From the NCBI GenBank assembly GCA_905235735.1, contig CAJOMU010000019.1:1-58102 (forward strand): a stretch of DNA of 58,102 nt. Reading direction: 5' to 3'. Positions 1-58,102 of this stretch are shown piece by piece. The DNA is from an uncultured Synergistales bacterium. Lineage in GTDB: Bacteria > Synergistota > Synergistia > Synergistales > Aminobacteriaceae. The position numbers and the translations under genes were made by a program. The stretch's first letter is position 1, and every line of letters begins with the position of its first letter. The notes beneath the pieces are model-generated. The model was given only the letters and a program-made list of their open reading frames with translations, did no database searches and was not told where the DNA came from.

Positions 1-187
1 AAATGTACAACCATCAATGAGCAAAAAATTATGTACCCGTACGTTAGCGGGGAATTGAAGCCTTCGGAGCGTTACACCAAACGTGAGTAGCGAGTAAAAC
101 CAGCGAAAGCGGACGCGTAGAACAAGGAAGGGAACATAAAAGTTAGTTTATAGCTTTTTATAAGTTTTCTGTAACGGCATTTATACT
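1..187. other. Left-edge non-coding stretch
   Basis: No convincing gene is seen here. Plus frame 1 is open from the window edge to a TAG at 88-90 and could be the last 29 codons of a gene lying to the left, but I do not recognise it. There is no clear ribosome binding site in front of the chromate transporter gene that follows. The GC-richer block at about 50-130 looks unlike the AT-rich bases after it and might belong to a dispersed repeat; that is only an impression. Confidence 0.3.
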
Positions 188-724
188 TTGAAACTGCTTA
201 TTGATTTATTCGTTACATTCGCAAAAATGGGAGCAATAACTTTCGGCGGAGGTTATGCTATGCTCCCAATCTTACAGCGTGAAATAGTCGAATCTAAACA
301 CTGGGCATCAGATGAAGAACTTGCTGACTATTACGCAATCGGGCAATGCACACCCGGAGTTATCGCGGTGAATGTCGCAACGTTCATCGGGAGGAAGAAG
401 GCAGGCATTACAGGAGGCATAATCGCGACAATTGGTGTAGTCTTTCCTTCGGTAGTCATAATCTCATTGCTTGCAGGAGTCATTCAGGCGTATTCATCTC
501 TCGAATGGGTCAAACATGCATTTGCAGGAATACGCGTATGTGTATGCGTGTTAATCTTCAATGCAGTCGTAAAACTCTTCTCGAAAGCTGTAATTGATTT
601 ACCCACAACGATAATCTATGCCGCAATTCTTCTTTGTGCGCTCTTCCTGAATCTTTCACCTGTACTATTCGTGATACTAGCAGGACTTGCAGGCGTAATA
701 CTGAAAGTGATGGTGAAGTCATGA
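188..724 (+). CDS. Chromate transporter family protein, first half (CHR domain)
   Basis: A 178-residue membrane protein of the CHR family. It carries the family hallmark FGGGYAMLP near residues 19-27 and the CTPGVIAVN segment near 54-62. Short CHR proteins act as pairs of oppositely oriented homologues, and the next gene is the partner. Members move chromate or sulfate-like oxyanions; the substrate here is not shown by the sequence. The start is TTG at 188, the only possible start in the frame after a TAA at 161-163. It gives the usual N-terminus for the family, but no good Shine-Dalgarno precedes it. The stop overlaps the ATG of the partner (ATGA), which indicates translational coupling. Confidence 0.85.
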   Translation: MKLLIDLFVTFAKMGAITFGGGYAMLPILQREIVESKHWASDEELADYYAIGQCTPGVIAVNVATFIGRKKAGITGGIIATIGVVFPSVVIISLLAGVIQAYSSLEWVKHAFAGIRVCVCVLIFNAVVKLFSKAVIDLPTTIIYAAILLCALFLNLSPVLFVILAGLAGVILKVMVKS

Positions 725-1266
725 TGATATACGCACAATTATTCTGGGAATTCTTCAAGACTGGACTATTTGCAATGGGCGGAGGCATGGCAACTCTTCC
801 GTTTCTCTATGACATTTCAGACCGTACAGGCTGGTTCACACATCAGAATCTCGCCGACATGATTGCAGTCTCCGAATCAACTCCCGGCCCTATAGGTGTG
901 AACATGGCCACGTATTCAGGTTATCTTACTGCCGGACTTCCTGGTTCAATCATAGCTACACTTGGCCTCATCACTCCGAGTATCATTGTTATTCTTATTG
1001 TGTATGCGTTCCTTCATGCGTTCAAAGATAACAAGTACGTCAATGCTGTGTTCTATGGTCTTCGTCCTGCGAGCACTGCTATGATTACTGCGGCAGGTTT
1101 AGTTGTCTCAAGGATAACGTTCATGCCAGACGGAATTAACTTTAAGGCTGTATGTCTCGCATGTGTGCTTCTCATTCTCACTCAGGGAATCAATTTCACT
1201 AAGAAACTTCATCCTGTAATCTGGATATTTATTTCTGCGGTTGCGGGAATAATCTTTGCATTCTAA
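721..1266 (+). CDS. Chromate transporter family protein, second half (CHR domain)
   Basis: A 181-residue CHR-domain membrane protein, the partner of the preceding gene. The motifs FAMGGGMATLP (about residues 17-27) and STPGPIGVN (about 57-65) match the repeated signature of the family. The start chosen is ATG at 721, overlapping the stop of the first half by four bases; the open frame continues upstream to 634, but that part lies inside the first gene and does not resemble the family. The two short proteins probably form one antiparallel transporter for an inorganic anion. Transport of chromate itself is an assumption from the family name. Confidence 0.87.
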   Translation: MMIYAQLFWEFFKTGLFAMGGGMATLPFLYDISDRTGWFTHQNLADMIAVSESTPGPIGVNMATYSGYLTAGLPGSIIATLGLITPSIIVILIVYAFLHAFKDNKYVNAVFYGLRPASTAMITAAGLVVSRITFMPDGINFKAVCLACVLLILTQGINFTKKLHPVIWIFISAVAGIIFAF

Positions 1267-1305
1267 AATTTACTCATCCAAATTCAAATTCAGGAGGTTA
1301 TTCCT

Positions 1306-3402
1306 ATGCGCAAGATTTTTTCATGCATTATCGTTTTATGTCTCATTCTCTCAGTATGTCCGGCATTCTCAAATGAATACTGGAATGATGAAGCCTATAA
1401 GCTCATTGATGAGACAGTGAAAGCTCATGTTCCAACATTCCCAGATGTGAACTTCTCAATCAAGGATGCGAAATATTCTGCTCTTGTCGAAGATATTACT
1501 GAAGAATACTTCGAGGGTAATGGTGCAGACGGCCATGTTCAGAAGACACAAAAGGTGAAGGATTACACGAAAGCGATTCAGACGGCAATTGATGACGCGA
1601 ACAAAGCAGGAGGAGGAAAAGTAATCATTCCCGCAGAGGCAGGAGCAACAAAAGCGAATCCGACTGTATACTACACAGGTTCAATTGAACTGAAGAGCAA
1701 TGTAAATCTTCATCTTGAAGAGGGAACAGAGCTTCGTTTTGTCCGCAACATTTCAAACAAGTATTACCCTATGGTCTTAACGAGCTTTGAAGGCAATGAT
1801 ACATATAACTATGCATCGCCGATAAGGGCGTTTCATGCTAAGAACATTGCATTAACCGGCAAGGGAACTCTCAATCCTCAGGCAGACCCGTATAACTGGC
1901 AGGCATGGAAGAGAGGTTCATTTGGTTTCCCAAATCAGGCAACAGTTGTTGATGTCCTCGTCAAAGAATGGAGCGACAAAGCAGCACCCATAGCACGAAG
2001 AATTTTGACTGACGGAGTAACACCGCCTCCCGAAAAGATTCCGACAATGAAAATCGACTGGGACAATCTCGATAACGTAGAGTACGTTGATACACCGAAG
2101 GACGTAAAACCATTACGCTCACTGCTCAGGCCATGCACAATAGAGACGTATGCATGTGAAAACATTCTGCTTGAGGGAATCAGAATCATTAACTCTCCGA
2201 TGTGGGAAGTTCATCCATTGAGGAGCAGATATATTCTCGTGAGAAGACTTGAGATTGATTCACACGGAAGCAATAATGACGGAGTGAACCCAGAATCATG
2301 CAGCTATGTCGTAATTGAAAACTGCTCATTCAGCACAGGAGACGACTGCATAGCAATCAAATCCGGAAAGAACAGAGACGGTTACAATCGCGGCAAAACA
2401 GGCGGAGAAGTCTGCGAGAATATCATCATAAGGAACTGCATCTTTGCTGACGGTCATGGAGGAGTTACATGCGGATCAGAATGCACCGGCGGAATCAGGA
2501 ATGTATTTGCACACGATAATCACTTCGACAGCATGGAACTTCAGCAGGTCTTACGCTTCAAGACGAATTCATACAGAGGCGGACTAATCGAAAATATTTA
2601 CTTCAGAGACAACACTGTAGCTAAATGTTCAAACGCATTAATGTTCGGTGAGACACAGTACACATTAGGTTCTGCACAGGATAAAGAAGGCGACTTAGGG
2701 CCTTACACACCGCAATTAAAGAACGTCTACATGTCCAACATAACGGCAGGCAAACCAGATTCACCAGTCATGGCCAAGAATGCTGTTTACTGGACTGCAT
2801 ATGAACGTGCACCTATGACGAACATTAACGTGAAAGATGTTACGGTCTACGGAGTTCAGAACGCAATCAGCCTGTCGAACGTGAAGAACTTTGTGCTTGA
2901 GAACGTGAAGATAAGCCTCGTTGATAAACCCGCAGAACTCATCACGTACAACACAAATGCAATCACAATCAGCGATGTAAAACTATCAGCAGGAGGAAAG
3001 GATTACGACCTGAAAGAAGGAACGAAGGTTACACTTCCTGATGATTTCGACAAGTCAAAGGAAGCAATTCTAACGGGAACAATCACGACTAAAGACGGCG
3101 TATTTGCATCAGGCAAGGGCAGTGTGAATGCGTATCTCGACAGAGGAAGGCTTGAAGAGGGAAGCAAAGCTCCAGTGATTACACCGTTCAAAGCTGAAGT
3201 GAAGTCTGCGGGTGAAGGTAAGTATACGTTCAAGGTAAGCGTGAGCCTCAAAGACAAACCCGATTATCAGTATGCATACAGACCGGACACTGAAGCAGAG
3301 AACATGAACAGAGGCAATCATATACTCTCAGTTGTAGCGACTGGTGAAACTTACGACCAGAACACATGGAACTATAACGTAAAGTGCAAAGCTGATAAGT
3401 AA
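1306..3402 (+). CDS. Secreted glycoside hydrolase family 28 (polygalacturonase-like)
   Basis: A 698-residue exported enzyme predicted to hydrolyse galacturonic acid polymers (pectin). A signal peptide covers about residues 1-22 (cut after AFS). The pectate-lyase-like beta-helix carries the GH28 catalytic set: NDG at 324-326 with Asp325, GDD at 345-347, GHG at 383-385 and RFK at 417-419 (the family usually has RIK). The C-terminal 150 or so residues after the helix form an extra domain I do not recognise. A strong Shine-Dalgarno (AGGAGG, 1292-1297) precedes the ATG. The gene ends at a strong terminator and converges on a KDG kinase gene, which fits breakdown of galacturonate through 2-keto-3-deoxygluconate. 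Exo- versus endo-action cannot be told. Confidence 0.9.
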   Translation: MRKIFSCIIVLCLILSVCPAFSNEYWNDEAYKLIDETVKAHVPTFPDVNFSIKDAKYSALVEDITEEYFEGNGADGHVQKTQKVKDYTKAIQTAIDDANKAGGGKVIIPAEAGATKANPTVYYTGSIELKSNVNLHLEEGTELRFVRNISNKYYPMVLTSFEGNDTYNYASPIRAFHAKNIALTGKGTLNPQADPYNWQAWKRGSFGFPNQATVVDVLVKEWSDKAAPIARRILTDGVTPPPEKIPTMKIDWDNLDNVEYVDTPKDVKPLRSLLRPCTIETYACENILLEGIRIINSPMWEVHPLRSRYILVRRLEIDSHGSNNDGVNPESCSYVVIENCSFSTGDDCIAIKSGKNRDGYNRGKTGGEVCENIIIRNCIFADGHGGVTCGSECTGGIRNVFAHDNHFDSMELQQVLRFKTNSYRGGLIENIYFRDNTVAKCSNALMFGETQYTLGSAQDKEGDLGPYTPQLKNVYMSNITAGKPDSPVMAKNAVYWTAYERAPMTNINVKDVTVYGVQNAISLSNVKNFVLENVKISLVDKPAELITYNTNAITISDVKLSAGGKDYDLKEGTKVTLPDDFDKSKEAILTGTITTKDGVFASGKGSVNAYLDRGRLEEGSKAPVITPFKAEVKSAGEGKYTFKVSVSLKDKPDYQYAYRPDTEAENMNRGNHILSVVATGETYDQNTWNYNVKCKADK

Positions 3403-3437
3403 ACCAGAAAGTGAAAAGTAAAAAGTGAAAAGAGAAG

Positions 3438-3464
3438 CCCCCGATAAAAAGCATCGGGGGTTTT
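3438..3464 (+). terminator. Intrinsic terminator after the GH28 gene
   Basis: An 8-bp GC-rich stem (CCCCCGAT / ATCGGGGG) with a 7-base loop is followed by TTTTATT. It lies between two convergent genes. The other strand has an A/T-rich tail too, so it may serve both. Confidence 0.85.
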
Positions 3465-3470
3465 ATTGTG

Positions 3471-4517
3471 TCAGCGTTTAATGTCGTAGTTCATGTTCAT
3501 GATGCTCTTGATGCTCTTCACATCATCTGTGATATTTCCGTCTCCTCGAATCGTATGCTTGATTACACTGCTTGCAACTGCGAAGTTCACCAGATCATCG
3601 GGCGAATACTCTTTCATCATCGCATAAATCAATCCAGACGCAAAAGCATCGCCTCCGCCAACACGATCCAGAATCGTGAACGTGAATAACTTGCTCTCAT
3701 ATGTCTTCCCGTCATACCACATGAACGCCTTCAAACTGTTTTCGCTTCCAGTGTGAGCATAACGCACATGTCTTGCGATACATTTTATGTTCGGGTATGC
3801 CTTCACGAATGCATCAAATACACCTGCCTGCTGTTCATAGTTCGGCTGATATGGAATGTTATCTTTCACGTCTCCAGTTCCGTCCTCACGAGGAAGGTTA
3901 TACGGTTCAATTCCCAGTAAGACATCAACATACGGAAGGCATTTAGTGCAGAAATCTCTTGCATCGTTCCATGACCATAAAGTGCTTCTGAAATTTCCGT
4001 CAAAGCTCACAATCAGATTTTTCTCTTTGGCCTTCTTCATGATTGCAAGTGTGAAGTCTGCACAGCTTTTCGATAATGCAGGAGTGATTCCGCTCATGTG
4101 AAGCCAGCTGAAACCTTCAAGCAATGCATCTAAATCTACATTCGAATAGTCGAACTCAGAGAATGCACTGTGCTTACGGTCATAAGTTACTTTGCTCGGA
4201 CGAATCCCGTAGCCAGTCTCAAGATAATATATTCCGAGCCTGTGTGTGGGTGTCTCTTCCGATGTGCTCAATATAACTGGCGAACAGTGAACGTCATTAC
4301 TTCTGAGCATTCGTATTGCGCTCTTGCCGATTGAGTTATCAGGGACAACGCTGAAGAATGAGCTATCTATTCCCAAATTTGCGAGTGAGAGTGCTATGTT
4401 CGCTTCACTTCCTCCGTAGCTTGCCTCAAAATGTGTTGCAACACGAATCTTATCGTAGTTCGGAGGAGTGAGACGAAGCATAATCTCTCCCGCTGTGATG
4501 AATTTCTTGCTCGTCAT
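3471..4517 (-). CDS. kdgK: 2-keto-3-deoxygluconate kinase (PfkB family sugar kinase)
   Basis: A ribokinase/PfkB-family kinase of 348 residues. It has the N-terminal substrate-binding GGSEANIALSLANLG and the C-terminal signature DRVGGGDAFASGL, whose GGGD supplies the anion hole and catalytic Asp. The N-terminus (TAGEIMLRLTPP) and overall length fit KDG kinases, which phosphorylate 2-keto-3-deoxygluconate to KDPG. The neighbouring pectin hydrolase supports that substrate, though fructokinase activity cannot be excluded. Start: the open frame extends to 4583, but the ATG at 4517 gives the family N-terminus, has AGAGG upstream, and leaves a 4-base gap after the lipoprotein gene, so the two form an operon. 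Confidence 0.85.
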   Translation of the reverse strand: MTSKKFITAGEIMLRLTPPNYDKIRVATHFEASYGGSEANIALSLANLGIDSSFFSVVPDNSIGKSAIRMLRSNDVHCSPVILSTSEETPTHRLGIYYLETGYGIRPSKVTYDRKHSAFSEFDYSNVDLDALLEGFSWLHMSGITPALSKSCADFTLAIMKKAKEKNLIVSFDGNFRSTLWSWNDARDFCTKCLPYVDVLLGIEPYNLPREDGTGDVKDNIPYQPNYEQQAGVFDAFVKAYPNIKCIARHVRYAHTGSENSLKAFMWYDGKTYESKLFTFTILDRVGGGDAFASGLIYAMMKEYSPDDLVNFAVASSVIKHTIRGDGNITDDVKSIKSIMNMNYDIKR

Positions 4518-4521
4518 GGCA

Positions 4522-5538
4522 TTACTGCATCCTCTGATACTGAATTGCATTTCCGTTTTGGAACATAAGCAGAAGGAATTCACCTGTTGGGTCTAACTTC
4601 ACTGTCGCCTGAAATTTTACGCCGCTGTTATTATGTCCTGCTATCGTGTTCCCGTTCACCTCGTATACTCCCATTTCAGAAGGCACTCCGTTAATCCAGC
4701 CGTAATATTGGCCGTTGTTGTACTGAATTACCCACTGCTGACCGTTCACTATTGCTCCCCATGTGCCGTTAATGTTCAATATTGCACGTTTGAAGATTAC
4801 TGCTTCTTCAGGGTAACCTGTGTTTGTTGTGAATGACACAATAAGCGCATCCTTTTGAGGGTTGTACATTGCATAGATGATTCCTGCTTCACTGGTCATG
4901 ATTCGGTCATCAGTAACTGCGAAGTGTCCGAGCGATTCGTCCTGCAAGAATAATTCTCCGTTGCTGAAAGTGAGATTATATTTCCCGTCTTCACTTGACC
5001 ATGAACCTTCGTACCAGCCTGCGGGGAACCAGTAATCATTAATTGGAATGAGATAGCTTACATGTCCGTCTTCAGTGTTAGCGCAGAACCATACGTATTG
5101 ATTCTCTTCGGCCATGACTACAGCAAACCCTTCAGCTGATACTTCATATTTTTCTTCAGCATTGAGCGTGTAAGTTCTGAGGACAGGAACAGGTTCATCT
5201 GTGTCGAAATATATCCAGCAGTTGATGATGTCTTTTCCGTAGACGTTTATGCTTGCAGGATAGTAACCGCTTTCTGAATCAAGCTGCCCAATCTCAATGA
5301 TGATGTGTGAAGGGGCATTAATCTTTTCGCTGCTGTCCTTCAATGGAATTTCGTAAAGCTGAACGTATCTTCCTGGAAGTAAATTTGCTCCGTTCTGTTT
5401 CGTATATTCAATGAAGGGTTGTATGCGTGGATCTTGAGCGGCGATGTCAGGGGAGACTTTTGCTGATGCACATGATGATATGCATAGAACAACGACTGCT
5501 ATGATGAATGAGAATGACAAAACTTTTCTGAATTTCAT
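4522..5538 (-). CDS. Lipoprotein with two tandem lipocalin-like repeats, function unknown
   Basis: A 338-residue lipoprotein. A signal sequence ends in a lipobox (ISSC, Cys at about residue 23), so it should be membrane anchored. The C-terminal half contains two similar units of about 75 residues, each starting with a G-x-W followed by a beta-rich stretch with an NGE/NGQ turn (GSWSSEDGKY and GTWGAIVNGQ). This resembles small lipocalin-like folds. I do not recognise a family with a known function. A good Shine-Dalgarno (GGAGGTG) precedes the ATG. It is the first gene of a two-gene unit with kdgK, so a role linked to sugar uptake is possible but unproven. Confidence 0.75.
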   Translation of the reverse strand: MKFRKVLSFSFIIAVVVLCISSCASAKVSPDIAAQDPRIQPFIEYTKQNGANLLPGRYVQLYEIPLKDSSEKINAPSHIIIEIGQLDSESGYYPASINVYGKDIINCWIYFDTDEPVPVLRTYTLNAEEKYEVSAEGFAVVMAEENQYVWFCANTEDGHVSYLIPINDYWFPAGWYEGSWSSEDGKYNLTFSNGELFLQDESLGHFAVTDDRIMTSEAGIIYAMYNPQKDALIVSFTTNTGYPEEAVIFKRAILNINGTWGAIVNGQQWVIQYNNGQYYGWINGVPSEMGVYEVNGNTIAGHNNSGVKFQATVKLDPTGEFLLLMFQNGNAIQYQRMQ

Positions 5539-5597
5539 AGAAACTGCACCTCCGTAAAAATTTTTGAATGCCCTAATTCTAATTGATAATTGCGCAA

Positions 5598-5630
5598 TAA
5601 AAAAGCTCCCTTCATATTTCAGAAGAGAGC
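5598..5630 (-). terminator. Intrinsic terminator after thrS
   Basis: Read on the minus strand, GCTCTCTTC pairs with GAAGGGAGC (one G-U pair) over an 8-base loop and is followed by TTTTTTATT. It lies 20 bases after the thrS stop. Confidence 0.85.
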
Positions 5631-5649
5631 ATAAATTTTATTTTCTGGC

Positions 5650-7545
5650 TTAACGTAATGGATTGAACTCCTTCGATAAGACATTCATGAACTCATCAAG
5701 ACTCATTGAGCCTAAATCTCCCTTTGAACGTTCACGAACGCCTACAGTGTGATTCTCTTTCTCCTTATCACCCACGACAAGCATGTACGGTATCTTCTGC
5801 ATCTGTGCATCACGAATCTTCCTTCCGAGTTTCTCAGAGCGAGTATCAATCTCTGAACGCAAATTCTGATTCATGAATGCATTCTGAAGTTCACGAGCGT
5901 AATCGAGATGTGAATCAGCAATCGGGATAATCTTAATCTGAACAGGTGCAAGCCAGTACGGGAAAGCTCCTGCGTAATGTTCAATGAGAATTCCCATGAA
6001 ACGCTCAACACTTCCGAATACAACTCTGTGAATCAATACAGGTGTATGTTCTGCTCCGTCTTCACCGATATACGTAACATCAAAGCGTCCGGGAAGCTGG
6101 AAGTCCAACTGAATTGTTCCGCACTGCCATGTTCTGCCTATGCAGTCCTCAAGGTGAAAGTCTATCTTAGGGCCGTAAAACGCTCCGTCTCCGGGATTAA
6201 TCGTGTATGGAGTGTTTGTGCTTTCGAGTGCTTCACGTAATGCATTCTCTGCTTCGTTCCATTGTTCATCTGTTCCCATTGAATCATCTGGTCTGGTTGA
6301 GAGTTCAACTGTGTATTTGAATCCGAAGACGTTCGTGTAAAAATATTTATCCAGCTCCATGATTGCAGTTACTTCTTCGCGTATCTTTGAAGGCTCAATA
6401 TATGTATGAGCATCATCCTGCGTGAAGCATCGTACTCTCATGAGGCCATGTAACACACCGCTCTTTTCGTGTCTGTGAACGCAGCCGAGTTCAGCCAGTC
6501 TCATGGGCAAATCACGATAGCTTCGTAACTGTGTCTTGTAGACGAGAATGCTTCCGGGACAATTCATAGGTTTAATTGCATAAGTTTTCTCGTCAATCTC
6601 AGTGAGATACATATTCTCTCTGTAATGATCCCAATGGCCAGAACGTACCCACAATTCACGGTCGAGAATCTGAGGTGTCTTAATCTCAGTGTAGCCTCGC
6701 TTGATGTGTTCGCGTCTCCAGAACTCAATCAATGTATTCATGACTGCCATTCCCTTTGGGTGGAAGAAGGGGAAACCTGGCCCTTCCTCATGTAAGCTGA
6801 AGAGGTCTAAATCTTTTCCGAGCTTTCTGTGATCTCGTAATTTGGCCTCTTCCATTCGTCGAATATATTCTTTCAGTTCATCGGGAGTTGCAAAAGCAGT
6901 TCCGTATATTCTCGTGAGCATTTTGTTGTGTTCATCACCGCGCCAATATGCACCGGCAATCGAGAGCAGTTTGAAGTTATGAATCTTTGATGCATCAGAT
7001 ACATGAGGGCCTCTGCAAAGGTCTGCATATTCTCCCTGCTTATACACTGATACAGTTGGAGCATCAATATCTGTGATGAGTTCAGTTTTGTATGGGTCAT
7101 TCTGGAAGAACTTCAACGCTTCATCTTTCGTCATGTCGGAACGTGAAACCTTTTCACCTGCTCCTGCAATCTTTCTCATTTCGGCTTCTATTTTGGGCAG
7201 GTCATCTTCAGTGATTGTTCCTGCAACATCGACATCATAATAGAATCCGTCTTTGATAGCCGGGCCTACACCGAAGTGTGAGCCTGGATATAATCTCAGG
7301 ATTGCCTGAGCCATTAAGTGAGCTGTTGAGTGTCTGAGTATCTCTAAACCTTCAGGTGAATCGATTGTGATCGCGTCAACTTCACCTGATGTGCTTACGA
7401 TTCGAGAGAGGTCAGAGAGTTCACCGTTGAATTTAGCGGCGATTACCTTTTTATTATCTAGGCCAAGAGCTTTGATAACTTCATGCAGAGTTATGTTCTC
7501 ACTGTCAGAATTATATTGTCTGTCTTCATGTTTAAACTGTAACAA
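5650..7545 (-). CDS. thrS: Threonyl-tRNA synthetase
   Basis: A class II synthetase of 631 residues that charges tRNA-Thr. Domains in order: TGS (about 1-60); editing domain with HSTAH (His72, His76) and the CRGPH zinc-like motif; catalytic core with MNCPGS (zinc Cys), DDAHTY and HRVVFGSVERF (zinc His and motif 3 region); anticodon-binding domain from about 530. The length is normal for bacterial ThrRS and the editing site looks intact. The start is TTG, because no ATG fits and an AAGGAAGG ribosome site lies about 9 bases upstream. I see no T-box leader in front; a promoter-like pair sits in the 88-base gap. Confidence 0.97.
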   Translation of the reverse strand: MLQFKHEDRQYNSDSENITLHEVIKALGLDNKKVIAAKFNGELSDLSRIVSTSGEVDAITIDSPEGLEILRHSTAHLMAQAILRLYPGSHFGVGPAIKDGFYYDVDVAGTITEDDLPKIEAEMRKIAGAGEKVSRSDMTKDEALKFFQNDPYKTELITDIDAPTVSVYKQGEYADLCRGPHVSDASKIHNFKLLSIAGAYWRGDEHNKMLTRIYGTAFATPDELKEYIRRMEEAKLRDHRKLGKDLDLFSLHEEGPGFPFFHPKGMAVMNTLIEFWRREHIKRGYTEIKTPQILDRELWVRSGHWDHYRENMYLTEIDEKTYAIKPMNCPGSILVYKTQLRSYRDLPMRLAELGCVHRHEKSGVLHGLMRVRCFTQDDAHTYIEPSKIREEVTAIMELDKYFYTNVFGFKYTVELSTRPDDSMGTDEQWNEAENALREALESTNTPYTINPGDGAFYGPKIDFHLEDCIGRTWQCGTIQLDFQLPGRFDVTYIGEDGAEHTPVLIHRVVFGSVERFMGILIEHYAGAFPYWLAPVQIKIIPIADSHLDYARELQNAFMNQNLRSEIDTRSEKLGRKIRDAQMQKIPYMLVVGDKEKENHTVGVRERSKGDLGSMSLDEFMNVLSKEFNPLR

Positions 7546-7591
7546 TGATATTATTCCTTCCTTGCTGTTAGTGATTAAGATTTTGTCTGCA

Positions 7592-7620
7592 AGGATAGCA
7601 CCTAACGTTTTTCACTGCAA
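7592..7620 (-). promoter_or_regulatory. Candidate thrS promoter
   Basis: On the minus strand TTGCAG (7615-7620) and TATCCT (7592-7597) are separated by 17 bases, about 50 bases before the thrS start codon. The match is fair and the spacing ideal. It would give thrS its own transcription after the GT14 gene. Confidence 0.5.
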
Positions 7621-7633
7621 GCAAAGCGCAATA

Positions 7634-8556
7634 TCACGAATACAGCTTCTGAATCTCTCTGATTATTGCTGCATCCTTTGTCTCATCAAATTTTCTGGCG
7701 AACATGGCTTCAGACTGCTTTATTTCTTCGAGGTCATCAATTGTGAACACGTAAGGGCCGCCGCGTTTCCAATCAATAAAACGAGCATTGTTACGGAAAA
7801 GTCGATTACGAAAATCTGAGGCTCTCACTATTGTATGTAAAAACACTTCATCACAGCAGAATGTGTAACAGAAAACTTTTCGTATCCAGTCTTTTTGTGT
7901 GAGAACATATCTTGCTAGTTCGTCCGTTATGCTAAACCAGTTACTCCCTTTCTGAAAATTGATTCCTCTGTTTCTTTCTCTGCGCGTTATCTTCTGAAAT
8001 AACTTCTGAAATTTGATACAAGCACCATTTAGTTTCCTGATAGAAAAATTTCGTACCCTTGTAAAAAATTTTCTATCCCTGCCTACATACTCTTGCAAAG
8101 GATGATAAAACCTAACTCTAACTTCGTGGTCCGCTGGAAAAATATCACTCTGAAAGCTCACGAATTCAAGCCCATGATGCTCCTCAAAGAACGCAATAAT
8201 ATCTTCCTGCTTCTTTATGGGAAGGTCTGCTCCAGACAACAGATGATAATGCTCATAGCTTCCATTTTCAGTAGATGCTTCAAGCAATATCATTTCTGCT
8301 TCGATCTGGCTGTATCCTCCCCATGCAACTTTGATTCTCCTTGTGTGATATATATTGCTGAACTTAACGAGTTTCAAAGTGTCAGAAGGGTTGTATAATT
8401 TGTTCTTAGCATCCATGTGAATGAAGATATCATTTTGAGGGTGGTCGAGCATTTGAATCAATGTTTTGAATGTTAAGTCTGTTTTATGCGCAATAATCAG
8501 ATATGCCTGCCTGCCTGCCTGCCTGCCTGCCTGAAGGAATCTACATGCTCAATCAT
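7634..8556 (-). CDS. Phase-variable GT14 glycosyltransferase (Core-2/I-branching type), OFF in this sequence
   Basis: The enzyme reads from the repeat at 8504-8533 to a TGA at 7634. Its N-terminus YLIIAHKTDL, then GGYSQIEAEM, HYHLLSGADLP, GSNWFSIT and CCDEVFLHT, are typical of beta-1,6-N-acetylglucosaminyltransferase-like GT14 proteins, which branch glycans using nucleotide sugars. The obvious start is ATG at 8556. It overlaps the TAA of the upstream MATE gene as TAATG, a classic coupled start. From that ATG the frame runs through the tetranucleotide repeat but is off by one repeat unit and stops at 8497 after 19 codons. One extra unit (or two fewer) joins it to the enzyme, giving about 308 residues. 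A weak internal TTG at 8461 would lose the first strand of the fold. A sequencing error in the repeat is the main alternative. Confidence 0.8.
8504..8533. repeat. Tetranucleotide repeat (TGCC, about 7.5 copies) in the 5-prime end of the GT14 gene
   Basis: Thirty bases of uninterrupted TGCC units (GGCA on the coding strand) lie 22 codon-bases inside the GT14 reading frame. Four-base repeats near the start of surface-glycan glycosyltransferase genes are classic slipped-strand switching tracts. In the ON frame the tract codes for a repeated Arg-Gln-Ala-Gly segment directly before the enzyme fold. Confidence 0.95.
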
Positions 8557-9938
8557 TAGATTGTCAAGCCTTTCTGTGAAGAAAATTTTTGAGTAAATTG
8601 ATTATACACTATTAACGACATAATCACCATCATAATATCTGCAACTACCTGCGTCCATACTATGCCATACATTCCAAAGACGTAATTCATCACGAACAGT
8701 AACGGAATGTTGAACACTACCCAGCGTGATGCTCCGAGTATTAATGCCTTCCCTCCATGACCAACAGCCTGAAAGAAATTCACCAGATGAAAGCACATGA
8801 ACATGAACGGTGTAGCAAGAGCACGAGCACGCAGAAAATGTGTACCAAGCTCTATGGTCTGAACGTCAGCAATGAATATTCTCATGATATACGATGCAAA
8901 TATCTCATACATCAGTACACTAACGAATCCGAAAATCAATCCTGCTATACGTGAGAACCGAACAACTTCACGCATTCGATTGAAATTTCCAGATGAATAA
9001 TTGTAGGCTGCTATCGGCATCATTCCCTGACAGATTCCAATTCCAATGTTCAAAGGCAAACGTTCAGCCTTCAGAACAATTCCAATTGCCGCCAGAGGAA
9101 TATCACCGTAACCTGATGCGAGCTTATCGATGACTATATATGTGAGGTCAAAGAGGAACACTGAGATTGCCGCAGGAACTCCAACATAAAAAACTGAATA
9201 CACGTTCTTGCGTGAAGGAAGAATTTTCTTCAGCGACAATGATAGTGCACTGTTTCCTTTTAGCCTGAAGAGAATCACATACAGGAAGTATGCACATATA
9301 ATTACGTTTGAAAGCATAGTAGCAATTCCTGCACCGAGAACCTCATAACCTTTGGGAAGAATTACGAACATGAACAGAGGATCTAAGAATATGTTTATGA
9401 GTCCTCCCATTGAAACACCGAAGCCCGCCTCTTTAGCGTAACCTGTACTGCGGAGAATGCTGCTCATCGTCATAGATAGTATCGTTGGTATTGCACCGAT
9501 AACGATGACGCAGAACGTATACTGTTCAGCGAAAATCAATGTGTTATCGCTCGCACCAAGCACACGGAGAATCGAATCCATGAATACGAACATGAAGAGC
9601 GAAAACATTCCGGCAGAGATTATCGTCATGTAGAAACTGAATGAACTTACACGTTTGGCTTCATTGTCCCGTCCTGCTCCGATTAAACGGGATATTAATG
9701 TTCCGCCTCCGATGCCGAAGAGATTCGCGAATGATATTGAGATGTTGAAGACAGGAAGCAATAACGATACGCCTGCGACCATTAAGGGATTGTTAGTGCG
9801 TCCAATGAAGAAGGTATCAGCGAGATTATAGATTAGTATGATGAGCTGACCGAATATCATAGGCACAGCAAATTCTGCTAATGCTTTAGGGATTGGCCAA
9901 GTTTCAAAGACTGCACGGTTATTCTTTGAATGATTCAT
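8556..9938 (-). CDS. MATE family multidrug/metabolite exporter
   Basis: A 460-residue protein with about 12 membrane segments, in the two-times-six arrangement of MATE antiporters. The N-terminus has the family pattern PMIFGQLIILIYNLADTFFIG. MATE proteins use sodium or proton gradients to expel organic cations, drugs or, in some relatives, lipid-linked or peptide compounds; the substrate is unknown here. The ATG has a good ribosome site (GGAGGAA). The gene overlaps the end of the specificity subunit gene by 20 bases, and its TAA overlaps the ATG of the GT14 gene, so it is embedded in the restriction-modification operon. Confidence 0.92.
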   Translation of the reverse strand: MNHSKNNRAVFETWPIPKALAEFAVPMIFGQLIILIYNLADTFFIGRTNNPLMVAGVSLLLPVFNISISFANLFGIGGGTLISRLIGAGRDNEAKRVSSFSFYMTIISAGMFSLFMFVFMDSILRVLGASDNTLIFAEQYTFCVIVIGAIPTILSMTMSSILRSTGYAKEAGFGVSMGGLINIFLDPLFMFVILPKGYEVLGAGIATMLSNVIICAYFLYVILFRLKGNSALSLSLKKILPSRKNVYSVFYVGVPAAISVFLFDLTYIVIDKLASGYGDIPLAAIGIVLKAERLPLNIGIGICQGMMPIAAYNYSSGNFNRMREVVRFSRIAGLIFGFVSVLMYEIFASYIMRIFIADVQTIELGTHFLRARALATPFMFMCFHLVNFFQAVGHGGKALILGASRWVVFNIPLLFVMNYVFGMYGIVWTQVVADIMMVIMSLIVYNQFTQKFSSQKGLTI

Positions 9939-11319
9939 GAAGTTCCTCCAGATATGTTATTGCTGATTGTTCAGAAGATTCTATTGCGAGTTCAACGGAA
10001 TGGACAGCGGCATTAATTAGGTGTTCAGATTTTCGTCTGAGAGTGAATGATTGTTGAACATGACCTGCGATTATATTTTGTGTTTCGCGGTCGATTATGG
10101 GCAAGTTGATTTTCTGCAATTCGTTCTCAGATATTGATGATAATATTGTTCCCGAACAGCCTCGCTTCATCAGGTCTTGAATCACAGATGACTTGAATAG
10201 CATTAACAGGGTTTCGGAATTATACACATCTGAATCAATGACGTAAAAGCCAGTTGAACATAATGCATTATCATATTCCTCTGTGATTAGAGCACAACTT
10301 TGCAATGAACCTTCAATAGACGAGACTATCACCTGTCCTGCATGAATTATACGCCTTGCTCTTGTTGGCAGTTCTGCTCCGTCCGCTGTTATTGTCCCTG
10401 TGATGTTTCCATATGTCCCAATGTCTGCAAGTTCTATATAGCTGTAACGTTTGCCATTCTGCGGTGTGAAGTTATCTCCGTGAATGTTACACACATCTTC
10501 GAATATGTATGCGCCTTTGAGTTTATCGAGAATGTAATCGTATTTCGGCATGAAGTATTCTGCATCAAGTCTGCCTGTACTGAATACCTCACTGAATGAT
10601 TTTGAAGTTACGTTCTTCTGTGAGAGTGATGAAGACGTGAAGTGAATTGCATCGTTGAGTATATTTTGTGTTTCAGTGTATATTCTTGATGACTCACGAA
10701 TTGCATTATCACTCTCTACGATGAGTGAGCTTACACGTTCGGAAAAATCATCATTGAATCTTGGAATAGGGATAATACACATATCACTTACATTCAATTT
10801 TGGTTGGACATTTCCGCTCTTCCTTCTTTGCAATAATATTTGCCCATAGTGCGAATTAAGATACGCTAACATAACATGCTTTTCTTGTGTGGAATATGCT
10901 GATAGCTTGAGACCTATATTATTCTCGCTTATATTACACGTTCCTAATTCAGAATCAACACGAGCAAACAAACCTACACTACCTACTTTCGACAATATTA
11001 AATCATCTGTGTATAGCTGAGAATTGGCCAATCGTGTATTATCCCCATTGGAAATATATACAAGACTATCTCGACTAATATGGAAGCCTCCTCTTATATT
11101 CTCGATTCTAACAAAAGCTATATCTCCATCTGTCATATACGCAGAGCTTTTCAGCGTTGAACCGAACGGGCCACTTACTACATCTTTCTTTTTTAAGAAT
11201 ATATGCTCTTTCCGCATGATAAATTGTTCTATGCTTTCTGCTGTCTTCGAGTAATATTCCGCATCAAGTCGTCCTGATAAAGAACTCAGCATCATTTCAC
11301 TGCATTCAAGCCCATCCAT
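9919..11319 (-). CDS. Type I-style specificity subunit (HsdS-like) with two target recognition domains
   Basis: A 466-residue DNA sequence-recognition subunit. Two half-proteins repeat the same layout, each opening with SGRLDAEYY (about residues 15-23) or TGRLDAEYF (about 247-255), followed by a variable recognition domain and a helical spacer. The KPKLN-like element QPKLNVSDMCIIPIP is present in the first half. Such a subunit directs the nuclease-methylase encoded immediately upstream to a bipartite DNA site. Its ATG overlaps the methylase TAA (TAATG). No second, silent hsdS or recombinase is visible nearby, so recognition-domain shuffling is not suggested by this window. Confidence 0.9.
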   Translation of the reverse strand: MDGLECSEMMLSSLSGRLDAEYYSKTAESIEQFIMRKEHIFLKKKDVVSGPFGSTLKSSAYMTDGDIAFVRIENIRGGFHISRDSLVYISNGDNTRLANSQLYTDDLILSKVGSVGLFARVDSELGTCNISENNIGLKLSAYSTQEKHVMLAYLNSHYGQILLQRRKSGNVQPKLNVSDMCIIPIPRFNDDFSERVSSLIVESDNAIRESSRIYTETQNILNDAIHFTSSSLSQKNVTSKSFSEVFSTGRLDAEYFMPKYDYILDKLKGAYIFEDVCNIHGDNFTPQNGKRYSYIELADIGTYGNITGTITADGAELPTRARRIIHAGQVIVSSIEGSLQSCALITEEYDNALCSTGFYVIDSDVYNSETLLMLFKSSVIQDLMKRGCSGTILSSISENELQKINLPIIDRETQNIIAGHVQQSFTLRRKSEHLINAAVHSVELAIESSEQSAITYLEELHESFKE

Positions 11320-13334
11320 TAAAGCACAGTACTTCTCCTCAATGAATGGGCATCCACGAAAAAACTTAATCCCTCCCTCTTCGCAAACTCAATAAACGCC
11401 TCAGCAATCCCGTCCTCAGTCAATCCATCATGGTTGAATAAATCATGATCCACTATCGGATGATAATTCCTATCCTTCATGTAATTCCCTTTCTCATCCC
11501 TCCGTATTATCTTCTCTCCTGAATTATCCTTGCCTGGTCTCCTCATCGTCGCAAAAAACACAGGGTAATCTTCACGTCTCGGACATAAATCATCATCCCA
11601 TTTCTGCACAAGCAAAACTGATGTCTTCGTCCCAGTGTGAGGCTTGAATACATTCTCATGAAGTCCAATCACCGCAAGTATTCTGCACCTCTCCGCAATG
11701 AAATCACGAATGTATTTGTCGCTCGAATTATTGAACCTGCCCTGCGGAAGAATAATCGCCATTCGTCCGCCAGGTTTCAGAAACTGAAGGTTACGCTCAA
11801 TGAACAGAATATCCCTGCCCACTTTTATCTGTGTCTTCCCTCTCGCATTCTTTCCGAGTTCATATTTCGATATTATGGTCGGCTCTTTGATGTCCCCTGC
11901 AAACGGAGGATTCGCCATCACAATATCAAAATTGAAGTTCCTGTAGCTCTCTTCATTCTCTGCAAACGTGAGAAATCTGAACCAGCCTTCATGATATTTC
12001 TGCATCCATGCTAGCGGCTTCGTTATCTCCTTCCACCTCCCATAATCGAGAGTGTTCAGGTGCATTACGTTCGTATGTCCGTCTCCTGCAATGAGATTCA
12101 GGGTTTTCGCAACACGTACTGCTTTGTCATCGAAGTCAATCGCGAACACTTTATCCTTCACATAGTCCGTGTATTCCGGCGGTCTCGTTTCACCAGTAAA
12201 CATATGACTGTCTGTTATACCTCGTTCTGCATCAAGCTGCCTCCAGACGTAAAATATCGTGTGAACAGGGAATCCGCATGACCCTGCTGCTGTGTCTATC
12301 ATTGATTCGTGCTTCTGTGGATTGAGCATCTTAACGCACATGTCGATAACGTATCGAGGTGTGAAGAACTGTCCTTTTTCACCCTTCTGTGATTTATTCA
12401 TGAGGTATTCAAACGCATCATCTATGACATCAAGATTGGAGTTGAATAGTTTCACGTCCTGAAGATATGATACACAATAAGCAAGGTGCGAAGGTGTCAG
12501 CGAAATTTTATCTTTTGAATCAAAAACTCCTTTCCATTTTTGTGATGCCTCTTTGAAAAGTGATTCGATGATCTTCTTCAGTTCATCGTCAGTGTAGCCG
12601 TAATTCCGAAATTCAAGAGTGCGTGTTTCTCTGTCTATGCTCATCTTCTCATCATAGAGTTTCGTGAATATCAGCCTAAATACTTCTTCAAATGCATCTA
12701 CTCCTGCATTGGCTAATATGTCATCTTCCATTTCGAGAATTATATCCTTGAGAGTTTTCCTGCCTTCTTTGAGTTTATTTTCACGTTCAAGGTCATTAAT
12801 CGTCCATCGTTCTTTAAGCAGGTCAGAGAGTTTCTGATTAGCTTTTGGAATCTCTGTTAGTGATTCAAAGATATTAGGTTCTTTCCTGTGATAATATGAA
12901 GAAATCTGTCCGTTTATCCACACTCCAATTATTGCTCCTGTTGCATTGCAATATGATTTGAGCTGTTCTTTTCCTTCTCTGAGGTTAGGCTTTTTGACCT
13001 CAACTATAATGTATTCTGATTCTTTGCGTTCATGGTCAAATATCACGATGTCTGCGCGTTTCACTTCACGTCCAAAGTGTATTGCGTGTTCAAGTCCAAT
13101 GTTTTCAGGTGAGTATCCGTAAATGTGAATCAGTTCATACACATATAGCTGACGTACTGCTTCTTCTGGTGTAAGCCTGATTTCTTTATTGCGAATGATG
13201 CACCTGATGTACGGAACTTCTGAGCCTCGAATCGTTTTTGTGATTATTGCGCTCTCGATTGCATTCAAGGTTTCGGGTCTGAATATTGAACCTTTATGCG
13301 TGCTGTTCCTGAATAGTTCAGATAGTGAGTACAT
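11319..13334 (-). CDS. Fused restriction nuclease-adenine methylase (BcgI-like RM subunit)
   Basis: A 671-residue protein. The N-terminal part (about 1-150) is an HsdR-N-like PD-(D/E)XK nuclease, with Asp95 in RADIVIF and Glu112-Val-Lys114 in VEVKKP. The middle and C-terminal parts are an N6-adenine methyltransferase with an HsdM-like helical region, the AdoMet motif DTAAGSCGFP and catalytic NPPF. A fused RM protein with a separate S subunit and no HsdR motor is the arrangement of type IIB enzymes such as BcgI, which cut on both sides of their site. The start has an AGGAGG ribosome site. This is the first gene of a four-gene overlapping operon. Cleavage activity is inferred from motifs only. 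Confidence 0.88.
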   Translation of the reverse strand: MYSLSELFRNSTHKGSIFRPETLNAIESAIITKTIRGSEVPYIRCIIRNKEIRLTPEEAVRQLYVYELIHIYGYSPENIGLEHAIHFGREVKRADIVIFDHERKESEYIIVEVKKPNLREGKEQLKSYCNATGAIIGVWINGQISSYYHRKEPNIFESLTEIPKANQKLSDLLKERWTINDLERENKLKEGRKTLKDIILEMEDDILANAGVDAFEEVFRLIFTKLYDEKMSIDRETRTLEFRNYGYTDDELKKIIESLFKEASQKWKGVFDSKDKISLTPSHLAYCVSYLQDVKLFNSNLDVIDDAFEYLMNKSQKGEKGQFFTPRYVIDMCVKMLNPQKHESMIDTAAGSCGFPVHTIFYVWRQLDAERGITDSHMFTGETRPPEYTDYVKDKVFAIDFDDKAVRVAKTLNLIAGDGHTNVMHLNTLDYGRWKEITKPLAWMQKYHEGWFRFLTFAENEESYRNFNFDIVMANPPFAGDIKEPTIISKYELGKNARGKTQIKVGRDILFIERNLQFLKPGGRMAIILPQGRFNNSSDKYIRDFIAERCRILAVIGLHENVFKPHTGTKTSVLLVQKWDDDLCPRREDYPVFFATMRRPGKDNSGEKIIRRDEKGNYMKDRNYHPIVDHDLFNHDGLTEDGIAEAFIEFAKREGLSFFVDAHSLRRSTVL

Positions 13335-13411
13335 GGTCGATGCCTCCTGTTATTAATGAGAATATTATATTGCAGGCGGCAGTAAAAACTTTAAGTGATA
13401 TGAAAAGACGC

Positions 13412-13446
13412 AAAAAAAAAATTCCCCCCGTGAAAATTTGCGGGGG
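13412..13446 (-). terminator. Intrinsic terminator after nrdJ
   Basis: On the minus strand CCCCCG pairs with CGGGGG around a 10-base loop, then AATTTTTTTTTT. It lies 13 bases after the nrdJ stop and before the promoter region of the restriction-modification operon. Confidence 0.88.
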
Positions 13447-13458
13447 CAATTAATTAAT

Positions 13459-15972
13459 CTATTTGCACGGGGAATATCCACAGCTGAAACAGTATTCACA
13501 CCCTGAAATCATCTCTAATGGTGAGCCGCATTCCGGACAGAGCATTGACTTATCACTAAGTCTCGCATTCGTCGTCTCACGGTCAATCAGCTTCTCAAGC
13601 ATTAAGGCTATCGCATCTGGAATCGAACGCACAACATAGTTATCATTGAACTTCAACATCCAGTATTCCTTGCCCGATAATCCCTTCAATGTGTCAATGA
13701 AATCCTCAAGACTGCACCCTGAACGCAATCCAATTGATATTACTCGTGATAATGCTTCGGTCATCGCTTTGAGTTCAGATCCACTCTTGCCTACATTAAC
13801 GAATATTTCAAACGGATCTTTGCCGTCAAAATTCATAGTTACGTACATGCTTCCCCAAGGAGTTTTGTCTTTAATCGTCTTCCCATAAACCACAAGACCA
13901 GGACGCTCTTTTACCTTCTTGTACTTGTTCTCTGGTTCTGGATTCTCCGCTTCTTCTTCCTTCTTGGCCTCGATAGGCTGATATGAACGCGAGCCATCAC
14001 GATATATCGTTATTCCCTTGCAGCCCATGTTATAGCAGTCCTGATATACCCGTCTCACATCTTCAACTGTCGCACTGTTCGGAAGGTTCACCGTCTTGCT
14101 GATTCCGCTGTCAACGAAATGGGCAAATATCCCCGTAACATTCACATGCTGCTGTGTCGAGATGTCATATGCCGTAACATAAACAGGGTCAGACAATCTG
14201 CCTCCTGTCGCACGGTATTCATTGCGCTGTTCCTGCGATAACAATTTGTGCCAGAAGTCGAGGTCTTCAAATCCACTTCCGTCAGTCTTCATTACGCGTC
14301 TGTTCCATGACCACGCAAAATTTGGTTCAATCCCTGAACTCGCATCAAGAATCATTGAGATTGATCCTGTAGGTGCAATCGATAGCCTTCTGCTGTTCCT
14401 CATGTCGCCTCTGAATAAACGTTCAAGAATGAATTTCGCATCATCAATGTCATCTCTGAACTCTTCGAGCGTATTCACCAGCGTAACAGGAATCACTTTC
14501 TCACTGCGCATGTTTTTTATCATGTAATCGAACTCTGAAGTCGTATCAGGGACTTTGAAGCCGTCAAATAATCCCCGAACTAATTCATGTTCAGGGAATG
14601 GTGATTTACCTGCGTCATTCACTATCTGAACTGTCGCACTCAATGCTGAACGTGCCATTGTTCCGCCGAGCTTTTTGCAGAACAAGTTGAATCTCTCTGA
14701 GCCGTAAACTATACCCTGAAGAATCGAAGCGTCAGCCAGTCCCATAATGCCAAGCCCAACAGGTCGAATTGCCTTTGTACGTTCACCAATCTTCTCTAAC
14801 GGGTACATGCACGCATCAATCACCAAATCGAGATAGTACATTGACCTGAAGACTTGTGCCTGAAAATCTTTCCAGTCGAAATTTTTGTTCTCATCAACAA
14901 AGATTTCTACGTTTATTGAGCCAAGATTACAGCTCGTGAAGTTCGGCAATGGCTGTTCACCGCATGGATTGGTTGATTCTATGTCCCATTCTGCTCCGCC
15001 GAGTTTCAGAATGTTATCCTGCCTCGCTCTGTCTATGAAGAATACTCCGGGATCTCCGCGCTTCCATGCAGACTCGCAGATGTGATTCATGAGGTCTTTC
15101 GCTTTCACTGTATGCACTACACTTCCGTCAACTCGTGAATGCAAATCAAAATCTCTGTCGCTTAATGCATCTTTCATGAGCTTGTCTGAAATTGCAACCG
15201 AGATATTGAAATACGACAGCTTTCCGTCCTCAGTCTTGCAGTCAATGAAACTGTAGATGTCAGGGTGATCATCAAACAGCATTCCCATTAAGGCCGCCCG
15301 TCTCTTTCCTCCCTGAACTACAACTGCACCCATTGTGTTCCATGTCTCCATGAATGATACAGGCCCTGATGCTTTTCCTCCTGTACCTCCTGCAATCTCT
15401 GAGCTGTGTTCACGAAGGTGTCCGAAGTTCCCTCCTACACCTCCTCCGAACTTTGAGATTATGCTCGCATTCTTCACACTCTCGAATATCCCTTCTATGC
15501 TGTCAGGTACACTTATCACGAAACATGCAAAGAGCTGCTGATTCTTCGTTCGTGATTCATAGAGCTTCCTGTAGTCGTCATACGTCATTTCATCCGGCGA
15601 CTTGTAGATTATCTCTGCGTATTCTGGAATAACCGTGAGACCTGCCGCCGCACTGAACAGACATGGAGAGTTGAACAGAAACCTTCTGCTTAGAATGTCA
15701 TTCGCAATGTTCTTTTCGAGAATACGAAGCCATTCAATCGAATCTGTGTAGTTCACTTCGGCACTCGCTACTGTCCTTGATACTCGTCTCGCGAATTCCT
15801 CAAAATTTTTCTCCTGACGCGTTGTTTTCATCTCAGGGTCATATCTGGCAACAAAATATCTTTGCTCAAGAAGCCACACAGCATTTTCTGATAATCTTGA
15901 TGTCCCGTCATTTTCAAGTGAATGTGAATCTATTCCCGCATCGAAGTAGTCTTTTATGTTCTGGATAGTCAT
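13459..15972 (-). CDS. nrdJ: Adenosylcobalamin-dependent ribonucleotide reductase (class II)
   Basis: An 837-residue class II ribonucleotide reductase, making deoxyribonucleotides with a cobalamin-generated radical. The finger-loop region NPCGEQPLP...SCNLGSIN contains the radical Cys and catalytic Glu. The upstream redox Cys lies in SPCLFSAA. The C-terminus has a zinc-ribbon-like CPECG...CEYCFSCG tail and redox cysteines, the long NrdJ form seen in many anaerobes. The ATG has a good AAAGGAGGAA site, but its spacing of about 16 bases is longer than normal; no better in-frame start exists. I see no cobalamin riboswitch or separate promoter in the short gap upstream. Confidence 0.95.
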   Translation of the reverse strand: MTIQNIKDYFDAGIDSHSLENDGTSRLSENAVWLLEQRYFVARYDPEMKTTRQEKNFEEFARRVSRTVASAEVNYTDSIEWLRILEKNIANDILSRRFLFNSPCLFSAAAGLTVIPEYAEIIYKSPDEMTYDDYRKLYESRTKNQQLFACFVISVPDSIEGIFESVKNASIISKFGGGVGGNFGHLREHSSEIAGGTGGKASGPVSFMETWNTMGAVVVQGGKRRAALMGMLFDDHPDIYSFIDCKTEDGKLSYFNISVAISDKLMKDALSDRDFDLHSRVDGSVVHTVKAKDLMNHICESAWKRGDPGVFFIDRARQDNILKLGGAEWDIESTNPCGEQPLPNFTSCNLGSINVEIFVDENKNFDWKDFQAQVFRSMYYLDLVIDACMYPLEKIGERTKAIRPVGLGIMGLADASILQGIVYGSERFNLFCKKLGGTMARSALSATVQIVNDAGKSPFPEHELVRGLFDGFKVPDTTSEFDYMIKNMRSEKVIPVTLVNTLEEFRDDIDDAKFILERLFRGDMRNSRRLSIAPTGSISMILDASSGIEPNFAWSWNRRVMKTDGSGFEDLDFWHKLLSQEQRNEYRATGGRLSDPVYVTAYDISTQQHVNVTGIFAHFVDSGISKTVNLPNSATVEDVRRVYQDCYNMGCKGITIYRDGSRSYQPIEAKKEEEAENPEPENKYKKVKERPGLVVYGKTIKDKTPWGSMYVTMNFDGKDPFEIFVNVGKSGSELKAMTEALSRVISIGLRSGCSLEDFIDTLKGLSGKEYWMLKFNDNYVVRSIPDAIALMLEKLIDRETTNARLSDKSMLCPECGSPLEMISGCEYCFSCGYSPCK

Positions 15973-15999
15973 GTTTCTGAAAATACTTCCTCCTTTAGC

Positions 16000-16046
16000 A
16001 AAAAATAACCTCCGACCCCCATTTTTTATTCAGAGAGCCGGAGGTT
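16000..16046 (-). terminator. Intrinsic terminator after the exported protein gene
   Basis: On the minus strand AACCTCCG pairs perfectly with CGGAGGTT around a 24-base loop, followed by ATTTTTTG. It sits about 30 bases before the nrdJ start, so it separates the two genes or attenuates read-through into nrdJ. Confidence 0.75.
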
Positions 16047-16099
16047 GGTTCATCATTTAGGTTTACGCGATGTTGTTTTTATATCTGTGTGTTGATTCT

Positions 16100-17740
16100 T
16101 TACTGAAATTCTCTGTAAAGTTTTATGAGTTTCACAAACAGTCCGTCCTCTGCTCTTACGTCCTTTAACGCAAAATCAAAATGGAACGTCTCAGCATCAC
16201 TCGCTATGAATGACATCGATGTAACCGAGAAATCTGCACTCAGTACATCCTGCACTGCCTCAAGAATTTTTCCGTATCCCAAGATTGAGGCTATAGGTTT
16301 GAGTGTCGAGAATACTCCGTTGCTGTCATCGTTCAGCCATGACTGAAGCCCTGCGAAATCAAACCAGAATGATGCTATTGATTCTCTGCTCATTAAACTT
16401 CCGAATGCACCTTCAGTGTTAGGTCTGTCCTTGAAACTTGCGAGTTCAGCAAATGCTATGCCTAATGTGTTGCCTGCATTGCCGATTATGCACGACACAG
16501 GACTCAATGACGAATCAACCTGTAATATTCCGTCATGCACTTTATGGAAATGAGGAGACTTCGTGAGCGTGTCATATATCTTTGACGCTGCACCTTTTGC
16601 ACCTGTCTGCGAGATATACACTGCGGGTATCTTGAATGATTCAAACATTACGCTTCCGTTTACTACGATTGAGAACGGGCCGTTGAACAGTGCATACACA
16701 TCCTCTTTCGCAATACCGAAACGTTTCCTGAGCTGTCCGAATAATTCATCCATGTAAGGTTTTGCCTCTTTAACTTCATCAGTTCCAGAGAGATCTAATA
16801 CTCCTCCGATAGCAAGCATAGGAACAGATGATCCGCCTGAATTCCTCAGGTCAATGTAGCCGCCTTTGACTGCCTTTACGGTTTTGACTTTTTCCGCATA
16901 CTTCTTCGTCATGGCCTCAACAATGTTTACATGCGTTGAGAGCGTGAATCTGTCAGATGTCTTCTCAAATCCTATCTCTAACGTAACAGGCTTCGCGAAA
17001 TATTCAGTGAGTTTCGCATCTTTAAGTTCACCTTTGTCATCAAGTGCTTCTGCTGTCTTCGGGTCTAAGTGAATTAACGCGAAATCATTAGTCCTGAATG
17101 TTCTCGGTGAACGTGCAAATAATCTCGCTTTCTTGTCTTCAAGTGCCTTCACTGATTCTTTAACGTCATTCTCAGAGAGGCCAAGAATAATTATGTCATC
17201 AACTGCCTTTACGAACAGGGCATTATCGATTCTCATGATATTATCCTTGCCGCTTTCAACTTTTATCATCGTCTCTGCAAACGCAATAAGCGGGCTGTCT
17301 GTTCCAAGAATCAATTTTGCGATGTCTTTTGCGTCTGCTTTTCCCTGTGCGAGATTCCGTACTATAGGATTCAGCTCGGAACTCACGGTAAATGCAAGCT
17401 GGAAGAACGGATCTTGTGATTTAGCGTTCTCTGCCGTAATGCCTACGATAGCTGCTGCGGACTTCAGCGGAGTATTCTGAATGATTGAACGAACCATTTC
17501 AAGCCCGCCGATTATGTCATTTGAATTCTCTGATGAAATTATCAGGGGCATGAAGACATTTATGTTTTCCTCCGAGAAAATCCATTTGAGAAGTCCTGAT
17601 GTGTCGCTGAGTTTCAGAACTGCATAGACAGATTCATCAGGTCTGGGTGTCAGTGCATCTTCAGGCTGTGCGGAGAAAGCTGAAGCCGTGAACACAAGAA
17701 CTGTCATAACTGCTAATGCTATAAACCTTTTTGCTTTCAT
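16100..17740 (-). CDS. Exported protein of unknown function
   Basis: A 546-residue protein with a signal peptide (MKAKRFIALAVMTVLVF, cut near AFSA) and no further membrane segments. It is rich in alternating beta strands and helices, and broadly resembles large secreted bacterial proteins of DUF3352 type, but I cannot assign it firmly. The ATG at 17740 is chosen because it starts the signal peptide and has AAGGAGGAT 8 bases upstream; the open frame further upstream crosses the tpiA terminator. The intervening hairpin suggests it is transcribed separately from tpiA or only by read-through. Confidence 0.7.
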   Translation of the reverse strand: MKAKRFIALAVMTVLVFTASAFSAQPEDALTPRPDESVYAVLKLSDTSGLLKWIFSEENINVFMPLIISSENSNDIIGGLEMVRSIIQNTPLKSAAAIVGITAENAKSQDPFFQLAFTVSSELNPIVRNLAQGKADAKDIAKLILGTDSPLIAFAETMIKVESGKDNIMRIDNALFVKAVDDIIILGLSENDVKESVKALEDKKARLFARSPRTFRTNDFALIHLDPKTAEALDDKGELKDAKLTEYFAKPVTLEIGFEKTSDRFTLSTHVNIVEAMTKKYAEKVKTVKAVKGGYIDLRNSGGSSVPMLAIGGVLDLSGTDEVKEAKPYMDELFGQLRKRFGIAKEDVYALFNGPFSIVVNGSVMFESFKIPAVYISQTGAKGAASKIYDTLTKSPHFHKVHDGILQVDSSLSPVSCIIGNAGNTLGIAFAELASFKDRPNTEGAFGSLMSRESIASFWFDFAGLQSWLNDDSNGVFSTLKPIASILGYGKILEAVQDVLSADFSVTSMSFIASDAETFHFDFALKDVRAEDGLFVKLIKLYREFQ

Positions 17741-17767
17741 GTGATAATCCTCCTTAATTTTATGGTC

Positions 17768-17797
17768 AAAAAAACCCCCTCGCATAAAGCAAAGGGG
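17768..17797 (-). terminator. Intrinsic terminator after tpiA
   Basis: On the minus strand CCCCTTTGC pairs with GCGAGGGGG (two G-U pairs) around a short loop, followed by seven T. It lies between tpiA and the downstream exported-protein gene. Confidence 0.8.
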
Positions 17798-17809
17798 CAT
17801 GAATAACAA

Positions 17810-18559
17810 TTAGCCCTTGTAGGCAGTGTAAATTTCGAGGAATGATGCAGGCTTCAGTGATGCTCCTCCGACAAGTGCGCCGTCAATGTCCTTCATTGAA
17901 AGCAGCTCTTTTGCGTTTGATCCTTTCACGCTTCCGCCGTAGAGAATCACAGCTCCGTCATCACCGATTAACTTTCTGCTCCATGCGCATACTTCTTCTG
18001 CCTGATCTGGTGTAGCAGTCTTACCTGTTCCGATTGCCCATACAGGTTCATATGCGTAGATGATCTTGTGAACTTCTTCGGGAGTCAGTGAATCGATTGC
18101 GCTCTTCAATTGACGTTCCATTACTGTGAATGTGTTTCCTGATTCGCGTTCTTCAAGCGTCTCGCCATAGCAGAACACGGGTATCATTCCTGCATCGAGA
18201 ACTGCCTTAACCTTCTTCGCGATGACTTCATCACTCTCAAGGAAGATGTGCCTGCGTTCACTGTGTCCGATGATGATATGAGTAACATCATATTCTTTCA
18301 GCATCGGAATCGAAATCTCGCCGGTGAATGCTCCTTTTGCTTCATAGTACACGTTCTGTGCACCGAAGACTATTCCGTTCTTCTTTGCTCCCTGTGAGAG
18401 AGGCCATAATGATGTGAACGGAGCGAATATGCCGACCTCAAGATTTGCATCACCCTTCAGAGGCTCATATGCAGGTGTGAATGTCTCAAAGAATTTTTCG
18501 GTCTCTGAGAAGGTGTTGTTCATCTTCCAGTTGCCATATAGATAAATTTTCTTGCTCAT
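17810..18559 (-). CDS. tpiA: Triosephosphate isomerase
   Basis: A 249-residue TIM-barrel enzyme interconverting dihydroxyacetone phosphate and glyceraldehyde 3-phosphate. The catalytic set is visible: GNWKMN near the N-terminus (Asn and Lys), GHSERR (catalytic His), YEPVWAIGTG (catalytic Glu and the flexible lid) and YGGSVKG at the phosphate site. Length is standard. It follows pgk by 6 bases with a GAGGGATAAG ribosome site, in the order whiA-pgk-tpiA, so the two glycolytic genes are co-transcribed. No gapA is adjacent in this window. Confidence 0.97.
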   Translation of the reverse strand: MSKKIYLYGNWKMNNTFSETEKFFETFTPAYEPLKGDANLEVGIFAPFTSLWPLSQGAKKNGIVFGAQNVYYEAKGAFTGEISIPMLKEYDVTHIIIGHSERRHIFLESDEVIAKKVKAVLDAGMIPVFCYGETLEERESGNTFTVMERQLKSAIDSLTPEEVHKIIYAYEPVWAIGTGKTATPDQAEEVCAWSRKLIGDDGAVILYGGSVKGSNAKELLSMKDIDGALVGGASLKPASFLEIYTAYKG

Positions 18560-18565
18560 GAATTC

Positions 18566-19762
18566 TTATCCCTCAATTCTGAAAGGTTCCATTCCTGGAA
18601 GTTTTTTGCCTTCGCAGTATTCGAGGCTTGCACCGCCGCCAGTCGAGACATGCGAAACTTTATCCGCAACTTTGAACTGTCTGACTGCACTTGCTGTGTC
18701 TCCTCCGCCGATTACTGTTACTGCACCTGTCTTCTGTGTGAGTTCCGCAACTGCCTCAGCGAGTTTCTTTGTGCCCTCTGCAAATTTCGGGTCTTCAAAA
18801 ACTCCCATAGGCCCATTCCATAGAACGGACTTTGCACCGTCGAGAGCAGCAATGAAAAGTTTTGCGGTCTCAGGCCCGATGTCTAATCCCATTTTACCGG
18901 CAGGCATTGCATCACTTGATACTGTTTCAAGATCATCTGCATCCATTCCTGACGCTACAACGCTGTCAACAGGAAGCAGAATCTTCACGCCCATCTCAGC
19001 GGCTTTCTTGAGGGTATCACGTGCGAAGTCTAATCTCTCAGTGTCGCATAATGACTTTCCGATCTCTTTTCCCTGTGCCTTGAGGAACGTGTATGCCATT
19101 CCACCGCCGATTAGAATCGTGGTTGCCTTGTCGAGAAGGTTGCCTACGATTGCTATCTTGTCGGATACCTTTGCGCCTCCGAGAATCAATACGTATGGCT
19201 TGGCCGGATTTTCACTGACTGCACCGAGCATCTCACCTTCACGAATGAGAAGGTCGCCTGCATATGCCTCTTTCACGAACGGAATTACGCCGCTTGTCGA
19301 ACAGTCTGCACGATGTGAAGCACTGAATGCGTCCATTACGAACATGTCAAACGGAGCTGCCATTGCCTTTGAGAAATCAGGATCATTCTTCTGCTCTTCG
19401 GGGTGATAACGTGAATTCTCAAGTACTACTATCTCACCTGGCTTCAATGCATCAACTGCCTTTGCGACTTTCGGCCCTACACAGTCATCAACGAATACGA
19501 CTTTGAGACCGTATGCTTTCTCAATATCAGGGACAATCTGTGAGAGCGAGAATGCAGGATCAACTTTACCTTTTGGTCTTCCGAAGTGAGATACCAATGC
19601 GACCTTAGCACCTGCATCAATCAATTTCTTGAGGGTGCTTGTGTGAGCACGGATTCTTGCATCGTCCGTTACTTTGCCGTTCTTGAAGGGTACGTTGAAA
19701 TCGACGCGCATTAATACTTTTTTTCCGGCTGCATCAGAAGGCTTGAATGTTTTTAGCTTCAT
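18566..19762 (-). CDS. pgk: Phosphoglycerate kinase
   Basis: A 398-residue glycolytic kinase transferring phosphate from 1,3-bisphosphoglycerate to ADP. The N-terminal VLMRVDFNVPF signature, the substrate-binding SHFGRPKG segment, and the C-terminal nucleotide-binding GGGDTASAV and STGGGASLE are all present. The ATG has GGAGG 9 bases upstream. It lies 16 bases after whiA and 6 bases before tpiA, forming one operon. The long open frame on the opposite strand here is a shadow of this gene. Confidence 0.97.
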   Translation of the reverse strand: MKLKTFKPSDAAGKKVLMRVDFNVPFKNGKVTDDARIRAHTSTLKKLIDAGAKVALVSHFGRPKGKVDPAFSLSQIVPDIEKAYGLKVVFVDDCVGPKVAKAVDALKPGEIVVLENSRYHPEEQKNDPDFSKAMAAPFDMFVMDAFSASHRADCSTSGVIPFVKEAYAGDLLIREGEMLGAVSENPAKPYVLILGGAKVSDKIAIVGNLLDKATTILIGGGMAYTFLKAQGKEIGKSLCDTERLDFARDTLKKAAEMGVKILLPVDSVVASGMDADDLETVSSDAMPAGKMGLDIGPETAKLFIAALDGAKSVLWNGPMGVFEDPKFAEGTKKLAEAVAELTQKTGAVTVIGGGDTASAVRQFKVADKVSHVSTGGGASLEYCEGKKLPGMEPFRIEG

Positions 19763-19778
19763 GATTATGTCCTCCGTA

Positions 19779-20636
19779 TTAAATGATTTGGTTTTTTCCG
19801 ATTAGTTTCTGGATTTTATCCCACCGATATTTTACAGCAGATTTTTTGATTCTAGGGTTTAATTTTTCACCGAGACCTTCAAGTGATTCGTGAGGGTATG
19901 CAAGACGCAGTTCTACGACTTCACGTAAATTTTTCGGAAGAGATTCGAGCAAACCTTCAGCGATGATTCTTTTGGCAAGTTCAGTTTGTTTTCGTGCGGC
20001 ATTAACGCTTCGTGCAATGTTGGCGGCATCATAATTTCGTTCGAGGTTCACGCGGTTACGCAGAGATCTCATCATGACCATTGAATCAAATTCTAATGCT
20101 CCTGAAGTCATTCCGGCTTTATGCAGGAAGGTCATAATGTCTTCGTGATTTCTGAGAGTGAATTCATTACGGTGTTCTTTCCACGATAGTCCCGTTACGC
20201 TGAGAATATTTCTCGTTATGTCAGACGTTTTTGAATCCGTGATTATGAGAGTGAGATAGTATCCTGTTCTGGGGAAATACAAACCTCCAGTGCTGCCCCA
20301 TAAGCCTTTGAGCCATTGCCATGATGAATTAATATTTTTGGGGAGCTTTAGTATTTTGTGAGGGCAATTGAATTTGACTGATGGCTTTTGATTCTTGTGA
20401 GTTGTCATTGATATTCCGAGAGGTATGTTTTGAGTCGTGTAGTATGAAGTGAGAGACCAGAGTTTAATTTTGCCTGGCCCTGTTAATCTTCTTGCAGCAC
20501 GGATTCGATTTGTTGTGAAAGATTCATTGAGATGTTTCATGCCCAAGAGGAGCCCTGATGCTTCGTAGTCAGGAGATTTTGATTCAGAAGTGAGCCATTC
20601 ATCCCAGATAGATTCGAGCCATAACTTTTGATTCAT
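19779..20636 (-). CDS. whiA: WhiA-family DNA-binding regulator
   Basis: A 285-residue homologue of WhiA, a protein with a LAGLIDADG-endonuclease-like N-terminal half and a C-terminal helix-turn-helix. The C-terminal part is diagnostic: NYDAANIARSVNAARKQ, LPKNLREVVELRLAYPHESL and the final helix KSAVKYRWDKIQKL. In Gram-positive bacteria WhiA acts in sporulation or in growth and division control; its role here is unknown. The start is taken as ATG at 20636: the longer frame to 20684 begins inside the terminator hairpin of the upstream gene. The ribosome site is weak (GGGGG). It heads the whiA-pgk-tpiA unit. Confidence 0.85.
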   Translation of the reverse strand: MNQKLWLESIWDEWLTSESKSPDYEASGLLLGMKHLNESFTTNRIRAARRLTGPGKIKLWSLTSYYTTQNIPLGISMTTHKNQKPSVKFNCPHKILKLPKNINSSWQWLKGLWGSTGGLYFPRTGYYLTLIITDSKTSDITRNILSVTGLSWKEHRNEFTLRNHEDIMTFLHKAGMTSGALEFDSMVMMRSLRNRVNLERNYDAANIARSVNAARKQTELAKRIIAEGLLESLPKNLREVVELRLAYPHESLEGLGEKLNPRIKKSAVKYRWDKIQKLIGKNQII

Positions 20637-20655
20637 GATTGATGCCCCCGAATAT

Positions 20656-20692
20656 AAAAAATGCCCTCCCGTTTTGAGTTTCATCAGGAGGG
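20656..20692 (-). terminator. Intrinsic terminator after the GT-C glycosyltransferase gene
   Basis: On the minus strand CCCTCC pairs with GGAGGG around a loop of about 17 bases and is followed by CATTTTTTAT. It lies about 45 bases after the GT-C gene stop and just before whiA. Confidence 0.75.
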
Positions 20693-20734
20693 ATTGAGAT
20701 TAATATATCACTGTAGGTTCATGAATATGTGTTT

Positions 20735-22687
20735 TTATTCTTCGAGAAGCTGTTCAATCACAGATAACGGTTTGCCTGTTATATCAGCAATTTCTTCCGG
20801 CGTGAGGAGATTTTTATTCATCAGCCATCTCAATATAGATACCATTGATGAACGGCCTTTAGCTTTCTGTCTGTCCCATAAATCTTGACGCTGAAGCAGT
20901 CTGTCTGCATATATGTCTTCATGGCCTGGATATATATTTGTGAAGTAATCTGCCATAAAATGCAGGTCTTCATCTTCAAAATCACTTTTCTTCTCGTAAA
21001 TATATACTCTGACATCTTTATTTAATATGAATGTTCGGTCAAGTTTCACAAAGTGCCTGCCTATTTTAGAATCACTCTTCGGAATTTCATCTGCGAAAAA
21101 TTCCACGTTCTGCTGACTTCCCTTTTTGAGATGCGTCTGAACAGGATCAGTAACTACAATAATATCTGCACTGAGAATTTCCATAGGGAATCCGTCTCTC
21201 ATATCAACACTGCCGAAGCCTAGCAGATTATGAAGACTGGAAGATTCATACGGGAGCTTCAGGTTCGACATTATATCTCCATTCAGAACTCCGCTACTGG
21301 CCAGTATGAAAACTTTCCTGTCAGTGTCTTTCGTCATTGAATTTAGGTAGTCTGCAAGCTCGTTGAGTTCGTGAATATCATCACGCTTAAGAGGAGTATA
21401 TTCATTACCTAAGAACCCCGATAATACTTTGAGTGCAGGCCTTGTTTCAGGCAAATATGAGTTTGCAAATCCGGCGCAGAACAGCAGAACAAATATGAAT
21501 AAGACAATTCTATTTTTGAAGACTATAACACTCTGGGCTATGCATATACACACAAGGATGAATACTTGTATACAAATAGTGTATATGTGATGAATTCCCA
21601 TTGACTGAACATGAAAGAATGCCGCCATAGTGAAAATCAGAGATGCAGCGGAAAAGCACGCATACCTTCTCATTGTCCGCGTGATGAACGTGAGAATAAC
21701 TCCAAGCCCGGCGAGTATAAATGTAAAAGCTCCAAATATATGAATAACTCCGAGTATCTTATTCATCAAAGGTGCGTTATATCCTTCATACATCTGCGAA
21801 TAGCTGTTCCTGAGTACACGTATCAGCATTGGAGCAAAGAATATCATCATTACGGCAAGAGCAAACAAACCAATCACTGATATATTCACAAAAACATTCC
21901 TGAACAGCTTAACTTTCGATTCACGTCCCGAATAACTGAACACTGAATGCAGAGACAAAAGTATAAGAGCGAACACATAGCCTTCAACGAAAAATGCAAA
22001 GTATCTTCGGAACATGAGAGTACACAGCAGTAATGCAGAAATATATACGTCTCGTTTAATCTGTTCACGCGATATACTAAGCGCATCATACTCTTTCAGG
22101 AGAAGCATTGATAATGAGGCAGGAACAAGACATGCCACATCTATATAGCCTCTGAGCATTGCAAAATAGAACGGAGTAAATGTGAAGGCTGCGAACATAA
22201 AGAGTAATAATAATCCTGGCATACGTTTTCCTGTTAGTGATTTTGTCAGCGATAATAGTATGAACCATGCCGGTATCAGAAAGCATATGCAGTTCACCAT
22301 GACATAGCGTGTAAAGGTATATCCTGCGATTTTAAGCGGAATTGCTATTAGCATCGGCAATATAGTATTGTAATCTGAAAACCATATCTTTCCTCCAAGC
22401 CTTAATACTGATAACAGAGGCTTTTTGAAGAGCTGTTGCATATTAGTGAAAGATGCTGTCCAGTAACCGCTGAAATCCCAGTAGTATATAAACCTATTCT
22501 GACTTATGAGCCAGTAACACAGCCATGCACCAGCAAAAGCAAATACGAAAAACATAAACCTGCTCTTCTTGTCATTTAGCAAGCTCTTCTGTTCCCCCTT
22601 AAGCGCAAAATTATATGCACTCATAAACAGCCAGATGAAAAACGACATAAACGCAATTGCAAAGATTAAACCTGCAAAACTTATCAT
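20735..22687 (-). CDS. Polytopic membrane glycosyltransferase (GT-C fold)
   Basis: A 650-residue integral membrane protein with about 11-13 hydrophobic segments in residues 1-420 and an acidic YYWDFSGYW segment in the first large loop, typical of GT-C enzymes that use lipid-linked sugars. It overlaps the upstream GT2 gene by four bases (ATGA). Such GT2 + GT-C pairs decorate surface glycans: the GT2 loads a sugar on polyprenyl phosphate and the GT-C transfers it outside. The soluble C-terminus is odd: its last 45 residues (DRQKAKGRSSM to the end) resemble the helical EEIAxxTG tail found on transposase-related nucleases rather than any glycosyltransferase part. The acceptor is unknown. Confidence 0.78.
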   Translation of the reverse strand: MISFAGLIFAIAFMSFFIWLFMSAYNFALKGEQKSLLNDKKSRFMFFVFAFAGAWLCYWLISQNRFIYYWDFSGYWTASFTNMQQLFKKPLLSVLRLGGKIWFSDYNTILPMLIAIPLKIAGYTFTRYVMVNCICFLIPAWFILLSLTKSLTGKRMPGLLLLFMFAAFTFTPFYFAMLRGYIDVACLVPASLSMLLLKEYDALSISREQIKRDVYISALLLCTLMFRRYFAFFVEGYVFALILLSLHSVFSYSGRESKVKLFRNVFVNISVIGLFALAVMMIFFAPMLIRVLRNSYSQMYEGYNAPLMNKILGVIHIFGAFTFILAGLGVILTFITRTMRRYACFSAASLIFTMAAFFHVQSMGIHHIYTICIQVFILVCICIAQSVIVFKNRIVLFIFVLLFCAGFANSYLPETRPALKVLSGFLGNEYTPLKRDDIHELNELADYLNSMTKDTDRKVFILASSGVLNGDIMSNLKLPYESSSLHNLLGFGSVDMRDGFPMEILSADIIVVTDPVQTHLKKGSQQNVEFFADEIPKSDSKIGRHFVKLDRTFILNKDVRVYIYEKKSDFEDEDLHFMADYFTNIYPGHEDIYADRLLQRQDLWDRQKAKGRSSMVSILRWLMNKNLLTPEEIADITGKPLSVIEQLLEE

Positions 22688-23664
22688 GATAAACTTACTC
22701 TCCTTTCTGAATTCACATTCACGCTCTCACTCACTATGTATCTTGGCCTGTGCTTACTCTCCATATACGTCTTCCCGACGTACTCACCTATAATCCCAAG
22801 ACTGAGTAACTGAATTCCTCCGAGAAAACATACGACACACATAGTAGATGCCCACCCTGTTACGTTATAGCCAGTTAGTGCAGCAACTAACGCCCAGATT
22901 ATTCCCGCAAGACCTACAAGACCAGCAATGATTCCCAATGAAGCAATGAGTGTTATGGGTTTTATCGTTAGGCTGGTGATTCCGTCAAAGGCAAGCGAGA
23001 GCATTTTCGATAACGGATAATGAGTTTCACCCGCAATCCTCTTCTTACGACTGTACATTACGCATGAACTCTTGAAACCTGCAAGCGGTATCATTCCCCT
23101 CAGAAAAATATTCACTTCTCTGAACTCTGCAAGGTGATTCAACACACGTGCACTAATCAGCCTGTAATCAGCATGATTGTAGACAACTTCAGCTCCCATT
23201 GAACGAATAATACCGTAGAACATCTGAGCTGTATTCCTCTTGAACCATGTATCATTTTCTCGGTCTGACCTCACTCCGTAGACAACTTCACTGCCTGAAG
23301 TATATTCACTGAGCATTTCATCAACCGCATTAATATCATCCTGGCCGTCGCAATCAAGCGATATGGTTACACTGCATTTGTCTTTTGCTTCCATTAGACC
23401 GGCCAGCAATGCATTCTGATGTCCTCTGTTGCGGCTGAGACTTATTCCTGAATAGTGATTATCCTGTGATGAAAGTTCTGTTATGATTCTCCACGTGTCA
23501 TCGCTTGAACCGTCATTGATGAAAAGTATTCTGCTGTTATCTGAAATTCTTCCTGATGAAATTAATTCTTTCAGCTTGGCCATGAATAACGGTGCTGTTA
23601 CTGGCAACACTTCCTGTTCGTTATAACATGGAATCACTAACCAGAGAAGCACATCCTGATTCAC
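22684..23664 (-). CDS. Polyprenyl-phosphate glycosyltransferase (GT2, GtrB/DPM1-like)
   Basis: A 326-residue GT2 enzyme. The N-terminal catalytic domain has VIPCYNEQEVLP, INDGSSDDT, SLSRNRGHQNALLAG and the metal-binding DCDGQDD. Two C-terminal transmembrane helices (about 235-290) end in the IGEYVGKTYMESKHRP motif typical of GtrB-like enzymes that make undecaprenyl-phosphate sugar. The start is GTG with AGGAG 8 bases before it; no ATG is available nearby. Its partner GT-C gene overlaps by four bases. The upstream region contains a 7-base tandem repeat that occupies the place of the -35 element. Confidence 0.9.
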   Translation of the reverse strand: MNQDVLLWLVIPCYNEQEVLPVTAPLFMAKLKELISSGRISDNSRILFINDGSSDDTWRIITELSSQDNHYSGISLSRNRGHQNALLAGLMEAKDKCSVTISLDCDGQDDINAVDEMLSEYTSGSEVVYGVRSDRENDTWFKRNTAQMFYGIIRSMGAEVVYNHADYRLISARVLNHLAEFREVNIFLRGMIPLAGFKSSCVMYSRKKRIAGETHYPLSKMLSLAFDGITSLTIKPITLIASLGIIAGLVGLAGIIWALVAALTGYNVTGWASTMCVVCFLGGIQLLSLGIIGEYVGKTYMESKHRPRYIVSESVNVNSERRVSLS

Positions 23665-23723
23665 GATTCGAACTCCTGAAATGCTTTTTGTGATTGTGAA
23701 TGTATAAAAGGACAGATTAAACT

Positions 23724-23751
23724 ACTGCGAACTGCGAACTGCGAACTGCGA
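23724..23751. repeat. Four tandem copies of the heptamer ACTGCGA
   Basis: Four perfect, adjacent copies lie in the intergenic region between the divergent GT2 gene and rnz. On the minus strand a TATACA box (23701-23706) sits 17 bases downstream of the array, so the first repeat falls where the -35 hexamer would be. The array is not a CRISPR: there are no spacers. Confidence 0.9.
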
Positions 23752-23874
23752 CTATTATACTGATTTAATTGCAATTCTGCAACCTCCTTATGTATGATTA
23801 ATTTAAATTATTTTAGCACATATTAAAGTGATAAAATTCCCTTCGTGAAAATTATTCGATAGGAGATAATAATA

Positions 23875-24801
23875 ATGATAGATATTACTTTGCTCGGCAC
23901 TTCCGCACTTCATCCTCTTCCGAATAGAGCTTTAACCTCCGCTTTCTTATCATGCGAAGGTCATTCAATCCTATTCGACTGCGGAGAAGGTACTCAGACA
24001 GCAGCAAGACGTGCAGGTGTGAGCCTCATGAAGACAGACATAGTTGCAATCACACATTATCATGGAGATCATATTTTCGGCATTCCAGGATTATTGCAGA
24101 CCATGACATCGATGAACAGAACAGATAAACTTTACATCACAGGCCCTGAAGGTCTTTCTGATTTCTTTGAGCCGATACTAAAACTTGCAGGAGGTTTATC
24201 ATTTGAGATTGAACTCACAGAAATTCCGAGTGAAGGTGTCATGCTCGCTGAAATGATTCGAGGATGGCCTCATGAATCAAAACTTTCTGCATTCAGAACG
24301 AAACATCGAATCATAAGTCAGGGATATTCATTCACACTCGGACGCGCAGGCAAATTCATGCCGGATAAAGCAAAAGAGCTTGGAATTCCTGTTCAGCTAT
24401 GGAAAGTTCTTCAGAGAGGAGAAAGTGTACAGATAGGGGACAGAATGATAATGCCTCAACAGGTATTAGGTGAAGCAAGAAAGGGATTGAAATTCATTTT
24501 TACTGGAGATACTACTGAATGTGATAGTCTGATTGATGCGGCGAGAGATGCAGACCTTATGATATGTGAGGCAACTTTCGGAGAAAATGAGCAGGCACAG
24601 CTTGCAATTGACAGAGGACACATGATTTTTTCTCATGCAGCAGACACAGCAAAGAATGCAGGCGTAAAACGATTATGGCTTGCACATTATTCACCGAGAA
24701 TAGAAGACCCTATGCTGTATCTGCATAATGCGACAGAAATATTTGCAGAAACTTCATGCGGGTATGACGGAATGAAGATAACACTCACTTTTGAGAACTA
24801 A
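23875..24801 (+). CDS. rnz: Ribonuclease Z
   Basis: A 308-residue metallo-beta-lactamase-fold endonuclease that matures tRNA 3-prime ends. Visible motifs: FDCGEGTQ, the zinc-binding THYHGDHIFG (HxHxDH pattern), FTGDTTEC and AHYSPR near the C-terminus. The length matches the short RNase Z form. The encoded tRNA-Leu in this window lacks a genomic CCA, consistent with a need for this enzyme. An AGGAG site precedes the ATG, and an extended -10-like TGATAAAAT occurs at 23829-23837. The end overlaps the convergent small gene by four bases. Confidence 0.95.
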   Translation: MIDITLLGTSALHPLPNRALTSAFLSCEGHSILFDCGEGTQTAARRAGVSLMKTDIVAITHYHGDHIFGIPGLLQTMTSMNRTDKLYITGPEGLSDFFEPILKLAGGLSFEIELTEIPSEGVMLAEMIRGWPHESKLSAFRTKHRIISQGYSFTLGRAGKFMPDKAKELGIPVQLWKVLQRGESVQIGDRMIMPQQVLGEARKGLKFIFTGDTTECDSLIDAARDADLMICEATFGENEQAQLAIDRGHMIFSHAADTAKNAGVKRLWLAHYSPRIEDPMLYLHNATEIFAETSCGYDGMKITLTFEN

Positions 24802-25133
24802 GCATAAAACTCAAATTTCTTCTTAACCCTCACATTCTCGCGTATCAATGGAGCTTCCGATTCTGATTTTGCTTCCTCATTATGCGAGTTATGTTTCTCT
24901 TCTCTGCGTTCAAAGCTGTCTCGTCCGCCTCTGTTACCTTCATGGCCTTCACGGTCATCATTCTCTGTCTTACGGTGAACCCTCTGTGATTCTGCTGCTG
25001 CTTCACTTGCCTGCACTGTCTGAACGATTCTGATTCCCTCGCGAACTATCTCCTGTGTCTGTCCTGTATCCTGCGCTGCTGCTAATGCATTAGGTGCGTG
25101 ATGAGTGTTAGCTTCAATATTCAGATTGGACAT
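24798..25133 (-). CDS. Small charged protein at the end of the flagellar operon, function unknown
   Basis: A 111-residue hydrophilic protein. The first 45 residues are Ala/Gln-rich and partly helical; the middle is a low-complexity Arg/Glu/Asp/His/Gly region, likely disordered; the end is basic. I do not recognise it. It is the last gene of the flagellar/chemotaxis operon, just after fapA. The start is uncertain: its ATG lies 19 bases after the AGGAGG formed by the last codons of fapA, whereas another ATG at 25146, in a different frame, sits at ideal spacing and opens only a 10-codon ORF overlapping this start. Confidence 0.6.
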   Translation of the reverse strand: MSNLNIEANTHHAPNALAAAQDTGQTQEIVREGIRIVQTVQASEAAAESQRVHRKTENDDREGHEGNRGGRDSFERREEKHNSHNEEAKSESEAPLIRENVRVKKKFEFYA

Positions 25134-25148
25134 TTACTGGCTGCATAA

Positions 25149-26765
25149 TTAACCTCCTACACGGCCTATCCTGTAATCATATGGCCTTAACACTATTGCT
25201 CTCTTTTCATCATCCGCTATGAATGAAGTATACCTGCATGGCTCATTCACTATATACTTTAATCCGCGAACGGAAATTACAACTCCTCCGTAGCATATAT
25301 CTTTCACTCTCACGATTCCCTTATCGCGAACGAGTGCAAGCTGTTCATCAAGAGCATCAAGTTCAGTCTGCATATTATCGCGAGCTGCCTGAAGCTGAAA
25401 TTTCATCTTGGTGATATTCATCAGCATAACGCGTTTCTGATCGTCAAGCTGACCAGCCGCCTCTAATTTTTTGAGCAATGCAAGATTAGGTTCAATGCGT
25501 TCAAGATTTTCATCACAGCGTTTAATTTCCGATGTGAAGACTTTCCTTTTCTCTAACTGTTCTGGAGGAAGACCTACAACAACTTCAGTCTTTGTTCCCA
25601 TTTCAGAACCGAGAATGTTGCATGACACTTCAAGACCTGCTTCTATTCTTCCGCCTGCAATCTGTGCATTCTTTCCTGAACCGAGAGCCGCAACTGTCTT
25701 CAATGCGTAAAGTCTGCTGTGAAGTATTGCCTTCTCAATGAGTATATTTCCGCCTGAACGAATCGTTGCCTGATCTCCGAAACTCAGACTTACATCACCA
25801 TTAGCTCTTATCGTTCCTTTTCCCATTCCGCGAACTCCGCCTTTGATGACGATATTACCCTGACTGTCTATATCTGCACCTTCAACTGTTCCGTTAATCT
25901 CGATATTTCCCTGTGCAACTACATGAAATCCTTCACGGACTGTACCTCGTATCTTCACTGCGCCTGTGAAATCTATACTGCCGATTCCAAAATCTATGTC
26001 CTGATGAATCTCAAGCTCTGGAAGAACACGAAGTCTCCCTTTTTCATTCTTCAATTGACCTTCTGCAGTTGCAATGAGCATAAGAGGATTCTCTTCGTCT
26101 CTCTTCAGACCTTCACCGAATGCAAAGTCTACATTCTTCACGGGCTTGGCCTTCGCTACTGCTCCAGTAACATCGATTCCGTTCTTGCCGTTCTCTAACG
26201 GGTGCTTCAACGCTATCTCCTGTCCTGGATGAACTGTTACGATTGTGCTCCTGCTCCAGAAGTCTACTTTTTCATCATCGCGGACTTCAAACGGTTTATC
26301 GGGGTCTTTTATTAGTTCGATATATGCATCTCTGCCTTCAACTGGTGCTATTCCATTTGCGACAACAATGGATTCATTCGATAACTGACGTGCGAGCATT
26401 GACTGTATTGCAAGGTTGTCTATTCCGATTTTCACTCCATGTGCTTTGAGCAGCTTCAGTATACTTTCTTCAGTAGGCCATGGCTTAGTGAAGAACGGAG
26501 GTTCTATCGTTATGCTTGCTGTCATCTTATTGGCTGGAATTGTTACCGTAACTTTGGCTTCCCTTTCGAGCGCAGGGTTACGCGGGCATATCTTGATTAT
26601 TTCTCCGTCCTGTACGAATTTCCGCACTGCTTTGAAATCATATCTCAGTATCCCGTACTCTTTCAGAAACGCATAAACGTCATTCTCTTTGAAGTCTTTC
26701 GTATAAGATGCAAGATATATACCGTCTGGTCTTGCTTCGAGATAAAAACTCTCCTTATCGAACAA
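25149..26765 (-). CDS. fapA: FapA (DUF342) family polymerizing protein
   Basis: A 538-residue DUF342/FapA protein. The N-terminal region (about 1-170) is mixed alpha/beta; the centre (about 180-370) is a right-handed beta-helix with repeated Gly turns such as GTVEGADIDSQGNIVIKGG; a coiled coil follows (about 385-470). FapA-family proteins are linked to polar localization and flagellar or cell-envelope assembly; the precise role here is unproven. The start is TTG with a perfect GGAGGTGA site 6-8 bases upstream. It follows the sigma factor gene by 24 bases in the flagellar operon. Confidence 0.85.
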   Translation of the reverse strand: MFDKESFYLEARPDGIYLASYTKDFKENDVYAFLKEYGILRYDFKAVRKFVQDGEIIKICPRNPALEREAKVTVTIPANKMTASITIEPPFFTKPWPTEESILKLLKAHGVKIGIDNLAIQSMLARQLSNESIVVANGIAPVEGRDAYIELIKDPDKPFEVRDDEKVDFWSRSTIVTVHPGQEIALKHPLENGKNGIDVTGAVAKAKPVKNVDFAFGEGLKRDEENPLMLIATAEGQLKNEKGRLRVLPELEIHQDIDFGIGSIDFTGAVKIRGTVREGFHVVAQGNIEINGTVEGADIDSQGNIVIKGGVRGMGKGTIRANGDVSLSFGDQATIRSGGNILIEKAILHSRLYALKTVAALGSGKNAQIAGGRIEAGLEVSCNILGSEMGTKTEVVVGLPPEQLEKRKVFTSEIKRCDENLERIEPNLALLKKLEAAGQLDDQKRVMLMNITKMKFQLQAARDNMQTELDALDEQLALVRDKGIVRVKDICYGGVVISVRGLKYIVNEPCRYTSFIADDEKRAIVLRPYDYRIGRVGG

Positions 26766-26789
26766 TTTAATTCACCTCCTCTGAAATTT

Positions 26790-27539
26790 TTACTCATTCA
26801 TTTTCGCTTTCAGTATCGTTCTTAACATCGATAATCCTTTTCCGTGTATCTGTGATACCCTGCTCTCTGATACTCCCAGTACACTCCCAATCTCTTTTAG
26901 CGTCAATCCATCATAGTAATAGAGACTTAACATCTGACGTTCACGTTCTGGAAGTTCCTGAAGAGCTTCTACTAACTGTTGCTTCTCACTCTCATAGTCT
27001 AATCTGTCTGCGGCTGTCTCTCTATCGTCAGCAAGTGTAGCTTCAATTGCAACATCACCGTCTTCAAGAGGCGTATAATCATCAAGTGAAGTAATGTAAC
27101 CTCGTGATGCTAATTCCTGAACCTCGTAGTATTCTTCTTCACCGATTCCGAGTTCCTCCATGACCCATTCATCACGGAGTTCACCTTTGTCTCGTAGTAT
27201 CTTCTCCATTGCACGATTGAGCCTCTGAACCTTCTCGCGTCCTGTACGTGAAAACCAGTCGCATTTACGAAGTTCATCGAGAATTGCACCGCGTATTCTT
27301 GGGATTGCGTAAGTCTGAAACACAAAACCTTTCGACGCATCGAATTTTTCAACTGCATCAATGAGACCGAACACACCGAAGCTCAGTACGTCTTCATAAT
27401 CAAGTCCTGAAGGGGGAGTTACTGCCATTCTTCCGACAACATACTTTATCAGAGGCAGGTAACGTTTTATCAGTTCATCGCGTCCTCTTCCTGTCCGTGA
27501 ATATTCTTCCCATAACTTTTTTTCTTCGTCTGTCGTCAT
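26790..27539 (-). CDS. fliA: FliA/WhiG family flagellar sigma factor (sigma-28)
   Basis: A 249-residue group 3 sigma factor. Region 2 includes DYEDVLSFGVFGLIDAVEKFD and the core-binding and -10 recognising segment FQTYAIPRIRGAILDELR; region 3 follows (about 95-150); region 4 has GLTLKEIGSVLGVSESRVSQIHGKGL as the -35 recognising helix-turn-helix. It should direct late flagellar and chemotaxis transcription. A strong ribosome site (AGGGGGTGA) precedes the ATG. It lies between cheD and fapA in the operon, as in other diderm and Gram-positive anaerobes. No anti-sigma FlgM gene is visible in the window. Confidence 0.93.
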   Translation of the reverse strand: MTTDEEKKLWEEYSRTGRGRDELIKRYLPLIKYVVGRMAVTPPSGLDYEDVLSFGVFGLIDAVEKFDASKGFVFQTYAIPRIRGAILDELRKCDWFSRTGREKVQRLNRAMEKILRDKGELRDEWVMEELGIGEEEYYEVQELASRGYITSLDDYTPLEDGDVAIEATLADDRETAADRLDYESEKQQLVEALQELPERERQMLSLYYYDGLTLKEIGSVLGVSESRVSQIHGKGLSMLRTILKAKMNE

Positions 27540-27561
27540 CTATGCAAAATCACCCCCTTCA

Positions 27562-28056
27562 CTATATCTCGCTTACTCCTTTGCCTAATGTTTTAACTTT
27601 CAGCATCCAGTTGCTTGTCGAGAATTCAATTGTACGTCCCTTATTGCCTCCTGTATCTGAGGCTATTAATGCAATTCTCAGCAATGCAAGACGTTTTTTT
27701 GTCTCGCTGACGTTCTTTGCTCCTACAGTCAGGAAATCAGCAGACATTCCAGGCAATGCGAACATCTGTGCTCCTCCTGCTATCTTGGCCTTGATTCGTG
27801 ATTTCACTGCTCCCTGTTTCTCCATTGCATCTATCAGTGCAGGTACTGCTGTATCCGCGAACTTTCCAATTTTCTCGGAACCCATTAATCCCCTGCTGCT
27901 GGGGAGCATTATGTGTGCCATTCCTGCAACGCGTGCTGTTGAATCATACACAACAAGACCTATGCATGAACCTAATCCAAGCGTAACGAGTTTAACAGGA
28001 GCACGTATAACCATTAAATCAGCCATTCCTAATACTATTGTATTTTCTGCCATCAC
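27562..28056 (-). CDS. cheD: Chemoreceptor glutamine deamidase CheD
   Basis: A 164-residue CheD. The catalytic Cys31 lies in LGLGSCIGLVVYD and His48 in GMAHIMLPS; a Thr25 is placed as in the family. CheD deamidates glutamines on methyl-accepting receptors and also binds CheC to tune its CheY-P phosphatase activity. The gene overlaps the end of cheC by four bases, the usual cheC-cheD pairing that reflects their direct partnership. The plus-strand open frame over this gene is a shadow. Confidence 0.94.
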   Translation of the reverse strand: MMAENTIVLGMADLMVIRAPVKLVTLGLGSCIGLVVYDSTARVAGMAHIMLPSSRGLMGSEKIGKFADTAVPALIDAMEKQGAVKSRIKAKIAGGAQMFALPGMSADFLTVGAKNVSETKKRLALLRIALIASDTGGNKGRTIEFSTSNWMLKVKTLGKGVSEI

Positions 28057-28691
28057 AACACCTTCAGCTTTCTTAGAAGAAGTTCAAGTGAATCAGGATC
28101 AGGTATTAATATAATATGGCCGGAAATTTTTCGTCCGTCTTCAAGTCCTTCCGCACTTAATTCCGTATTAACCAGAAGTGCAGTTTCTCCCATCTGGCCG
28201 TAAATCGAAGCTACTACATCAAGAATCGAACTCAGCATGTCATGTGCAACTCCTGGCACGCTTATCTGATGCCGAGTTCCCAATAATATATTTATGGCAT
28301 TCAGGAATGAACTCAGCACTATATTCCCCACTTCAGTTAATGCACTGTCTGTCATCTCCTGAGGTATTTCATCAACGGGAATAAATGTTCCGAACTGCTG
28401 CTTGAGTAATAACTCGACCATGAGCTTTGCATCTTCTTCATTCTGAATGAATATCAGACTGCACTGAAATCCTCCAAGTGAACGCACAAATACCGCTCCG
28501 ACTATCTGCATTGGATCTCCGTAATGCTCTGCGAGTTCATATATCGATACAAGCTCAGTTTCAGGGACATCCATGTGAATCATTCTCGATAACAGTCCGC
28601 TTAATGCTGTTGCCGCATTCCCTGTGCCTATGTTACCTACTTCCTTTATCGCATCGAGCTGTCTCTCATTGAACGATGCTATATCAGACAT
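28053..28691 (-). CDS. cheC: CheY-P phosphatase CheC
   Basis: A 212-residue CheC. Both phosphatase motifs are intact: Glu17 and Asn20 in KEVGNIGTGNAA, and Glu120 and Asn123 in LTEVGNIVLSSF. CheC removes phosphate from CheY-P and works with CheD in adaptation. The gene sits between cheA and cheD with a GGAG ribosome site. No cheY, cheW or cheR gene is in this window, so the rest of the pathway must be elsewhere. Confidence 0.94.
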   Translation of the reverse strand: MSDIASFNERQLDAIKEVGNIGTGNAATALSGLLSRMIHMDVPETELVSIYELAEHYGDPMQIVGAVFVRSLGGFQCSLIFIQNEEDAKLMVELLLKQQFGTFIPVDEIPQEMTDSALTEVGNIVLSSFLNAINILLGTRHQISVPGVAHDMLSSILDVVASIYGQMGETALLVNTELSAEGLEDGRKISGHIILIPDPDSLELLLRKLKVL

Positions 28692-28706
28692 TCTTCATTA
28701 CTCCTT

Positions 28707-30782
28707 CTAACTCTTTGTCGAATAGAACGAGGCTACATCAAGAATTAATGCTACATTGCCGTCTCCTAATATCGTTCCGCCGGTTATGCCGTCAATTTTC
28801 GACAGGAAGCGGCCAAGAGATTTAATAACTATTTCCTGCTGACCGATAAGCTGACTCACGATGAAACCGATTTTATTCTTGCCTATCTTCACTACGACAA
28901 CAGGATATTCATCACGGTCTCTTTCATCTCCCAAGTCAGAACCCAGAATATCACCGAGCACATTCAATGATAAGACTTCACCGCGAAGTAACGTTGTCGG
29001 TTCACCGTGAACTGTCTTTATGTCCTCTTTGCGAACCATGATTGTCTCTTCAACGTTCTCAAGTGAGATTGCATATGTCTCATCTCCGACCTTGATTAAG
29101 AGTGAGAGAACTATTGCGAGTGTCAGAGGCAGACGAATATATACATGAGTGCCTTCATTCTTTTTGCTCACGAGGTCAAACTGTCCGCCGAGCTGTTCAA
29201 CTTTCGTCTTCACTGCGTCCATTCCAACACCACGACCGGATAAGTCCGTTATCTGCTTGGCCATGCTGAAACCTGGAAGAAGAACTATCTGTGTAGCTTC
29301 ATCATCACTCATGATAGCGGCTCTGTCCTCAGTGATTATCCCTCGTTCAATTGCCTTCTGCTTTACTCTGTCGGGATCGATTCCTGCTCCGTCATCTGAA
29401 ACTTCAATTACGACACCAGAGCCTTCCTGATATGCCGCGATTTTCAGAATGCCCTTCTCAGGTTTGCCGAGTGCTTTGCGTTCATCCGGGTGTTCTATGC
29501 CGTGATCCATTGAGTTACGAATCAAGTGAACCATAGGATCGCCTATTTCATCAATGACTGTACGATCAAGTTCTGTATCTTCACCCTCAAGGACAAGTTC
29601 AACATTCTTATTCAATGTCTTGCATAAATCACGAATAAGACGCGGGAATCTATCGAACGTGAAACTCACAGGAACCATTCGCAATTTAGTAACGAGTTCC
29701 TGAATATCACCCGAAATTCTTCCAAGCTGTGAAAGAGTATCATCGAACTGCCTCAATCTCGCTTCCTGAACTAAACGCTCAATTCTTGCACGAGAGATTA
29801 CAAGTTCACCGACAAGATTCATCAGCTTATCGAGACGGCCTATATCAACTCTTACTGTCTGACCGCTCTTCTTCACGCCTTCCTTCTTGGCCGGAGCCGC
29901 AGGTGCAGGTTTAGCTGGTGCTGATGCCTGTGCAGGTGCAGGTGAAGGTTCTGGTGCAGGTGCGGGAGCTGCTGCCTGAACAGGTGCTTGTGCAGGTGCG
30001 GGTGCTGCCTGTACAGGTGCTTCTGAAACTTTGACCTCTTCAACATCCGCAGTCTGAACATCACCTATCTTCTCGATTGCCGCTTTTACTTCCTCTGCTG
30101 GTGCTGGTGTCGCAACGTAAACCGTGAAATCAAATTCAAATTCCTCGCGTTCAAGTGCATCTGTCGGAGGTTCAGCCCTGAATATATCGCCCATTTCCTC
30201 AAGTCGATTCACTACCATGTATGCACGTGCGGCCTTGAGCAAACATGATTGACTCAGCGTTACATGAACACTATATGCATTTGAACCTTCCTCATTTGCC
30301 TTTTTGACCCATTCAGCATCTTGTGATGATACTACTTCACCGCCTGATGATGACGCTGCTGCCGGTGCTTGTGCTTGTGTCGCTGCTGCCGGTGCTGGAG
30401 ATTCATTGCGGAGATCATGAACCATATCTGAAACGTCGATATGCGAATCATTTCCGCCTCCCCTGATTGAATCTGCCATTTCCTGCAACGTATCGAGACC
30501 CTGAAACAGTCTGTTCATGTCTGCTTCAGTTAATGGTCTCGTTCCTTTACGGGCGGCATCAAGTCTGTCTTCCATTGCGTGAGTAAGACCCATCATGTTC
30601 GTGAATCCCATCGTTCCGGCCATACCCTTTAATGTATGTGCTGACCTGAAGATTTCGTTTATCACGTCCATATCGGTCATATTCTTTTCAAGCGCAAGAA
30701 GTAAATCATCTAATCTTTGAACGTTATCGTCAGTCTCATCTAAAAACGCTCCGAGATACTGACTCATATCCATATCTGCCAA
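28707..30782 (-). CDS. cheA: Chemotaxis histidine kinase CheA
   Basis: A 691-residue CheA. Domains in order: HPt with phospho-accepting His49 in FRSAHTLKGMAG; P2-like CheY/CheB-binding domain (about 160-235); an unusually long Pro/Ala/Gln linker (about 240-300); dimerization helices; HATPase with HLIRNSMDHGIE (N box), DDGAGID (G1) and GRGVGMD (G2); C-terminal CheW-like domain. It autophosphorylates and passes phosphate to CheY and CheB. The start is taken as TTG at 30782, because GGAGG is 10 bases upstream; an ATG three codons later is too far from that site. Confidence 0.96.
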   Translation of the reverse strand: MADMDMSQYLGAFLDETDDNVQRLDDLLLALEKNMTDMDVINEIFRSAHTLKGMAGTMGFTNMMGLTHAMEDRLDAARKGTRPLTEADMNRLFQGLDTLQEMADSIRGGGNDSHIDVSDMVHDLRNESPAPAAATQAQAPAAASSSGGEVVSSQDAEWVKKANEEGSNAYSVHVTLSQSCLLKAARAYMVVNRLEEMGDIFRAEPPTDALEREEFEFDFTVYVATPAPAEEVKAAIEKIGDVQTADVEEVKVSEAPVQAAPAPAQAPVQAAAPAPAPEPSPAPAQASAPAKPAPAAPAKKEGVKKSGQTVRVDIGRLDKLMNLVGELVISRARIERLVQEARLRQFDDTLSQLGRISGDIQELVTKLRMVPVSFTFDRFPRLIRDLCKTLNKNVELVLEGEDTELDRTVIDEIGDPMVHLIRNSMDHGIEHPDERKALGKPEKGILKIAAYQEGSGVVIEVSDDGAGIDPDRVKQKAIERGIITEDRAAIMSDDEATQIVLLPGFSMAKQITDLSGRGVGMDAVKTKVEQLGGQFDLVSKKNEGTHVYIRLPLTLAIVLSLLIKVGDETYAISLENVEETIMVRKEDIKTVHGEPTTLLRGEVLSLNVLGDILGSDLGDERDRDEYPVVVVKIGKNKIGFIVSQLIGQQEIVIKSLGRFLSKIDGITGGTILGDGNVALILDVASFYSTKS

Positions 30783-30798
30783 AGTGTTTATTCCTCCC

Positions 30799-31869
30799 TT
30801 AAACTTTCACTAATCTCACCATTGCATCAGGAATTTCATTCAGCGGCAGAACTTCGTCTACTACTCCCGCATCTACTGCTGCTTTCGGCATTCCGTATAC
30901 TACACATGTCTTCTGGCTCTCCGCAAGTACATATGCTCCCTTTTGCTTCAGTGTTACTGCTCCGTCTGTGCCGTCTCTGCCCATTCCAGTCAGAATTACG
31001 ACTAAGACATTCCCGCCGTATTGTTCTGCTACACTCTGAAACATGATATTCGCCGCAGGTTTTACACTCAGTACAGGAGGTGCATCCGATAAACCGCATA
31101 TTGCCTGTCCTCCTCTGCGCTTCACAATCAAATGACTTCCTCCGGGAGCTATCACTACTCTTCCAGGCTTCAAAGTTAATCCGTCAAAACCTTCTAATAC
31201 TTCTACCTTTGATGTATCATTCAGACGCTTCGAGAATGACGGCGTGAATTCTTTCGGCATATGCTGAGTTATAACTATGGGTACAGGAAAATTCTTCGGG
31301 AGCTTAGGTATAATATCACTCAATGCCATTGGCCCGCCCGTTGAACTCGCTATTGCTACTATATCCCGTCTTCCTGTATTCACCGGAGGATTCATTCTCC
31401 TGAAATCCGCCGCCTGTGGAAGCGTTCTTGAAGGCATTCCGAATGTTCCCGTCTTCGTTCTCAATCTCGCTGTACTTGCCGTTATTACTTTATCAATTAA
31501 ATCCTGACCTATGTCTTTTATGTTCAGCGAGATCATTCCCGCAGGCTTCGCTATGAAATCAACACAGCCTAATGCAAGTGCCTTCAATGTTACTTCTGCA
31601 CCTTCACGCGTCATTGAACTCACCATTATTACGGGAAGCGGATTAGTCTTCATGATTTCCTCAAGTGCCTTCAATCCGTCCATGTTAGGCATCTCTACGT
31701 CCATTGTTACTATGTCAGGTTTGAGTGCCTTTATCTGAAGCAATGCATCTTTTCCGTCTCTGGCTGTACCGGCTAATTCAATTCTCGGATCACTCTTCAG
31801 AATGTCTCCGATGAACTGACGCATTAATGCACTGTCATCAACTACAAGCACTCTTATCTTTCCATTCAA
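30799..31869 (-). CDS. cheB: Chemotaxis response regulator/methylesterase CheB
   Basis: A 356-residue CheB. The receiver domain has Asp11-Asp12 and phospho-acceptor Asp57 (TMDVEMPNMDG). The methylesterase domain has Ser176 (ASSTGGP), His203 (TQHMPKEFT) and Asp298 (GMGRDGTDG). It removes methyl groups from chemoreceptors when phosphorylated by CheA. The start is TTG at 31869 with an AAAGGAGG ribosome site 11 bases upstream; the nearest ATG is in another frame. It lies between flhG and cheA, and no cheR is adjacent. Confidence 0.95.
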   Translation of the reverse strand: MNGKIRVLVVDDSALMRQFIGDILKSDPRIELAGTARDGKDALLQIKALKPDIVTMDVEMPNMDGLKALEEIMKTNPLPVIMVSSMTREGAEVTLKALALGCVDFIAKPAGMISLNIKDIGQDLIDKVITASTARLRTKTGTFGMPSRTLPQAADFRRMNPPVNTGRRDIVAIASSTGGPMALSDIIPKLPKNFPVPIVITQHMPKEFTPSFSKRLNDTSKVEVLEGFDGLTLKPGRVVIAPGGSHLIVKRRGGQAICGLSDAPPVLSVKPAANIMFQSVAEQYGGNVLVVILTGMGRDGTDGAVTLKQKGAYVLAESQKTCVVYGMPKAAVDAGVVDEVLPLNEIPDAMVRLVKV

Positions 31870-31943
31870 CTTTTGTGTATCCTCCTTTCTTAATTCTGCT
31901 GTTGGATTTTCTGTATGTATTATAGCTTTATTATCTGGATTTT

Positions 31944-32945
31944 TTATTTGCTGTCAGAGAATAATGTTTTTGCTAATCTCCTGAAGAACCCTTTTACTCC
32001 TGTCTCCTCATCAGGCAGTTTCTCTCTCTGAAGATTAGTTCCCTCGCATATCCTCAGTAACTCGCCTGCTAAATTGCGGACACAGATACTCGCGTTTGAA
32101 TTCGGATCAGCGCGATAGAATATTCTCCAGTTCTTTACGGAACGTTCGATAATATCATCTTTCAGAACATAGCCGAGATATAACGGTGCATTCCCTAAGT
32201 ACTGCATTGACGCAAGCCTTATTCTTTCTGCAACCTCCTGAGCTTCACGGCTCGAACTTACCATGTTGACCACTAGCATTAATCCTGTAGTTGCTCCTTC
32301 TATGCTCTGCCATGCACTTGCTCCCAATGATTTTATTACTCCGTATGCATCACGTACACTCGTAGGTTCTGGTGTAGTTATGAGAAGCGTAATCTCTGAG
32401 GCATATGCAAAAGATAACACTCCTTTATGAATTCCTGCTCCTGCATCCATGATGAGATAATCCGAAAGATTTTCGAGTCCTGAAAGAGCATCAAATAAAC
32501 GTTCCATTGCAAATTCATCGAGGTCTGCAATCTCCTTCAGACCATAACCACCTGGCAGTAACGCAACACCTCCGTTCTGGCTCTGTGCTCTCTGAGATGT
32601 TCGGAAGTGCACGAGGATTTCATTAAGATTCCTTGAACCTTCAATTAGGTGTGCAATGTTGTATCTCGCGTTCGTTACTCCGCATAATATATCGAGATTC
32701 GCCATTCCCAAATCAGCATCAATAAGCACAACTCTCTTCCCGAAGTCCGCAAGTGCAAATGACAATGCTGCTGCTATATTGCTCTTGCCTACTCCGCCCT
32801 TGCCGCTCAATATCGATAACGTATGCAGCTTTTGAGGTTGTCCGGCTGAATTTGATTTATTCTTTTCTCTGTTGTCTAAAACCATCCGCCTTAATTCTCC
32901 CGCCTGATCAGGATTGTATTTTTGTCTTTGTCCATAACGCTCCAT
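31944..32945 (-). CDS. flhG: Flagellar number/placement ATPase FlhG (MinD/ParA family)
   Basis: A 333-residue MinD-like ATPase. The deviant Walker A motif SGKGGVGKSN (signature Lys49, Lys54) is followed by DADLGMANLD and the LIMDAGAG switch. The basic N-terminal 40 residues carry the Gln/Arg-rich activation stretch by which FlhG stimulates the FlhF GTPase. FlhG and FlhF set flagellar number and position. It follows flhF by 3 bases. The C-terminus lacks a clear membrane-targeting amphipathic helix by eye, though the last 25 residues are basic. Confidence 0.92.
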   Translation of the reverse strand: MERYGQRQKYNPDQAGELRRMVLDNREKNKSNSAGQPQKLHTLSILSGKGGVGKSNIAAALSFALADFGKRVVLIDADLGMANLDILCGVTNARYNIAHLIEGSRNLNEILVHFRTSQRAQSQNGGVALLPGGYGLKEIADLDEFAMERLFDALSGLENLSDYLIMDAGAGIHKGVLSFAYASEITLLITTPEPTSVRDAYGVIKSLGASAWQSIEGATTGLMLVVNMVSSSREAQEVAERIRLASMQYLGNAPLYLGYVLKDDIIERSVKNWRIFYRADPNSNASICVRNLAGELLRICEGTNLQREKLPDEETGVKGFFRRLAKTLFSDSK

Positions 32946-32948
32946 ATT

Positions 32949-34424
32949 TTAACGCTTTCGTTCTTCTTCCGGCTTAATGAGAAATTCCGCTATTCTCGTT
33001 CCTGAAGCAGTCTCTATATCTTTTGGTACGTTCTGTCCTACCGTTAGGAATGAAACAGGACATCCCATTACCTGCTGTATATTGAAGATTGAACCGTAGC
33101 TTACAGTTTCGTCTAGTTTCGTGAACAATAAATGCGATACTGGTATATTAGGGATATGTTCTACAACGTCAAGCATATCTTTGTACTTCATGTTAGCCGC
33201 AAGAACTAAGTGAACTGCATCGGGTGTGAATGCATTATAGAGATTCTCGAAAAGTTCCATGTTCTTTTTATCGCGCTGAGATCTTCCGGCTGTATCGAGT
33301 AAAATAATTTCTGCGTTATCATGTTCATCAACAACTCCGGGTATTGCGTTAATATCGAATATAATCTCAATCGGAACGCCTAATATCTTTGCATATGTCT
33401 TTAGCTGTTCAACTGCCGCAATCCTGTATGTATCGCTCGTGAGCAATAAGACCTTCTTATGTTCCCATAGCGCTTTAATCGCCGCAAGTTTAGCTATCGT
33501 TGTCGTTTTGCCCACACCAGTCGGGCCTAACAGCATAACTTTTCTTCCGCCTATTGCATCTCCTCCGTTATCTGCTGCACATTCGATTCGGGTTGCTAAC
33601 CATTTAGTGAAAGGAAGTTTTTTGTTCTTATCCTTTCTGGTCATAACAGAATAATCTGCTAACAGCTTCCGAATATATTTCTCGTCAACCTCTGACGCTC
33701 TAAGTCTGCCTTCAACACCTGCATCTTCCTGCGATAATGTTATGTTCTGAGGTACTCCCTGCTGAAATGCTGGTGCTCTCTGAACCGCAACCGATACACC
33801 TTGTTCAACAGCCGTGATTCTCTGAAGCAATACATCAATTCTATCTGCGAGTGCTCCAACCTGATCCCGAAGTAATTTCGCATCATCATTCGACATGGCC
33901 TGAGCTTGCGGCTGAGGCTGAACAGGTGCGGGCTGTATCGTCTGAGGCACAATAGGAGGAGGTGTTACAGGTGCAGGTCTGGTAGTCAGTCCGTATGCGT
34001 TACGCAGTCCTTCTTGAGATATGCTGACGTTCTCACTCTGAGGAAGACGATAACCTTCTTCACCTAGTGCAGTTGCAGGAGGAGGCGGTGAAGCTGAAAG
34101 TCCTGACGCTGATGTTGAACGTTCTTTGAATTCCATTAACTTCTGGAACGCAATTAGATTCTCGCGTCTTGTATCTTCGTCCATTGTTGACGCAGTAGAT
34201 GCCGCAGTTGCAGGTTTAGGTCTAGCTTGTGGCTGAGGAGTATCGTCCTCAAGAATTCCCGCTGTAACTTTCAGAACTGAACGCTGAAATAAACCTAACA
34301 CTCCGCCTTCTTTCACTACCTGCGTTGAAAGTATCACTGCATCACGGCCAAGTCTCTCTGACGCTAAACGTAATGCTTCTGCGTCATCTTTAGCCGTAAA
34401 TGTTATTTGATTCACTACTCTCAT
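32949..34424 (-). CDS. flhF: Flagellar SRP-like GTPase FlhF
   Basis: A 491-residue SRP-family GTPase. A short N-terminal B domain (about 1-60) is followed by a long Pro/Gln/Ala-rich linker (about 60-180) and the NG domain with G1 GPTGVGKTT (Lys306), a TSDTYRIAAVEQLKTYA segment, LLDTAGRSQRD and TKLDE. FlhF recruits early flagellar components to the pole. The gene lies 3 bases after flhA and 3 bases before flhG, the usual order, so the three are one transcription unit. Confidence 0.95.
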   Translation of the reverse strand: MRVVNQITFTAKDDAEALRLASERLGRDAVILSTQVVKEGGVLGLFQRSVLKVTAGILEDDTPQPQARPKPATAASTASTMDEDTRRENLIAFQKLMEFKERSTSASGLSASPPPPATALGEEGYRLPQSENVSISQEGLRNAYGLTTRPAPVTPPPIVPQTIQPAPVQPQPQAQAMSNDDAKLLRDQVGALADRIDVLLQRITAVEQGVSVAVQRAPAFQQGVPQNITLSQEDAGVEGRLRASEVDEKYIRKLLADYSVMTRKDKNKKLPFTKWLATRIECAADNGGDAIGGRKVMLLGPTGVGKTTTIAKLAAIKALWEHKKVLLLTSDTYRIAAVEQLKTYAKILGVPIEIIFDINAIPGVVDEHDNAEIILLDTAGRSQRDKKNMELFENLYNAFTPDAVHLVLAANMKYKDMLDVVEHIPNIPVSHLLFTKLDETVSYGSIFNIQQVMGCPVSFLTVGQNVPKDIETASGTRIAEFLIKPEEERKR

Positions 34425-34427
34425 GAT

Positions 34428-36602
34428 TTATTCCACCATTCCAACCGTCTTGATTTGAACTCCGCGTACTATCTCGTTATACGACACAACAAATATATTC
34501 TGTATTGAACCTTCAATCAAGCGTCTAACGATAAGCCTGACATCAGGATGAACAAGCAGTACAGGAGGAAGACCCTTCACAATCATTTCTTCCATTGCTC
34601 TTGAGATTGCGTTTATCATTTTCTGAACTTCGCGAGGGTCTAAGTTCAATTGCCACCCTCTGGTCAAATCTCCGTCAACACCAGACATGATTTTTTGTTC
34701 CCAGTTAGGCGATAATGTAGCCGCAGTTATGATTCCGTCCGGCCCTTGAATTTTCAGAGAGATTAAACGCGATAATGATTCACGTGCGCGTTCTGTGAGG
34801 AAATCTACACTCCTCGACATCTTTCCGTAATCCGCTAATGCCTCGAATATCGTTACGAGGTCTCGAATCGGAATCTGTTCACGAATCAAATTCTGCAAGA
34901 CCTTCTGAATCTCACCGAGCGATAACGATGCTAACAGGTCATTCACCACCGCAGGCGATGTTTCCTTCACCATATCCGTGAGTTTCTGAACTTCCTGACG
35001 TGTGAGTAACTCTGCACCGTTCTTGCGAATCACTTCTGATAAATGAGTTGCAAGTACCGAAGGAGCATCAACGACCGTATAACCCATAGCTTCGGCCTTG
35101 TCTCGTAAATCAGGGCTAATCCATAAAGCTGGAAGACCGAACGCAGGTTCTTTCGTTGGAACACCGATTAAATCTTCTTCAGCTGCTCCAGTGTTCATAG
35201 CAAGATAATGATCCGGCAATAATTCTCCTCGTCCTGCCTCTGCTCCTTTGACTCTCAATATATATTCTGTCGGCTTAATCTGAATGTTGTCCCTAATGCG
35301 TATCGGTGGAACAACTATTCCCATTTCTAAAGCCATTTGCTTCCTTATTGTTCCAATTCTATCGAGCATATCTCCTCCCTGTGCAGGATCAATCAATGGG
35401 ATAATTGCATAACCTATTTCTGCTTCCATTGGTTCAACGGTTAATAATTTCATAACGTCTTCAGGTGATACAGGTTCAGCTTTAGGTGTCTCTGAAGGTG
35501 CTCCTCCTGCTGACGCTCCTGCTTGTGCACCTGCCTGACCTCCTGCTCCCTGCTGTCCTAATTGAGGTTTATCTGCGGCTTGTTGTTCTGCTTCGATTGC
35601 CTGAACGTTTGCCTCACGTCCAACAGTGTAACCGAGAAATCCCATAAGCAATGAAAGTGCTAAGAATGGTGCTGTAGGTAGACCTGGAAGAAGTCCGAGC
35701 GTCATTAACATTCCAGAGGCAATGTATAAAGGTCTTGGGTAACGGGTGAAAGAATTCACGAGGTCAGGGCCAAGTTCAGATGATGCTGCTGCTCTTGTAA
35801 CGATAACACCCATTGCCGTTGACATTAAGAGTGCGGGTATTTGTCCTACGAGACCGTCTCCTACAGTGAGCAGGCTGTAATGTCCTGCCGCCTGTGCCGC
35901 GTCCATTCCACGCATGAAGATTCCGATTGAGAGACCTCCGATTATGTTTATCGTCGTGATGATTAAACCCGCAATCGCATCGCCCTTCACGAATTTACTT
36001 GCACCGTCCATCGCTCCGTAAAAATCTGCTTCCCTCTGAATGTCCTGTCTTCTTTGCTTTGCTCCTTGTTCATCTATGAGGCCGGAGTTTAAATCCGCAT
36101 CAATCGACATCTGTTTACCTGGCATAGCATCGAGTGTAAATCTCGCGGCAACTTCTGCAACACGTTCAGCACCTTTCGTGATGACGAGCATCTGAATGAT
36201 TACGAGTATCAGGAACATTATGATTCCTACAACGTAATTTCCTCCGACAACAAAATTCCCAAACGCATTAATCAATTCGCCTGCATTCCCGTAAAGCAAA
36301 ATCAATCTCGTAGTTGAGACGTTCAATGACAATCTGAAGAGTGTAGATATTAATAGCAGAGTGGGAAATATGGAGAGGTCGAGTGCTCGTTTAACATAGA
36401 ACGTAACCAGAAGAGTAACTACACCTAACGTTATATTCATAGCGAGGAGCATATCTATCAACCATGTTGGAAGAGGTACGACCATCATGATTATAATGAG
36501 CACCATCAACAGAGCCACGCCTATATCGGAATAGCTCTGAACCTTTTTGCGTATACCTCCAGCTCCTGAGATAGCTGCGGGTTCTGCCAATGTGAAACTC
36601 AT
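34428..36602 (-). CDS. flhA: Flagellar export gate protein FlhA
   Basis: A 724-residue type III export gate component. Eight membrane segments occupy about residues 28-335, with the conserved cytoplasmic loop (RFTLDAMPGKQMSIDADLN) between them. A Gly/Gln/Ala-rich linker (about 355-385) precedes the cytoplasmic ring domain (about 400-724). It heads the flagellar/chemotaxis operon running to 24.8 kb; flhB is not immediately upstream, where a divergent gene begins. The ribosome site is modest (AAGGAAAAA further upstream, TACAGAACGGGG next to ATG). An inverted repeat in the upstream region may regulate it. Confidence 0.96.
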   Translation of the reverse strand: MSFTLAEPAAISGAGGIRKKVQSYSDIGVALLMVLIIIMMVVPLPTWLIDMLLAMNITLGVVTLLVTFYVKRALDLSIFPTLLLISTLFRLSLNVSTTRLILLYGNAGELINAFGNFVVGGNYVVGIIMFLILVIIQMLVITKGAERVAEVAARFTLDAMPGKQMSIDADLNSGLIDEQGAKQRRQDIQREADFYGAMDGASKFVKGDAIAGLIITTINIIGGLSIGIFMRGMDAAQAAGHYSLLTVGDGLVGQIPALLMSTAMGVIVTRAAASSELGPDLVNSFTRYPRPLYIASGMLMTLGLLPGLPTAPFLALSLLMGFLGYTVGREANVQAIEAEQQAADKPQLGQQGAGGQAGAQAGASAGGAPSETPKAEPVSPEDVMKLLTVEPMEAEIGYAIIPLIDPAQGGDMLDRIGTIRKQMALEMGIVVPPIRIRDNIQIKPTEYILRVKGAEAGRGELLPDHYLAMNTGAAEEDLIGVPTKEPAFGLPALWISPDLRDKAEAMGYTVVDAPSVLATHLSEVIRKNGAELLTRQEVQKLTDMVKETSPAVVNDLLASLSLGEIQKVLQNLIREQIPIRDLVTIFEALADYGKMSRSVDFLTERARESLSRLISLKIQGPDGIITAATLSPNWEQKIMSGVDGDLTRGWQLNLDPREVQKMINAISRAMEEMIVKGLPPVLLVHPDVRLIVRRLIEGSIQNIFVVSYNEIVRGVQIKTVGMVE

Positions 36603-36631
36603 CCCCGTTCTGTAATAAGGAAAAACTAAAT

Positions 36632-36695
36632 TTGCGACTGTATTTTACACGAAAAATAACAAAACAAAAAATCATATATAATTTACAGGTCGCAA
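36632..36695. promoter_or_regulatory. Inverted repeat between flhA and a divergent exported-protein gene
   Basis: TTGCGACTGTA (36632-36642) faces TACAGGTCGCAA (36684-36695), which is its reverse complement apart from one extra base. The arms are about 41 bases apart and enclose a very AT-rich stretch with a TATAAT (36677-36682, plus strand). The layout suits two binding sites of one regulator acting on both divergent genes. This is an inference from symmetry only. Confidence 0.5.
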
Positions 36696-36729
36696 GACAA
36701 GAAAATTTTTTCAGGAGGTAATCATTATT

Positions 36730-37359
36730 ATGAAACGAAAATTTTTCATTGGCATTATCATTTTGATTCTCATGTTCTCGTTCACAGCATCAGGAGCAGA
36801 AAAGAAATCTGATGAGCTTAAACGCATGGGAATTTTCATCAGCAACTTCACAGAGCAGGGCTTCTACAACTTCGATCTCGAAAAAGAAGGCGATGATGAT
36901 ATGCTTCATCTTGGCGACCCTTCAAACATGGCTGAGCTGATTCGATTCGGGATTGCTCACAACGTAATCAACAACCCTAAGAGTACAATACGAAAATGTA
37001 CGAGAAGAAACTGTGATTACGGAAGCTCAACGATGACAGGAAAGAGTGTCGCAGAAGCAGTGAGGAAATATTTCGACTTGAGCATAAAGAATCAAAGTGT
37101 GCTCGATGATTCACCAGAGGCATTTTATGACGGCGAATCATATCACTTTGAGCCGAATCAATGGAAGCCTGAGACAGTATATTACGCAGAGGTTCAAGAG
37201 GTATCACAGAGACGCGGCATAATCACAATGACAGGTGAACTATATAACCTTCACAGGAAATCAGAACGTCCTGCAACATTCATCGCTGAAGCGAAGCCGT
37301 ACAAATGGAATAAGAAAGATACGTGGGCAATTTTGTCGCTGATAGTTGACTGGCGTTAG
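36730..37359 (+). CDS. Exported protein of unknown function
   Basis: A 209-residue protein with a signal peptide (about residues 1-22, cut near SGA). The mature part contains two cysteines close together (KCTRRNC, near 89-94) that could form a disulfide, and a C-terminal beta-rich segment ending VDWR. I do not recognise the family. A strong AGGAGG site precedes the ATG. It is divergent from the flagellar operon and shares the inverted-repeat region; a flagellar or envelope role is possible but not shown. Confidence 0.75.
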   Translation: MKRKFFIGIIILILMFSFTASGAEKKSDELKRMGIFISNFTEQGFYNFDLEKEGDDDMLHLGDPSNMAELIRFGIAHNVINNPKSTIRKCTRRNCDYGSSTMTGKSVAEAVRKYFDLSIKNQSVLDDSPEAFYDGESYHFEPNQWKPETVYYAEVQEVSQRRGIITMTGELYNLHRKSERPATFIAEAKPYKWNKKDTWAILSLIVDWR

Positions 37360-37371
37360 AGGCTGTATAGC

Positions 37372-37400
37372 TTGCACGTAAAAATTCATTATGCTACACT
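37372..37400 (+). promoter_or_regulatory. Promoter of the putP-like gene
   Basis: TTGCAC (37372-37377) and TACACT (37395-37400) are separated by exactly 17 bases, about 35 bases before the start codon. Both hexamers are close to the housekeeping consensus. Confidence 0.7.
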
Positions 37401-37434
37401 GCAACGAATTTTTGTTTAAGATAGGAGTGTTTTA

Positions 37435-38892
37435 ATGAACATTCAGGAAGTCAGCGTATTCATAATTTATCTTTTGTTCATGCTCTCAATAGGAGTTTGG
37501 TTCTTCTTCAGAGATAAGAATCAAACAGAAAAGGGATATTTCTTAGGCGACAGGAAAATGGGTGCATGGGTAGCGGCACTCTCAGCAGGTGCATCAGACA
37601 TGAGTGCATGGGTTCTAATGGGACTGCCCACATCAATCTATGCTCTCGGACTTGGCCAGGTGTGGATTGCTGTAGGTCTTGCACTGGGATATTCACTCAG
37701 TTGGATATACGAAGCACCCAGACTGCGAACGTTCTCAATTGCGGCAGATGATTCAATCACAATCCCTCAGTATTTGACGAACAGATTCCTCTCGAAGTCA
37801 AAGACACTTCAGCTAATCTCTGCGGCTGTGTTCCTCATTGCCTACACGATATATGCGGCCTCAAGTATCAAAGCATGTGGGACACTATTCAACACGGTAA
37901 CGGGATTAGACACGACAGTTGCGATGTATCTTGCGGCATTCATTGTAATCAGCTACACCTTCTTAGGAGGATTCAGCGCGGTATCATGGACTGATTTCTT
38001 TCAGGGAATGCTCGTACTTGCGGCCATGCTCATAGTTCCTATTGTTGCATGGACTATGCTTGAGGCTGGTGCATCTGCATCAATAGACACACCAAACTAC
38101 TGGAACTTCTTCTCAAGCTGGCAGGATATAGCTTCGGGACTTGGCTGGGGACTCGGCTATTTCGGAATGCCTCACATAATCATTCGTTTCATGTCGATAA
38201 AATCACAGCACGAACTCCGAAAGTCTGCGAAGATTGGCATCTCATGGACAGTTATTATTCTCGTGTTTGCGGCATTAGTCGGCACAATCGGAAGAATGTT
38301 TATCGGCTTTGATGAAACAGTGAACAATAACTCGCTTGTCTTTGTCGTAATGACACGAAAGATATTCCCCGCAATAGTCTCAGGTGTATTGCTCTCAGCA
38401 GTCTTAGCGGCGGCAATGAGTACGGCTGACAGTCAGCTTCTTGCGGCGGCGAGTGCATTTGCATCTGATGTGTATCGTCCAGTGATTCGCGGAGGGAAGG
38501 CAGGAAACAAAGAAATGCTTTGGGCAGGACGTATCGTAGTTCTCCTGATTGCTGTTGCGGCACTCTTCATCGCGGCAAGTCCTAATGCAGGTTCTATAAT
38601 GTCATTAGTCTCTAATGCATGGGGTGTATTCGGTGCGGCATTCGGGCCTGCAATAATGCTGAGCTTATTCTGGAAGAGATTTACTTTCACAGGTGCATCT
38701 GTTGGAATCTTTGTAGGTGCGGCAGTTGATATTCTATGGTTGTCATATATGTCTCACACGGGCGTTTATGAAATCATTCCGGGATTCTTTGCGGGATTGA
38801 TTGCGGCGGTCGTTGTGTCGATGATCTCACCGAAACCTTCAAAGGAAGTTGAAGAACTTTTCGATAAGGCACTTGCTATGTCGAACGAGTAA
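37435..38892 (+). CDS. putP: Sodium/solute symporter, PutP type (proline)
   Basis: A 485-residue member of the sodium:solute symporter family with about 13 membrane helices. It has GASDMSAWVLMGLPTSIYALGL in the second helix, the pattern of sodium/proline symporters, and the SSS signature region with the later AAAMSTADSQLLAAASA stretch. It would import proline (or a similar amino acid) driven by sodium, a fitting fuel for an amino-acid-fermenting anaerobe. A ribosome site (AGGAGTG) and a good promoter precede it, and a terminator follows, so it is a single-gene unit. Confidence 0.92.
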   Translation: MNIQEVSVFIIYLLFMLSIGVWFFFRDKNQTEKGYFLGDRKMGAWVAALSAGASDMSAWVLMGLPTSIYALGLGQVWIAVGLALGYSLSWIYEAPRLRTFSIAADDSITIPQYLTNRFLSKSKTLQLISAAVFLIAYTIYAASSIKACGTLFNTVTGLDTTVAMYLAAFIVISYTFLGGFSAVSWTDFFQGMLVLAAMLIVPIVAWTMLEAGASASIDTPNYWNFFSSWQDIASGLGWGLGYFGMPHIIIRFMSIKSQHELRKSAKIGISWTVIILVFAALVGTIGRMFIGFDETVNNNSLVFVVMTRKIFPAIVSGVLLSAVLAAAMSTADSQLLAAASAFASDVYRPVIRGGKAGNKEMLWAGRIVVLLIAVAALFIAASPNAGSIMSLVSNAWGVFGAAFGPAIMLSLFWKRFTFTGASVGIFVGAAVDILWLSYMSHTGVYEIIPGFFAGLIAAVVVSMISPKPSKEVEELFDKALAMSNE

Positions 38893-38912
38893 GATATAAA
38901 ACATTGATTGAA

Positions 38913-38941
38913 GTCTCCCCATTCAAACGGGAGGCTTTTTT
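38913..38941 (+). terminator. Intrinsic terminator after putP
   Basis: GTCTCCC pairs with GGGAGGC (one G-U pair) around a 9-base loop, followed by six T. Confidence 0.85.
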
Positions 38942-38952
38942 GTTATGCGGAC

Positions 38953-38987
38953 AAAAAAAATAAACCCCCGAATTTCTTTTCGGAGGT
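38953..38987 (-). terminator. Intrinsic terminator after rpsT
   Basis: On the minus strand AACCTCCGAA pairs with TTCGGGGGTT (one G-U pair) around a short loop, followed by TATTTTTTTT. It starts 8 bases after the rpsT stop. Confidence 0.88.
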
Positions 38988-38995
38988 TTTATCTC

Positions 38996-39262
38996 TTAGG
39001 CATTCATTGCCTTCATTCGTCTTGACATTAATTCTTTACGTCGAGCTGCCGTATTCTTATGCATTACACCTTTGACTACTGCTTTGTCGATTACACTCTG
39101 TGCTTCGTTGAATACTTTGTGTGCTGTCTCTGAATCTTTTGCTTCAACTGCCTGAAGTAATTTCTTAACGGCGGTCTTGCATCTTGATGTCCAGTACTTA
39201 TTGTACAGTCTGTTACGTTCAGCTATTTTCACTCGGCGTTCCGCTGATTTCTTATTTGGCAT
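38996..39262 (-). CDS. rpsT: 30S ribosomal protein S20
   Basis: An 88-residue, very basic helical protein typical of S20, which binds 16S rRNA early in 30S assembly. It begins MPNKKSAERRVKIAERN and carries the KGVMHKNTAARRKSR-like C-terminal motif (as KGVMHKNTAARRKELMSR). The ribosome site is GGGAGAG. Only 36 bases separate it from the tRNA-Leu gene upstream on the same strand, so both probably share the strong promoter at 39400-39428. It ends at a clear terminator. Confidence 0.97.
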   Translation of the reverse strand: MPNKKSAERRVKIAERNRLYNKYWTSRCKTAVKKLLQAVEAKDSETAHKVFNEAQSVIDKAVVKGVMHKNTAARRKELMSRRMKAMNA

Positions 39263-39298
39263 AGTAAAATAAATCTCTCCCGAATTCTATTGAAATGA

Positions 39299-39381
39299 TG
39301 CCGAAGGGGAGACTTGAACTCCCACGAGATTGCTCCCGGCGGATTTTGAGTCCGCTGCGTCTGCCATTCCGCCACTCCGGC
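39299..39381 (-). tRNA. tRNA-Leu (anticodon CAA)
   Basis: A class II tRNA with a long variable arm. The acceptor stem GCCGGAG pairs with CTTCGGC (one G-U pair), followed by discriminator A. The anticodon stem GCGGA/TCCGC holds the loop CTCAAAA, giving CAA. The T arm has GTTCAAGTC. CCA is not encoded; the genome continues TCA. Confidence 0.96.
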
Positions 39382-39399
39382 AATTAAAGGCTAGTGTAT

Positions 39400-39428
39400 A
39401 AAATACACTGCGATTATCTTTTTGTCAA
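39400..39428 (-). promoter_or_regulatory. Promoter of tRNA-Leu and rpsT
   Basis: A perfect TTGACA (39423-39428) is followed after 17 bases by TATTTT (39400-39405), 18 bases before the tRNA 5-prime end. The -35 lies only about 10 bases past the manC stop. Confidence 0.75.
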
Positions 39429-39437
39429 ACGTGCAAA

Positions 39438-40493
39438 TCAAATCTTGTCTTTCATTCCATGTTCCCTAAGATACTTCACAACATCTCTGACGCTTTGAGC
39501 TTCTCCTCTGTGCGTAATGAACAATGCATCAGGCGTATCAACAATTACGAGGTCATTTACGCTGTTCAGAATTACGGGCTTATCATGCGAATATACAAAG
39601 CAGTTCCGTGAATTCAGAGATACGCACTCTCCTACATGAACATTCTGATTATCGTCCTGTTCGAGAATCTCATCATGAAGTGCATCCCATGAACCTACAT
39701 CTGACCAGCCGGAATTCACCATAGGAATCACTGCTACACGTTCCGCCTTCTCCATTACGGCATTGTCTATCGAGATGTTCTTGATGCCCGCAAACTCTGA
39801 ACGTACTGCTCTCCTCAAAACGAACGAATATAATTCAGGGTCAGCATGTTTAAGCTCGCGATACAAACTCTCAGGTGTGAATATGAATATGCCTGCGTTC
39901 CAGAAATATAATCTGCTTTCTACATACTCACGTGCTCTCTTTACGTCTGGTTTCTCTACGAAGTCTTCTGTATCATACCAGCCCTCAGAATAAAATTTCC
40001 CCTGCTTTATGTATCCGAAGCCAGTTTCAGGTCTCGTAGGGCCAACGCCTAAAGTTGCAAGGAAACCTTCATGTGCAGCATTGATTGCAACCTTGAGAGC
40101 ATCAGCGAAAATCTTCGTGTCCTTTATGACATGATCACTCGGTGCAAATATCATAACGTCATCTTCATTTGCTCCCTGTGAAAGCATATCCTCAACTGCA
40201 AGCAATATCGCCGGGCCTGTCCCTCTTGCACAAGGTTCCTCAATCACAAAGTGTTCAGGCAATTCACCAAGTGAATCATGAAGCTGTGAATATGTCAGGT
40301 CATGCCATTTCCCTCCGGCAATCACTCGCATATGTTCAAGCGGGACTACATTCAGCATTCTTAATGCCGTATTCTGAAGAAGGGTTTTATCACCATAGAG
40401 AGTGAGAAACTGTTTCGGGAAATTCTCACGTGATAAAGGCCATAATCTTGTCCCGCTCCCACCACTTAATATCATTCCGTATGTTTTGCTCAT
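39438..40493 (-). CDS. manC: Mannose-1-phosphate guanylyltransferase
   Basis: A 351-residue sugar nucleotidyltransferase that makes GDP-mannose for surface glycans. The N-terminal signature GGSGTRLWPLSRENFPKQF, the FAPSDHVI loop and FVEKPDVKRA are present. It is the short, single-function form: there is no C-terminal mannose-6-phosphate isomerase domain. The gene overlaps the preceding M23 peptidase gene by four bases, so it is the last gene of a punA-M23-manC operon. Another sugar-1-phosphate substrate is possible, but the motif set best fits GDP-mannose. Confidence 0.9.
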   Translation of the reverse strand: MSKTYGMILSGGSGTRLWPLSRENFPKQFLTLYGDKTLLQNTALRMLNVVPLEHMRVIAGGKWHDLTYSQLHDSLGELPEHFVIEEPCARGTGPAILLAVEDMLSQGANEDDVMIFAPSDHVIKDTKIFADALKVAINAAHEGFLATLGVGPTRPETGFGYIKQGKFYSEGWYDTEDFVEKPDVKRAREYVESRLYFWNAGIFIFTPESLYRELKHADPELYSFVLRRAVRSEFAGIKNISIDNAVMEKAERVAVIPMVNSGWSDVGSWDALHDEILEQDDNQNVHVGECVSLNSRNCFVYSHDKPVILNSVNDLVIVDTPDALFITHRGEAQSVRDVVKYLREHGMKDKI

Positions 40494-41410
40494 CTGCTGT
40501 TCACCTGTGATTGCGTTCCTTTCTTTAACATCTGATGTATGCTCGTTGAGAATAAAGGTATAGGGTCTACAAACTGACCTGCGAGAATAAGACTGTAATG
40601 CAGATGAGGCCCTGTTACCCTTCCTGTTGCACCAGACTTCGCAATTACCTGACCCTTTGCTACTTTCTCTCCGTTCTTCACGTTTATCTCACTCAAATGA
40701 AAGAATGCCGTGATTACTCCATTCCCTGAATCAATATACACGCTTCCTCCTTCGTAATAGTGAAAGCCGGTTAATACAACCGTACCTGCAAAAGGAGCAC
40801 GTACCTGCGTTCCTGTTACCGCACGAATATCCGCACCGTTATGACCTGCACGAGGCTGACCGTTATACACTCTCTGCTTTCCGTAATGACTGGTGAGCGT
40901 TATGTTCGTAAAAGGCGGCTGAGGTGGAGTAGTCCATCGTCTTTGAGAGGTCATCGTTCGTAATGCTGCTCCGACTAATTTCTGTTCATTCCTAATTCTC
41001 GGAAGTTCTTTCTTCGGAGGGTTCACCATTTTCGGATTTACGCTTAGATTCTCTCTTGGATATTTTCTTGCTCTCAGTGCAATATTTCCTGAGGCTTTGT
41101 ATTTCTTCCCGTTCTGAATAAATTCAAAGAGTATCTTGTAGTTTCCAGGCTTAACATTACGTAGATCTGAACCTAACAGACCATACGATATTTTTCCTGC
41201 ACCGCCCTGTTCAACATTGAGGTTAATCGTTCTGTTCATCCACGTTACGACAGGATTCGAGTAGTCAGCGTTTGATGTGATTGATACTGCGAAGGCCTGC
41301 CCAATGTCCCAGCTTGTAGGAAAGTTTACCCACGCTGCGGCATGTACAGGTGAAGGGAATAACATCAATATGAATGTGAAGAGAAGCGGCAGAAATTTTT
41401 TTATGCGCAT
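40490..41410 (-). CDS. Secreted M23 (LytM-type) peptidoglycan peptidase
   Basis: A 306-residue exported protein with a signal peptide (MRIKKFLPLLFTFILML, cut after VHA). An Ig-like N-terminal domain (about 30-120) is followed by a linker and a C-terminal M23 domain with zinc ligands in HNGADI (HxxxD) and HLHYS (HxH). Such enzymes cut or remodel peptide crosslinks in the wall, and some only activate amidases. The start ATG at 41410 gives a normal signal peptide; a GTG at 41425 lies directly on the ribosome site and is less likely. It overlaps the end of manC downstream and follows punA closely. Confidence 0.9.
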   Translation of the reverse strand: MRIKKFLPLLFTFILMLFPSPVHAAAWVNFPTSWDIGQAFAVSITSNADYSNPVVTWMNRTINLNVEQGGAGKISYGLLGSDLRNVKPGNYKILFEFIQNGKKYKASGNIALRARKYPRENLSVNPKMVNPPKKELPRIRNEQKLVGAALRTMTSQRRWTTPPQPPFTNITLTSHYGKQRVYNGQPRAGHNGADIRAVTGTQVRAPFAGTVVLTGFHYYEGGSVYIDSGNGVITAFFHLSEINVKNGEKVAKGQVIAKSGATGRVTGPHLHYSLILAGQFVDPIPLFSTSIHQMLKKGTQSQVNSR

Positions 41411-41421
41411 TAATATATATC

Positions 41422-42240
41422 TCACTCCTGATTCAAATATTTTATGAGGCTCATTATTATTCCTGAAAGTTTTTCTGATGCCCTCTTCGATCCATCAAGA
41501 ACTTCCTGCACAGTTAATCTCTTCTCCGGCTGAATACCTGCGGCCATGTTCGTAGCGCAAGAGAGAACTGTTATTCTAATTCCCATAGCATTAGCTGCAA
41601 TAACTTCCGGAACTGTAGACATTCCTGCAAGGTCTGCACCTAATATACCTGCCATACGAACCTCTGAAGGTGTCTCGAATGACGGCCCTGAAAAAGCCGC
41701 ATACACTCCCTGTTTCAATCCAAGTGATGAAAGTACGTTCAGCATCTTCTTATCATATGCGTTGGTCATGTCAGGAAATCTTTCGTTCCATTTTGATTCA
41801 TTAGGGCCGATTAACGGGTTTGTTCCCATTAAATTGATATGGTCTTTCACTGCGATAATCTCTCCGGCATGATAGCTATCATTGATTGCTCCTGACGCAT
41901 TAGTGAGGATAATCTCCTTCACTCCGAGCATAGCGATAACTCTCACGGGAAAAATTACAGCCTTCATTGAATGTCCCTCATAGTAATGAAATCTTCCCTG
42001 AAGCATAATGACATTACGACCTTCAATAGTACCTGAGATTATCTTTCCTTCATGGCCAGGTGCAGAATGTTTCGGCCAGTTTGGAATTTTCGTTGTGTCT
42101 ATTGTTATGCTGTCTTGAATCATATCTGCAATATCACCCAAGCCTGAGCCTGATATGATTGCAGTCTGAGGATTTGATTTTATGAATTGCTTTATGTACT
42201 GTGATGATTCTTCTGCGTCTGAGTAATTATATTCGGGCAT
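41422..42240 (-). CDS. punA: Purine nucleoside phosphorylase (trimeric PNP)
   Basis: A 272-residue phosphorylase that splits purine nucleosides with phosphate for salvage. It has the N-terminal phosphate-binding GSGLG, the GRFHYYEGHSM segment, LTNASGAI and the substrate-binding Glu/Asn regions (SFETPSEVRM, ATNMAAGI) of the trimeric class specific for inosine and guanosine. The ribosome site is GAGGTGA. It is the first gene of the punA-M23-manC operon, a grouping with no obvious shared pathway. Confidence 0.94.
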   Translation of the reverse strand: MPEYNYSDAEESSQYIKQFIKSNPQTAIISGSGLGDIADMIQDSITIDTTKIPNWPKHSAPGHEGKIISGTIEGRNVIMLQGRFHYYEGHSMKAVIFPVRVIAMLGVKEIILTNASGAINDSYHAGEIIAVKDHINLMGTNPLIGPNESKWNERFPDMTNAYDKKMLNVLSSLGLKQGVYAAFSGPSFETPSEVRMAGILGADLAGMSTVPEVIAANAMGIRITVLSCATNMAAGIQPEKRLTVQEVLDGSKRASEKLSGIIMSLIKYLNQE

Positions 42241-42265
42241 TTGAATTAGTTCACCTCTGGAAAGT

Positions 42266-42306
42266 ATTCTAGCATAGCCAGTTGAAAGCTAACTGCATGA
42301 TACAAT
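42266..42306. promoter_or_regulatory. Divergent extended -10 promoters of punA and the C_GCAxxG_C_C gene
   Basis: On the minus strand TGCTAGAAT (42266-42274) and on the plus strand TGATACAAT (42298-42306) are extended -10 elements for the two divergent genes. Neither has a convincing -35. Confidence 0.4.
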
Positions 42307-42350
42307 TACGAGCAATACTGAAATTTTTTACGAGGAGATTTTAATTCACA

Positions 42351-42743
42351 ATGAGTGAGAAGCAAGACAGAGCAGTAGAACTCAAGAACAGGACAGGAGA
42401 TGCGCATTACAATTGCTGTCAGGCAGTAGCATGTGTATTCGCAGAAGAAGCAGGAATGAATGAAGATACGCTGCGTAAACTCGGTGCAGGTTTCGGTCTC
42501 GGAATGGGAACAATGGAAGCTACATGCGGAGCGTTATGCGGTGCAGAAATGATTCTTGGACTCACGAAGTATAACGGCAAACCGATTCGTAAAGATGCAT
42601 CTGAATTGCACAATGCATTCAAGGAGAAGTGCGGAGGAGTTACGATATGCAGGGATATAAAGGGAGTTGAAACAGGAAAAGTATTATGTTCATGTGATGA
42701 CTGCGTTCGTAATGCAGTATCACTCCTTGAGGAAAGGCTATAG
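42351..42743 (+). CDS. C_GCAxxG_C_C family protein, redox-type
   Basis: A 130-residue cysteine-rich protein of the C_GCAxxG_C_C family. The motif run includes YNCCQAVACVF, CGALCGAEMILG, CGGVTICRDI and a C-terminal CSCDDC. Proteins of this family are short, often linked to metal or redox functions, and their biochemical role is not established. An AGGAGA ribosome site stands 12 bases before the ATG. It is a single-gene unit: the hairpin after it has its T-run on the other strand. Confidence 0.85.
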   Translation: MSEKQDRAVELKNRTGDAHYNCCQAVACVFAEEAGMNEDTLRKLGAGFGLGMGTMEATCGALCGAEMILGLTKYNGKPIRKDASELHNAFKEKCGGVTICRDIKGVETGKVLCSCDDCVRNAVSLLEERL

Positions 42744-42747
42744 CAAA

Positions 42748-42778
42748 TAAAAAAGCGGGGCCATGTGATTAACCCCGC
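42748..42778 (-). terminator. Intrinsic terminator after the M4 metalloprotease gene
   Basis: On the minus strand GCGGGG pairs with CCCCGC around a 12-base loop and is followed by TTTTTTATTT. It also sits just past the end of the convergent C_GCAxxG_C_C gene. Confidence 0.85.
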
Positions 42779-42789
42779 ATTGAATATCA

Positions 42790-45700
42790 TCATTCCGCTT
42801 CTGGTTCGTCTAACACAATTTCATTCGTATCTTTCCTTACGCCTATATAGTTCATCGTGAAGACTTTCCAGTATAGTCCGAGTGATGATCCTTTCGGAGG
42901 AGTATATTTCCTGATGAACTTATTGTTGTAGTACAGCCCCGCAGTTACACCTGAGCCTCGCCAATCAGGATCTGTACTTGAATCCCATTTCACGAAGAAG
43001 ACTAAAGGACTTCCGTAGAAGCTCGTGAAATATATTCTCTTGATGTGATTATCAGGATTAAGTGCAACAGTTGCCGCTGACCTTCCGTTTGTCGTATATG
43101 CCTGCTTGTAGTCATCCCAAACGTGAAAATCAGTTCCTCCGTAAATGCTGCCTTTACCCTTCAGGTGAACATCGAGATATGATTTGCTGCTGTCAACGTA
43201 ATCAATCACCGCGCAATATTTCGTAGCTTCCGTAAAGAGAGTTACGTATCTGTAGTTCGTACTGTCTGGAGCGACTGCAATATTGATTCTGTGAGACATA
43301 TAATTTTCTGAAGTCTTAAAGACCGTGAGTGTGTAATATCCTGCACTGACATTCGAGAGCGTGCATTTTCCCGATGAATTGCTCGTGCCGCCTTTTGTGT
43401 ATGAGCCTGTGCTGTTCCATCCTGAAATGAGATAAACAGATGCTCCGTTTATGTTCCGTCCTTGTGAATCGCATACTGTAACCTCAAGAGTTCCTGTTCC
43501 GCTGCTCACTAAATCAAGATTTAGGCTAACTGTATTATCACCTGGAAGATACTGCCTGAACCTCAAAGGGAGATAACCTGATGCTGAGATGTTCACTATG
43601 TAAGTTCCTGCATCAGCTGAGAGTTCAGCATCACCGTTTGAGTTCGTAGTTCCTCTTGCTTGTTCGATACCGGATATGCTTGTGAGTGTTATTGATGCAC
43701 CTCTTATTGAACGTCCTGTTCTTTTGTCTGAAATGTCGAGTTTAAGAGTTCCCTTCGGCATTGTTATTCCAACACCATCGAAAGCATTCTTGATTACCTG
43801 AATCTGATTTGAAGTGCATGTATATTGCAGTGCTGCCCTCAATACATTTCTTCTGATAGTGTGAAAATCTGAAGTTGCATCCAATCCCATGAAGAGAGAT
43901 TTATACCATATGCGCCTCATCAGATTCCATGAAAGGCCGTTTGTGCCCGCAGAATCCCTATGCATTAAGTATGCGGCATGTGCAATCAGTCTGCTGTATG
44001 TGTGAACGCCGTTATGATCGTTATAACCTGCTTGTGGTACATTCTTATATCGTTCATAGAGAGCAGGAACGTCTTTAATCTTTCCGTCGGATAATGAGCT
44101 TACACTCACATCACTTCTTAGGTCTCTTCTGCACTCCGTCTTGTCTCTGAAGTATGTTATTCCTGTCTCGTAGTTATTATCGCTGTCATCAACTCTCCAG
44201 CCATGCTTCCAGTCTTCATCTCTCAATGCTCCGAATATGTCAGCATATCCTTCATCGATTGCGCCTGTAGCATTTTGATACGGTATGCCTCCTGTGATGT
44301 AATAGAGCACTGCATGAGTTGATTCATGAGTGAGAGTATCGAGACCCATTGCACCGGAGTATTCATATGTTGAGTTATATGAACTGTCGCTGACATATAT
44401 AGTCTCCGTTGATGAATTCCAGAATGCATTATCCCGCAAATTTTCTACACGTTCATGTGTCACGAGTTGAACTGTCATGTTCTTATTGTCTAATGATTTG
44501 CGGCCAAATGTATCCTGCCACCATTTCATGACCGTCCGCATGTTCGTGTATCCTGAAACTTGATGACCATCATTCCAGGTGCTCCCGGATTTCTCCACGA
44601 GATTTGAGTTTCCTGTATCACCGGAGTACACTACAACTTCAGGAGTTCCGCTGTCCCTCATATACGTTTCAGCTTTCAGGCCAGAGGTAAATGACCATTT
44701 CCATTTTCGTGTTACAGGGAAAGTTAAAGTGTTTCCCATTTCATCATTACCTCTCTGGGTCTCTGTCCACGTGAGAACATTTGAATGCGTTCTTATGACC
44801 GACAAATCATATCCGCTGACTATAACATCGTCATTTACGTACACATCTTCGCTTTCATTTGTATTCGTTAAGCCTGAAACTTTCACGAGGAATGCGAGTA
44901 CAGGTTCATCTTCGTATTCATTCAGTGAGTATACGATTAATTTCGTATCCTGAGATGCAGCTTCAAGGCGCGAATAATCACCGTAATGATTCAGTGCTGC
45001 GTTCTCTGCCTCTTCTCGTGTGTGCCGAGTGAATACATCATTCATTCTTGAAGTCTCAATTACCGTTGAACTCAGGAAGTCAGTATCACCTGAAGCATTA
45101 GCCGATACCATAACAGTGCGTCCATACACTTCGATCTGTTCATCATCGTAATCATGCATCTGCCTGAACGAATACTGTGCACCATACTCATCACTGAATA
45201 TATTCAGGACTTCAAGCTCTTCATACGGGTCATCAATTCCGAGAATCTCATGAACGCTTTGAACTGCATCTAATGCATCGTCTGCGTTGTTCACAATGAC
45301 ATCCGTGAATTTCCCGTCAATATGTCTCACAAGCTCTCCTGAATCATCATACGTCATCATGAAGTTATCATTGCTCTCGTTCATATCTTCAATGTCAGCA
45401 GGAGCTACAGGTTCATGCGATTTTGCTTCATCAATCGTTCGTGTCCTTGCCTTAATCACATTCAGGACGAAATCAACACTTCCCGAATAATCTCCGCTTT
45501 CTGCACTCGCCTTCAACGTTACAGGCGTATTAGACGCAGGACGAGATACAATGCCTGAATCCGATATGACAGAAGGGTTATTGCTTGACCATGTTACAGG
45601 CATATCTTCAACTTCAGAAGGAAGAGTTACATCATGAGTAACATAGTCAGAATAATCGCCGTCATGATAGCCTATAATGATATGAGACAACGCAAAATTC

Positions 45701-45852
45701 ACATCATCGCTTGCTGAGTATTGAATCTCTTCAACTTCGGGAGAGTCTGAACGGTTAGAACCTCCTCCGCCTCCTCCGCAGCCATAACCAAACACAACAA
45801 GAAAAGACAATGCCAAAATGAAAAGTGCCATGAAAAATTTTGATTTGCTCAT
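42790..45852 (-). CDS. Large lipoprotein M4 (thermolysin-like) metalloprotease with Ig and carboxypeptidase-regulatory-like domains
   Basis: A 1020-residue exported zinc protease. A signal sequence runs into a Cys followed by poly-Gly (GYGCGGGGGG), suggesting lipid anchoring although the lipobox is imperfect. Next come an atrophied-Ig-like domain (about 40-130), an FTP/PepSY propeptide (about 170-340) and the M4 catalytic domain with HESTH at 509-513 and Glu534 in DEGYAD as zinc and catalytic residues. Two Cna-B/carboxypeptidase-regulatory-like beta domains (about 690-860) and a further beta domain finish it. Start: ATG 45852 has AGGAGG 8 bases upstream; the longer frame is discarded. Probably degrades extracellular protein to feed amino acid fermentation. 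Confidence 0.88.
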   Translation of the reverse strand: MSKSKFFMALFILALSFLVVFGYGCGGGGGGSNRSDSPEVEEIQYSASDDVNFALSHIIIGYHDGDYSDYVTHDVTLPSEVEDMPVTWSSNNPSVISDSGIVSRPASNTPVTLKASAESGDYSGSVDFVLNVIKARTRTIDEAKSHEPVAPADIEDMNESNDNFMMTYDDSGELVRHIDGKFTDVIVNNADDALDAVQSVHEILGIDDPYEELEVLNIFSDEYGAQYSFRQMHDYDDEQIEVYGRTVMVSANASGDTDFLSSTVIETSRMNDVFTRHTREEAENAALNHYGDYSRLEAASQDTKLIVYSLNEYEDEPVLAFLVKVSGLTNTNESEDVYVNDDVIVSGYDLSVIRTHSNVLTWTETQRGNDEMGNTLTFPVTRKWKWSFTSGLKAETYMRDSGTPEVVVYSGDTGNSNLVEKSGSTWNDGHQVSGYTNMRTVMKWWQDTFGRKSLDNKNMTVQLVTHERVENLRDNAFWNSSTETIYVSDSSYNSTYEYSGAMGLDTLTHESTHAVLYYITGGIPYQNATGAIDEGYADIFGALRDEDWKHGWRVDDSDNNYETGITYFRDKTECRRDLRSDVSVSSLSDGKIKDVPALYERYKNVPQAGYNDHNGVHTYSRLIAHAAYLMHRDSAGTNGLSWNLMRRIWYKSLFMGLDATSDFHTIRRNVLRAALQYTCTSNQIQVIKNAFDGVGITMPKGTLKLDISDKRTGRSIRGASITLTSISGIEQARGTTNSNGDAELSADAGTYIVNISASGYLPLRFRQYLPGDNTVSLNLDLVSSGTGTLEVTVCDSQGRNINGASVYLISGWNSTGSYTKGGTSNSSGKCTLSNVSAGYYTLTVFKTSENYMSHRINIAVAPDSTNYRYVTLFTEATKYCAVIDYVDSSKSYLDVHLKGKGSIYGGTDFHVWDDYKQAYTTNGRSAATVALNPDNHIKRIYFTSFYGSPLVFFVKWDSSTDPDWRGSGVTAGLYYNNKFIRKYTPPKGSSLGLYWKVFTMNYIGVRKDTNEIVLDEPEAE

Positions 45853-45902
45853 TGTGATTCCTCCTTTGAATGATAAAATTCTGGATAATATACCACATAT
45901 AC

Positions 45903-46019
45903 ATGAAAATTGAGAAGATAGATGCAAAAAACGTTGTATTCATGGGAATTGGAGAACCTGAAGACGAAGTAATATGTGCATGTGCACAGAGAAGATCAGT
46001 TGAAGAAATTGCAGTTTAA
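45903..46019 (+). CDS. Possible small ORF or gene remnant
   Basis: A 38-codon open frame (ATG 45903, TAA 46017-46019) with codon use like the surrounding genes and the internal sequence MGIGEPEDEVICACAQ. There is no ribosome binding site before the ATG, and the frame lies on the strand opposite to both neighbours. It may be the tail of a decayed gene. I do not recognise the product. Confidence 0.25.
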   Translation: MKIEKIDAKNVVFMGIGEPEDEVICACAQRRSVEEIAV

Positions 46020-46027
46020 ATTGACGA

Positions 46028-46852
46028 TTAGCGTTTACGTCCAGGCAAGGGCTTTGTGATTATCTTCTGCCATAACGAAATATACTGCTCGTGCAGAAAC
46101 GAAGGGTAATCTGTATCAAGTGAAGGACGTACCCATCTGAACACATCTGAACGTCCTGAAAGATAGCGTTTCAATGCCGAAGGTGTATCATCATCAATCA
46201 TCGTTATGATTCCCTTCGTGCGATTCGATTCAAGATATTCACGAAGCCCCGAAAAATTTCCCTTCATCCATCGTTCTAACTCTTCCGGCCTCTCAATCTT
46301 ACACCCTGCCGCACGAAGCAATATCCCTGATGAACCGCTCATGTCGCATATCGTCGAATCCCTGAGAACCTGACCAACGAGCACAGAACTTGATAGTCTC
46401 GCCTGAAACTCTGCAAGCCTCCTCTGATAGTACGTGTAATTCTGAGAATCCCATTCGGATAATGCAGTTAATACCCGCTGTGCAACAAACGGAATCACTG
46501 AAGGGTCATAGAGTGAATTAATCTTTACCGGAAATGGCGAATATAAATATCTGACCGCAAATTTTCTTTTTGAATCTTTAAGTCCCGAATCAGCAGCATC
46601 ATTTTCATCGAGTGCCATAACCTTTGTGCCCTCTTCAAGTTCACGCAATACACGCCCTTTATCCGCAAGAACTAAATCACCTTTGTCATTCCAGATTCGA
46701 ATCGGGATAACGTTTACCTCCGGGCCTCCGATGAATGAAGCAAGCAGTGCAAGCCATGGATGACTGACTGCAACATTGAGTTTGTCATCACAATAGCCTG
46801 CATTGCCTGTGAAGAATATCACGCATATTATCAGCGCAATTAACTTTTTCAC
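46028..46852 (-). CDS. Periplasmic protein resembling metal-ABC-transporter solute-binding proteins (ZnuA/TroA-like)
   Basis: A 274-residue exported protein with a signal peptide (about 1-22). The mature part starts LNVAVSHPWLALLASFIGG and has IRIWNDKGDLVL, a layout reminiscent of cluster A-I metal-binding proteins, but the usual His ligands and His-rich loop are absent or altered, so metal binding is doubtful. No permease or ATPase gene accompanies it. It overlaps rnc by four bases (ATGA) and is the last gene of the fatty-acid operon. A function outside transport is possible. Confidence 0.55.
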   Translation of the reverse strand: MKKLIALIICVIFFTGNAGYCDDKLNVAVSHPWLALLASFIGGPEVNVIPIRIWNDKGDLVLADKGRVLRELEEGTKVMALDENDAADSGLKDSKRKFAVRYLYSPFPVKINSLYDPSVIPFVAQRVLTALSEWDSQNYTYYQRRLAEFQARLSSSVLVGQVLRDSTICDMSGSSGILLRAAGCKIERPEELERWMKGNFSGLREYLESNRTKGIITMIDDDTPSALKRYLSGRSDVFRWVRPSLDTDYPSFLHEQYISLWQKIITKPLPGRKR

Positions 46853-47604
46853 TTTTTGTTCTTGTCGTCTTTCTCTTTTTCCCGCTTCTTTAAGTCCTCA
46901 AGCATTAGCAGTGCCGTCTTGGCCTCTGCACCTTTACGAGTTCTGTCAGAAGCAGAATGATCGAAACCATACATACGAAGCCTCACAGTGAACTCAGGAT
47001 TATGTGAAGGCCCTGTTACGGATATAAGCTCATACTCCGGCAATGGCATTCCGCGAGCCTGAAGCCACATCTGCAAATTTGATTTCGGGTCTGGCTCGGC
47101 TGATTGTTCGTATGCATCATTCAGGAAGAGTTTCTTTATGACACGTTCAGCTGAAGCTACTCCTCCGTCAATGCATATTGCTCCGAGCAGAGATTCGACT
47201 GCATCTGCACATATGGACTTAGGGAGAGAATCTGACTTTAACGCATGGCCATGAAGAAGCATATACGGAATATTGAGAGCCTCAGCCTTACGGTAAAGCG
47301 AATCTGATTTCACGAGTTCAGCTCGCATTTGTGTGAGTTCACCTTCGTCTGCATCGGGGTACATTCGATACAATGCTCTTGCTGTTACGAAGCTGAGAAT
47401 CGAATCACCGAGAAATTCAAGCCTCTCATTGTTGTAGTACAATCCGTGCTCATGCGAATATGACGAATGACACAATGCCTCCTCAAGAAGCAATCTGTCA
47501 TTGAAAGTGTAACCTAATTCCTTTTCGAGAGCTTTAATGTCCCGCTCATCAATGACCGCTTTCTTTCTTAACGGCCCAAATTCTGAATCAAATGTTGTCG
47601 CCAT
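46849..47604 (-). CDS. rnc: Ribonuclease III
   Basis: A 251-residue double-strand-specific endonuclease. The catalytic signature NERLEFLGDSIL (near residues 60-71) carries the acidic residues; the second acidic set lies in ADAVESLLGAICIDGG. A C-terminal double-stranded RNA-binding domain (about 170-240) follows, ending in a basic tail. It processes rRNA and regulates mRNA decay. Its start lies inside the end of fabF (17-base overlap), and it shares a four-base overlap with the next gene. The fabF-rnc linkage is common in bacteria. Confidence 0.95.
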   Translation of the reverse strand: MATTFDSEFGPLRKKAVIDERDIKALEKELGYTFNDRLLLEEALCHSSYSHEHGLYYNNERLEFLGDSILSFVTARALYRMYPDADEGELTQMRAELVKSDSLYRKAEALNIPYMLLHGHALKSDSLPKSICADAVESLLGAICIDGGVASAERVIKKLFLNDAYEQSAEPDPKSNLQMWLQARGMPLPEYELISVTGPSHNPEFTVRLRMYGFDHSASDRTRKGAEAKTALLMLEDLKKREKEKDDKNKK

Positions 47605-48856
47605 ATCTCTGAAATGCTAACACTCCATTATGCCCGCCGAAACCGAAGCTGTTCACGAGCAATCTGTCTACTTTTCTGTCAACGCCTTTTCCTGTTGCAA
47701 TGTTCAAATCACATTCGGGGTCTGGAGTGGTGTAATTGAGTGTGGGATGAATATAATTCTCTTCGATTGCCTGCATTGACGCTATGACTTCAAGACCTCC
47801 TGCCGCACCTAAGCAATGACCTATCATTGATTTCGTTGATGTTACGGTTATATTCTTTGCGTACTCACCGAAGACGTGATTTATCATTCCGGCCTCCATT
47901 TTGTCATTGAGACCTGTTGATGTGCCATGTGCATTGATGTAATCGACCTGAGATTTATCCCAGCCTGACATTTTCAGTGCGTGTTCAGTTGCGTATGCCG
48001 CACCTTTAGCTTCAGGGTCTGGAGCTGTAATGTGTCCTGCATCGCATGATGTTCCATAGCCTGTGAACTCCGCGTAAATGTGTGCTCCTCTTGCGAGTGC
48101 GTGTTCAAGTTCCTCAAGCACAACTACACCTGCTCCTTCGCCCATGACGAAGCCGTCTCTTTCTTTATCGAAAGGTCTGCTTGCGATTTCAGGAGTATCA
48201 TTGCGTGTTGAGAGTGCCTTCATTGATGCGAAACCTGCAATGCTGATTGTGCGTAATGCTGCCTCAGTTCCTCCTGAGATTATCACGTCTGCATCATCTC
48301 GGACTATCGCATGATACGCTTCACCCATTGAGTGAAGAGATGTTGCACATGCAGTTACGACACAAAGGTTAGGGCCTTTTGCACCGAGCACTATTGCAAC
48401 GTAAGCAGTTGACATATTGCTTATCATCATTGGGATGAAATACGGACTGACTCGCCTTGAGCCTTTCTCAAGCATAGTCCTGAAGTTATTGAATGATGTC
48501 TCAATTCCTCCCTGACCTGTTCCGATGTACACACCTAATCTGTATGGGTCAATGCTCTTAACATCGAGACCAGAATCTTCAACTGCTAATTTTGCCGCCG
48601 CAACTGCAAACTGAATTGCTCTGTCTGAACGTTTAGCTTCTTTGCCAGGCATGTATTGTGATGGATCAAAATTCTTTATCTCTGCTCCGAAAGTTACGGG
48701 GCAGTCTCCGAGTTCAAATGTCGTTATGTGTCCTATTCCGTTTTTGCCTTCATGCAAAGCCTTCCAGTATTCAGATTTTCCGAATCCTATCGGGCTTATC
48801 GGGCCTAATCCTGTTACTACTACTCTGCGTTTTTTTCCGCTCAAGTTATGATTCAA
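47588..48856 (-). CDS. fabF: Beta-ketoacyl-ACP synthase II
   Basis: A 422-residue condensing enzyme that extends acyl-ACP with malonyl-ACP. The catalytic Cys lies in VTACATSLHSMGEA, the two His in NAHGTSTGLND and MIGHCLGAAGGLE, with the conserved Lys in TKSMIGH. There is no ATG at the front. The frame opens with TTG at 48856, where GAGGAG abuts the codon; a second TTG four codons later has better spacing (12 bases), so the exact start is uncertain. It lies 75 bases after acpP and overlaps rnc. Confidence 0.95.
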   Translation of the reverse strand: MNHNLSGKKRRVVVTGLGPISPIGFGKSEYWKALHEGKNGIGHITTFELGDCPVTFGAEIKNFDPSQYMPGKEAKRSDRAIQFAVAAAKLAVEDSGLDVKSIDPYRLGVYIGTGQGGIETSFNNFRTMLEKGSRRVSPYFIPMMISNMSTAYVAIVLGAKGPNLCVVTACATSLHSMGEAYHAIVRDDADVIISGGTEAALRTISIAGFASMKALSTRNDTPEIASRPFDKERDGFVMGEGAGVVVLEELEHALARGAHIYAEFTGYGTSCDAGHITAPDPEAKGAAYATEHALKMSGWDKSQVDYINAHGTSTGLNDKMEAGMINHVFGEYAKNITVTSTKSMIGHCLGAAGGLEVIASMQAIEENYIHPTLNYTTPDPECDLNIATGKGVDRKVDRLLVNSFGFGGHNGVLAFQRYGDNI

Positions 48857-48931
48857 CTCCTCTATACAAAACAGGGGACAGAACTAAAGAAAGCTCTTCC
48901 CCCGCGTTAATGGCCTGAATAAAAAGCCTGC

Positions 48932-49183
48932 TTAGTCGTCCACGCCGATTTTCTCAAGCGTGTATTTCATTGCTTCTCCTACTGATGTCAGCTTCTCTGC
49001 ATCCTCATCGGGAATCTCTATATCAAACTCTTCTTCAATCCCCATGATAAGCTCTACTATGTCAAGCGAATCTGCTCCAAGATCCTCAACGAATGACTTC
49101 TCAGGTGTTACTTGATCCTTCTCAACATCAAGGCGATCTGACACTATAGTCTTCAGCTTCTCTACTACTTCTTCTTTCGTCAT
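48932..49183 (-). CDS. acpP: Acyl carrier protein
   Basis: An 83-residue acidic helical protein. Ser39 in [14 protein letters not shown] is the 4-prime-phosphopantetheine attachment site. It carries growing acyl chains for the Fab enzymes encoded around it. A GGAGGTGAAAAG ribosome site, the strongest in the operon, fits the high amount of ACP cells need. Order fabG-acpP-fabF is the standard one. Confidence 0.97.
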
Positions 49184-49219
49184 GTTCTTTTCACCTCCTC
49201 CGTATTACTCGTAATATAA

Positions 49220-49951
49220 TTAGCACATTGTCATTCCTCCGTCAACTGCTAATACCTGACCTGTAATGTATCCGCTCGTCTCACTGACAAAAAACATAAC
49301 TGCCTTTGCTACATCTTCAGGTCTTCCTATTGTGCCGACTGGAATGCTCTTCAGGATATTCTCTTTCACTTCGGGCTTGAGTATATCAGTCATGCTCGTC
49401 TCAATGAATCCCGGTGCAATTGCATTTGCCGTAATTCCTCTCGATGCATATTCACGCGCAACAGACTTCGTGAATCCGATTATGCCTGCCTTCGATGCCG
49501 CATAATTTGACTGTCCTGCATTCCCCGTTAAGCCTACTACAGATGCAATGTTGATTATCCTTCCGTATTTCGACTTGGCCATATCCCTTATTGCCTCTCG
49601 TGTGCAATAGAACGCAGAATTGAGGTTAGAGTTTATCACAGCAAGCCAGTCTTCAGGTTTCATTCTCATCAGTAAGTTATCGCGGGTTATACCTGCATTA
49701 TTCACAAGCACACTTACAGCTCCCATTGATGATTTTACTTCACTGAATAGTCTTGATGCTTCCTCCTGTACACTTACATCTGCCTGAAAGATTTTCGCAT
49801 TCACTCCGAACGTTTTAATCTCATCACAGAGACTTAATGCTTCAGATTCGCTCCTGTTGTAATTCACCGCAACATCATAACCAGAACGGCCAAGCTCTAA
49901 CGCAATTGCTCTGCCGATTCCTCGTGATGCTCCTGTTACCAGTGCAAGCAT
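49220..49951 (-). CDS. fabG: 3-oxoacyl-ACP reductase
   Basis: A 243-residue short-chain dehydrogenase that reduces beta-ketoacyl-ACP with NADPH. The cofactor motif VTGASRGIGRA, the NNAGITRD strand and the catalytic Ser-Tyr-Lys set (NIASVVG, then YAASKAG) are present, and GRPEDVA and TGQVLAVDGGM complete the FabG pattern. It starts 6 bases after fabD; the GAGGTG inside the last fabD codons may serve as its ribosome site at about 15 bases. Confidence 0.95.
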   Translation of the reverse strand: MLALVTGASRGIGRAIALELGRSGYDVAVNYNRSESEALSLCDEIKTFGVNAKIFQADVSVQEEASRLFSEVKSSMGAVSVLVNNAGITRDNLLMRMKPEDWLAVINSNLNSAFYCTREAIRDMAKSKYGRIINIASVVGLTGNAGQSNYAASKAGIIGFTKSVAREYASRGITANAIAPGFIETSMTDILKPEVKENILKSIPVGTIGRPEDVAKAVMFFVSETSGYITGQVLAVDGGMTMC

Positions 49952-49957
49952 GATTTA

Positions 49958-50911
49958 TTATTCTTTCACCTCTAATGATTCACGTATGGCTTCAAGTGCT
50001 TTCGGTGTTCCTCCTGACATTACGGGAGTACCTTTTCTGCATCGCTTAATCAGACCCGAAAGAACTTCACCTGCACCAAGCTCGTAATATTGATTCACTT
50101 TCAATTCATCGTTCATGTATGCAATCGAACCTTCCCATAAGACAGGGCTGAAGGTCTGACGGTATAAGCTGTCGAGAATTTCTTTGACGGCTTTAACGGG
50201 TCTCGCGCTTACATTTGCGATAATATCATACTTTGCTTCATTCCATGAAATTTTTGCGAATTCGAGTTTCAATTTTTCTGCGGCAGGTTTCATATACTGA
50301 CTATGAAACGGTGCGCTGACATTCAACTTTACGACCTTTCTTGCTCCGAAGTCCTTTGCATGTTCAATCGCCTTATCGATATACTCAGTCAATCCTGAGA
50401 TTACGACTTGGCCAGGCGAATTGAAGTTTGCAGGAGAAATTTCACCATTGGGAGCAATCGCTTCACAGAAATTCTTCACGCCTTCCGAATCAAGTCCCAA
50501 TACTGCGGCCATTGAACCTTTGCCCTCTGGAACTGCCTCCTGCATGAACTCTCCGCGTGAACGCACAAGCCTCACTGCATCTCTGAACGATAACACTTCA
50601 GACGCAACAAGTGCAGTGTATTCACCGAGACTATGACCAGCGGCACATACGGGATTCAAATCTGCATTCATCTCATTGGTCAGTACTCTCAATGCTGCTA
50701 TGCTCATCGTCATTATTGCGGGCTGTGAATTCTTCGTGAGGGTTAATTCACTTTCAGGGCCTTCAAAGATTAAGCGTGTCAGATGAAAAGATAATGCATC
50801 GTCTGCTTCCTCGAATACACTTCTTGCAGATGAAAATGATTCATAAATCTCTTTTCCCATTCCGACACTTTGCGAGCCTTGACCAGGAAAAACTAAAGCG
50901 TAATTCTTCAT
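49958..50911 (-). CDS. fabD: Malonyl-CoA:ACP transacylase
   Basis: A 317-residue transacylase that moves malonyl from CoA to ACP. VFPGQGSQSVGMG starts the protein; Ser94 in GHSLGEYTAL is the nucleophile; the catalytic His is in SAPFHSQYM, and Gln11 helps form the oxyanion hole. Its ATG directly follows the fabK stop codon. Malonyl-CoA is also the ligand of the FapR regulator encoded at the head of the operon. Confidence 0.95.
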   Translation of the reverse strand: MKNYALVFPGQGSQSVGMGKEIYESFSSARSVFEEADDALSFHLTRLIFEGPESELTLTKNSQPAIMTMSIAALRVLTNEMNADLNPVCAAGHSLGEYTALVASEVLSFRDAVRLVRSRGEFMQEAVPEGKGSMAAVLGLDSEGVKNFCEAIAPNGEISPANFNSPGQVVISGLTEYIDKAIEHAKDFGARKVVKLNVSAPFHSQYMKPAAEKLKLEFAKISWNEAKYDIIANVSARPVKAVKEILDSLYRQTFSPVLWEGSIAYMNDELKVNQYYELGAGEVLSGLIKRCRKGTPVMSGGTPKALEAIRESLEVKE

Positions 50912-51859
50912 CTACTCAATCCCCTTCAGAATATCTTCTGCCTCTGCGAACATTCCCGTTATGATTTCTCTTGCGGGCTTAATGTCATTCACCATTGCGG
51001 CACTCTGACCGGCCATGAGCGATCCCCAATCTGTATCACCGTCAATAACTGCCGCACGCAATTTCCCTGTACCTAATGCTTCAATCTCTGATGCAGGTGC
51101 ACGTTCAGCTTCAAGACGTTCAAACTCTGCCGTGAGTTTATTGCGAAGACATCTCACAGGATGACCTAATGACTGTCCTGTTACCGCTGTACTTCTGTCC
51201 CTTGCATCAATCACTGCCTTCTTGTAGTTCTCATGCACTGTGCATTCATTGCAGCATATGAATCGTGTACCGACCTGAACACCTTCAGCTCCCAATGCGA
51301 AAGCGGCAACTATTCCGCGTCCTGTTACAACTCCTCCGGCTGTTATGACGGGAATTTTAATTGCATTCGCTATCTGCGGAGTTAAAACCATTGTCGTTAA
51401 TTCTCCGATATGACCGCCTGCTTCCATTCCTTCAGCTACAACTGCATCTGCCCCTTGCTTCTCGACTCTTCGTGCCTGCGTTACCGATGCCACAACCGGA
51501 ATTACGATTGTTCCGAGAGGTTTCAATCTCTCAAGAACTTTTCCCGGACTGCCTGCTCCTGTCGTTACAACGGGAACTTTATGCTTAACGGCAACCTCTA
51601 AGGCATCATTTGCTGTTGGAGACATAAGCATTATGTTCAAACCGAATGGTCTTCCCGGCTCAATCAATTTTCTTGCTTTCAGAATTTCCTGCTCTAATAA
51701 TTCAGGAGGAGTATTCGCGGCGGCAATAACACCTAATCCTCCGGCATTACTGACAGCACTCGCTAATTCTGCATTTGCTACCCATGCCATTCCTCCCTGT
51801 ATCAACGGATATTCTGTACCTAATATTTTGCATACTCGATTATCTTTCTTCAATAACAT
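50912..51859 (-). CDS. fabK: Enoyl-ACP reductase II (FMN-dependent)
   Basis: A 315-residue flavoprotein of the nitronate monooxygenase-like TIM-barrel group. It has GGMAWVANAELASAVSNAGG at the N-terminus, the FMN-binding EGMEAGGHIGE segment with catalytic His, and ITAGGVVTGRGI. Within a fab operon this identifies FabK, which replaces FabI for the last reduction step and is insensitive to triclosan. No fabI is in the window. It lies 19 bases after plsX. Confidence 0.93.
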   Translation of the reverse strand: MLLKKDNRVCKILGTEYPLIQGGMAWVANAELASAVSNAGGLGVIAAANTPPELLEQEILKARKLIEPGRPFGLNIMLMSPTANDALEVAVKHKVPVVTTGAGSPGKVLERLKPLGTIVIPVVASVTQARRVEKQGADAVVAEGMEAGGHIGELTTMVLTPQIANAIKIPVITAGGVVTGRGIVAAFALGAEGVQVGTRFICCNECTVHENYKKAVIDARDRSTAVTGQSLGHPVRCLRNKLTAEFERLEAERAPASEIEALGTGKLRAAVIDGDTDWGSLMAGQSAAMVNDIKPAREIITGMFAEAEDILKGIE

Positions 51860-51878
51860 TTCCTTTCACACCTCCTGT

Positions 51879-52871
51879 TTATATTTCACGGCTTATGAGA
51901 TTTATTCCGTCTTCCTCTATGAATTTTCTCGCGGCTGATATTGCACTCACTATCGCTGGACTTTTTGAGCGTCCATGTGCTTTTAACACTGCACCTTTCA
52001 CGCCAAGTAACGGAGTGCCGCCGTACTTCTCGTAATTGAAGCGCGACCACAATCTTTTTATCAGCGGATACATAAAGAGCATTCCTGCTTTGGCCATGAA
52101 TGATTTTCTGACCTCTTCAGACAGCAATGATTTAAAACCCTGCATTATTCCTTCTCCGAGTTTCAGTGCAATGTTTCCGCTGAATCCGTCCGTAACAATC
52201 ACATCTGCTTTAGCATAAACTATATCGTTGCCTTCAATGTATCCCTGAAAGTTCAGATTATCTTTGCGTTCAATGAGTTCACGTGCAGCTAATACAGTTT
52301 CATCACCTTTGATGTCTTCTGTTCCGTTCGAGAGAAGTTTTATGTCAGGAGTTTCAACCTTCATGATTTTCCGTGAGTACACGTTCCCCATAAGAGCGAA
52401 GTGAAGCAAATTCTCAGGTTTGCATCTCACAGTTGCTCCAACGTCGAGCATGAATGAAAACTTTCCTGTCATTGAAGGAATCGGTACACCTAATGCGGGT
52501 CTGTCGATTCCTTCAAGCCTTCCGACAACAAGAACTCCTCCTGCAACAATCGCACCTGTACTGCCTGCACTGATACACCCTTGAGCATCACCGCGTCTCA
52601 CCATTTCCATAGCTACACGCAAACTTGAATCTTTCTTCTTCCGAATTGCATTTGCAGGATGTTCATCGGGGTCAATTATTTCGCTGGCATGTTCAATATG
52701 TATTCTTGGATGTGATTGCAGACATGATTTAATTCGTTCAGTGTCTCCTGTGAGAATTATCTCTATGTCATCGAATTCATTACATGCCTCGTATGCTCCC
52801 TTGCATATCTCTGAAGGTGCGTTATCTCCTCCCATTGCATCAACTGCTATTGTAATTTTTCGTTCACTCAA
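51879..52871 (-). CDS. plsX: Phosphate acyltransferase PlsX
   Basis: A 330-residue enzyme that turns acyl-ACP into acyl-phosphate for phospholipid synthesis. The N-terminal AVDAMGGDNAPSEICKGA, the SAGSTGAIVAGG loop, VTDGFSGNIALK and the C-terminal GVKGAVLKAHGRSK are diagnostic. It follows fapR by 30 bases and precedes fabK, the conserved fapR-plsX-fab arrangement. Length is normal. Confidence 0.96.
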   Translation of the reverse strand: MSERKITIAVDAMGGDNAPSEICKGAYEACNEFDDIEIILTGDTERIKSCLQSHPRIHIEHASEIIDPDEHPANAIRKKKDSSLRVAMEMVRRGDAQGCISAGSTGAIVAGGVLVVGRLEGIDRPALGVPIPSMTGKFSFMLDVGATVRCKPENLLHFALMGNVYSRKIMKVETPDIKLLSNGTEDIKGDETVLAARELIERKDNLNFQGYIEGNDIVYAKADVIVTDGFSGNIALKLGEGIMQGFKSLLSEEVRKSFMAKAGMLFMYPLIKRLWSRFNYEKYGGTPLLGVKGAVLKAHGRSKSPAIVSAISAARKFIEEDGINLISREI

Positions 52872-52901
52872 TATTCTTTCACCTCCCCTTCATGCTTCTG
52901 T

Positions 52902-53465
52902 TTATGCTTCTATGACTTCAATTATGAATCTTCCTACGAATATTTCTTTGTCGCCTACCCTTGTTCTTACACTCACAATCTTTCGTCCTTCATGATTTAC
53001 TCCGACCTTTGCACGTGCAATCAATACATCTCCAACATGAGCATGGCCTTTATATTCTCCGCGCATTGAATCTATTATCACGTTTGCTGCCTTTATCGCT
53101 GCAACTGCGATTGAACTTGCCTGTGAGTAAACGTAATTGTCGCTCACGATGTCCGTGAATCTGAAAGCCATATCTTTAGCTGTCTGTAGAACTGACAATG
53201 CCCATTTATCCGGCTCAAGGTCTAAGAGTTCACCGATAACTTCACTTGGACTTAATGACTGTAATTTTGAGAGTGCTGTTTGTGCCATTGTTCTGATTCG
53301 TTCTCTGAGTTCAGGTACACCCATAAGAGCGCGATCTAATCTGACTGTCGATATGCTTACGTTTAAACTTGCGGCTAATTCATTGTCGGTTGCCATTGGA
53401 TTTAATGCGATCAGCTTCGCAAGTTTATCCTGACGTATTTTTCTTTCTGACTGAGATTTTAGCAC
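52902..53465 (-). CDS. fapR: Fatty acid biosynthesis repressor FapR
   Basis: A 187-residue repressor. The N-terminal helix-turn-helix includes TDNELAASLNVSISTVRLDR; a linker helix (about 55-75) leads to a C-terminal hotdog domain (about 90-187) with the GHAHVGDVLIARAKV segment that binds malonyl-CoA. In Bacillus FapR represses the fab regulon until malonyl-CoA rises. The start is GTG, with GAGGT 12 bases upstream. A 17-base operator-like sequence overlaps this start and a promoter lies just before it, so autoregulation of the whole operon is likely. Confidence 0.93.
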   Translation of the reverse strand: MLKSQSERKIRQDKLAKLIALNPMATDNELAASLNVSISTVRLDRALMGVPELRERIRTMAQTALSKLQSLSPSEVIGELLDLEPDKWALSVLQTAKDMAFRFTDIVSDNYVYSQASSIAVAAIKAANVIIDSMRGEYKGHAHVGDVLIARAKVGVNHEGRKIVSVRTRVGDKEIFVGRFIIEVIEA

Positions 53466-53475
53466 CTGGTCTTAA
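53459..53475. promoter_or_regulatory. FapR operator
   Basis: TTAGCACCTGGTCTTAA matches the known 17-base FapR box of Bacillus (TTAGTACCTAGTCTTAA) at 15 of 17 positions as I recall that consensus. It overlaps the fapR start codon and lies about 30 bases after the -10 box. Confidence 0.85.
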
Positions 53476-53506
53476 TACCTCGTTGCAAGTTTAATTTTCG
53501 GCGCAA

Positions 53507-53535
53507 AGTATAAAATTCATGCTTCGTTTCGTCAA
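53507..53535 (-). promoter_or_regulatory. Promoter of the fapR-fab operon
   Basis: TTGACG (53530-53535) and TATACT (53507-53512) are separated by exactly 17 bases, 42 bases before the GTG start. The FapR operator lies in the early transcribed region. Confidence 0.8.
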
Positions 53536-53607
53536 GCACAAATCTTCGGACTGGTTGAACTATGACTAATTTAATGAGAAAAGATTTAAAGTAAGAAAAG
53601 TAAGCGC

Positions 53608-53628
53608 AAAAGGCTCACGAGAAGTGAG
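53608..53628 (-). terminator. Weak candidate terminator after the radical SAM gene
   Basis: On the minus strand CTCAC pairs with GTGAG around TTCTC, followed by CCTTTTGC. Stem and T-run are both short. Confidence 0.35.
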
Positions 53629-53633
53629 AAGGC

Positions 53634-55067
53634 TTAGAGATTCGATACTTTGCTCAAATTCTCCCAGTCTGATAATGCCTGTGTTATTCTCTGATACCAG
53701 CCGTTCTCAAAGAAATAGCACTTTGTTACGTCCTCATGTGAGAAATAATTCTTCAGCAAATGCGAGAAATCCGGCGTATCCTTCACATCCTTTGAAAACA
53801 ACACTCCAAGACACCTGCACCCTCCGCAGCAGAACTTAAAGTATGGGCATTTTCCGCATTTAGTGCTGTTCTTGCGGAGAGTTCCGACAGTCATTTTCGC
53901 CATGTCTATATACGGACTGCTGTTTAATATATCCTTCAATGGGGTATTGTGTATATTTCCGAGACTGATTCCATGTTTCATAAACCATCCTGAAGCCTTC
54001 TCGCATGTTACGACTTCACCGGCAGATGTAACAGCAAACAGGTTGCTTGTCGCATCGCAGCAGTAATTATTATCGTGATATGTTCCGTCAGGGCATTGAA
54101 CAGTAAAAATGGAAAAACTCCGAGATTGTGGATTCAGACTGAGAAGCTGCCATATAGCAATATACATAGTCATATCACTTTTGATATATTCTTCGGAAAA
54201 TCTGAGCATGTGTTCATAATATTCTTCATAGCTGAGGCTTGCATTCGGAGCATTCTGCACCCAGCGGGGAACTTCTGTAGTTCTGATCATGCGCATGATT
54301 TTAACTCCCATATCGTTCAGCATTCTTGCAGTCGGCATCATAGTATGAACATTTCTGCGGTGTACCTGAGTGTTTATGAAAACAGAAAATCCGTTGTCAA
54401 CGCACAGCTTTATAGCCTTTAGTACGCTTTGTTCAGCTCCGTTGAAATTGCGCATCCAGTCATGAGTTCCGATTCCGTCAAATGACATTCTTATCTGTGA
54501 ATGACAGCCAATGTCTTTTAATTCATCAAGTATTTCCTTCGTGATGAAATATCCGTTCGTGGTAATCGTGAAGACAGTCAGGCCGCGTTTATATACTTCG
54601 CGTATAATGTCCGTAAAGTTTTTATGCAGCATTGGTTCGCCGCCGGTAATTTGAAGGCTGTTTACTCCGCAGTCCCTAGCCTGGTCAAGAACACTGCATA
54701 TTTCCTCAAGGCTCAGTTCCGTCATAAGTGCAGAATTATCAGCAGCATTGAAGCAGTGGAGACAGTTGAAGTTGCATCTTCCCGTTATCATCAGGTTCAT
54801 CGTTGGGATGTACCTGTTGCCGCATTCACGTAACGATGACCATTCTGAAGGATGTTCTCCCTTTTCGCACGGGGTTATCAGATTTCTGATAATGAGCTGC
54901 ATAACTGTATCATTTGTTTCTATGTCATGTTCACCATCGCACAAGAGCATTGTTTGAGCTTCTTTCGGTCTCAGAAGAATCGCATTTCGTGCTCCATGTT
55001 CATAATATGAATATCCGTAATCAGTCCATTTTCGCAGAGCAATATCATCGGAAAGTTTATAGTACAT
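53634..55067 (-). CDS. RiPP-modifying radical SAM/SPASM enzyme with N-terminal RRE (PqqD-like) domain
   Basis: A 477-residue enzyme. Residues about 1-75 resemble a PqqD-like peptide-recognition element (LLRPKEAQTMLLCDGEHDI, then a helix ending LIIRNLI). The radical SAM core has CNFNCLHC (Cys98, 102, 105) and ITGGEP for AdoMet. The C-terminal SPASM region shows the full pattern: GEVVTC (Gx4C), CGKCPYFKFCCGGC (Cx2Cx5Cx3C) and a last Cys near DVTKC, so two auxiliary iron-sulfur clusters are expected. It lies 19 bases after lanM. Such enzymes make thioether, carbon-carbon or epimerization modifications on peptides; which one is not predictable here. Confidence 0.9.
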   Translation of the reverse strand: MYYKLSDDIALRKWTDYGYSYYEHGARNAILLRPKEAQTMLLCDGEHDIETNDTVMQLIIRNLITPCEKGEHPSEWSSLRECGNRYIPTMNLMITGRCNFNCLHCFNAADNSALMTELSLEEICSVLDQARDCGVNSLQITGGEPMLHKNFTDIIREVYKRGLTVFTITTNGYFITKEILDELKDIGCHSQIRMSFDGIGTHDWMRNFNGAEQSVLKAIKLCVDNGFSVFINTQVHRRNVHTMMPTARMLNDMGVKIMRMIRTTEVPRWVQNAPNASLSYEEYYEHMLRFSEEYIKSDMTMYIAIWQLLSLNPQSRSFSIFTVQCPDGTYHDNNYCCDATSNLFAVTSAGEVVTCEKASGWFMKHGISLGNIHNTPLKDILNSSPYIDMAKMTVGTLRKNSTKCGKCPYFKFCCGGCRCLGVLFSKDVKDTPDFSHLLKNYFSHEDVTKCYFFENGWYQRITQALSDWENLSKVSNL

Positions 55068-55086
55068 TGAATTTTATCCCCACTTT

Positions 55087-57783
55087 TTACAGCACTGAGA
55101 TTATTTTATCCGGGAAGGCATAACGAAGCATTTCATAGCCTATTCCGCATAACCCGTAGAAGAGCGATGCAGTTACTCCGTTGTTCTGACTGTGTGAGTG
55201 GTATCTGTAGCTGCCATCTTTCTGTTTTCGTTCGTACATGGCCGCAAGAACATCGCCTGCTGAAGCAATATCTCCAGTCGTGAGATAATATTCAACGACT
55301 GCGGAATTCGCACAGCATAAATGATCTGATACATTCAACGGAACTTTGTCTATGCTCTCACGTGCAAAATGTCTGAGAGTTTCCGCAGCTTCACCGCCTG
55401 CATTCCCAATTCTGTGAAGCATTATGCCGATGCCCGGAGCACCATAACAGTAACCGTGCATGTAAGTTTTCGGAGGAAAATCACGCATATCTGCCCATGT
55501 CCCGAATTTGCCTGAATACTGACGGTAGTTTTCAAGCTCGTAATTCAGTGCCTCGAATGCTGGAGGAATATATTTGTCGTCATCAAGAACTTCAGATGCC
55601 GCTAAAAGTGCCGCCGCTATTCCTGCCATACCATGACCTCCGCCGCTTATCACTCTTGGAAAATCCGTTAATGTCTTCCACAGAACATGACCGTGATATT
55701 CAAAGTCTTTCAGCTCAAGAAGCCTGTCTGCCGCAGAACGTATAATCTTCGTGTACTTTCTGTACTCGTCAAACCTGCATAGTGTCGAAACTACACCTGC
55801 TACACCTGTGATTATGTCTGACTTCGTGCATTTCTGAAAATCAGTGTCCTCTAATTCAGCTAACATTTCACTGCAAAGGGCATCAAGTCTTTCTTTGTCG
55901 TAAGGTCTGTAACGCTTAATCAGAGCAAGAGCCTTCAGAATTCCGTCTAAACCGCCTGCTTCACCAAGAGGCGCAATACTGTCAGGATGATTTTCGGGAT
56001 CTCTCAGACGTTTCAGGAGGTAATTTATCTCATCAATCGTTTCATGAAGGAAATAATCTGCAAGCTCTTTAACATGCGCATCATTTCTGACGTATTCCAG
56101 TGCTGACACGAATAACGCCATTCCTGGGAAACCGTTATAGAGAGTGTAATCGCTGAACGCAAGAGAAAAATTTGACGCATTTGTATATCCCCAGAGAAAT
56201 TTCCCGTCAGGAGCAGGTATCTTCAGGTCATACATCTCATCAAGGATTCGTCTGGCTTCACTTAATGCCGTATCAACGGATAACGGAACACCTTTTCTTT
56301 CAGCTTTTGTGATTACTCCAGGTTCATGCTTCCCAAGATTTACGGGATAGTCTCTGATTGCATGGTCAATGCATGCAAGATCAAATAACTCGTCCTTGTC
56401 GTCCATCGCATAAAGCGTATCGAGCATATGATCTACTGCTGACATGGTGAACTGGTTATGAATAAGTTCTTCTCCCTCTCCGTATACTGAAAGGCTGTCA
56501 GTGTAAGTGTAGAAGTACGGCACATCTCCGCGTTGAAGCTGCTTAATTTCACTGGCAATAACTTTTTCTTCCGTATCCTTTTTGTACTTGTGAAAAAGTT
56601 CAGAGAGTATTTGCATCGTCTGATTCATGCTTTCTTCGGATTCAAACGCTGAATGATGATACAGTTTACGCAGTATATCTCCGTAAACCCTCGTTGCACG
56701 CTCAATATATCTTACCGGCATTTTAGGCGGAAAAGCACGAACTATCTCTGCAATTTCTTCCCTGTGAGCCAATGCACGCGCATATGCATCATGATAGCCC
56801 TGTTTGAACGAATCAAGATAATTCAGAACCGTAACTTTCTTGCCGTCAACAACAGGTGCATTCCCTTCTTTGCGTAGATCCATAAGTATGCTGAACTCGA
56901 ACTCTACATCACGCTTTTTGAGTTTGCTCGGCATAATCAGCGAGCCCAAGACCGAATGCATCATATAGCTTCTATTTGAATCTTTCGTATCAGACGAAAC
57001 AGGATAAAACACGGTCTCAAGGTCAATGATATACGGCTTCGTTCCGCATGAAAGAATGTTCGTGTGATGCAGATCCGTACTTCCGCACAGTTTCGCGAAA
57101 AGCGTCAGACCTCCGGCTGAATACCAGAATCGTTCTGCTTCTTCATGGCCTTCTGCACAGCGTTTTTCGATGAACTCACAGACACCGAAACTTTTTCCGA
57201 ATGCAATTGACTTAGGAATTCCTACAAATTCATCAAAGAAACGTTTCGCAAGATGATATACCTGTTCGTCTCCGCGCATATCATGAGGCTTATACACAAG
57301 TTTTCCTGAATCTGTGTGAACGATTATTACACTCCGCCCGTTGTTGTGCGTATCTCCGTCATCAAGCGTTATGTCATCAATCGTGCGGTAAACCTTTCCG
57401 TCAGTCAGTGCAGAACAAATTGCATCGCGGTTTTCGTCCATGCGTGAGAACATCTCAAGGAATCCGTCCGTAACACCAGTAAGCTGGCGGTTAAGAGTGT
57501 CAATAAGCAGCTCAGGTATGATTAATTCTCCGTCATCAATCTGCTGTTCGGCGGTCTCAAGAGCTTTCTTCCTGTCTTCATCCGTGAGAAGTTCGGGTAC
57601 TTCTGCAAACGGATTATCAGACATGATCTGAGCCAGGATTTTTGTCTCTGTGCTTTTCGTGATGAGGAAGGCAAGATGCCTGAGGACATCTTCAATTTTT
57701 TTGAAGACATTTTCCCCAAGCATTCCCGACTGCGGACAACTTTTGACGCGTTCAAGCTGAAATTCTATATACTTCTGAAACAT
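55087..57783 (-). CDS. lanM: Class II lanthipeptide synthetase LanM (three-cysteine zinc type)
   Basis: An 898-residue bifunctional enzyme. The N-terminal kinase-like dehydratase has KLVYKP (161-166), STDLHHTN (235-242) and DLETVF (254-259), used to phosphorylate and eliminate Ser/Thr. The C-terminal LanC-like cyclase has GHG with His717, and zinc ligands Cys779 (CYGAPG) and Cys823-Cys824. Usual LanMs have Cys-His at the last site; Cys-Cys is the ProcM-like CCG group, here with Ala in place of Gly. Start: ATG at 57783, five bases after the precursor stop; a TTG further up lies within the precursor gene. The protein is slightly short for LanM, mainly at the N-terminus. No separate LanT is in the window. 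Confidence 0.94.
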   Translation of the reverse strand: MFQKYIEFQLERVKSCPQSGMLGENVFKKIEDVLRHLAFLITKSTETKILAQIMSDNPFAEVPELLTDEDRKKALETAEQQIDDGELIIPELLIDTLNRQLTGVTDGFLEMFSRMDENRDAICSALTDGKVYRTIDDITLDDGDTHNNGRSVIIVHTDSGKLVYKPHDMRGDEQVYHLAKRFFDEFVGIPKSIAFGKSFGVCEFIEKRCAEGHEEAERFWYSAGGLTLFAKLCGSTDLHHTNILSCGTKPYIIDLETVFYPVSSDTKDSNRSYMMHSVLGSLIMPSKLKKRDVEFEFSILMDLRKEGNAPVVDGKKVTVLNYLDSFKQGYHDAYARALAHREEIAEIVRAFPPKMPVRYIERATRVYGDILRKLYHHSAFESEESMNQTMQILSELFHKYKKDTEEKVIASEIKQLQRGDVPYFYTYTDSLSVYGEGEELIHNQFTMSAVDHMLDTLYAMDDKDELFDLACIDHAIRDYPVNLGKHEPGVITKAERKGVPLSVDTALSEARRILDEMYDLKIPAPDGKFLWGYTNASNFSLAFSDYTLYNGFPGMALFVSALEYVRNDAHVKELADYFLHETIDEINYLLKRLRDPENHPDSIAPLGEAGGLDGILKALALIKRYRPYDKERLDALCSEMLAELEDTDFQKCTKSDIITGVAGVVSTLCRFDEYRKYTKIIRSAADRLLELKDFEYHGHVLWKTLTDFPRVISGGGHGMAGIAAALLAASEVLDDDKYIPPAFEALNYELENYRQYSGKFGTWADMRDFPPKTYMHGYCYGAPGIGIMLHRIGNAGGEAAETLRHFARESIDKVPLNVSDHLCCANSAVVEYYLTTGDIASAGDVLAAMYERKQKDGSYRYHSHSQNNGVTASLFYGLCGIGYEMLRYAFPDKIISVL

Positions 57784-57788
57784 TTTAA

Positions 57789-58085
57789 TCAACACTGGCA
57801 ATCAGTCGGCTGTATACAACCTTGAGTTAAATCACATATATTAGTATACTCAAAAGGATCACCGTCGCCGCCAGCAGCATTGTCAAGCTCCTCATCGCTG
57901 AGTTTTATCGGTTTGTCCTGTGCTGTCTTCTCCGCAACGAATTCTTTCAGCTCATCATATGTTGCATCGCAATCGTGAGCCTTCAGAAAATCCGTTACTT
58001 TTTCTGCCTTCACTGCCTCTGCTAATGCCTTCTTCAGGTCATCGCTCTTCTTGATTTCCTCGTACATTTCCTGCAAGGTCTTCAT
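57789..58085 (-). CDS. lanA: Nif11-leader lanthipeptide precursor
   Basis: A 98-residue precursor. Residues 1-73 form a Nif11-like leader (helical, acidic, with the FLKAHDCDATYDELKEF segment) ending in LSDEELDNAAGG, a double-glycine cleavage site after Gly73. The 25-residue core has Thr81, Cys84, Thr87, Cys90, Thr94, Cys96 and Cys98, and no Ser. Expected rings join Thr81-Cys84, Thr87-Cys90 and Thr94-Cys96 or -Cys98, leaving one cysteine over. The ATG at 58085 has GGAGG 8 bases upstream. LanM and the radical SAM enzyme follow directly, so all three likely form one operon that continues beyond the window edge. Confidence 0.92.
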   Translation of the reverse strand: MKTLQEMYEEIKKSDDLKKALAEAVKAEKVTDFLKAHDCDATYDELKEFVAEKTAQDKPIKLSDEELDNAAGGDGDPFEYTNICDLTQGCIQPTDCQC

Positions 58086-58102
58086 TGTCAATTCCTCCGT
58101 TC

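Follow-up and report, generated by a model that had tools for sequence, protein, structure and literature searches.

Reading frames and repeat tract at the GT14 locus

The window, as we call the whole stretch of 58,102 nucleotides analyzed here, carries on its minus strand a MATE-family transporter gene, a frame for a GT14 glycosyltransferase and a gene read as threonyl-tRNA synthetase, with a tetranucleotide repeat at the beginning of the GT14 frame. The features of the locus, all on the minus strand, are as follows.

5650..7545, minus, 631-aa gene read by sequence inspection as threonyl-tRNA synthetase (thrS), downstream of GT14
7634..8503, minus, GT14 enzyme frame, 289 codons plus stop, without a start of its own before the tract
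8497..8556, minus, OFF-state reading frame, 19 codons plus TGA, from sequence reading
8504..8533, minus, tetranucleotide tract (CAGG/GGCA)7.5, TGCC on the other strand, 30 nt, proposed slippage site
8554..8556, minus, start codon ATG in a TAATG overlap with the MATE stop, from sequence reading
8556..9938, minus, MATE-family transporter gene, upstream of GT14 and overlapping it
8562..8567, minus, TTGACA element of the shared leader
8569..8575, minus, AGAAAGG, Shine-Dalgarno-like element of the shared leader, 12 nt before the ATG
8601..8606, minus, TATAAT (TGTATAAT), -10-like element

Read along the minus strand from 8620 to 7634, the order is TGTATAAT, AGAAAGG, TTGACA, TAATG, the CAGG repeat, TATCTGATTATTGCGCAT and the open frame. 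The final A of the MATE stop codon TAA (8558-8556) also belongs to ATG 8556-8554, whose first base is 23 nt from the start of the tract, where Tandem Repeats Finder reported 7.5 perfect units. Translation from ATG 8556 gives MIEHVDSFRQAGRQAGRHI and then reaches TGA 8499-8497. The enzyme frame, YLIIAHK and onwards, occupies 8503-7637 with its stop at 7636-7634, and opens with TATCTGATTATTGCGCAT (YLIIAH) directly 3′ of the CAGG repeat. On its 5′ side the same frame runs into TGA 8551-8549 before any ATG, GTG or TTG is reached, and the first start inside the enzyme is TTG 8461. Leader and tract together measure 53 nt, and since 53 mod 3 is 2, a gain of 4 nt or a loss of 8 nt puts the enzyme back in frame; one unit added or two units removed would thus join ATG 8556 to the 289-codon GT14 frame. 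A first-pass annotation of this DNA had described the TAATG-coupled ATG with its 30-base repeat and stop after 19 codons, the lack of a start for the YLIIAHK frame before TGA 8549-8551, and the joining of the frames by one unit more or two fewer. Our reading of the sequence and the 53-nt arithmetic agree with all of this, and every coordinate of that annotation that was checked was accurate.

The repeat unit is not divisible by three, the tract lies between a start codon and a gene body, and its length is beyond chance. Across 458 kb of this genome, the tetranucleotide tracts that reached 10 nt were 10, 11 and 12 nt long, apart from the one of 30 nt, so that the next longest was 12 nt, and the maximum in 200 simulated 58-kb windows was 17 nt. 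It is also the only TGCC tract of at least 5 units in the 2.1-Mb genome. Directly upstream of the MATE and GT14 genes, a type I restriction-modification-like pair was seen at 9919-13334 (minus), consisting of a specificity-type protein and a fused HsdR-N/N6 methylase.

Identity of the enzyme and selection on its frame

The assignment of the frame to the GT14 glycosyltransferases, already made in the first-pass annotation, was borne out by sequence and by fold. The protein matched Pfam Branch (PF02485) with an E-value of 3.7e-25 and 89.4 bits, against a curated cut-off of 23.4, and a profile of the eight homologues matched xylosyltransferase 1 (6ej7, E 2.8e-17) and also core-2 GlcNAc-transferase. 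The AlphaFold model was modest (pLDDT 64), with a better N-terminal part; searched by Foldseek, this weak model gave 6ejc and 6foa (xylosyltransferase 1) and 3otk and 2gak (core-2 GlcNAc-transferase) as best matches, so the nearest solved structures of the predicted GT-A fold are GT14 enzymes. Residue E219 is invariant in 8/8 homologues and is aligned with a glutamate of xylosyltransferase 1, which may be the catalytic one.

In the same model the first beta strand comprises residues 2-5, immediately behind the tract, and a start inside the enzyme would therefore delete it. Selection on the frame was consistent with this position of the N-terminus. The enzyme frame is intact in all 8 genes of the clade described below, and dN/dS was 0.12-0.24 for those clade pairs in which dS was measurable and unsaturated, pairs of two OFF copies included, so that OFF copies are both intact and selected. 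Over the first approximately 30 codons, pN was 0.17 and pS 0.72. Judging from these patterns, the frame appears to be a working protein from the codon adjoining the tract, in which case its start must lie upstream of the tract. The internal TTG 8461 was considered as a start and rejected: an enzyme beginning there would lack the first strand, and the first codons show selection at the protein level.

Tract, phase and neighbours in related genomes

Homologues were searched in 43 genomes of the genus, 8 of which gave a GT14 gene. The clade of the window enzyme (n = 8 genes) consists of the window gene and those of G032, G027 (twice), G004, G005, G017 and G061, its members being 57-63% identical to the window; relatives that carry organism names are Synergistaceae MAGs from the goat digestive tract. 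All eight genes have a tetranucleotide tract at the same point, between the start codon and the YLII strand. In 7/8 homologues the gene starts with an ATG located 22-23 nt before the tract, and the remaining one uses GTG. The window has GGCA as its unit and the other members have units of AGCA type, which explains why no TGCC tracts were found in 60 relatives. Tract lengths were 4.75, 4.75, 4.75, 5, 5.25, 5.75, 6.75 and 7.5 units, the homologous tracts other than that of the window measuring 19-27 nt.

All three values of the start-to-enzyme phase occur in the clade. G004 and G017 are ON, with in-frame products of 305 and 303 aa, and the remaining six (window, G032, G027 twice, G005 and G061) are OFF, with both wrong phases represented. 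Repeat number thus differs between species of one genus, and open as well as closed frames are found. The first-pass annotation had proposed counting repeat units in related genomes and had named a fixed repeat number as the outcome that would speak against a switch; between species, the number varied and joined and unjoined states were both present.

The surroundings of the gene are partly shared. The GT14 genes of the window, G032, G005 and G027 (copy a) are followed by the 631-aa thrS-like gene. The window, G032 and G004 have a MATE-like gene immediately 5′ of GT14, and in G005 and G061 such a gene is found nearby. Because neighbours are shared and synonymous divergence is near saturation, the putative switch would be old and would have stayed at a single locus in most of these species. 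Relatives of the enzyme were also sought in viral contigs, and none were found there.

Bacterial GT14 genes outside the clade (L010, a homologue in G024; L066, from a MAG titled Merdimonas; L068, from a MAG titled uncultured Clostridia) belong to the same family and have a similar YLIIAH-like N-terminal strand. Unlike the window enzyme, they lack the tract, and a plain start codon stands just before the strand, as in MKHAFLINAH. Another GT14 homologue, L067 (Bacterium 1XD21-70), has a run of 9 G within the WGGYSQ motif at approximately 8178-8190, one G beyond the frame, and this related enzyme may thus have a homopolymer switch of separate origin.

A common leader and a genus-wide set of tracts

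The first-pass annotation knew of no such switching in this group of bacteria; our survey of the genus indicates that candidate switches are common in it. In 1.08 Mb of the same genome, which is 51% of it, approximately 16 tracts of at least 22 nt with units of 4, 5 or 7 nt were found, 7- and 5-nt tracts being dominant, while 6- and 9-nt repeats were few and each below 4 copies. Most tracts precede GT8, GT61, GT2, GT11, DUF4422, methyltransferase, FkbM-like, GNAT or DUF1919 genes. At 7 further loci, as at GT14, the frame that follows the tract lacks a usual start of its own close to where it begins, and the leader start currently leads into another frame. These further start-tract-ORF loci, all OFF in this assembly, are as follows.

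L098:3148-3225, GT61
L094:13608-13668, GT8
L130:3707-3758, methyltransferase
L111:5256-5297, DUF4422
L106:19711-19742, GT2
L135:2867-2962, FkbM-like
L091:144-172, unassigned

All 8 start-tract-ORF loci of the sampled half-genome are therefore OFF from the leader start, somewhat more than the two-thirds expected for random phase, which weighs against the switch reading. Genes of this kind were ON in relatives: a GT61-type gene (L157), two in L159, and one each in L161 and L156. In an orthologous trio of methyltransferase-like genes with 79-88% identity, tracts of 2.9, 4.1 and 5.9 units correspond to OFF, ON and OFF.

These genes share a leader. Its strict form, AAAGG-n-TTGACA-n-ATAATTGA, occurred at 42 places in 17/43 genus genomes (e.g., L139-L168). 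A reversed pattern used as control gave 0 matches, and the strict pattern also gave 0 in 137 other genomes from 57 other genera of the order. Out of 32 leader sites that were read, two of them counted twice through overlapping loci, 25 continue into a 5- or 7-nt tract and most of these then into a long open frame. ATAATTGA, which is degraded in the GT14 clade, leaves one frame open. An in-frame ATG was present in 39/41 distinct leaders, 6, 9, 12 or 15 nt from ATAATTGA, where shuffling expects 3.4; the 41 leaders are related copies rather than independent events, and the two main ATG positions both keep the frame. None of the 23 distinct tract units contains a sense stop codon and 7 have antisense stops; 1.2% of shuffled sets were free of sense stops as well.

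All 8 GT14 homologues have an exact TATAAT 5′ of the start codon, and so do 19/32 leaders, compared with 3.2 expected, mostly 21-31 nt before AAAGG. A transcript initiated from it would include the ribosome site, the start codon and the tract. Over the 42 strict sites in 17 genus genomes, TTGACA is also nearly fixed at 17 nt before ATAATT, across the leader start codon. This pair looks like a promoter, yet transcripts from it would begin inside the tract.

A second tract in the window is arranged differently, in the following way.

22684..23664, minus, GT2-like gene, 326 aa, by sequence inspection
23661..23774, minus, leader ORF with TTG start at 23774 after AAGGAGG, spanning the tract
23724..23751, minus, tract (TCGCAGT)4.0 inside the leader ORF before the GT2-like gene

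At the present repeat number, the TGA of the leader ORF overlaps the GTG of the GT2-like gene (GTGA), and one or two additional units would place the leader stop 52-57 nt before the GT2-like start. The same layout, with an ATGA overlap, was observed at L130:9503. From this arrangement, the GT2-like gene may be switched via a leader peptide to which its translation is coupled.

Interpretation of the tracts

We consider it very probable that the GT14 locus is a contingency locus whose translation is switched by slipped-strand mispairing in the tetranucleotide tract. The tract would act by its position between the start codon and the first beta strand of the enzyme. At 7.5 units, a ribosome starting at ATG 8556 would halt after 19 codons (OFF), while 8.5 or 5.5 units would give the full enzyme with a short N-terminus encoded by the repeat (ON). 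Slipped-strand mispairing would be the source of the variation seen between species, switching would presumably be reversible within a population, and the likely target is a surface glycan. The GT14 gene would be one of a genus-wide set of glycan genes in which a common leader precedes a tract with 4-, 5- or 7-nt units.

For the genus as a whole, we lean towards a broader reading, in which one gut-associated Synergistaceae genus runs a large combinatorial switchboard of surface glycans. A reusable leader (TATAAT, AGAAAGG, TTGACA, start codon and ATAATTGA) would stand before dozens of glycan enzymes that are unrelated to one another and that have individual hypermutable tracts of 4-, 5- or 7-nt units. 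It would act either on the enzyme frame directly or by way of a leader peptide, the stop of which meets the enzyme start at only one repeat number in three.

Two features of the leader count against the main reading. AGAAAGG is 12 nt from the ATG, beyond the usual spacing, and TTGACA, approximately 17 nt before ATAATT, places a promoter-like arrangement over the start codon. The tract might instead act on transcription from this adjacent upstream TTGACA-N17-ATAATT promoter, with the reading frame mattering little. In 1.08 Mb, TTGACA is followed after 16-18 nt by a TATAAT-like box 28 times in total, and 10 of these pairs stand before a tract; heptamer tracts in the promoters of Haemophilus hmw1A and hmw2A alter expression (PMC2651432). 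However, both boxes are degraded in the GT14 clade, the exact TATAAT lies further upstream at every GT14 locus and in more leaders than expected, the start codon stays in the one open frame, and no start for the enzyme frame follows the tract. We consider a transcriptional effect of this kind unlikely, and the pair as a promoter that leaves the ATG untranscribed was rejected as the main reading once the start codon proved to be biased towards one frame and a TATAAT was found further upstream.

That the gene is dead by frameshift and the repeat incidental would account for an assembled state that is unreadable from any normal start, but the frame runs for 289 codons without a stop, and six of the eight homologues are OFF and nevertheless intact, with purifying selection between them at dS near saturation. 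Two others are ON, and the tract stands at the same place in all, which makes a pseudogene extremely improbable. It is also very unlikely that the repeat number is an assembly or sequencing error in a gene fixed ON. The data are assemblies, in which contigs of the genus sometimes break off within a tract and a 12-N gap interrupts one of the tracts; a short read of usual length would, however, exceed the 30 nt of this tract, several independent assemblies agree in showing homologous tracts in mixed phases, and error could not yield a tract that keeps its place from species to species. Programmed ribosomal frameshifting or transcriptional slippage, by which the enzyme would be made at a fixed ratio, could explain why a repetitive tract sits exactly where the frame changes. 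Such a mechanism requires a single direction of shift, and the eight homologues are in three phases; moreover, no slippery heptamer was seen in the tract units, and many other genes have the same layout with different 5- and 7-nt units, leaving a programmed shift with very little probability. Phase variation is favored over pseudogene, assembly error and programmed frameshifting because the tract is conserved, three phases occur and the frame is selected, and no rival explains mixed phases together with selected frames.

Contig ends inside tracts were noted at G022 C1, C10, C13 and C19, G005 C98, the start of G000 C21 and the end of G000 C37, and the 12-N gap at L135:2915-2926. They fit unresolved or mixed repeat lengths, as expected.

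Relation to known systems

The switch mechanism itself is of a familiar kind, known from Haemophilus LPS genes and from neuO of E. coli. In Haemophilus influenzae, lic2A, lic3A, lgtC, lex2A and related LPS genes have tetranucleotide tracts in the 5′ coding region, and these glycan-modifying enzymes are turned ON or OFF by frame, as proposed for the GT14 locus; the lex2A unit is given as CAAG, the unit class of several homologues here (PMC2651432). The present case differs in that it concerns another phylum and mostly other enzymes, 7- and 5-nt tracts are dominant, and a leader is shared, a feature that the available part of PMC2651432 does not describe for the Haemophilus LPS genes. The heptanucleotide tracts of hmw1A and hmw2A lie near the promoter and differ in number between strains (PMC2651432); those tracts are in the promoter, whereas ours come after a start codon, which belongs either to the gene or to a leader ORF.

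The neuO gene of the E. coli K1 phage CUS-3 has a heptanucleotide AAGACTC tract at the 5′ end of a glycan-modifying enzyme and, as proposed for the loci described here, is full-length at one repeat number in three (PMC13001214). The unit GACTCAG found in our survey differs by a single base from a rotated form of the neuO unit. However, neuO is a single phage-borne gene (PMC13001214), and here many chromosomal loci with different units are concerned.

No report of repeat-tract phase variation in Synergistota was found in the part of the literature searched; the lineage, the scale and the common leader with different tract units look new. A 2025 review raises the question of why genomes rich in phase-variable loci appear to be limited to pathogens, and proposes that answering it may depend on loci from a wider range of bacterial lineages (PMC11868660). 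The candidate multi-locus glycan phasome of these Synergistaceae, with named relatives from goat digestive-tract metagenomes, bears directly on this question and hints at gut pressures such as phages, protozoa or host immunity. The common leader also provides a simple search handle for such genes.

Further repeat tracts

Tracts of (TGCT)n, 20-29 nt in length, were seen in other members of the genus (L044, L045, L047, L050, L051 and L053; minus relative to the RGCA orientation), several of them directly 3′ of a TATAAT-like box. The genes behind them were read as GT2, PglD-like, FkbM-like or large surface proteins. In the genome of the window, the homopolymers C10 (L091:6594-6603) and G11 (L094:3962-3972) lie near gene ends or starts and are possible further variable tracts.

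Follow-up and report, generated by a model that had tools for sequence, protein, structure and literature searches.

Gene content of the contig end

The window, by which we mean the whole stretch of DNA analysed here, is a full contig (C19) of 58,102 bp from a 2.1 Mb genome, and its right end carries three genes lying head-to-tail on the minus strand. These are a 98 aa Nif11-leader precursor gene (57789..58085, ATG at 58085), a gene for an 898 aa LanM class II lanthionine synthetase (55087..57783, ATG at 57783) and a gene for a 477 aa radical SAM/SPASM RiPP maturase (53634..55067). The gaps of 5 bp between precursor and LanM and of 19 bp between LanM and radical SAM gene, like the coordinates, reproduce the original prediction of three adjacent genes on one strand. 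Beside the radical SAM gene, and outside the cluster, lie fatty-acid genes and a gene whose product, judging by sequence and location, is a FapR-like regulator.

Against TIGR03798, the model of the Nif11 leader, the precursor reaches 30.4 bits, which is 1.9 bits below the cut-off of 32.3, and it carries the expected double glycine; its assignment as a precursor also draws on leader identity within the array described below. The 73 aa leader (57867..58085, minus strand) is of the same type as in clostridial LanM-linked precursors and closes with the motif AAGG, such that the peptide reads LDNAAGG immediately before the core DGDPFEYTNICDLTQGCIQPTDCQC (57792..57866, minus strand). This core contains the T-x-x-C motifs TNIC and TQGC and a C-terminal CxC, and holds three threonines, no serine and four cysteines, so the anticipated maximum of three dehydrations is right.

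Five precursors with one leader and hypervariable cores

The end of another contig of the same genome, C21, shows an exact 79-bp overlap with the end of C19 and contributes four further complete precursors, giving five in tandem, with the precursor of the window as the fifth and last. The five genes are spaced 36-65 bp apart and have a common upstream sequence. Their leaders have a mean identity of 84% at the amino acid level and 89% at the DNA level, while their cores share 14% and 47%, respectively, and one core, VIPYTHMFCGNMAIRDRE, has a single cysteine and a single threonine. The join of C21 to C19, made on the 79-bp overlap and gene context, is backed by a reindeer Synergistales genome (G012), in which a precursor and the start of LanM have, within a few kb, a homologue of the tyrosine-phosphatase-like gene of C21. 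The single precursor of the original prediction is thus an artefact of a contig that stops inside the cluster and, granted the contig join, the sequence describes a multi-precursor cluster with hypervariable cores.

It had also been suggested that a protease or transporter might lie beyond position 58102, but no cluster-linked exporter or protease was found in the read part of C21. Past the four precursors, this contig carries a glycoside-hydrolase-like gene and, further off, a methionine-type ABC transporter (metNIQ-like). The sole C39 peptidase found in the genome is that of an unlinked ABC exporter on contig C25, accompanied by a second ABC protein (L113:3298-7621), and these two share 54% and 43% identity with their counterparts at the clostridial locus L067, where a C39-ABC gene followed by an ABC gene stands ahead of the precursors. 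In UBA7014, a C39-ABC gene is likewise present on the contig bearing the remainder of the radical SAM gene. We infer that the C25 exporter probably serves this cluster.

A LanM with a prochlorosin-type zinc site

The LanM protein scores 426 bits against TIGR03897 (cut-off 304), exceeds the cut-offs of PF13575 (DUF4135 dehydratase) and PF05147 (LANC_like), and retains the dehydratase motifs GDTH, YKP, DLHHTN, DLET and RATR intact. A profile of the LanM clade to which it belongs matches LicM2 (6st5) with an E-value of 9e-56. Judged by its domains and conserved residues it is a class II lanthipeptide synthetase, for which a (methyl)lanthionine product is predicted. In the LanC-like cyclase domain (55105..56154, minus strand), alignment to LicM2 places C779 and C823 at zinc ligands and C824 at the position of the LicM2 histidine, and the resulting 'CC' motif is kept in all aligned clade LanMs that reach this region. 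As ProcM-like enzymes are reported to have this motif (PMC10783134), the zinc site would be of the prochlorosin Cys3 ('CCG') type. With a CCG-type LanM and several hypervariable precursors under a common leader, the cluster is prochlorosin-like in its sequence features, granted the contig join.

A radical SAM/SPASM enzyme with an RRE-like N-terminus

The third protein scores 80 bits against PF04055 and 38.5 bits against the SPASM family PF13186 (cut-off 21.5), and is 55-56% identical to clostridial LanM-linked radical SAM enzymes. It contains the radical SAM cluster motif CNFNCLHC (C98, C102 and C105; 54753..54776, minus strand) and a SPASM domain with a complete seven-Cys motif (C337, C355, C404, C407, C413, C417 and C450; 53718..54059, minus strand), and the presence of CxxxCxxC together with the seven-Cys motif marks it as a SPASM RiPP maturase. 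A seven-Cys SPASM motif predicts two auxiliary clusters. An AF2 model of the first 95 residues, built from eight sequences, reached a pLDDT of 82.7, and the best 11 structural matches in VIA-align were all RRE-carrying RiPP maturases or partner proteins, among them lasso B1, TbiB1, TigE, cyanobactin heterocyclase, PbtF, ThcOx and SuiB. The best of these matches had a Z of 5.6 over 65 residues, a modest value that denotes fold resemblance, and a Pfam search of the enzyme for PqqD/RRE domains gave no match. The predicted fold of residues 1-68 (54864..55067, minus strand) lends support to the RRE-like domain proposed earlier for this enzyme, and to putative leader binding by it.

Naming the reaction from known families was attempted and rejected, as the enzyme falls far below the curated cut-off of every NCBIfam family listed, including the sactipeptide and ranthipeptide maturase models (StsB, 97 vs 625 bits; AlbA, 75 vs 850 bits), and the nearest PDB sequences are remote. 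A full-length model built from five sequences (pLDDT 53) had SkfB and SuiB as its best fold matches, both weak. We rank a crosslink first, either a thioether on a spare cysteine or a C-C/C-O bond, at about even odds. Peptide epimerisation, which would leave D-residues and no crosslink, is improbable. The enzyme has the full seven-Cys SPASM motif and, to our knowledge, epimerases of the PoyD/OspD type are without SPASM; in fold, the enzyme here comes closest to SkfB and SuiB, albeit in a poor model, and it reaches no listed NCBIfam cut-off. Precedent is what favours an epimerase, as landornamide is a characterised case of a LanM and a radical SAM enzyme (OspD with OspM) on one precursor (PMC10028609), and carnazolamide provides another pairing of a LanM-type enzyme with an epimerase (PMC10676384).

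The enzyme pair is conserved across two phyla

A scan of GTDB genomes, seeded with LanM alone, returned eight clade loci and a ninth match (L070) outside the clade; with the window, the clade comprises nine loci, spread over two phyla and eight genomes, all draft assemblies and mostly MAGs. The hosts besides the window are a goat Synergistaceae (G035), the reindeer Synergistales G012, in which the cluster is decayed, and five rumen Clostridia genomes. Its goat and reindeer relatives place the window in a Synergistaceae lineage of the gut. The radical SAM gene follows LanM at all nine loci, directly in seven (the decayed copy among them) and with two small genes in between at the other two; a radical SAM gene of this clade is found after LanM wherever downstream DNA is present. 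Whether the radical SAM gene is retained beside LanM in relatives, the check proposed with the original prediction, is thereby answered affirmatively. The order precursor-LanM-radical SAM recurs on contig C47 of G035 (JAFPWQ010000087, goat abomasum), and at L063 (Oscillospiraceae) and at L064, L067 and L069 (Clostridia) the radical SAM gene stands directly after LanM with Nif11 precursors upstream. The linked leaders resemble one another across phyla and differ from the leaders of the radical SAM-only clusters of the window's genus.

In G012 (contig C106, CAJOLN010000106; L030:1-1424 and L050:1-1139), LanM and the radical SAM gene are both broken by short deletions: a deletion disrupts the reading frame of LanM, and the end of LanM runs into residue 133 of the radical SAM enzyme through a short sequence that the two share. 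Either genuine decay or misassembly may explain this; that the two genes are broken together counts in favour of the hybrid-cluster reading given below.

The LanM clade is rare. Of the 43 species in the genus, just four have any LanM match, one of which is unrelated, leaving at most 3 of 43 for the clade, and among 391 sampled Clostridia the clade LanM was present in one, the seed genome itself. A LanM pair in genome G024 was considered as a clade member and rejected, being a different, distantly related locus (L049:6967-16889) at which two tandem LanM-like genes are accompanied by methyltransferase, flavodoxin/NADPH-reductase-like, YcaO-like and stand-alone radical SAM genes, and no Nif11 precursor was found.

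Further genes accompany the pair in the Clostridia. In two Ruminococcus genomes (L065:3331-4759 and L066:2734-4161), LanM and the radical SAM gene are separated by two genes, one for a VanY-like D,D-carboxypeptidase lipoprotein and one for a small membrane protein, which could possibly be immunity genes. Downstream of the radical SAM gene, L064, L067 and L069 carry genes for a STAS anti-sigma-factor antagonist, a PP2C-type phosphatase and an anti-sigma kinase-like protein, with a possible role in regulation.

In a tree of 36 radical SAM sequences, the seven LanM-linked enzymes of Synergistota and Bacillota form one clade (support 98/98), which is nested among LanM-free Oscillospirales-type enzymes, and the radical SAM-only genes of the window's own genus fall on the other side. 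The identities agree with this placement, at 55-56% to the clostridial LanM-linked enzymes and 24-28% to those of its own genus. The LanM and radical SAM trees agree in their order, and a single radical SAM clade with matching trees fits the transfer of leader, LanM and radical SAM gene as a unit. Such a transfer would probably have been between rumen Clostridia and Synergistaceae. These data bear as well on whether the radical SAM gene merely happens to sit beside LanM in this genome, in which radical SAM genes are abundant (nine matches). Such a chance neighbourhood is very improbable, as the pair, its order and the leader type are repeated in eight genomes of two phyla with one radical SAM clade and matching trees.

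The G012 cluster appears to sit between dhaK and fapR, with its precursor side by dhaK on one contig and its radical SAM side by fapR on another. In G035 and G039, dhaK and fapR are directly adjacent (L119:340-2058 and L121:165-2046), an apparent empty site; the G035 cluster is located elsewhere. Carriage by phages or plasmids was also considered and set aside, with no LanM relative in IMG/VR and no match to the radical SAM enzyme in PLSDB, where absence is weak evidence.

Relatives of the radical SAM enzyme also occur without LanM. The window's genus shows a genus-wide expansion of LanM-free clusters of Nif11 precursor and radical SAM/SPASM gene, with three in this genome and several in G024. 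In such clusters (L034:8749-10570, L033:8252-10923, L032:9565-11600 and L035:5981-13020) the cores are very diverse in type, and one, ESWWEIYKRLLESLGA, is without cysteine. Relatives in Oscillospirales-type genomes (L100:6963-9200, L104:3733-6905 and L105:10577-14810) adjoin arrays of precursors with zinc-ribbon-like cores that have several CxxC motifs and a C-terminal CxYExGxWxCNN-like motif.

Do both enzymes act on the same peptide?

In eight short cores linked to the enzyme pair, [ST]xxC was observed 11 times vs 4.6 expected (0.0016 of shuffles), and as the -3 spacing was the best of five spacings tested, the corrected value is ~0.008. The same motif was observed three times vs 5.4 expected in 19 cores of radical SAM-only clusters. 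The cores of L064, L065, L067 and L069 were excluded from this count; they are 45-56 aa long, with a conserved cysteine near the start, another in the middle and a GRLC end. Several linked cores terminate in C[ST]xCxC or CxC, and spare cysteines are present in some.

Taken with the gene content and its conservation, the reading we prefer, with a probability of roughly 0.75, is a horizontally spread class II lanthipeptide/radical SAM hybrid RiPP cluster whose several substrates are hypervariable, and we consider it likely that a single peptide is modified by both LanM and the radical SAM enzyme. Against the preferred reading count the rarity of the LanM clade, the draft state of the genomes, the basis of the contig join in a 79-bp overlap and gene context, the modest RRE match, the clostridial cores, most of which are longer and without the S/T-x-x-C pattern, and the existence of LanM-free relatives of the radical SAM enzyme, which could therefore modify other peptides. 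Indeed, LanM and the radical SAM enzyme could divide the labour, working on different precursors of the array or, for the radical SAM enzyme, on other Nif11 peptides of the genome, such that no peptide is doubly modified. The relatives that occur beside Nif11-type peptides without LanM are compatible with this, as are the strongly divergent cores, one of which offers one cysteine and one threonine. A division of this kind is nevertheless unlikely, given that the five leaders are near-identical and both enzyme types read leaders, that G035 and L063 show a single precursor by the pair, though on short contigs, and that the radical SAM-only leaders of the genus are of another type.

Under the hybrid-cluster reading, five precursors with a near-identical Nif11 leader would be made, and LanM would dehydrate threonine and serine and form (methyl)lanthionine rings, for the most part at [S/T]-x-x-C. 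The N-terminal RRE-like domain of the radical SAM enzyme would bind this leader as well, and the enzyme would employ its SAM cluster and the two predicted auxiliary clusters to introduce a second, oxidative modification, for which a crosslink is the likeliest form. A C39 ABC exporter, here probably the unlinked one on C25, would then cleave the leader at GG. The module of leader, LanM and radical SAM gene would spread as a unit among rumen bacteria. The order of these steps, the export route and the radical SAM chemistry are those that we infer. A bolder form of this proposal has every precursor processed by two promiscuous enzymes, the ProcM-like LanM and the SPASM enzyme, which would create a natural combinatorial system of lanthionines and a novel radical crosslink; it is possible and offered tentatively.

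Relation to known systems and implications

The SPASM maturases SkfB, SuiB, CteB and TigE likewise combine an RRE-like domain, a radical SAM core and a SPASM-type domain, and SkfB, SuiB and TigE are included in the top fold matches, but their aligned identity to the enzyme here is ~15-20%, and we know of none that is paired with a LanM. A close parallel on the LanM side is the prochlorosin system, which also has a Nif11 leader with GG, one LanM serving many hypervariable cores and a Cys3 'CCG' zinc site (PMC10783134); it differs in that the characterised system is without a radical SAM partner, belongs to marine cyanobacteria and has many precursors unlinked from LanM. Landornamide A (OspA/OspM/OspD/OspR) is the precedent for a LanM and a radical SAM enzyme modifying the same precursor (PMC10028609). 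That system has a proteusin precursor with a nitrile-hydratase-type leader, a peptide epimerase and an arginase, whereas the present cluster has a Nif11 leader, a SPASM enzyme and no arginase seen; assignment as a landornamide-type proteusin was rejected on the leader type and the SPASM domain. The lah cluster of Lachnospiraceae C6A11 (LahA1-9, LahT) shares conserved Nif11 leaders, diverse cores and a C39 exporter (PMC6363468), but its description mentions no radical enzyme, the word 'radical' occurring 0 times in that paper. In the carnazolamide (cca) pathway, a divergent LanM-type dehydratase and a radical SAM enzyme act on one peptide (PMC10676384), yet with YcaO azoles, a LanM-like/class III cyclase fusion, an epimerase and a nitrile-hydratase-type leader.

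Radical SAM genes within lanthipeptide BGCs have been noted by genome mining, as reported by Walker et al. 2020 (PMC7268733), whose passages on this co-occurrence do not describe the present clade of Nif11, LanM and SPASM. In the openly available full-text literature, we found no description of a Nif11 precursor, a ProcM-like LanM and a SPASM radical SAM enzyme as a conserved unit. LanM and a radical SAM enzyme on one peptide, Nif11 with LanM, and Nif11 multi-precursor clusters are each known separately, and it is the combined unit for which no description was found; as its components are already known, the cluster is no new category.

If the hybrid-cluster reading is true, this locus would be a compact and recurring case of two very different crosslinking chemistries that evolved around a common leader, and would offer at least five natural cores for testing. 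ProcM-like enzymes would have in the radical SAM enzyme a possibly promiscuous partner with which doubly constrained peptide libraries could be made, and the products would be a small group of peptides that may act between bacteria in the rumen. Should the promiscuous form also be true, the products would combine lanthionine rings with a radical-made crosslink so far unseen beside lanthionines, as the first of their clade and in two rumen phyla.
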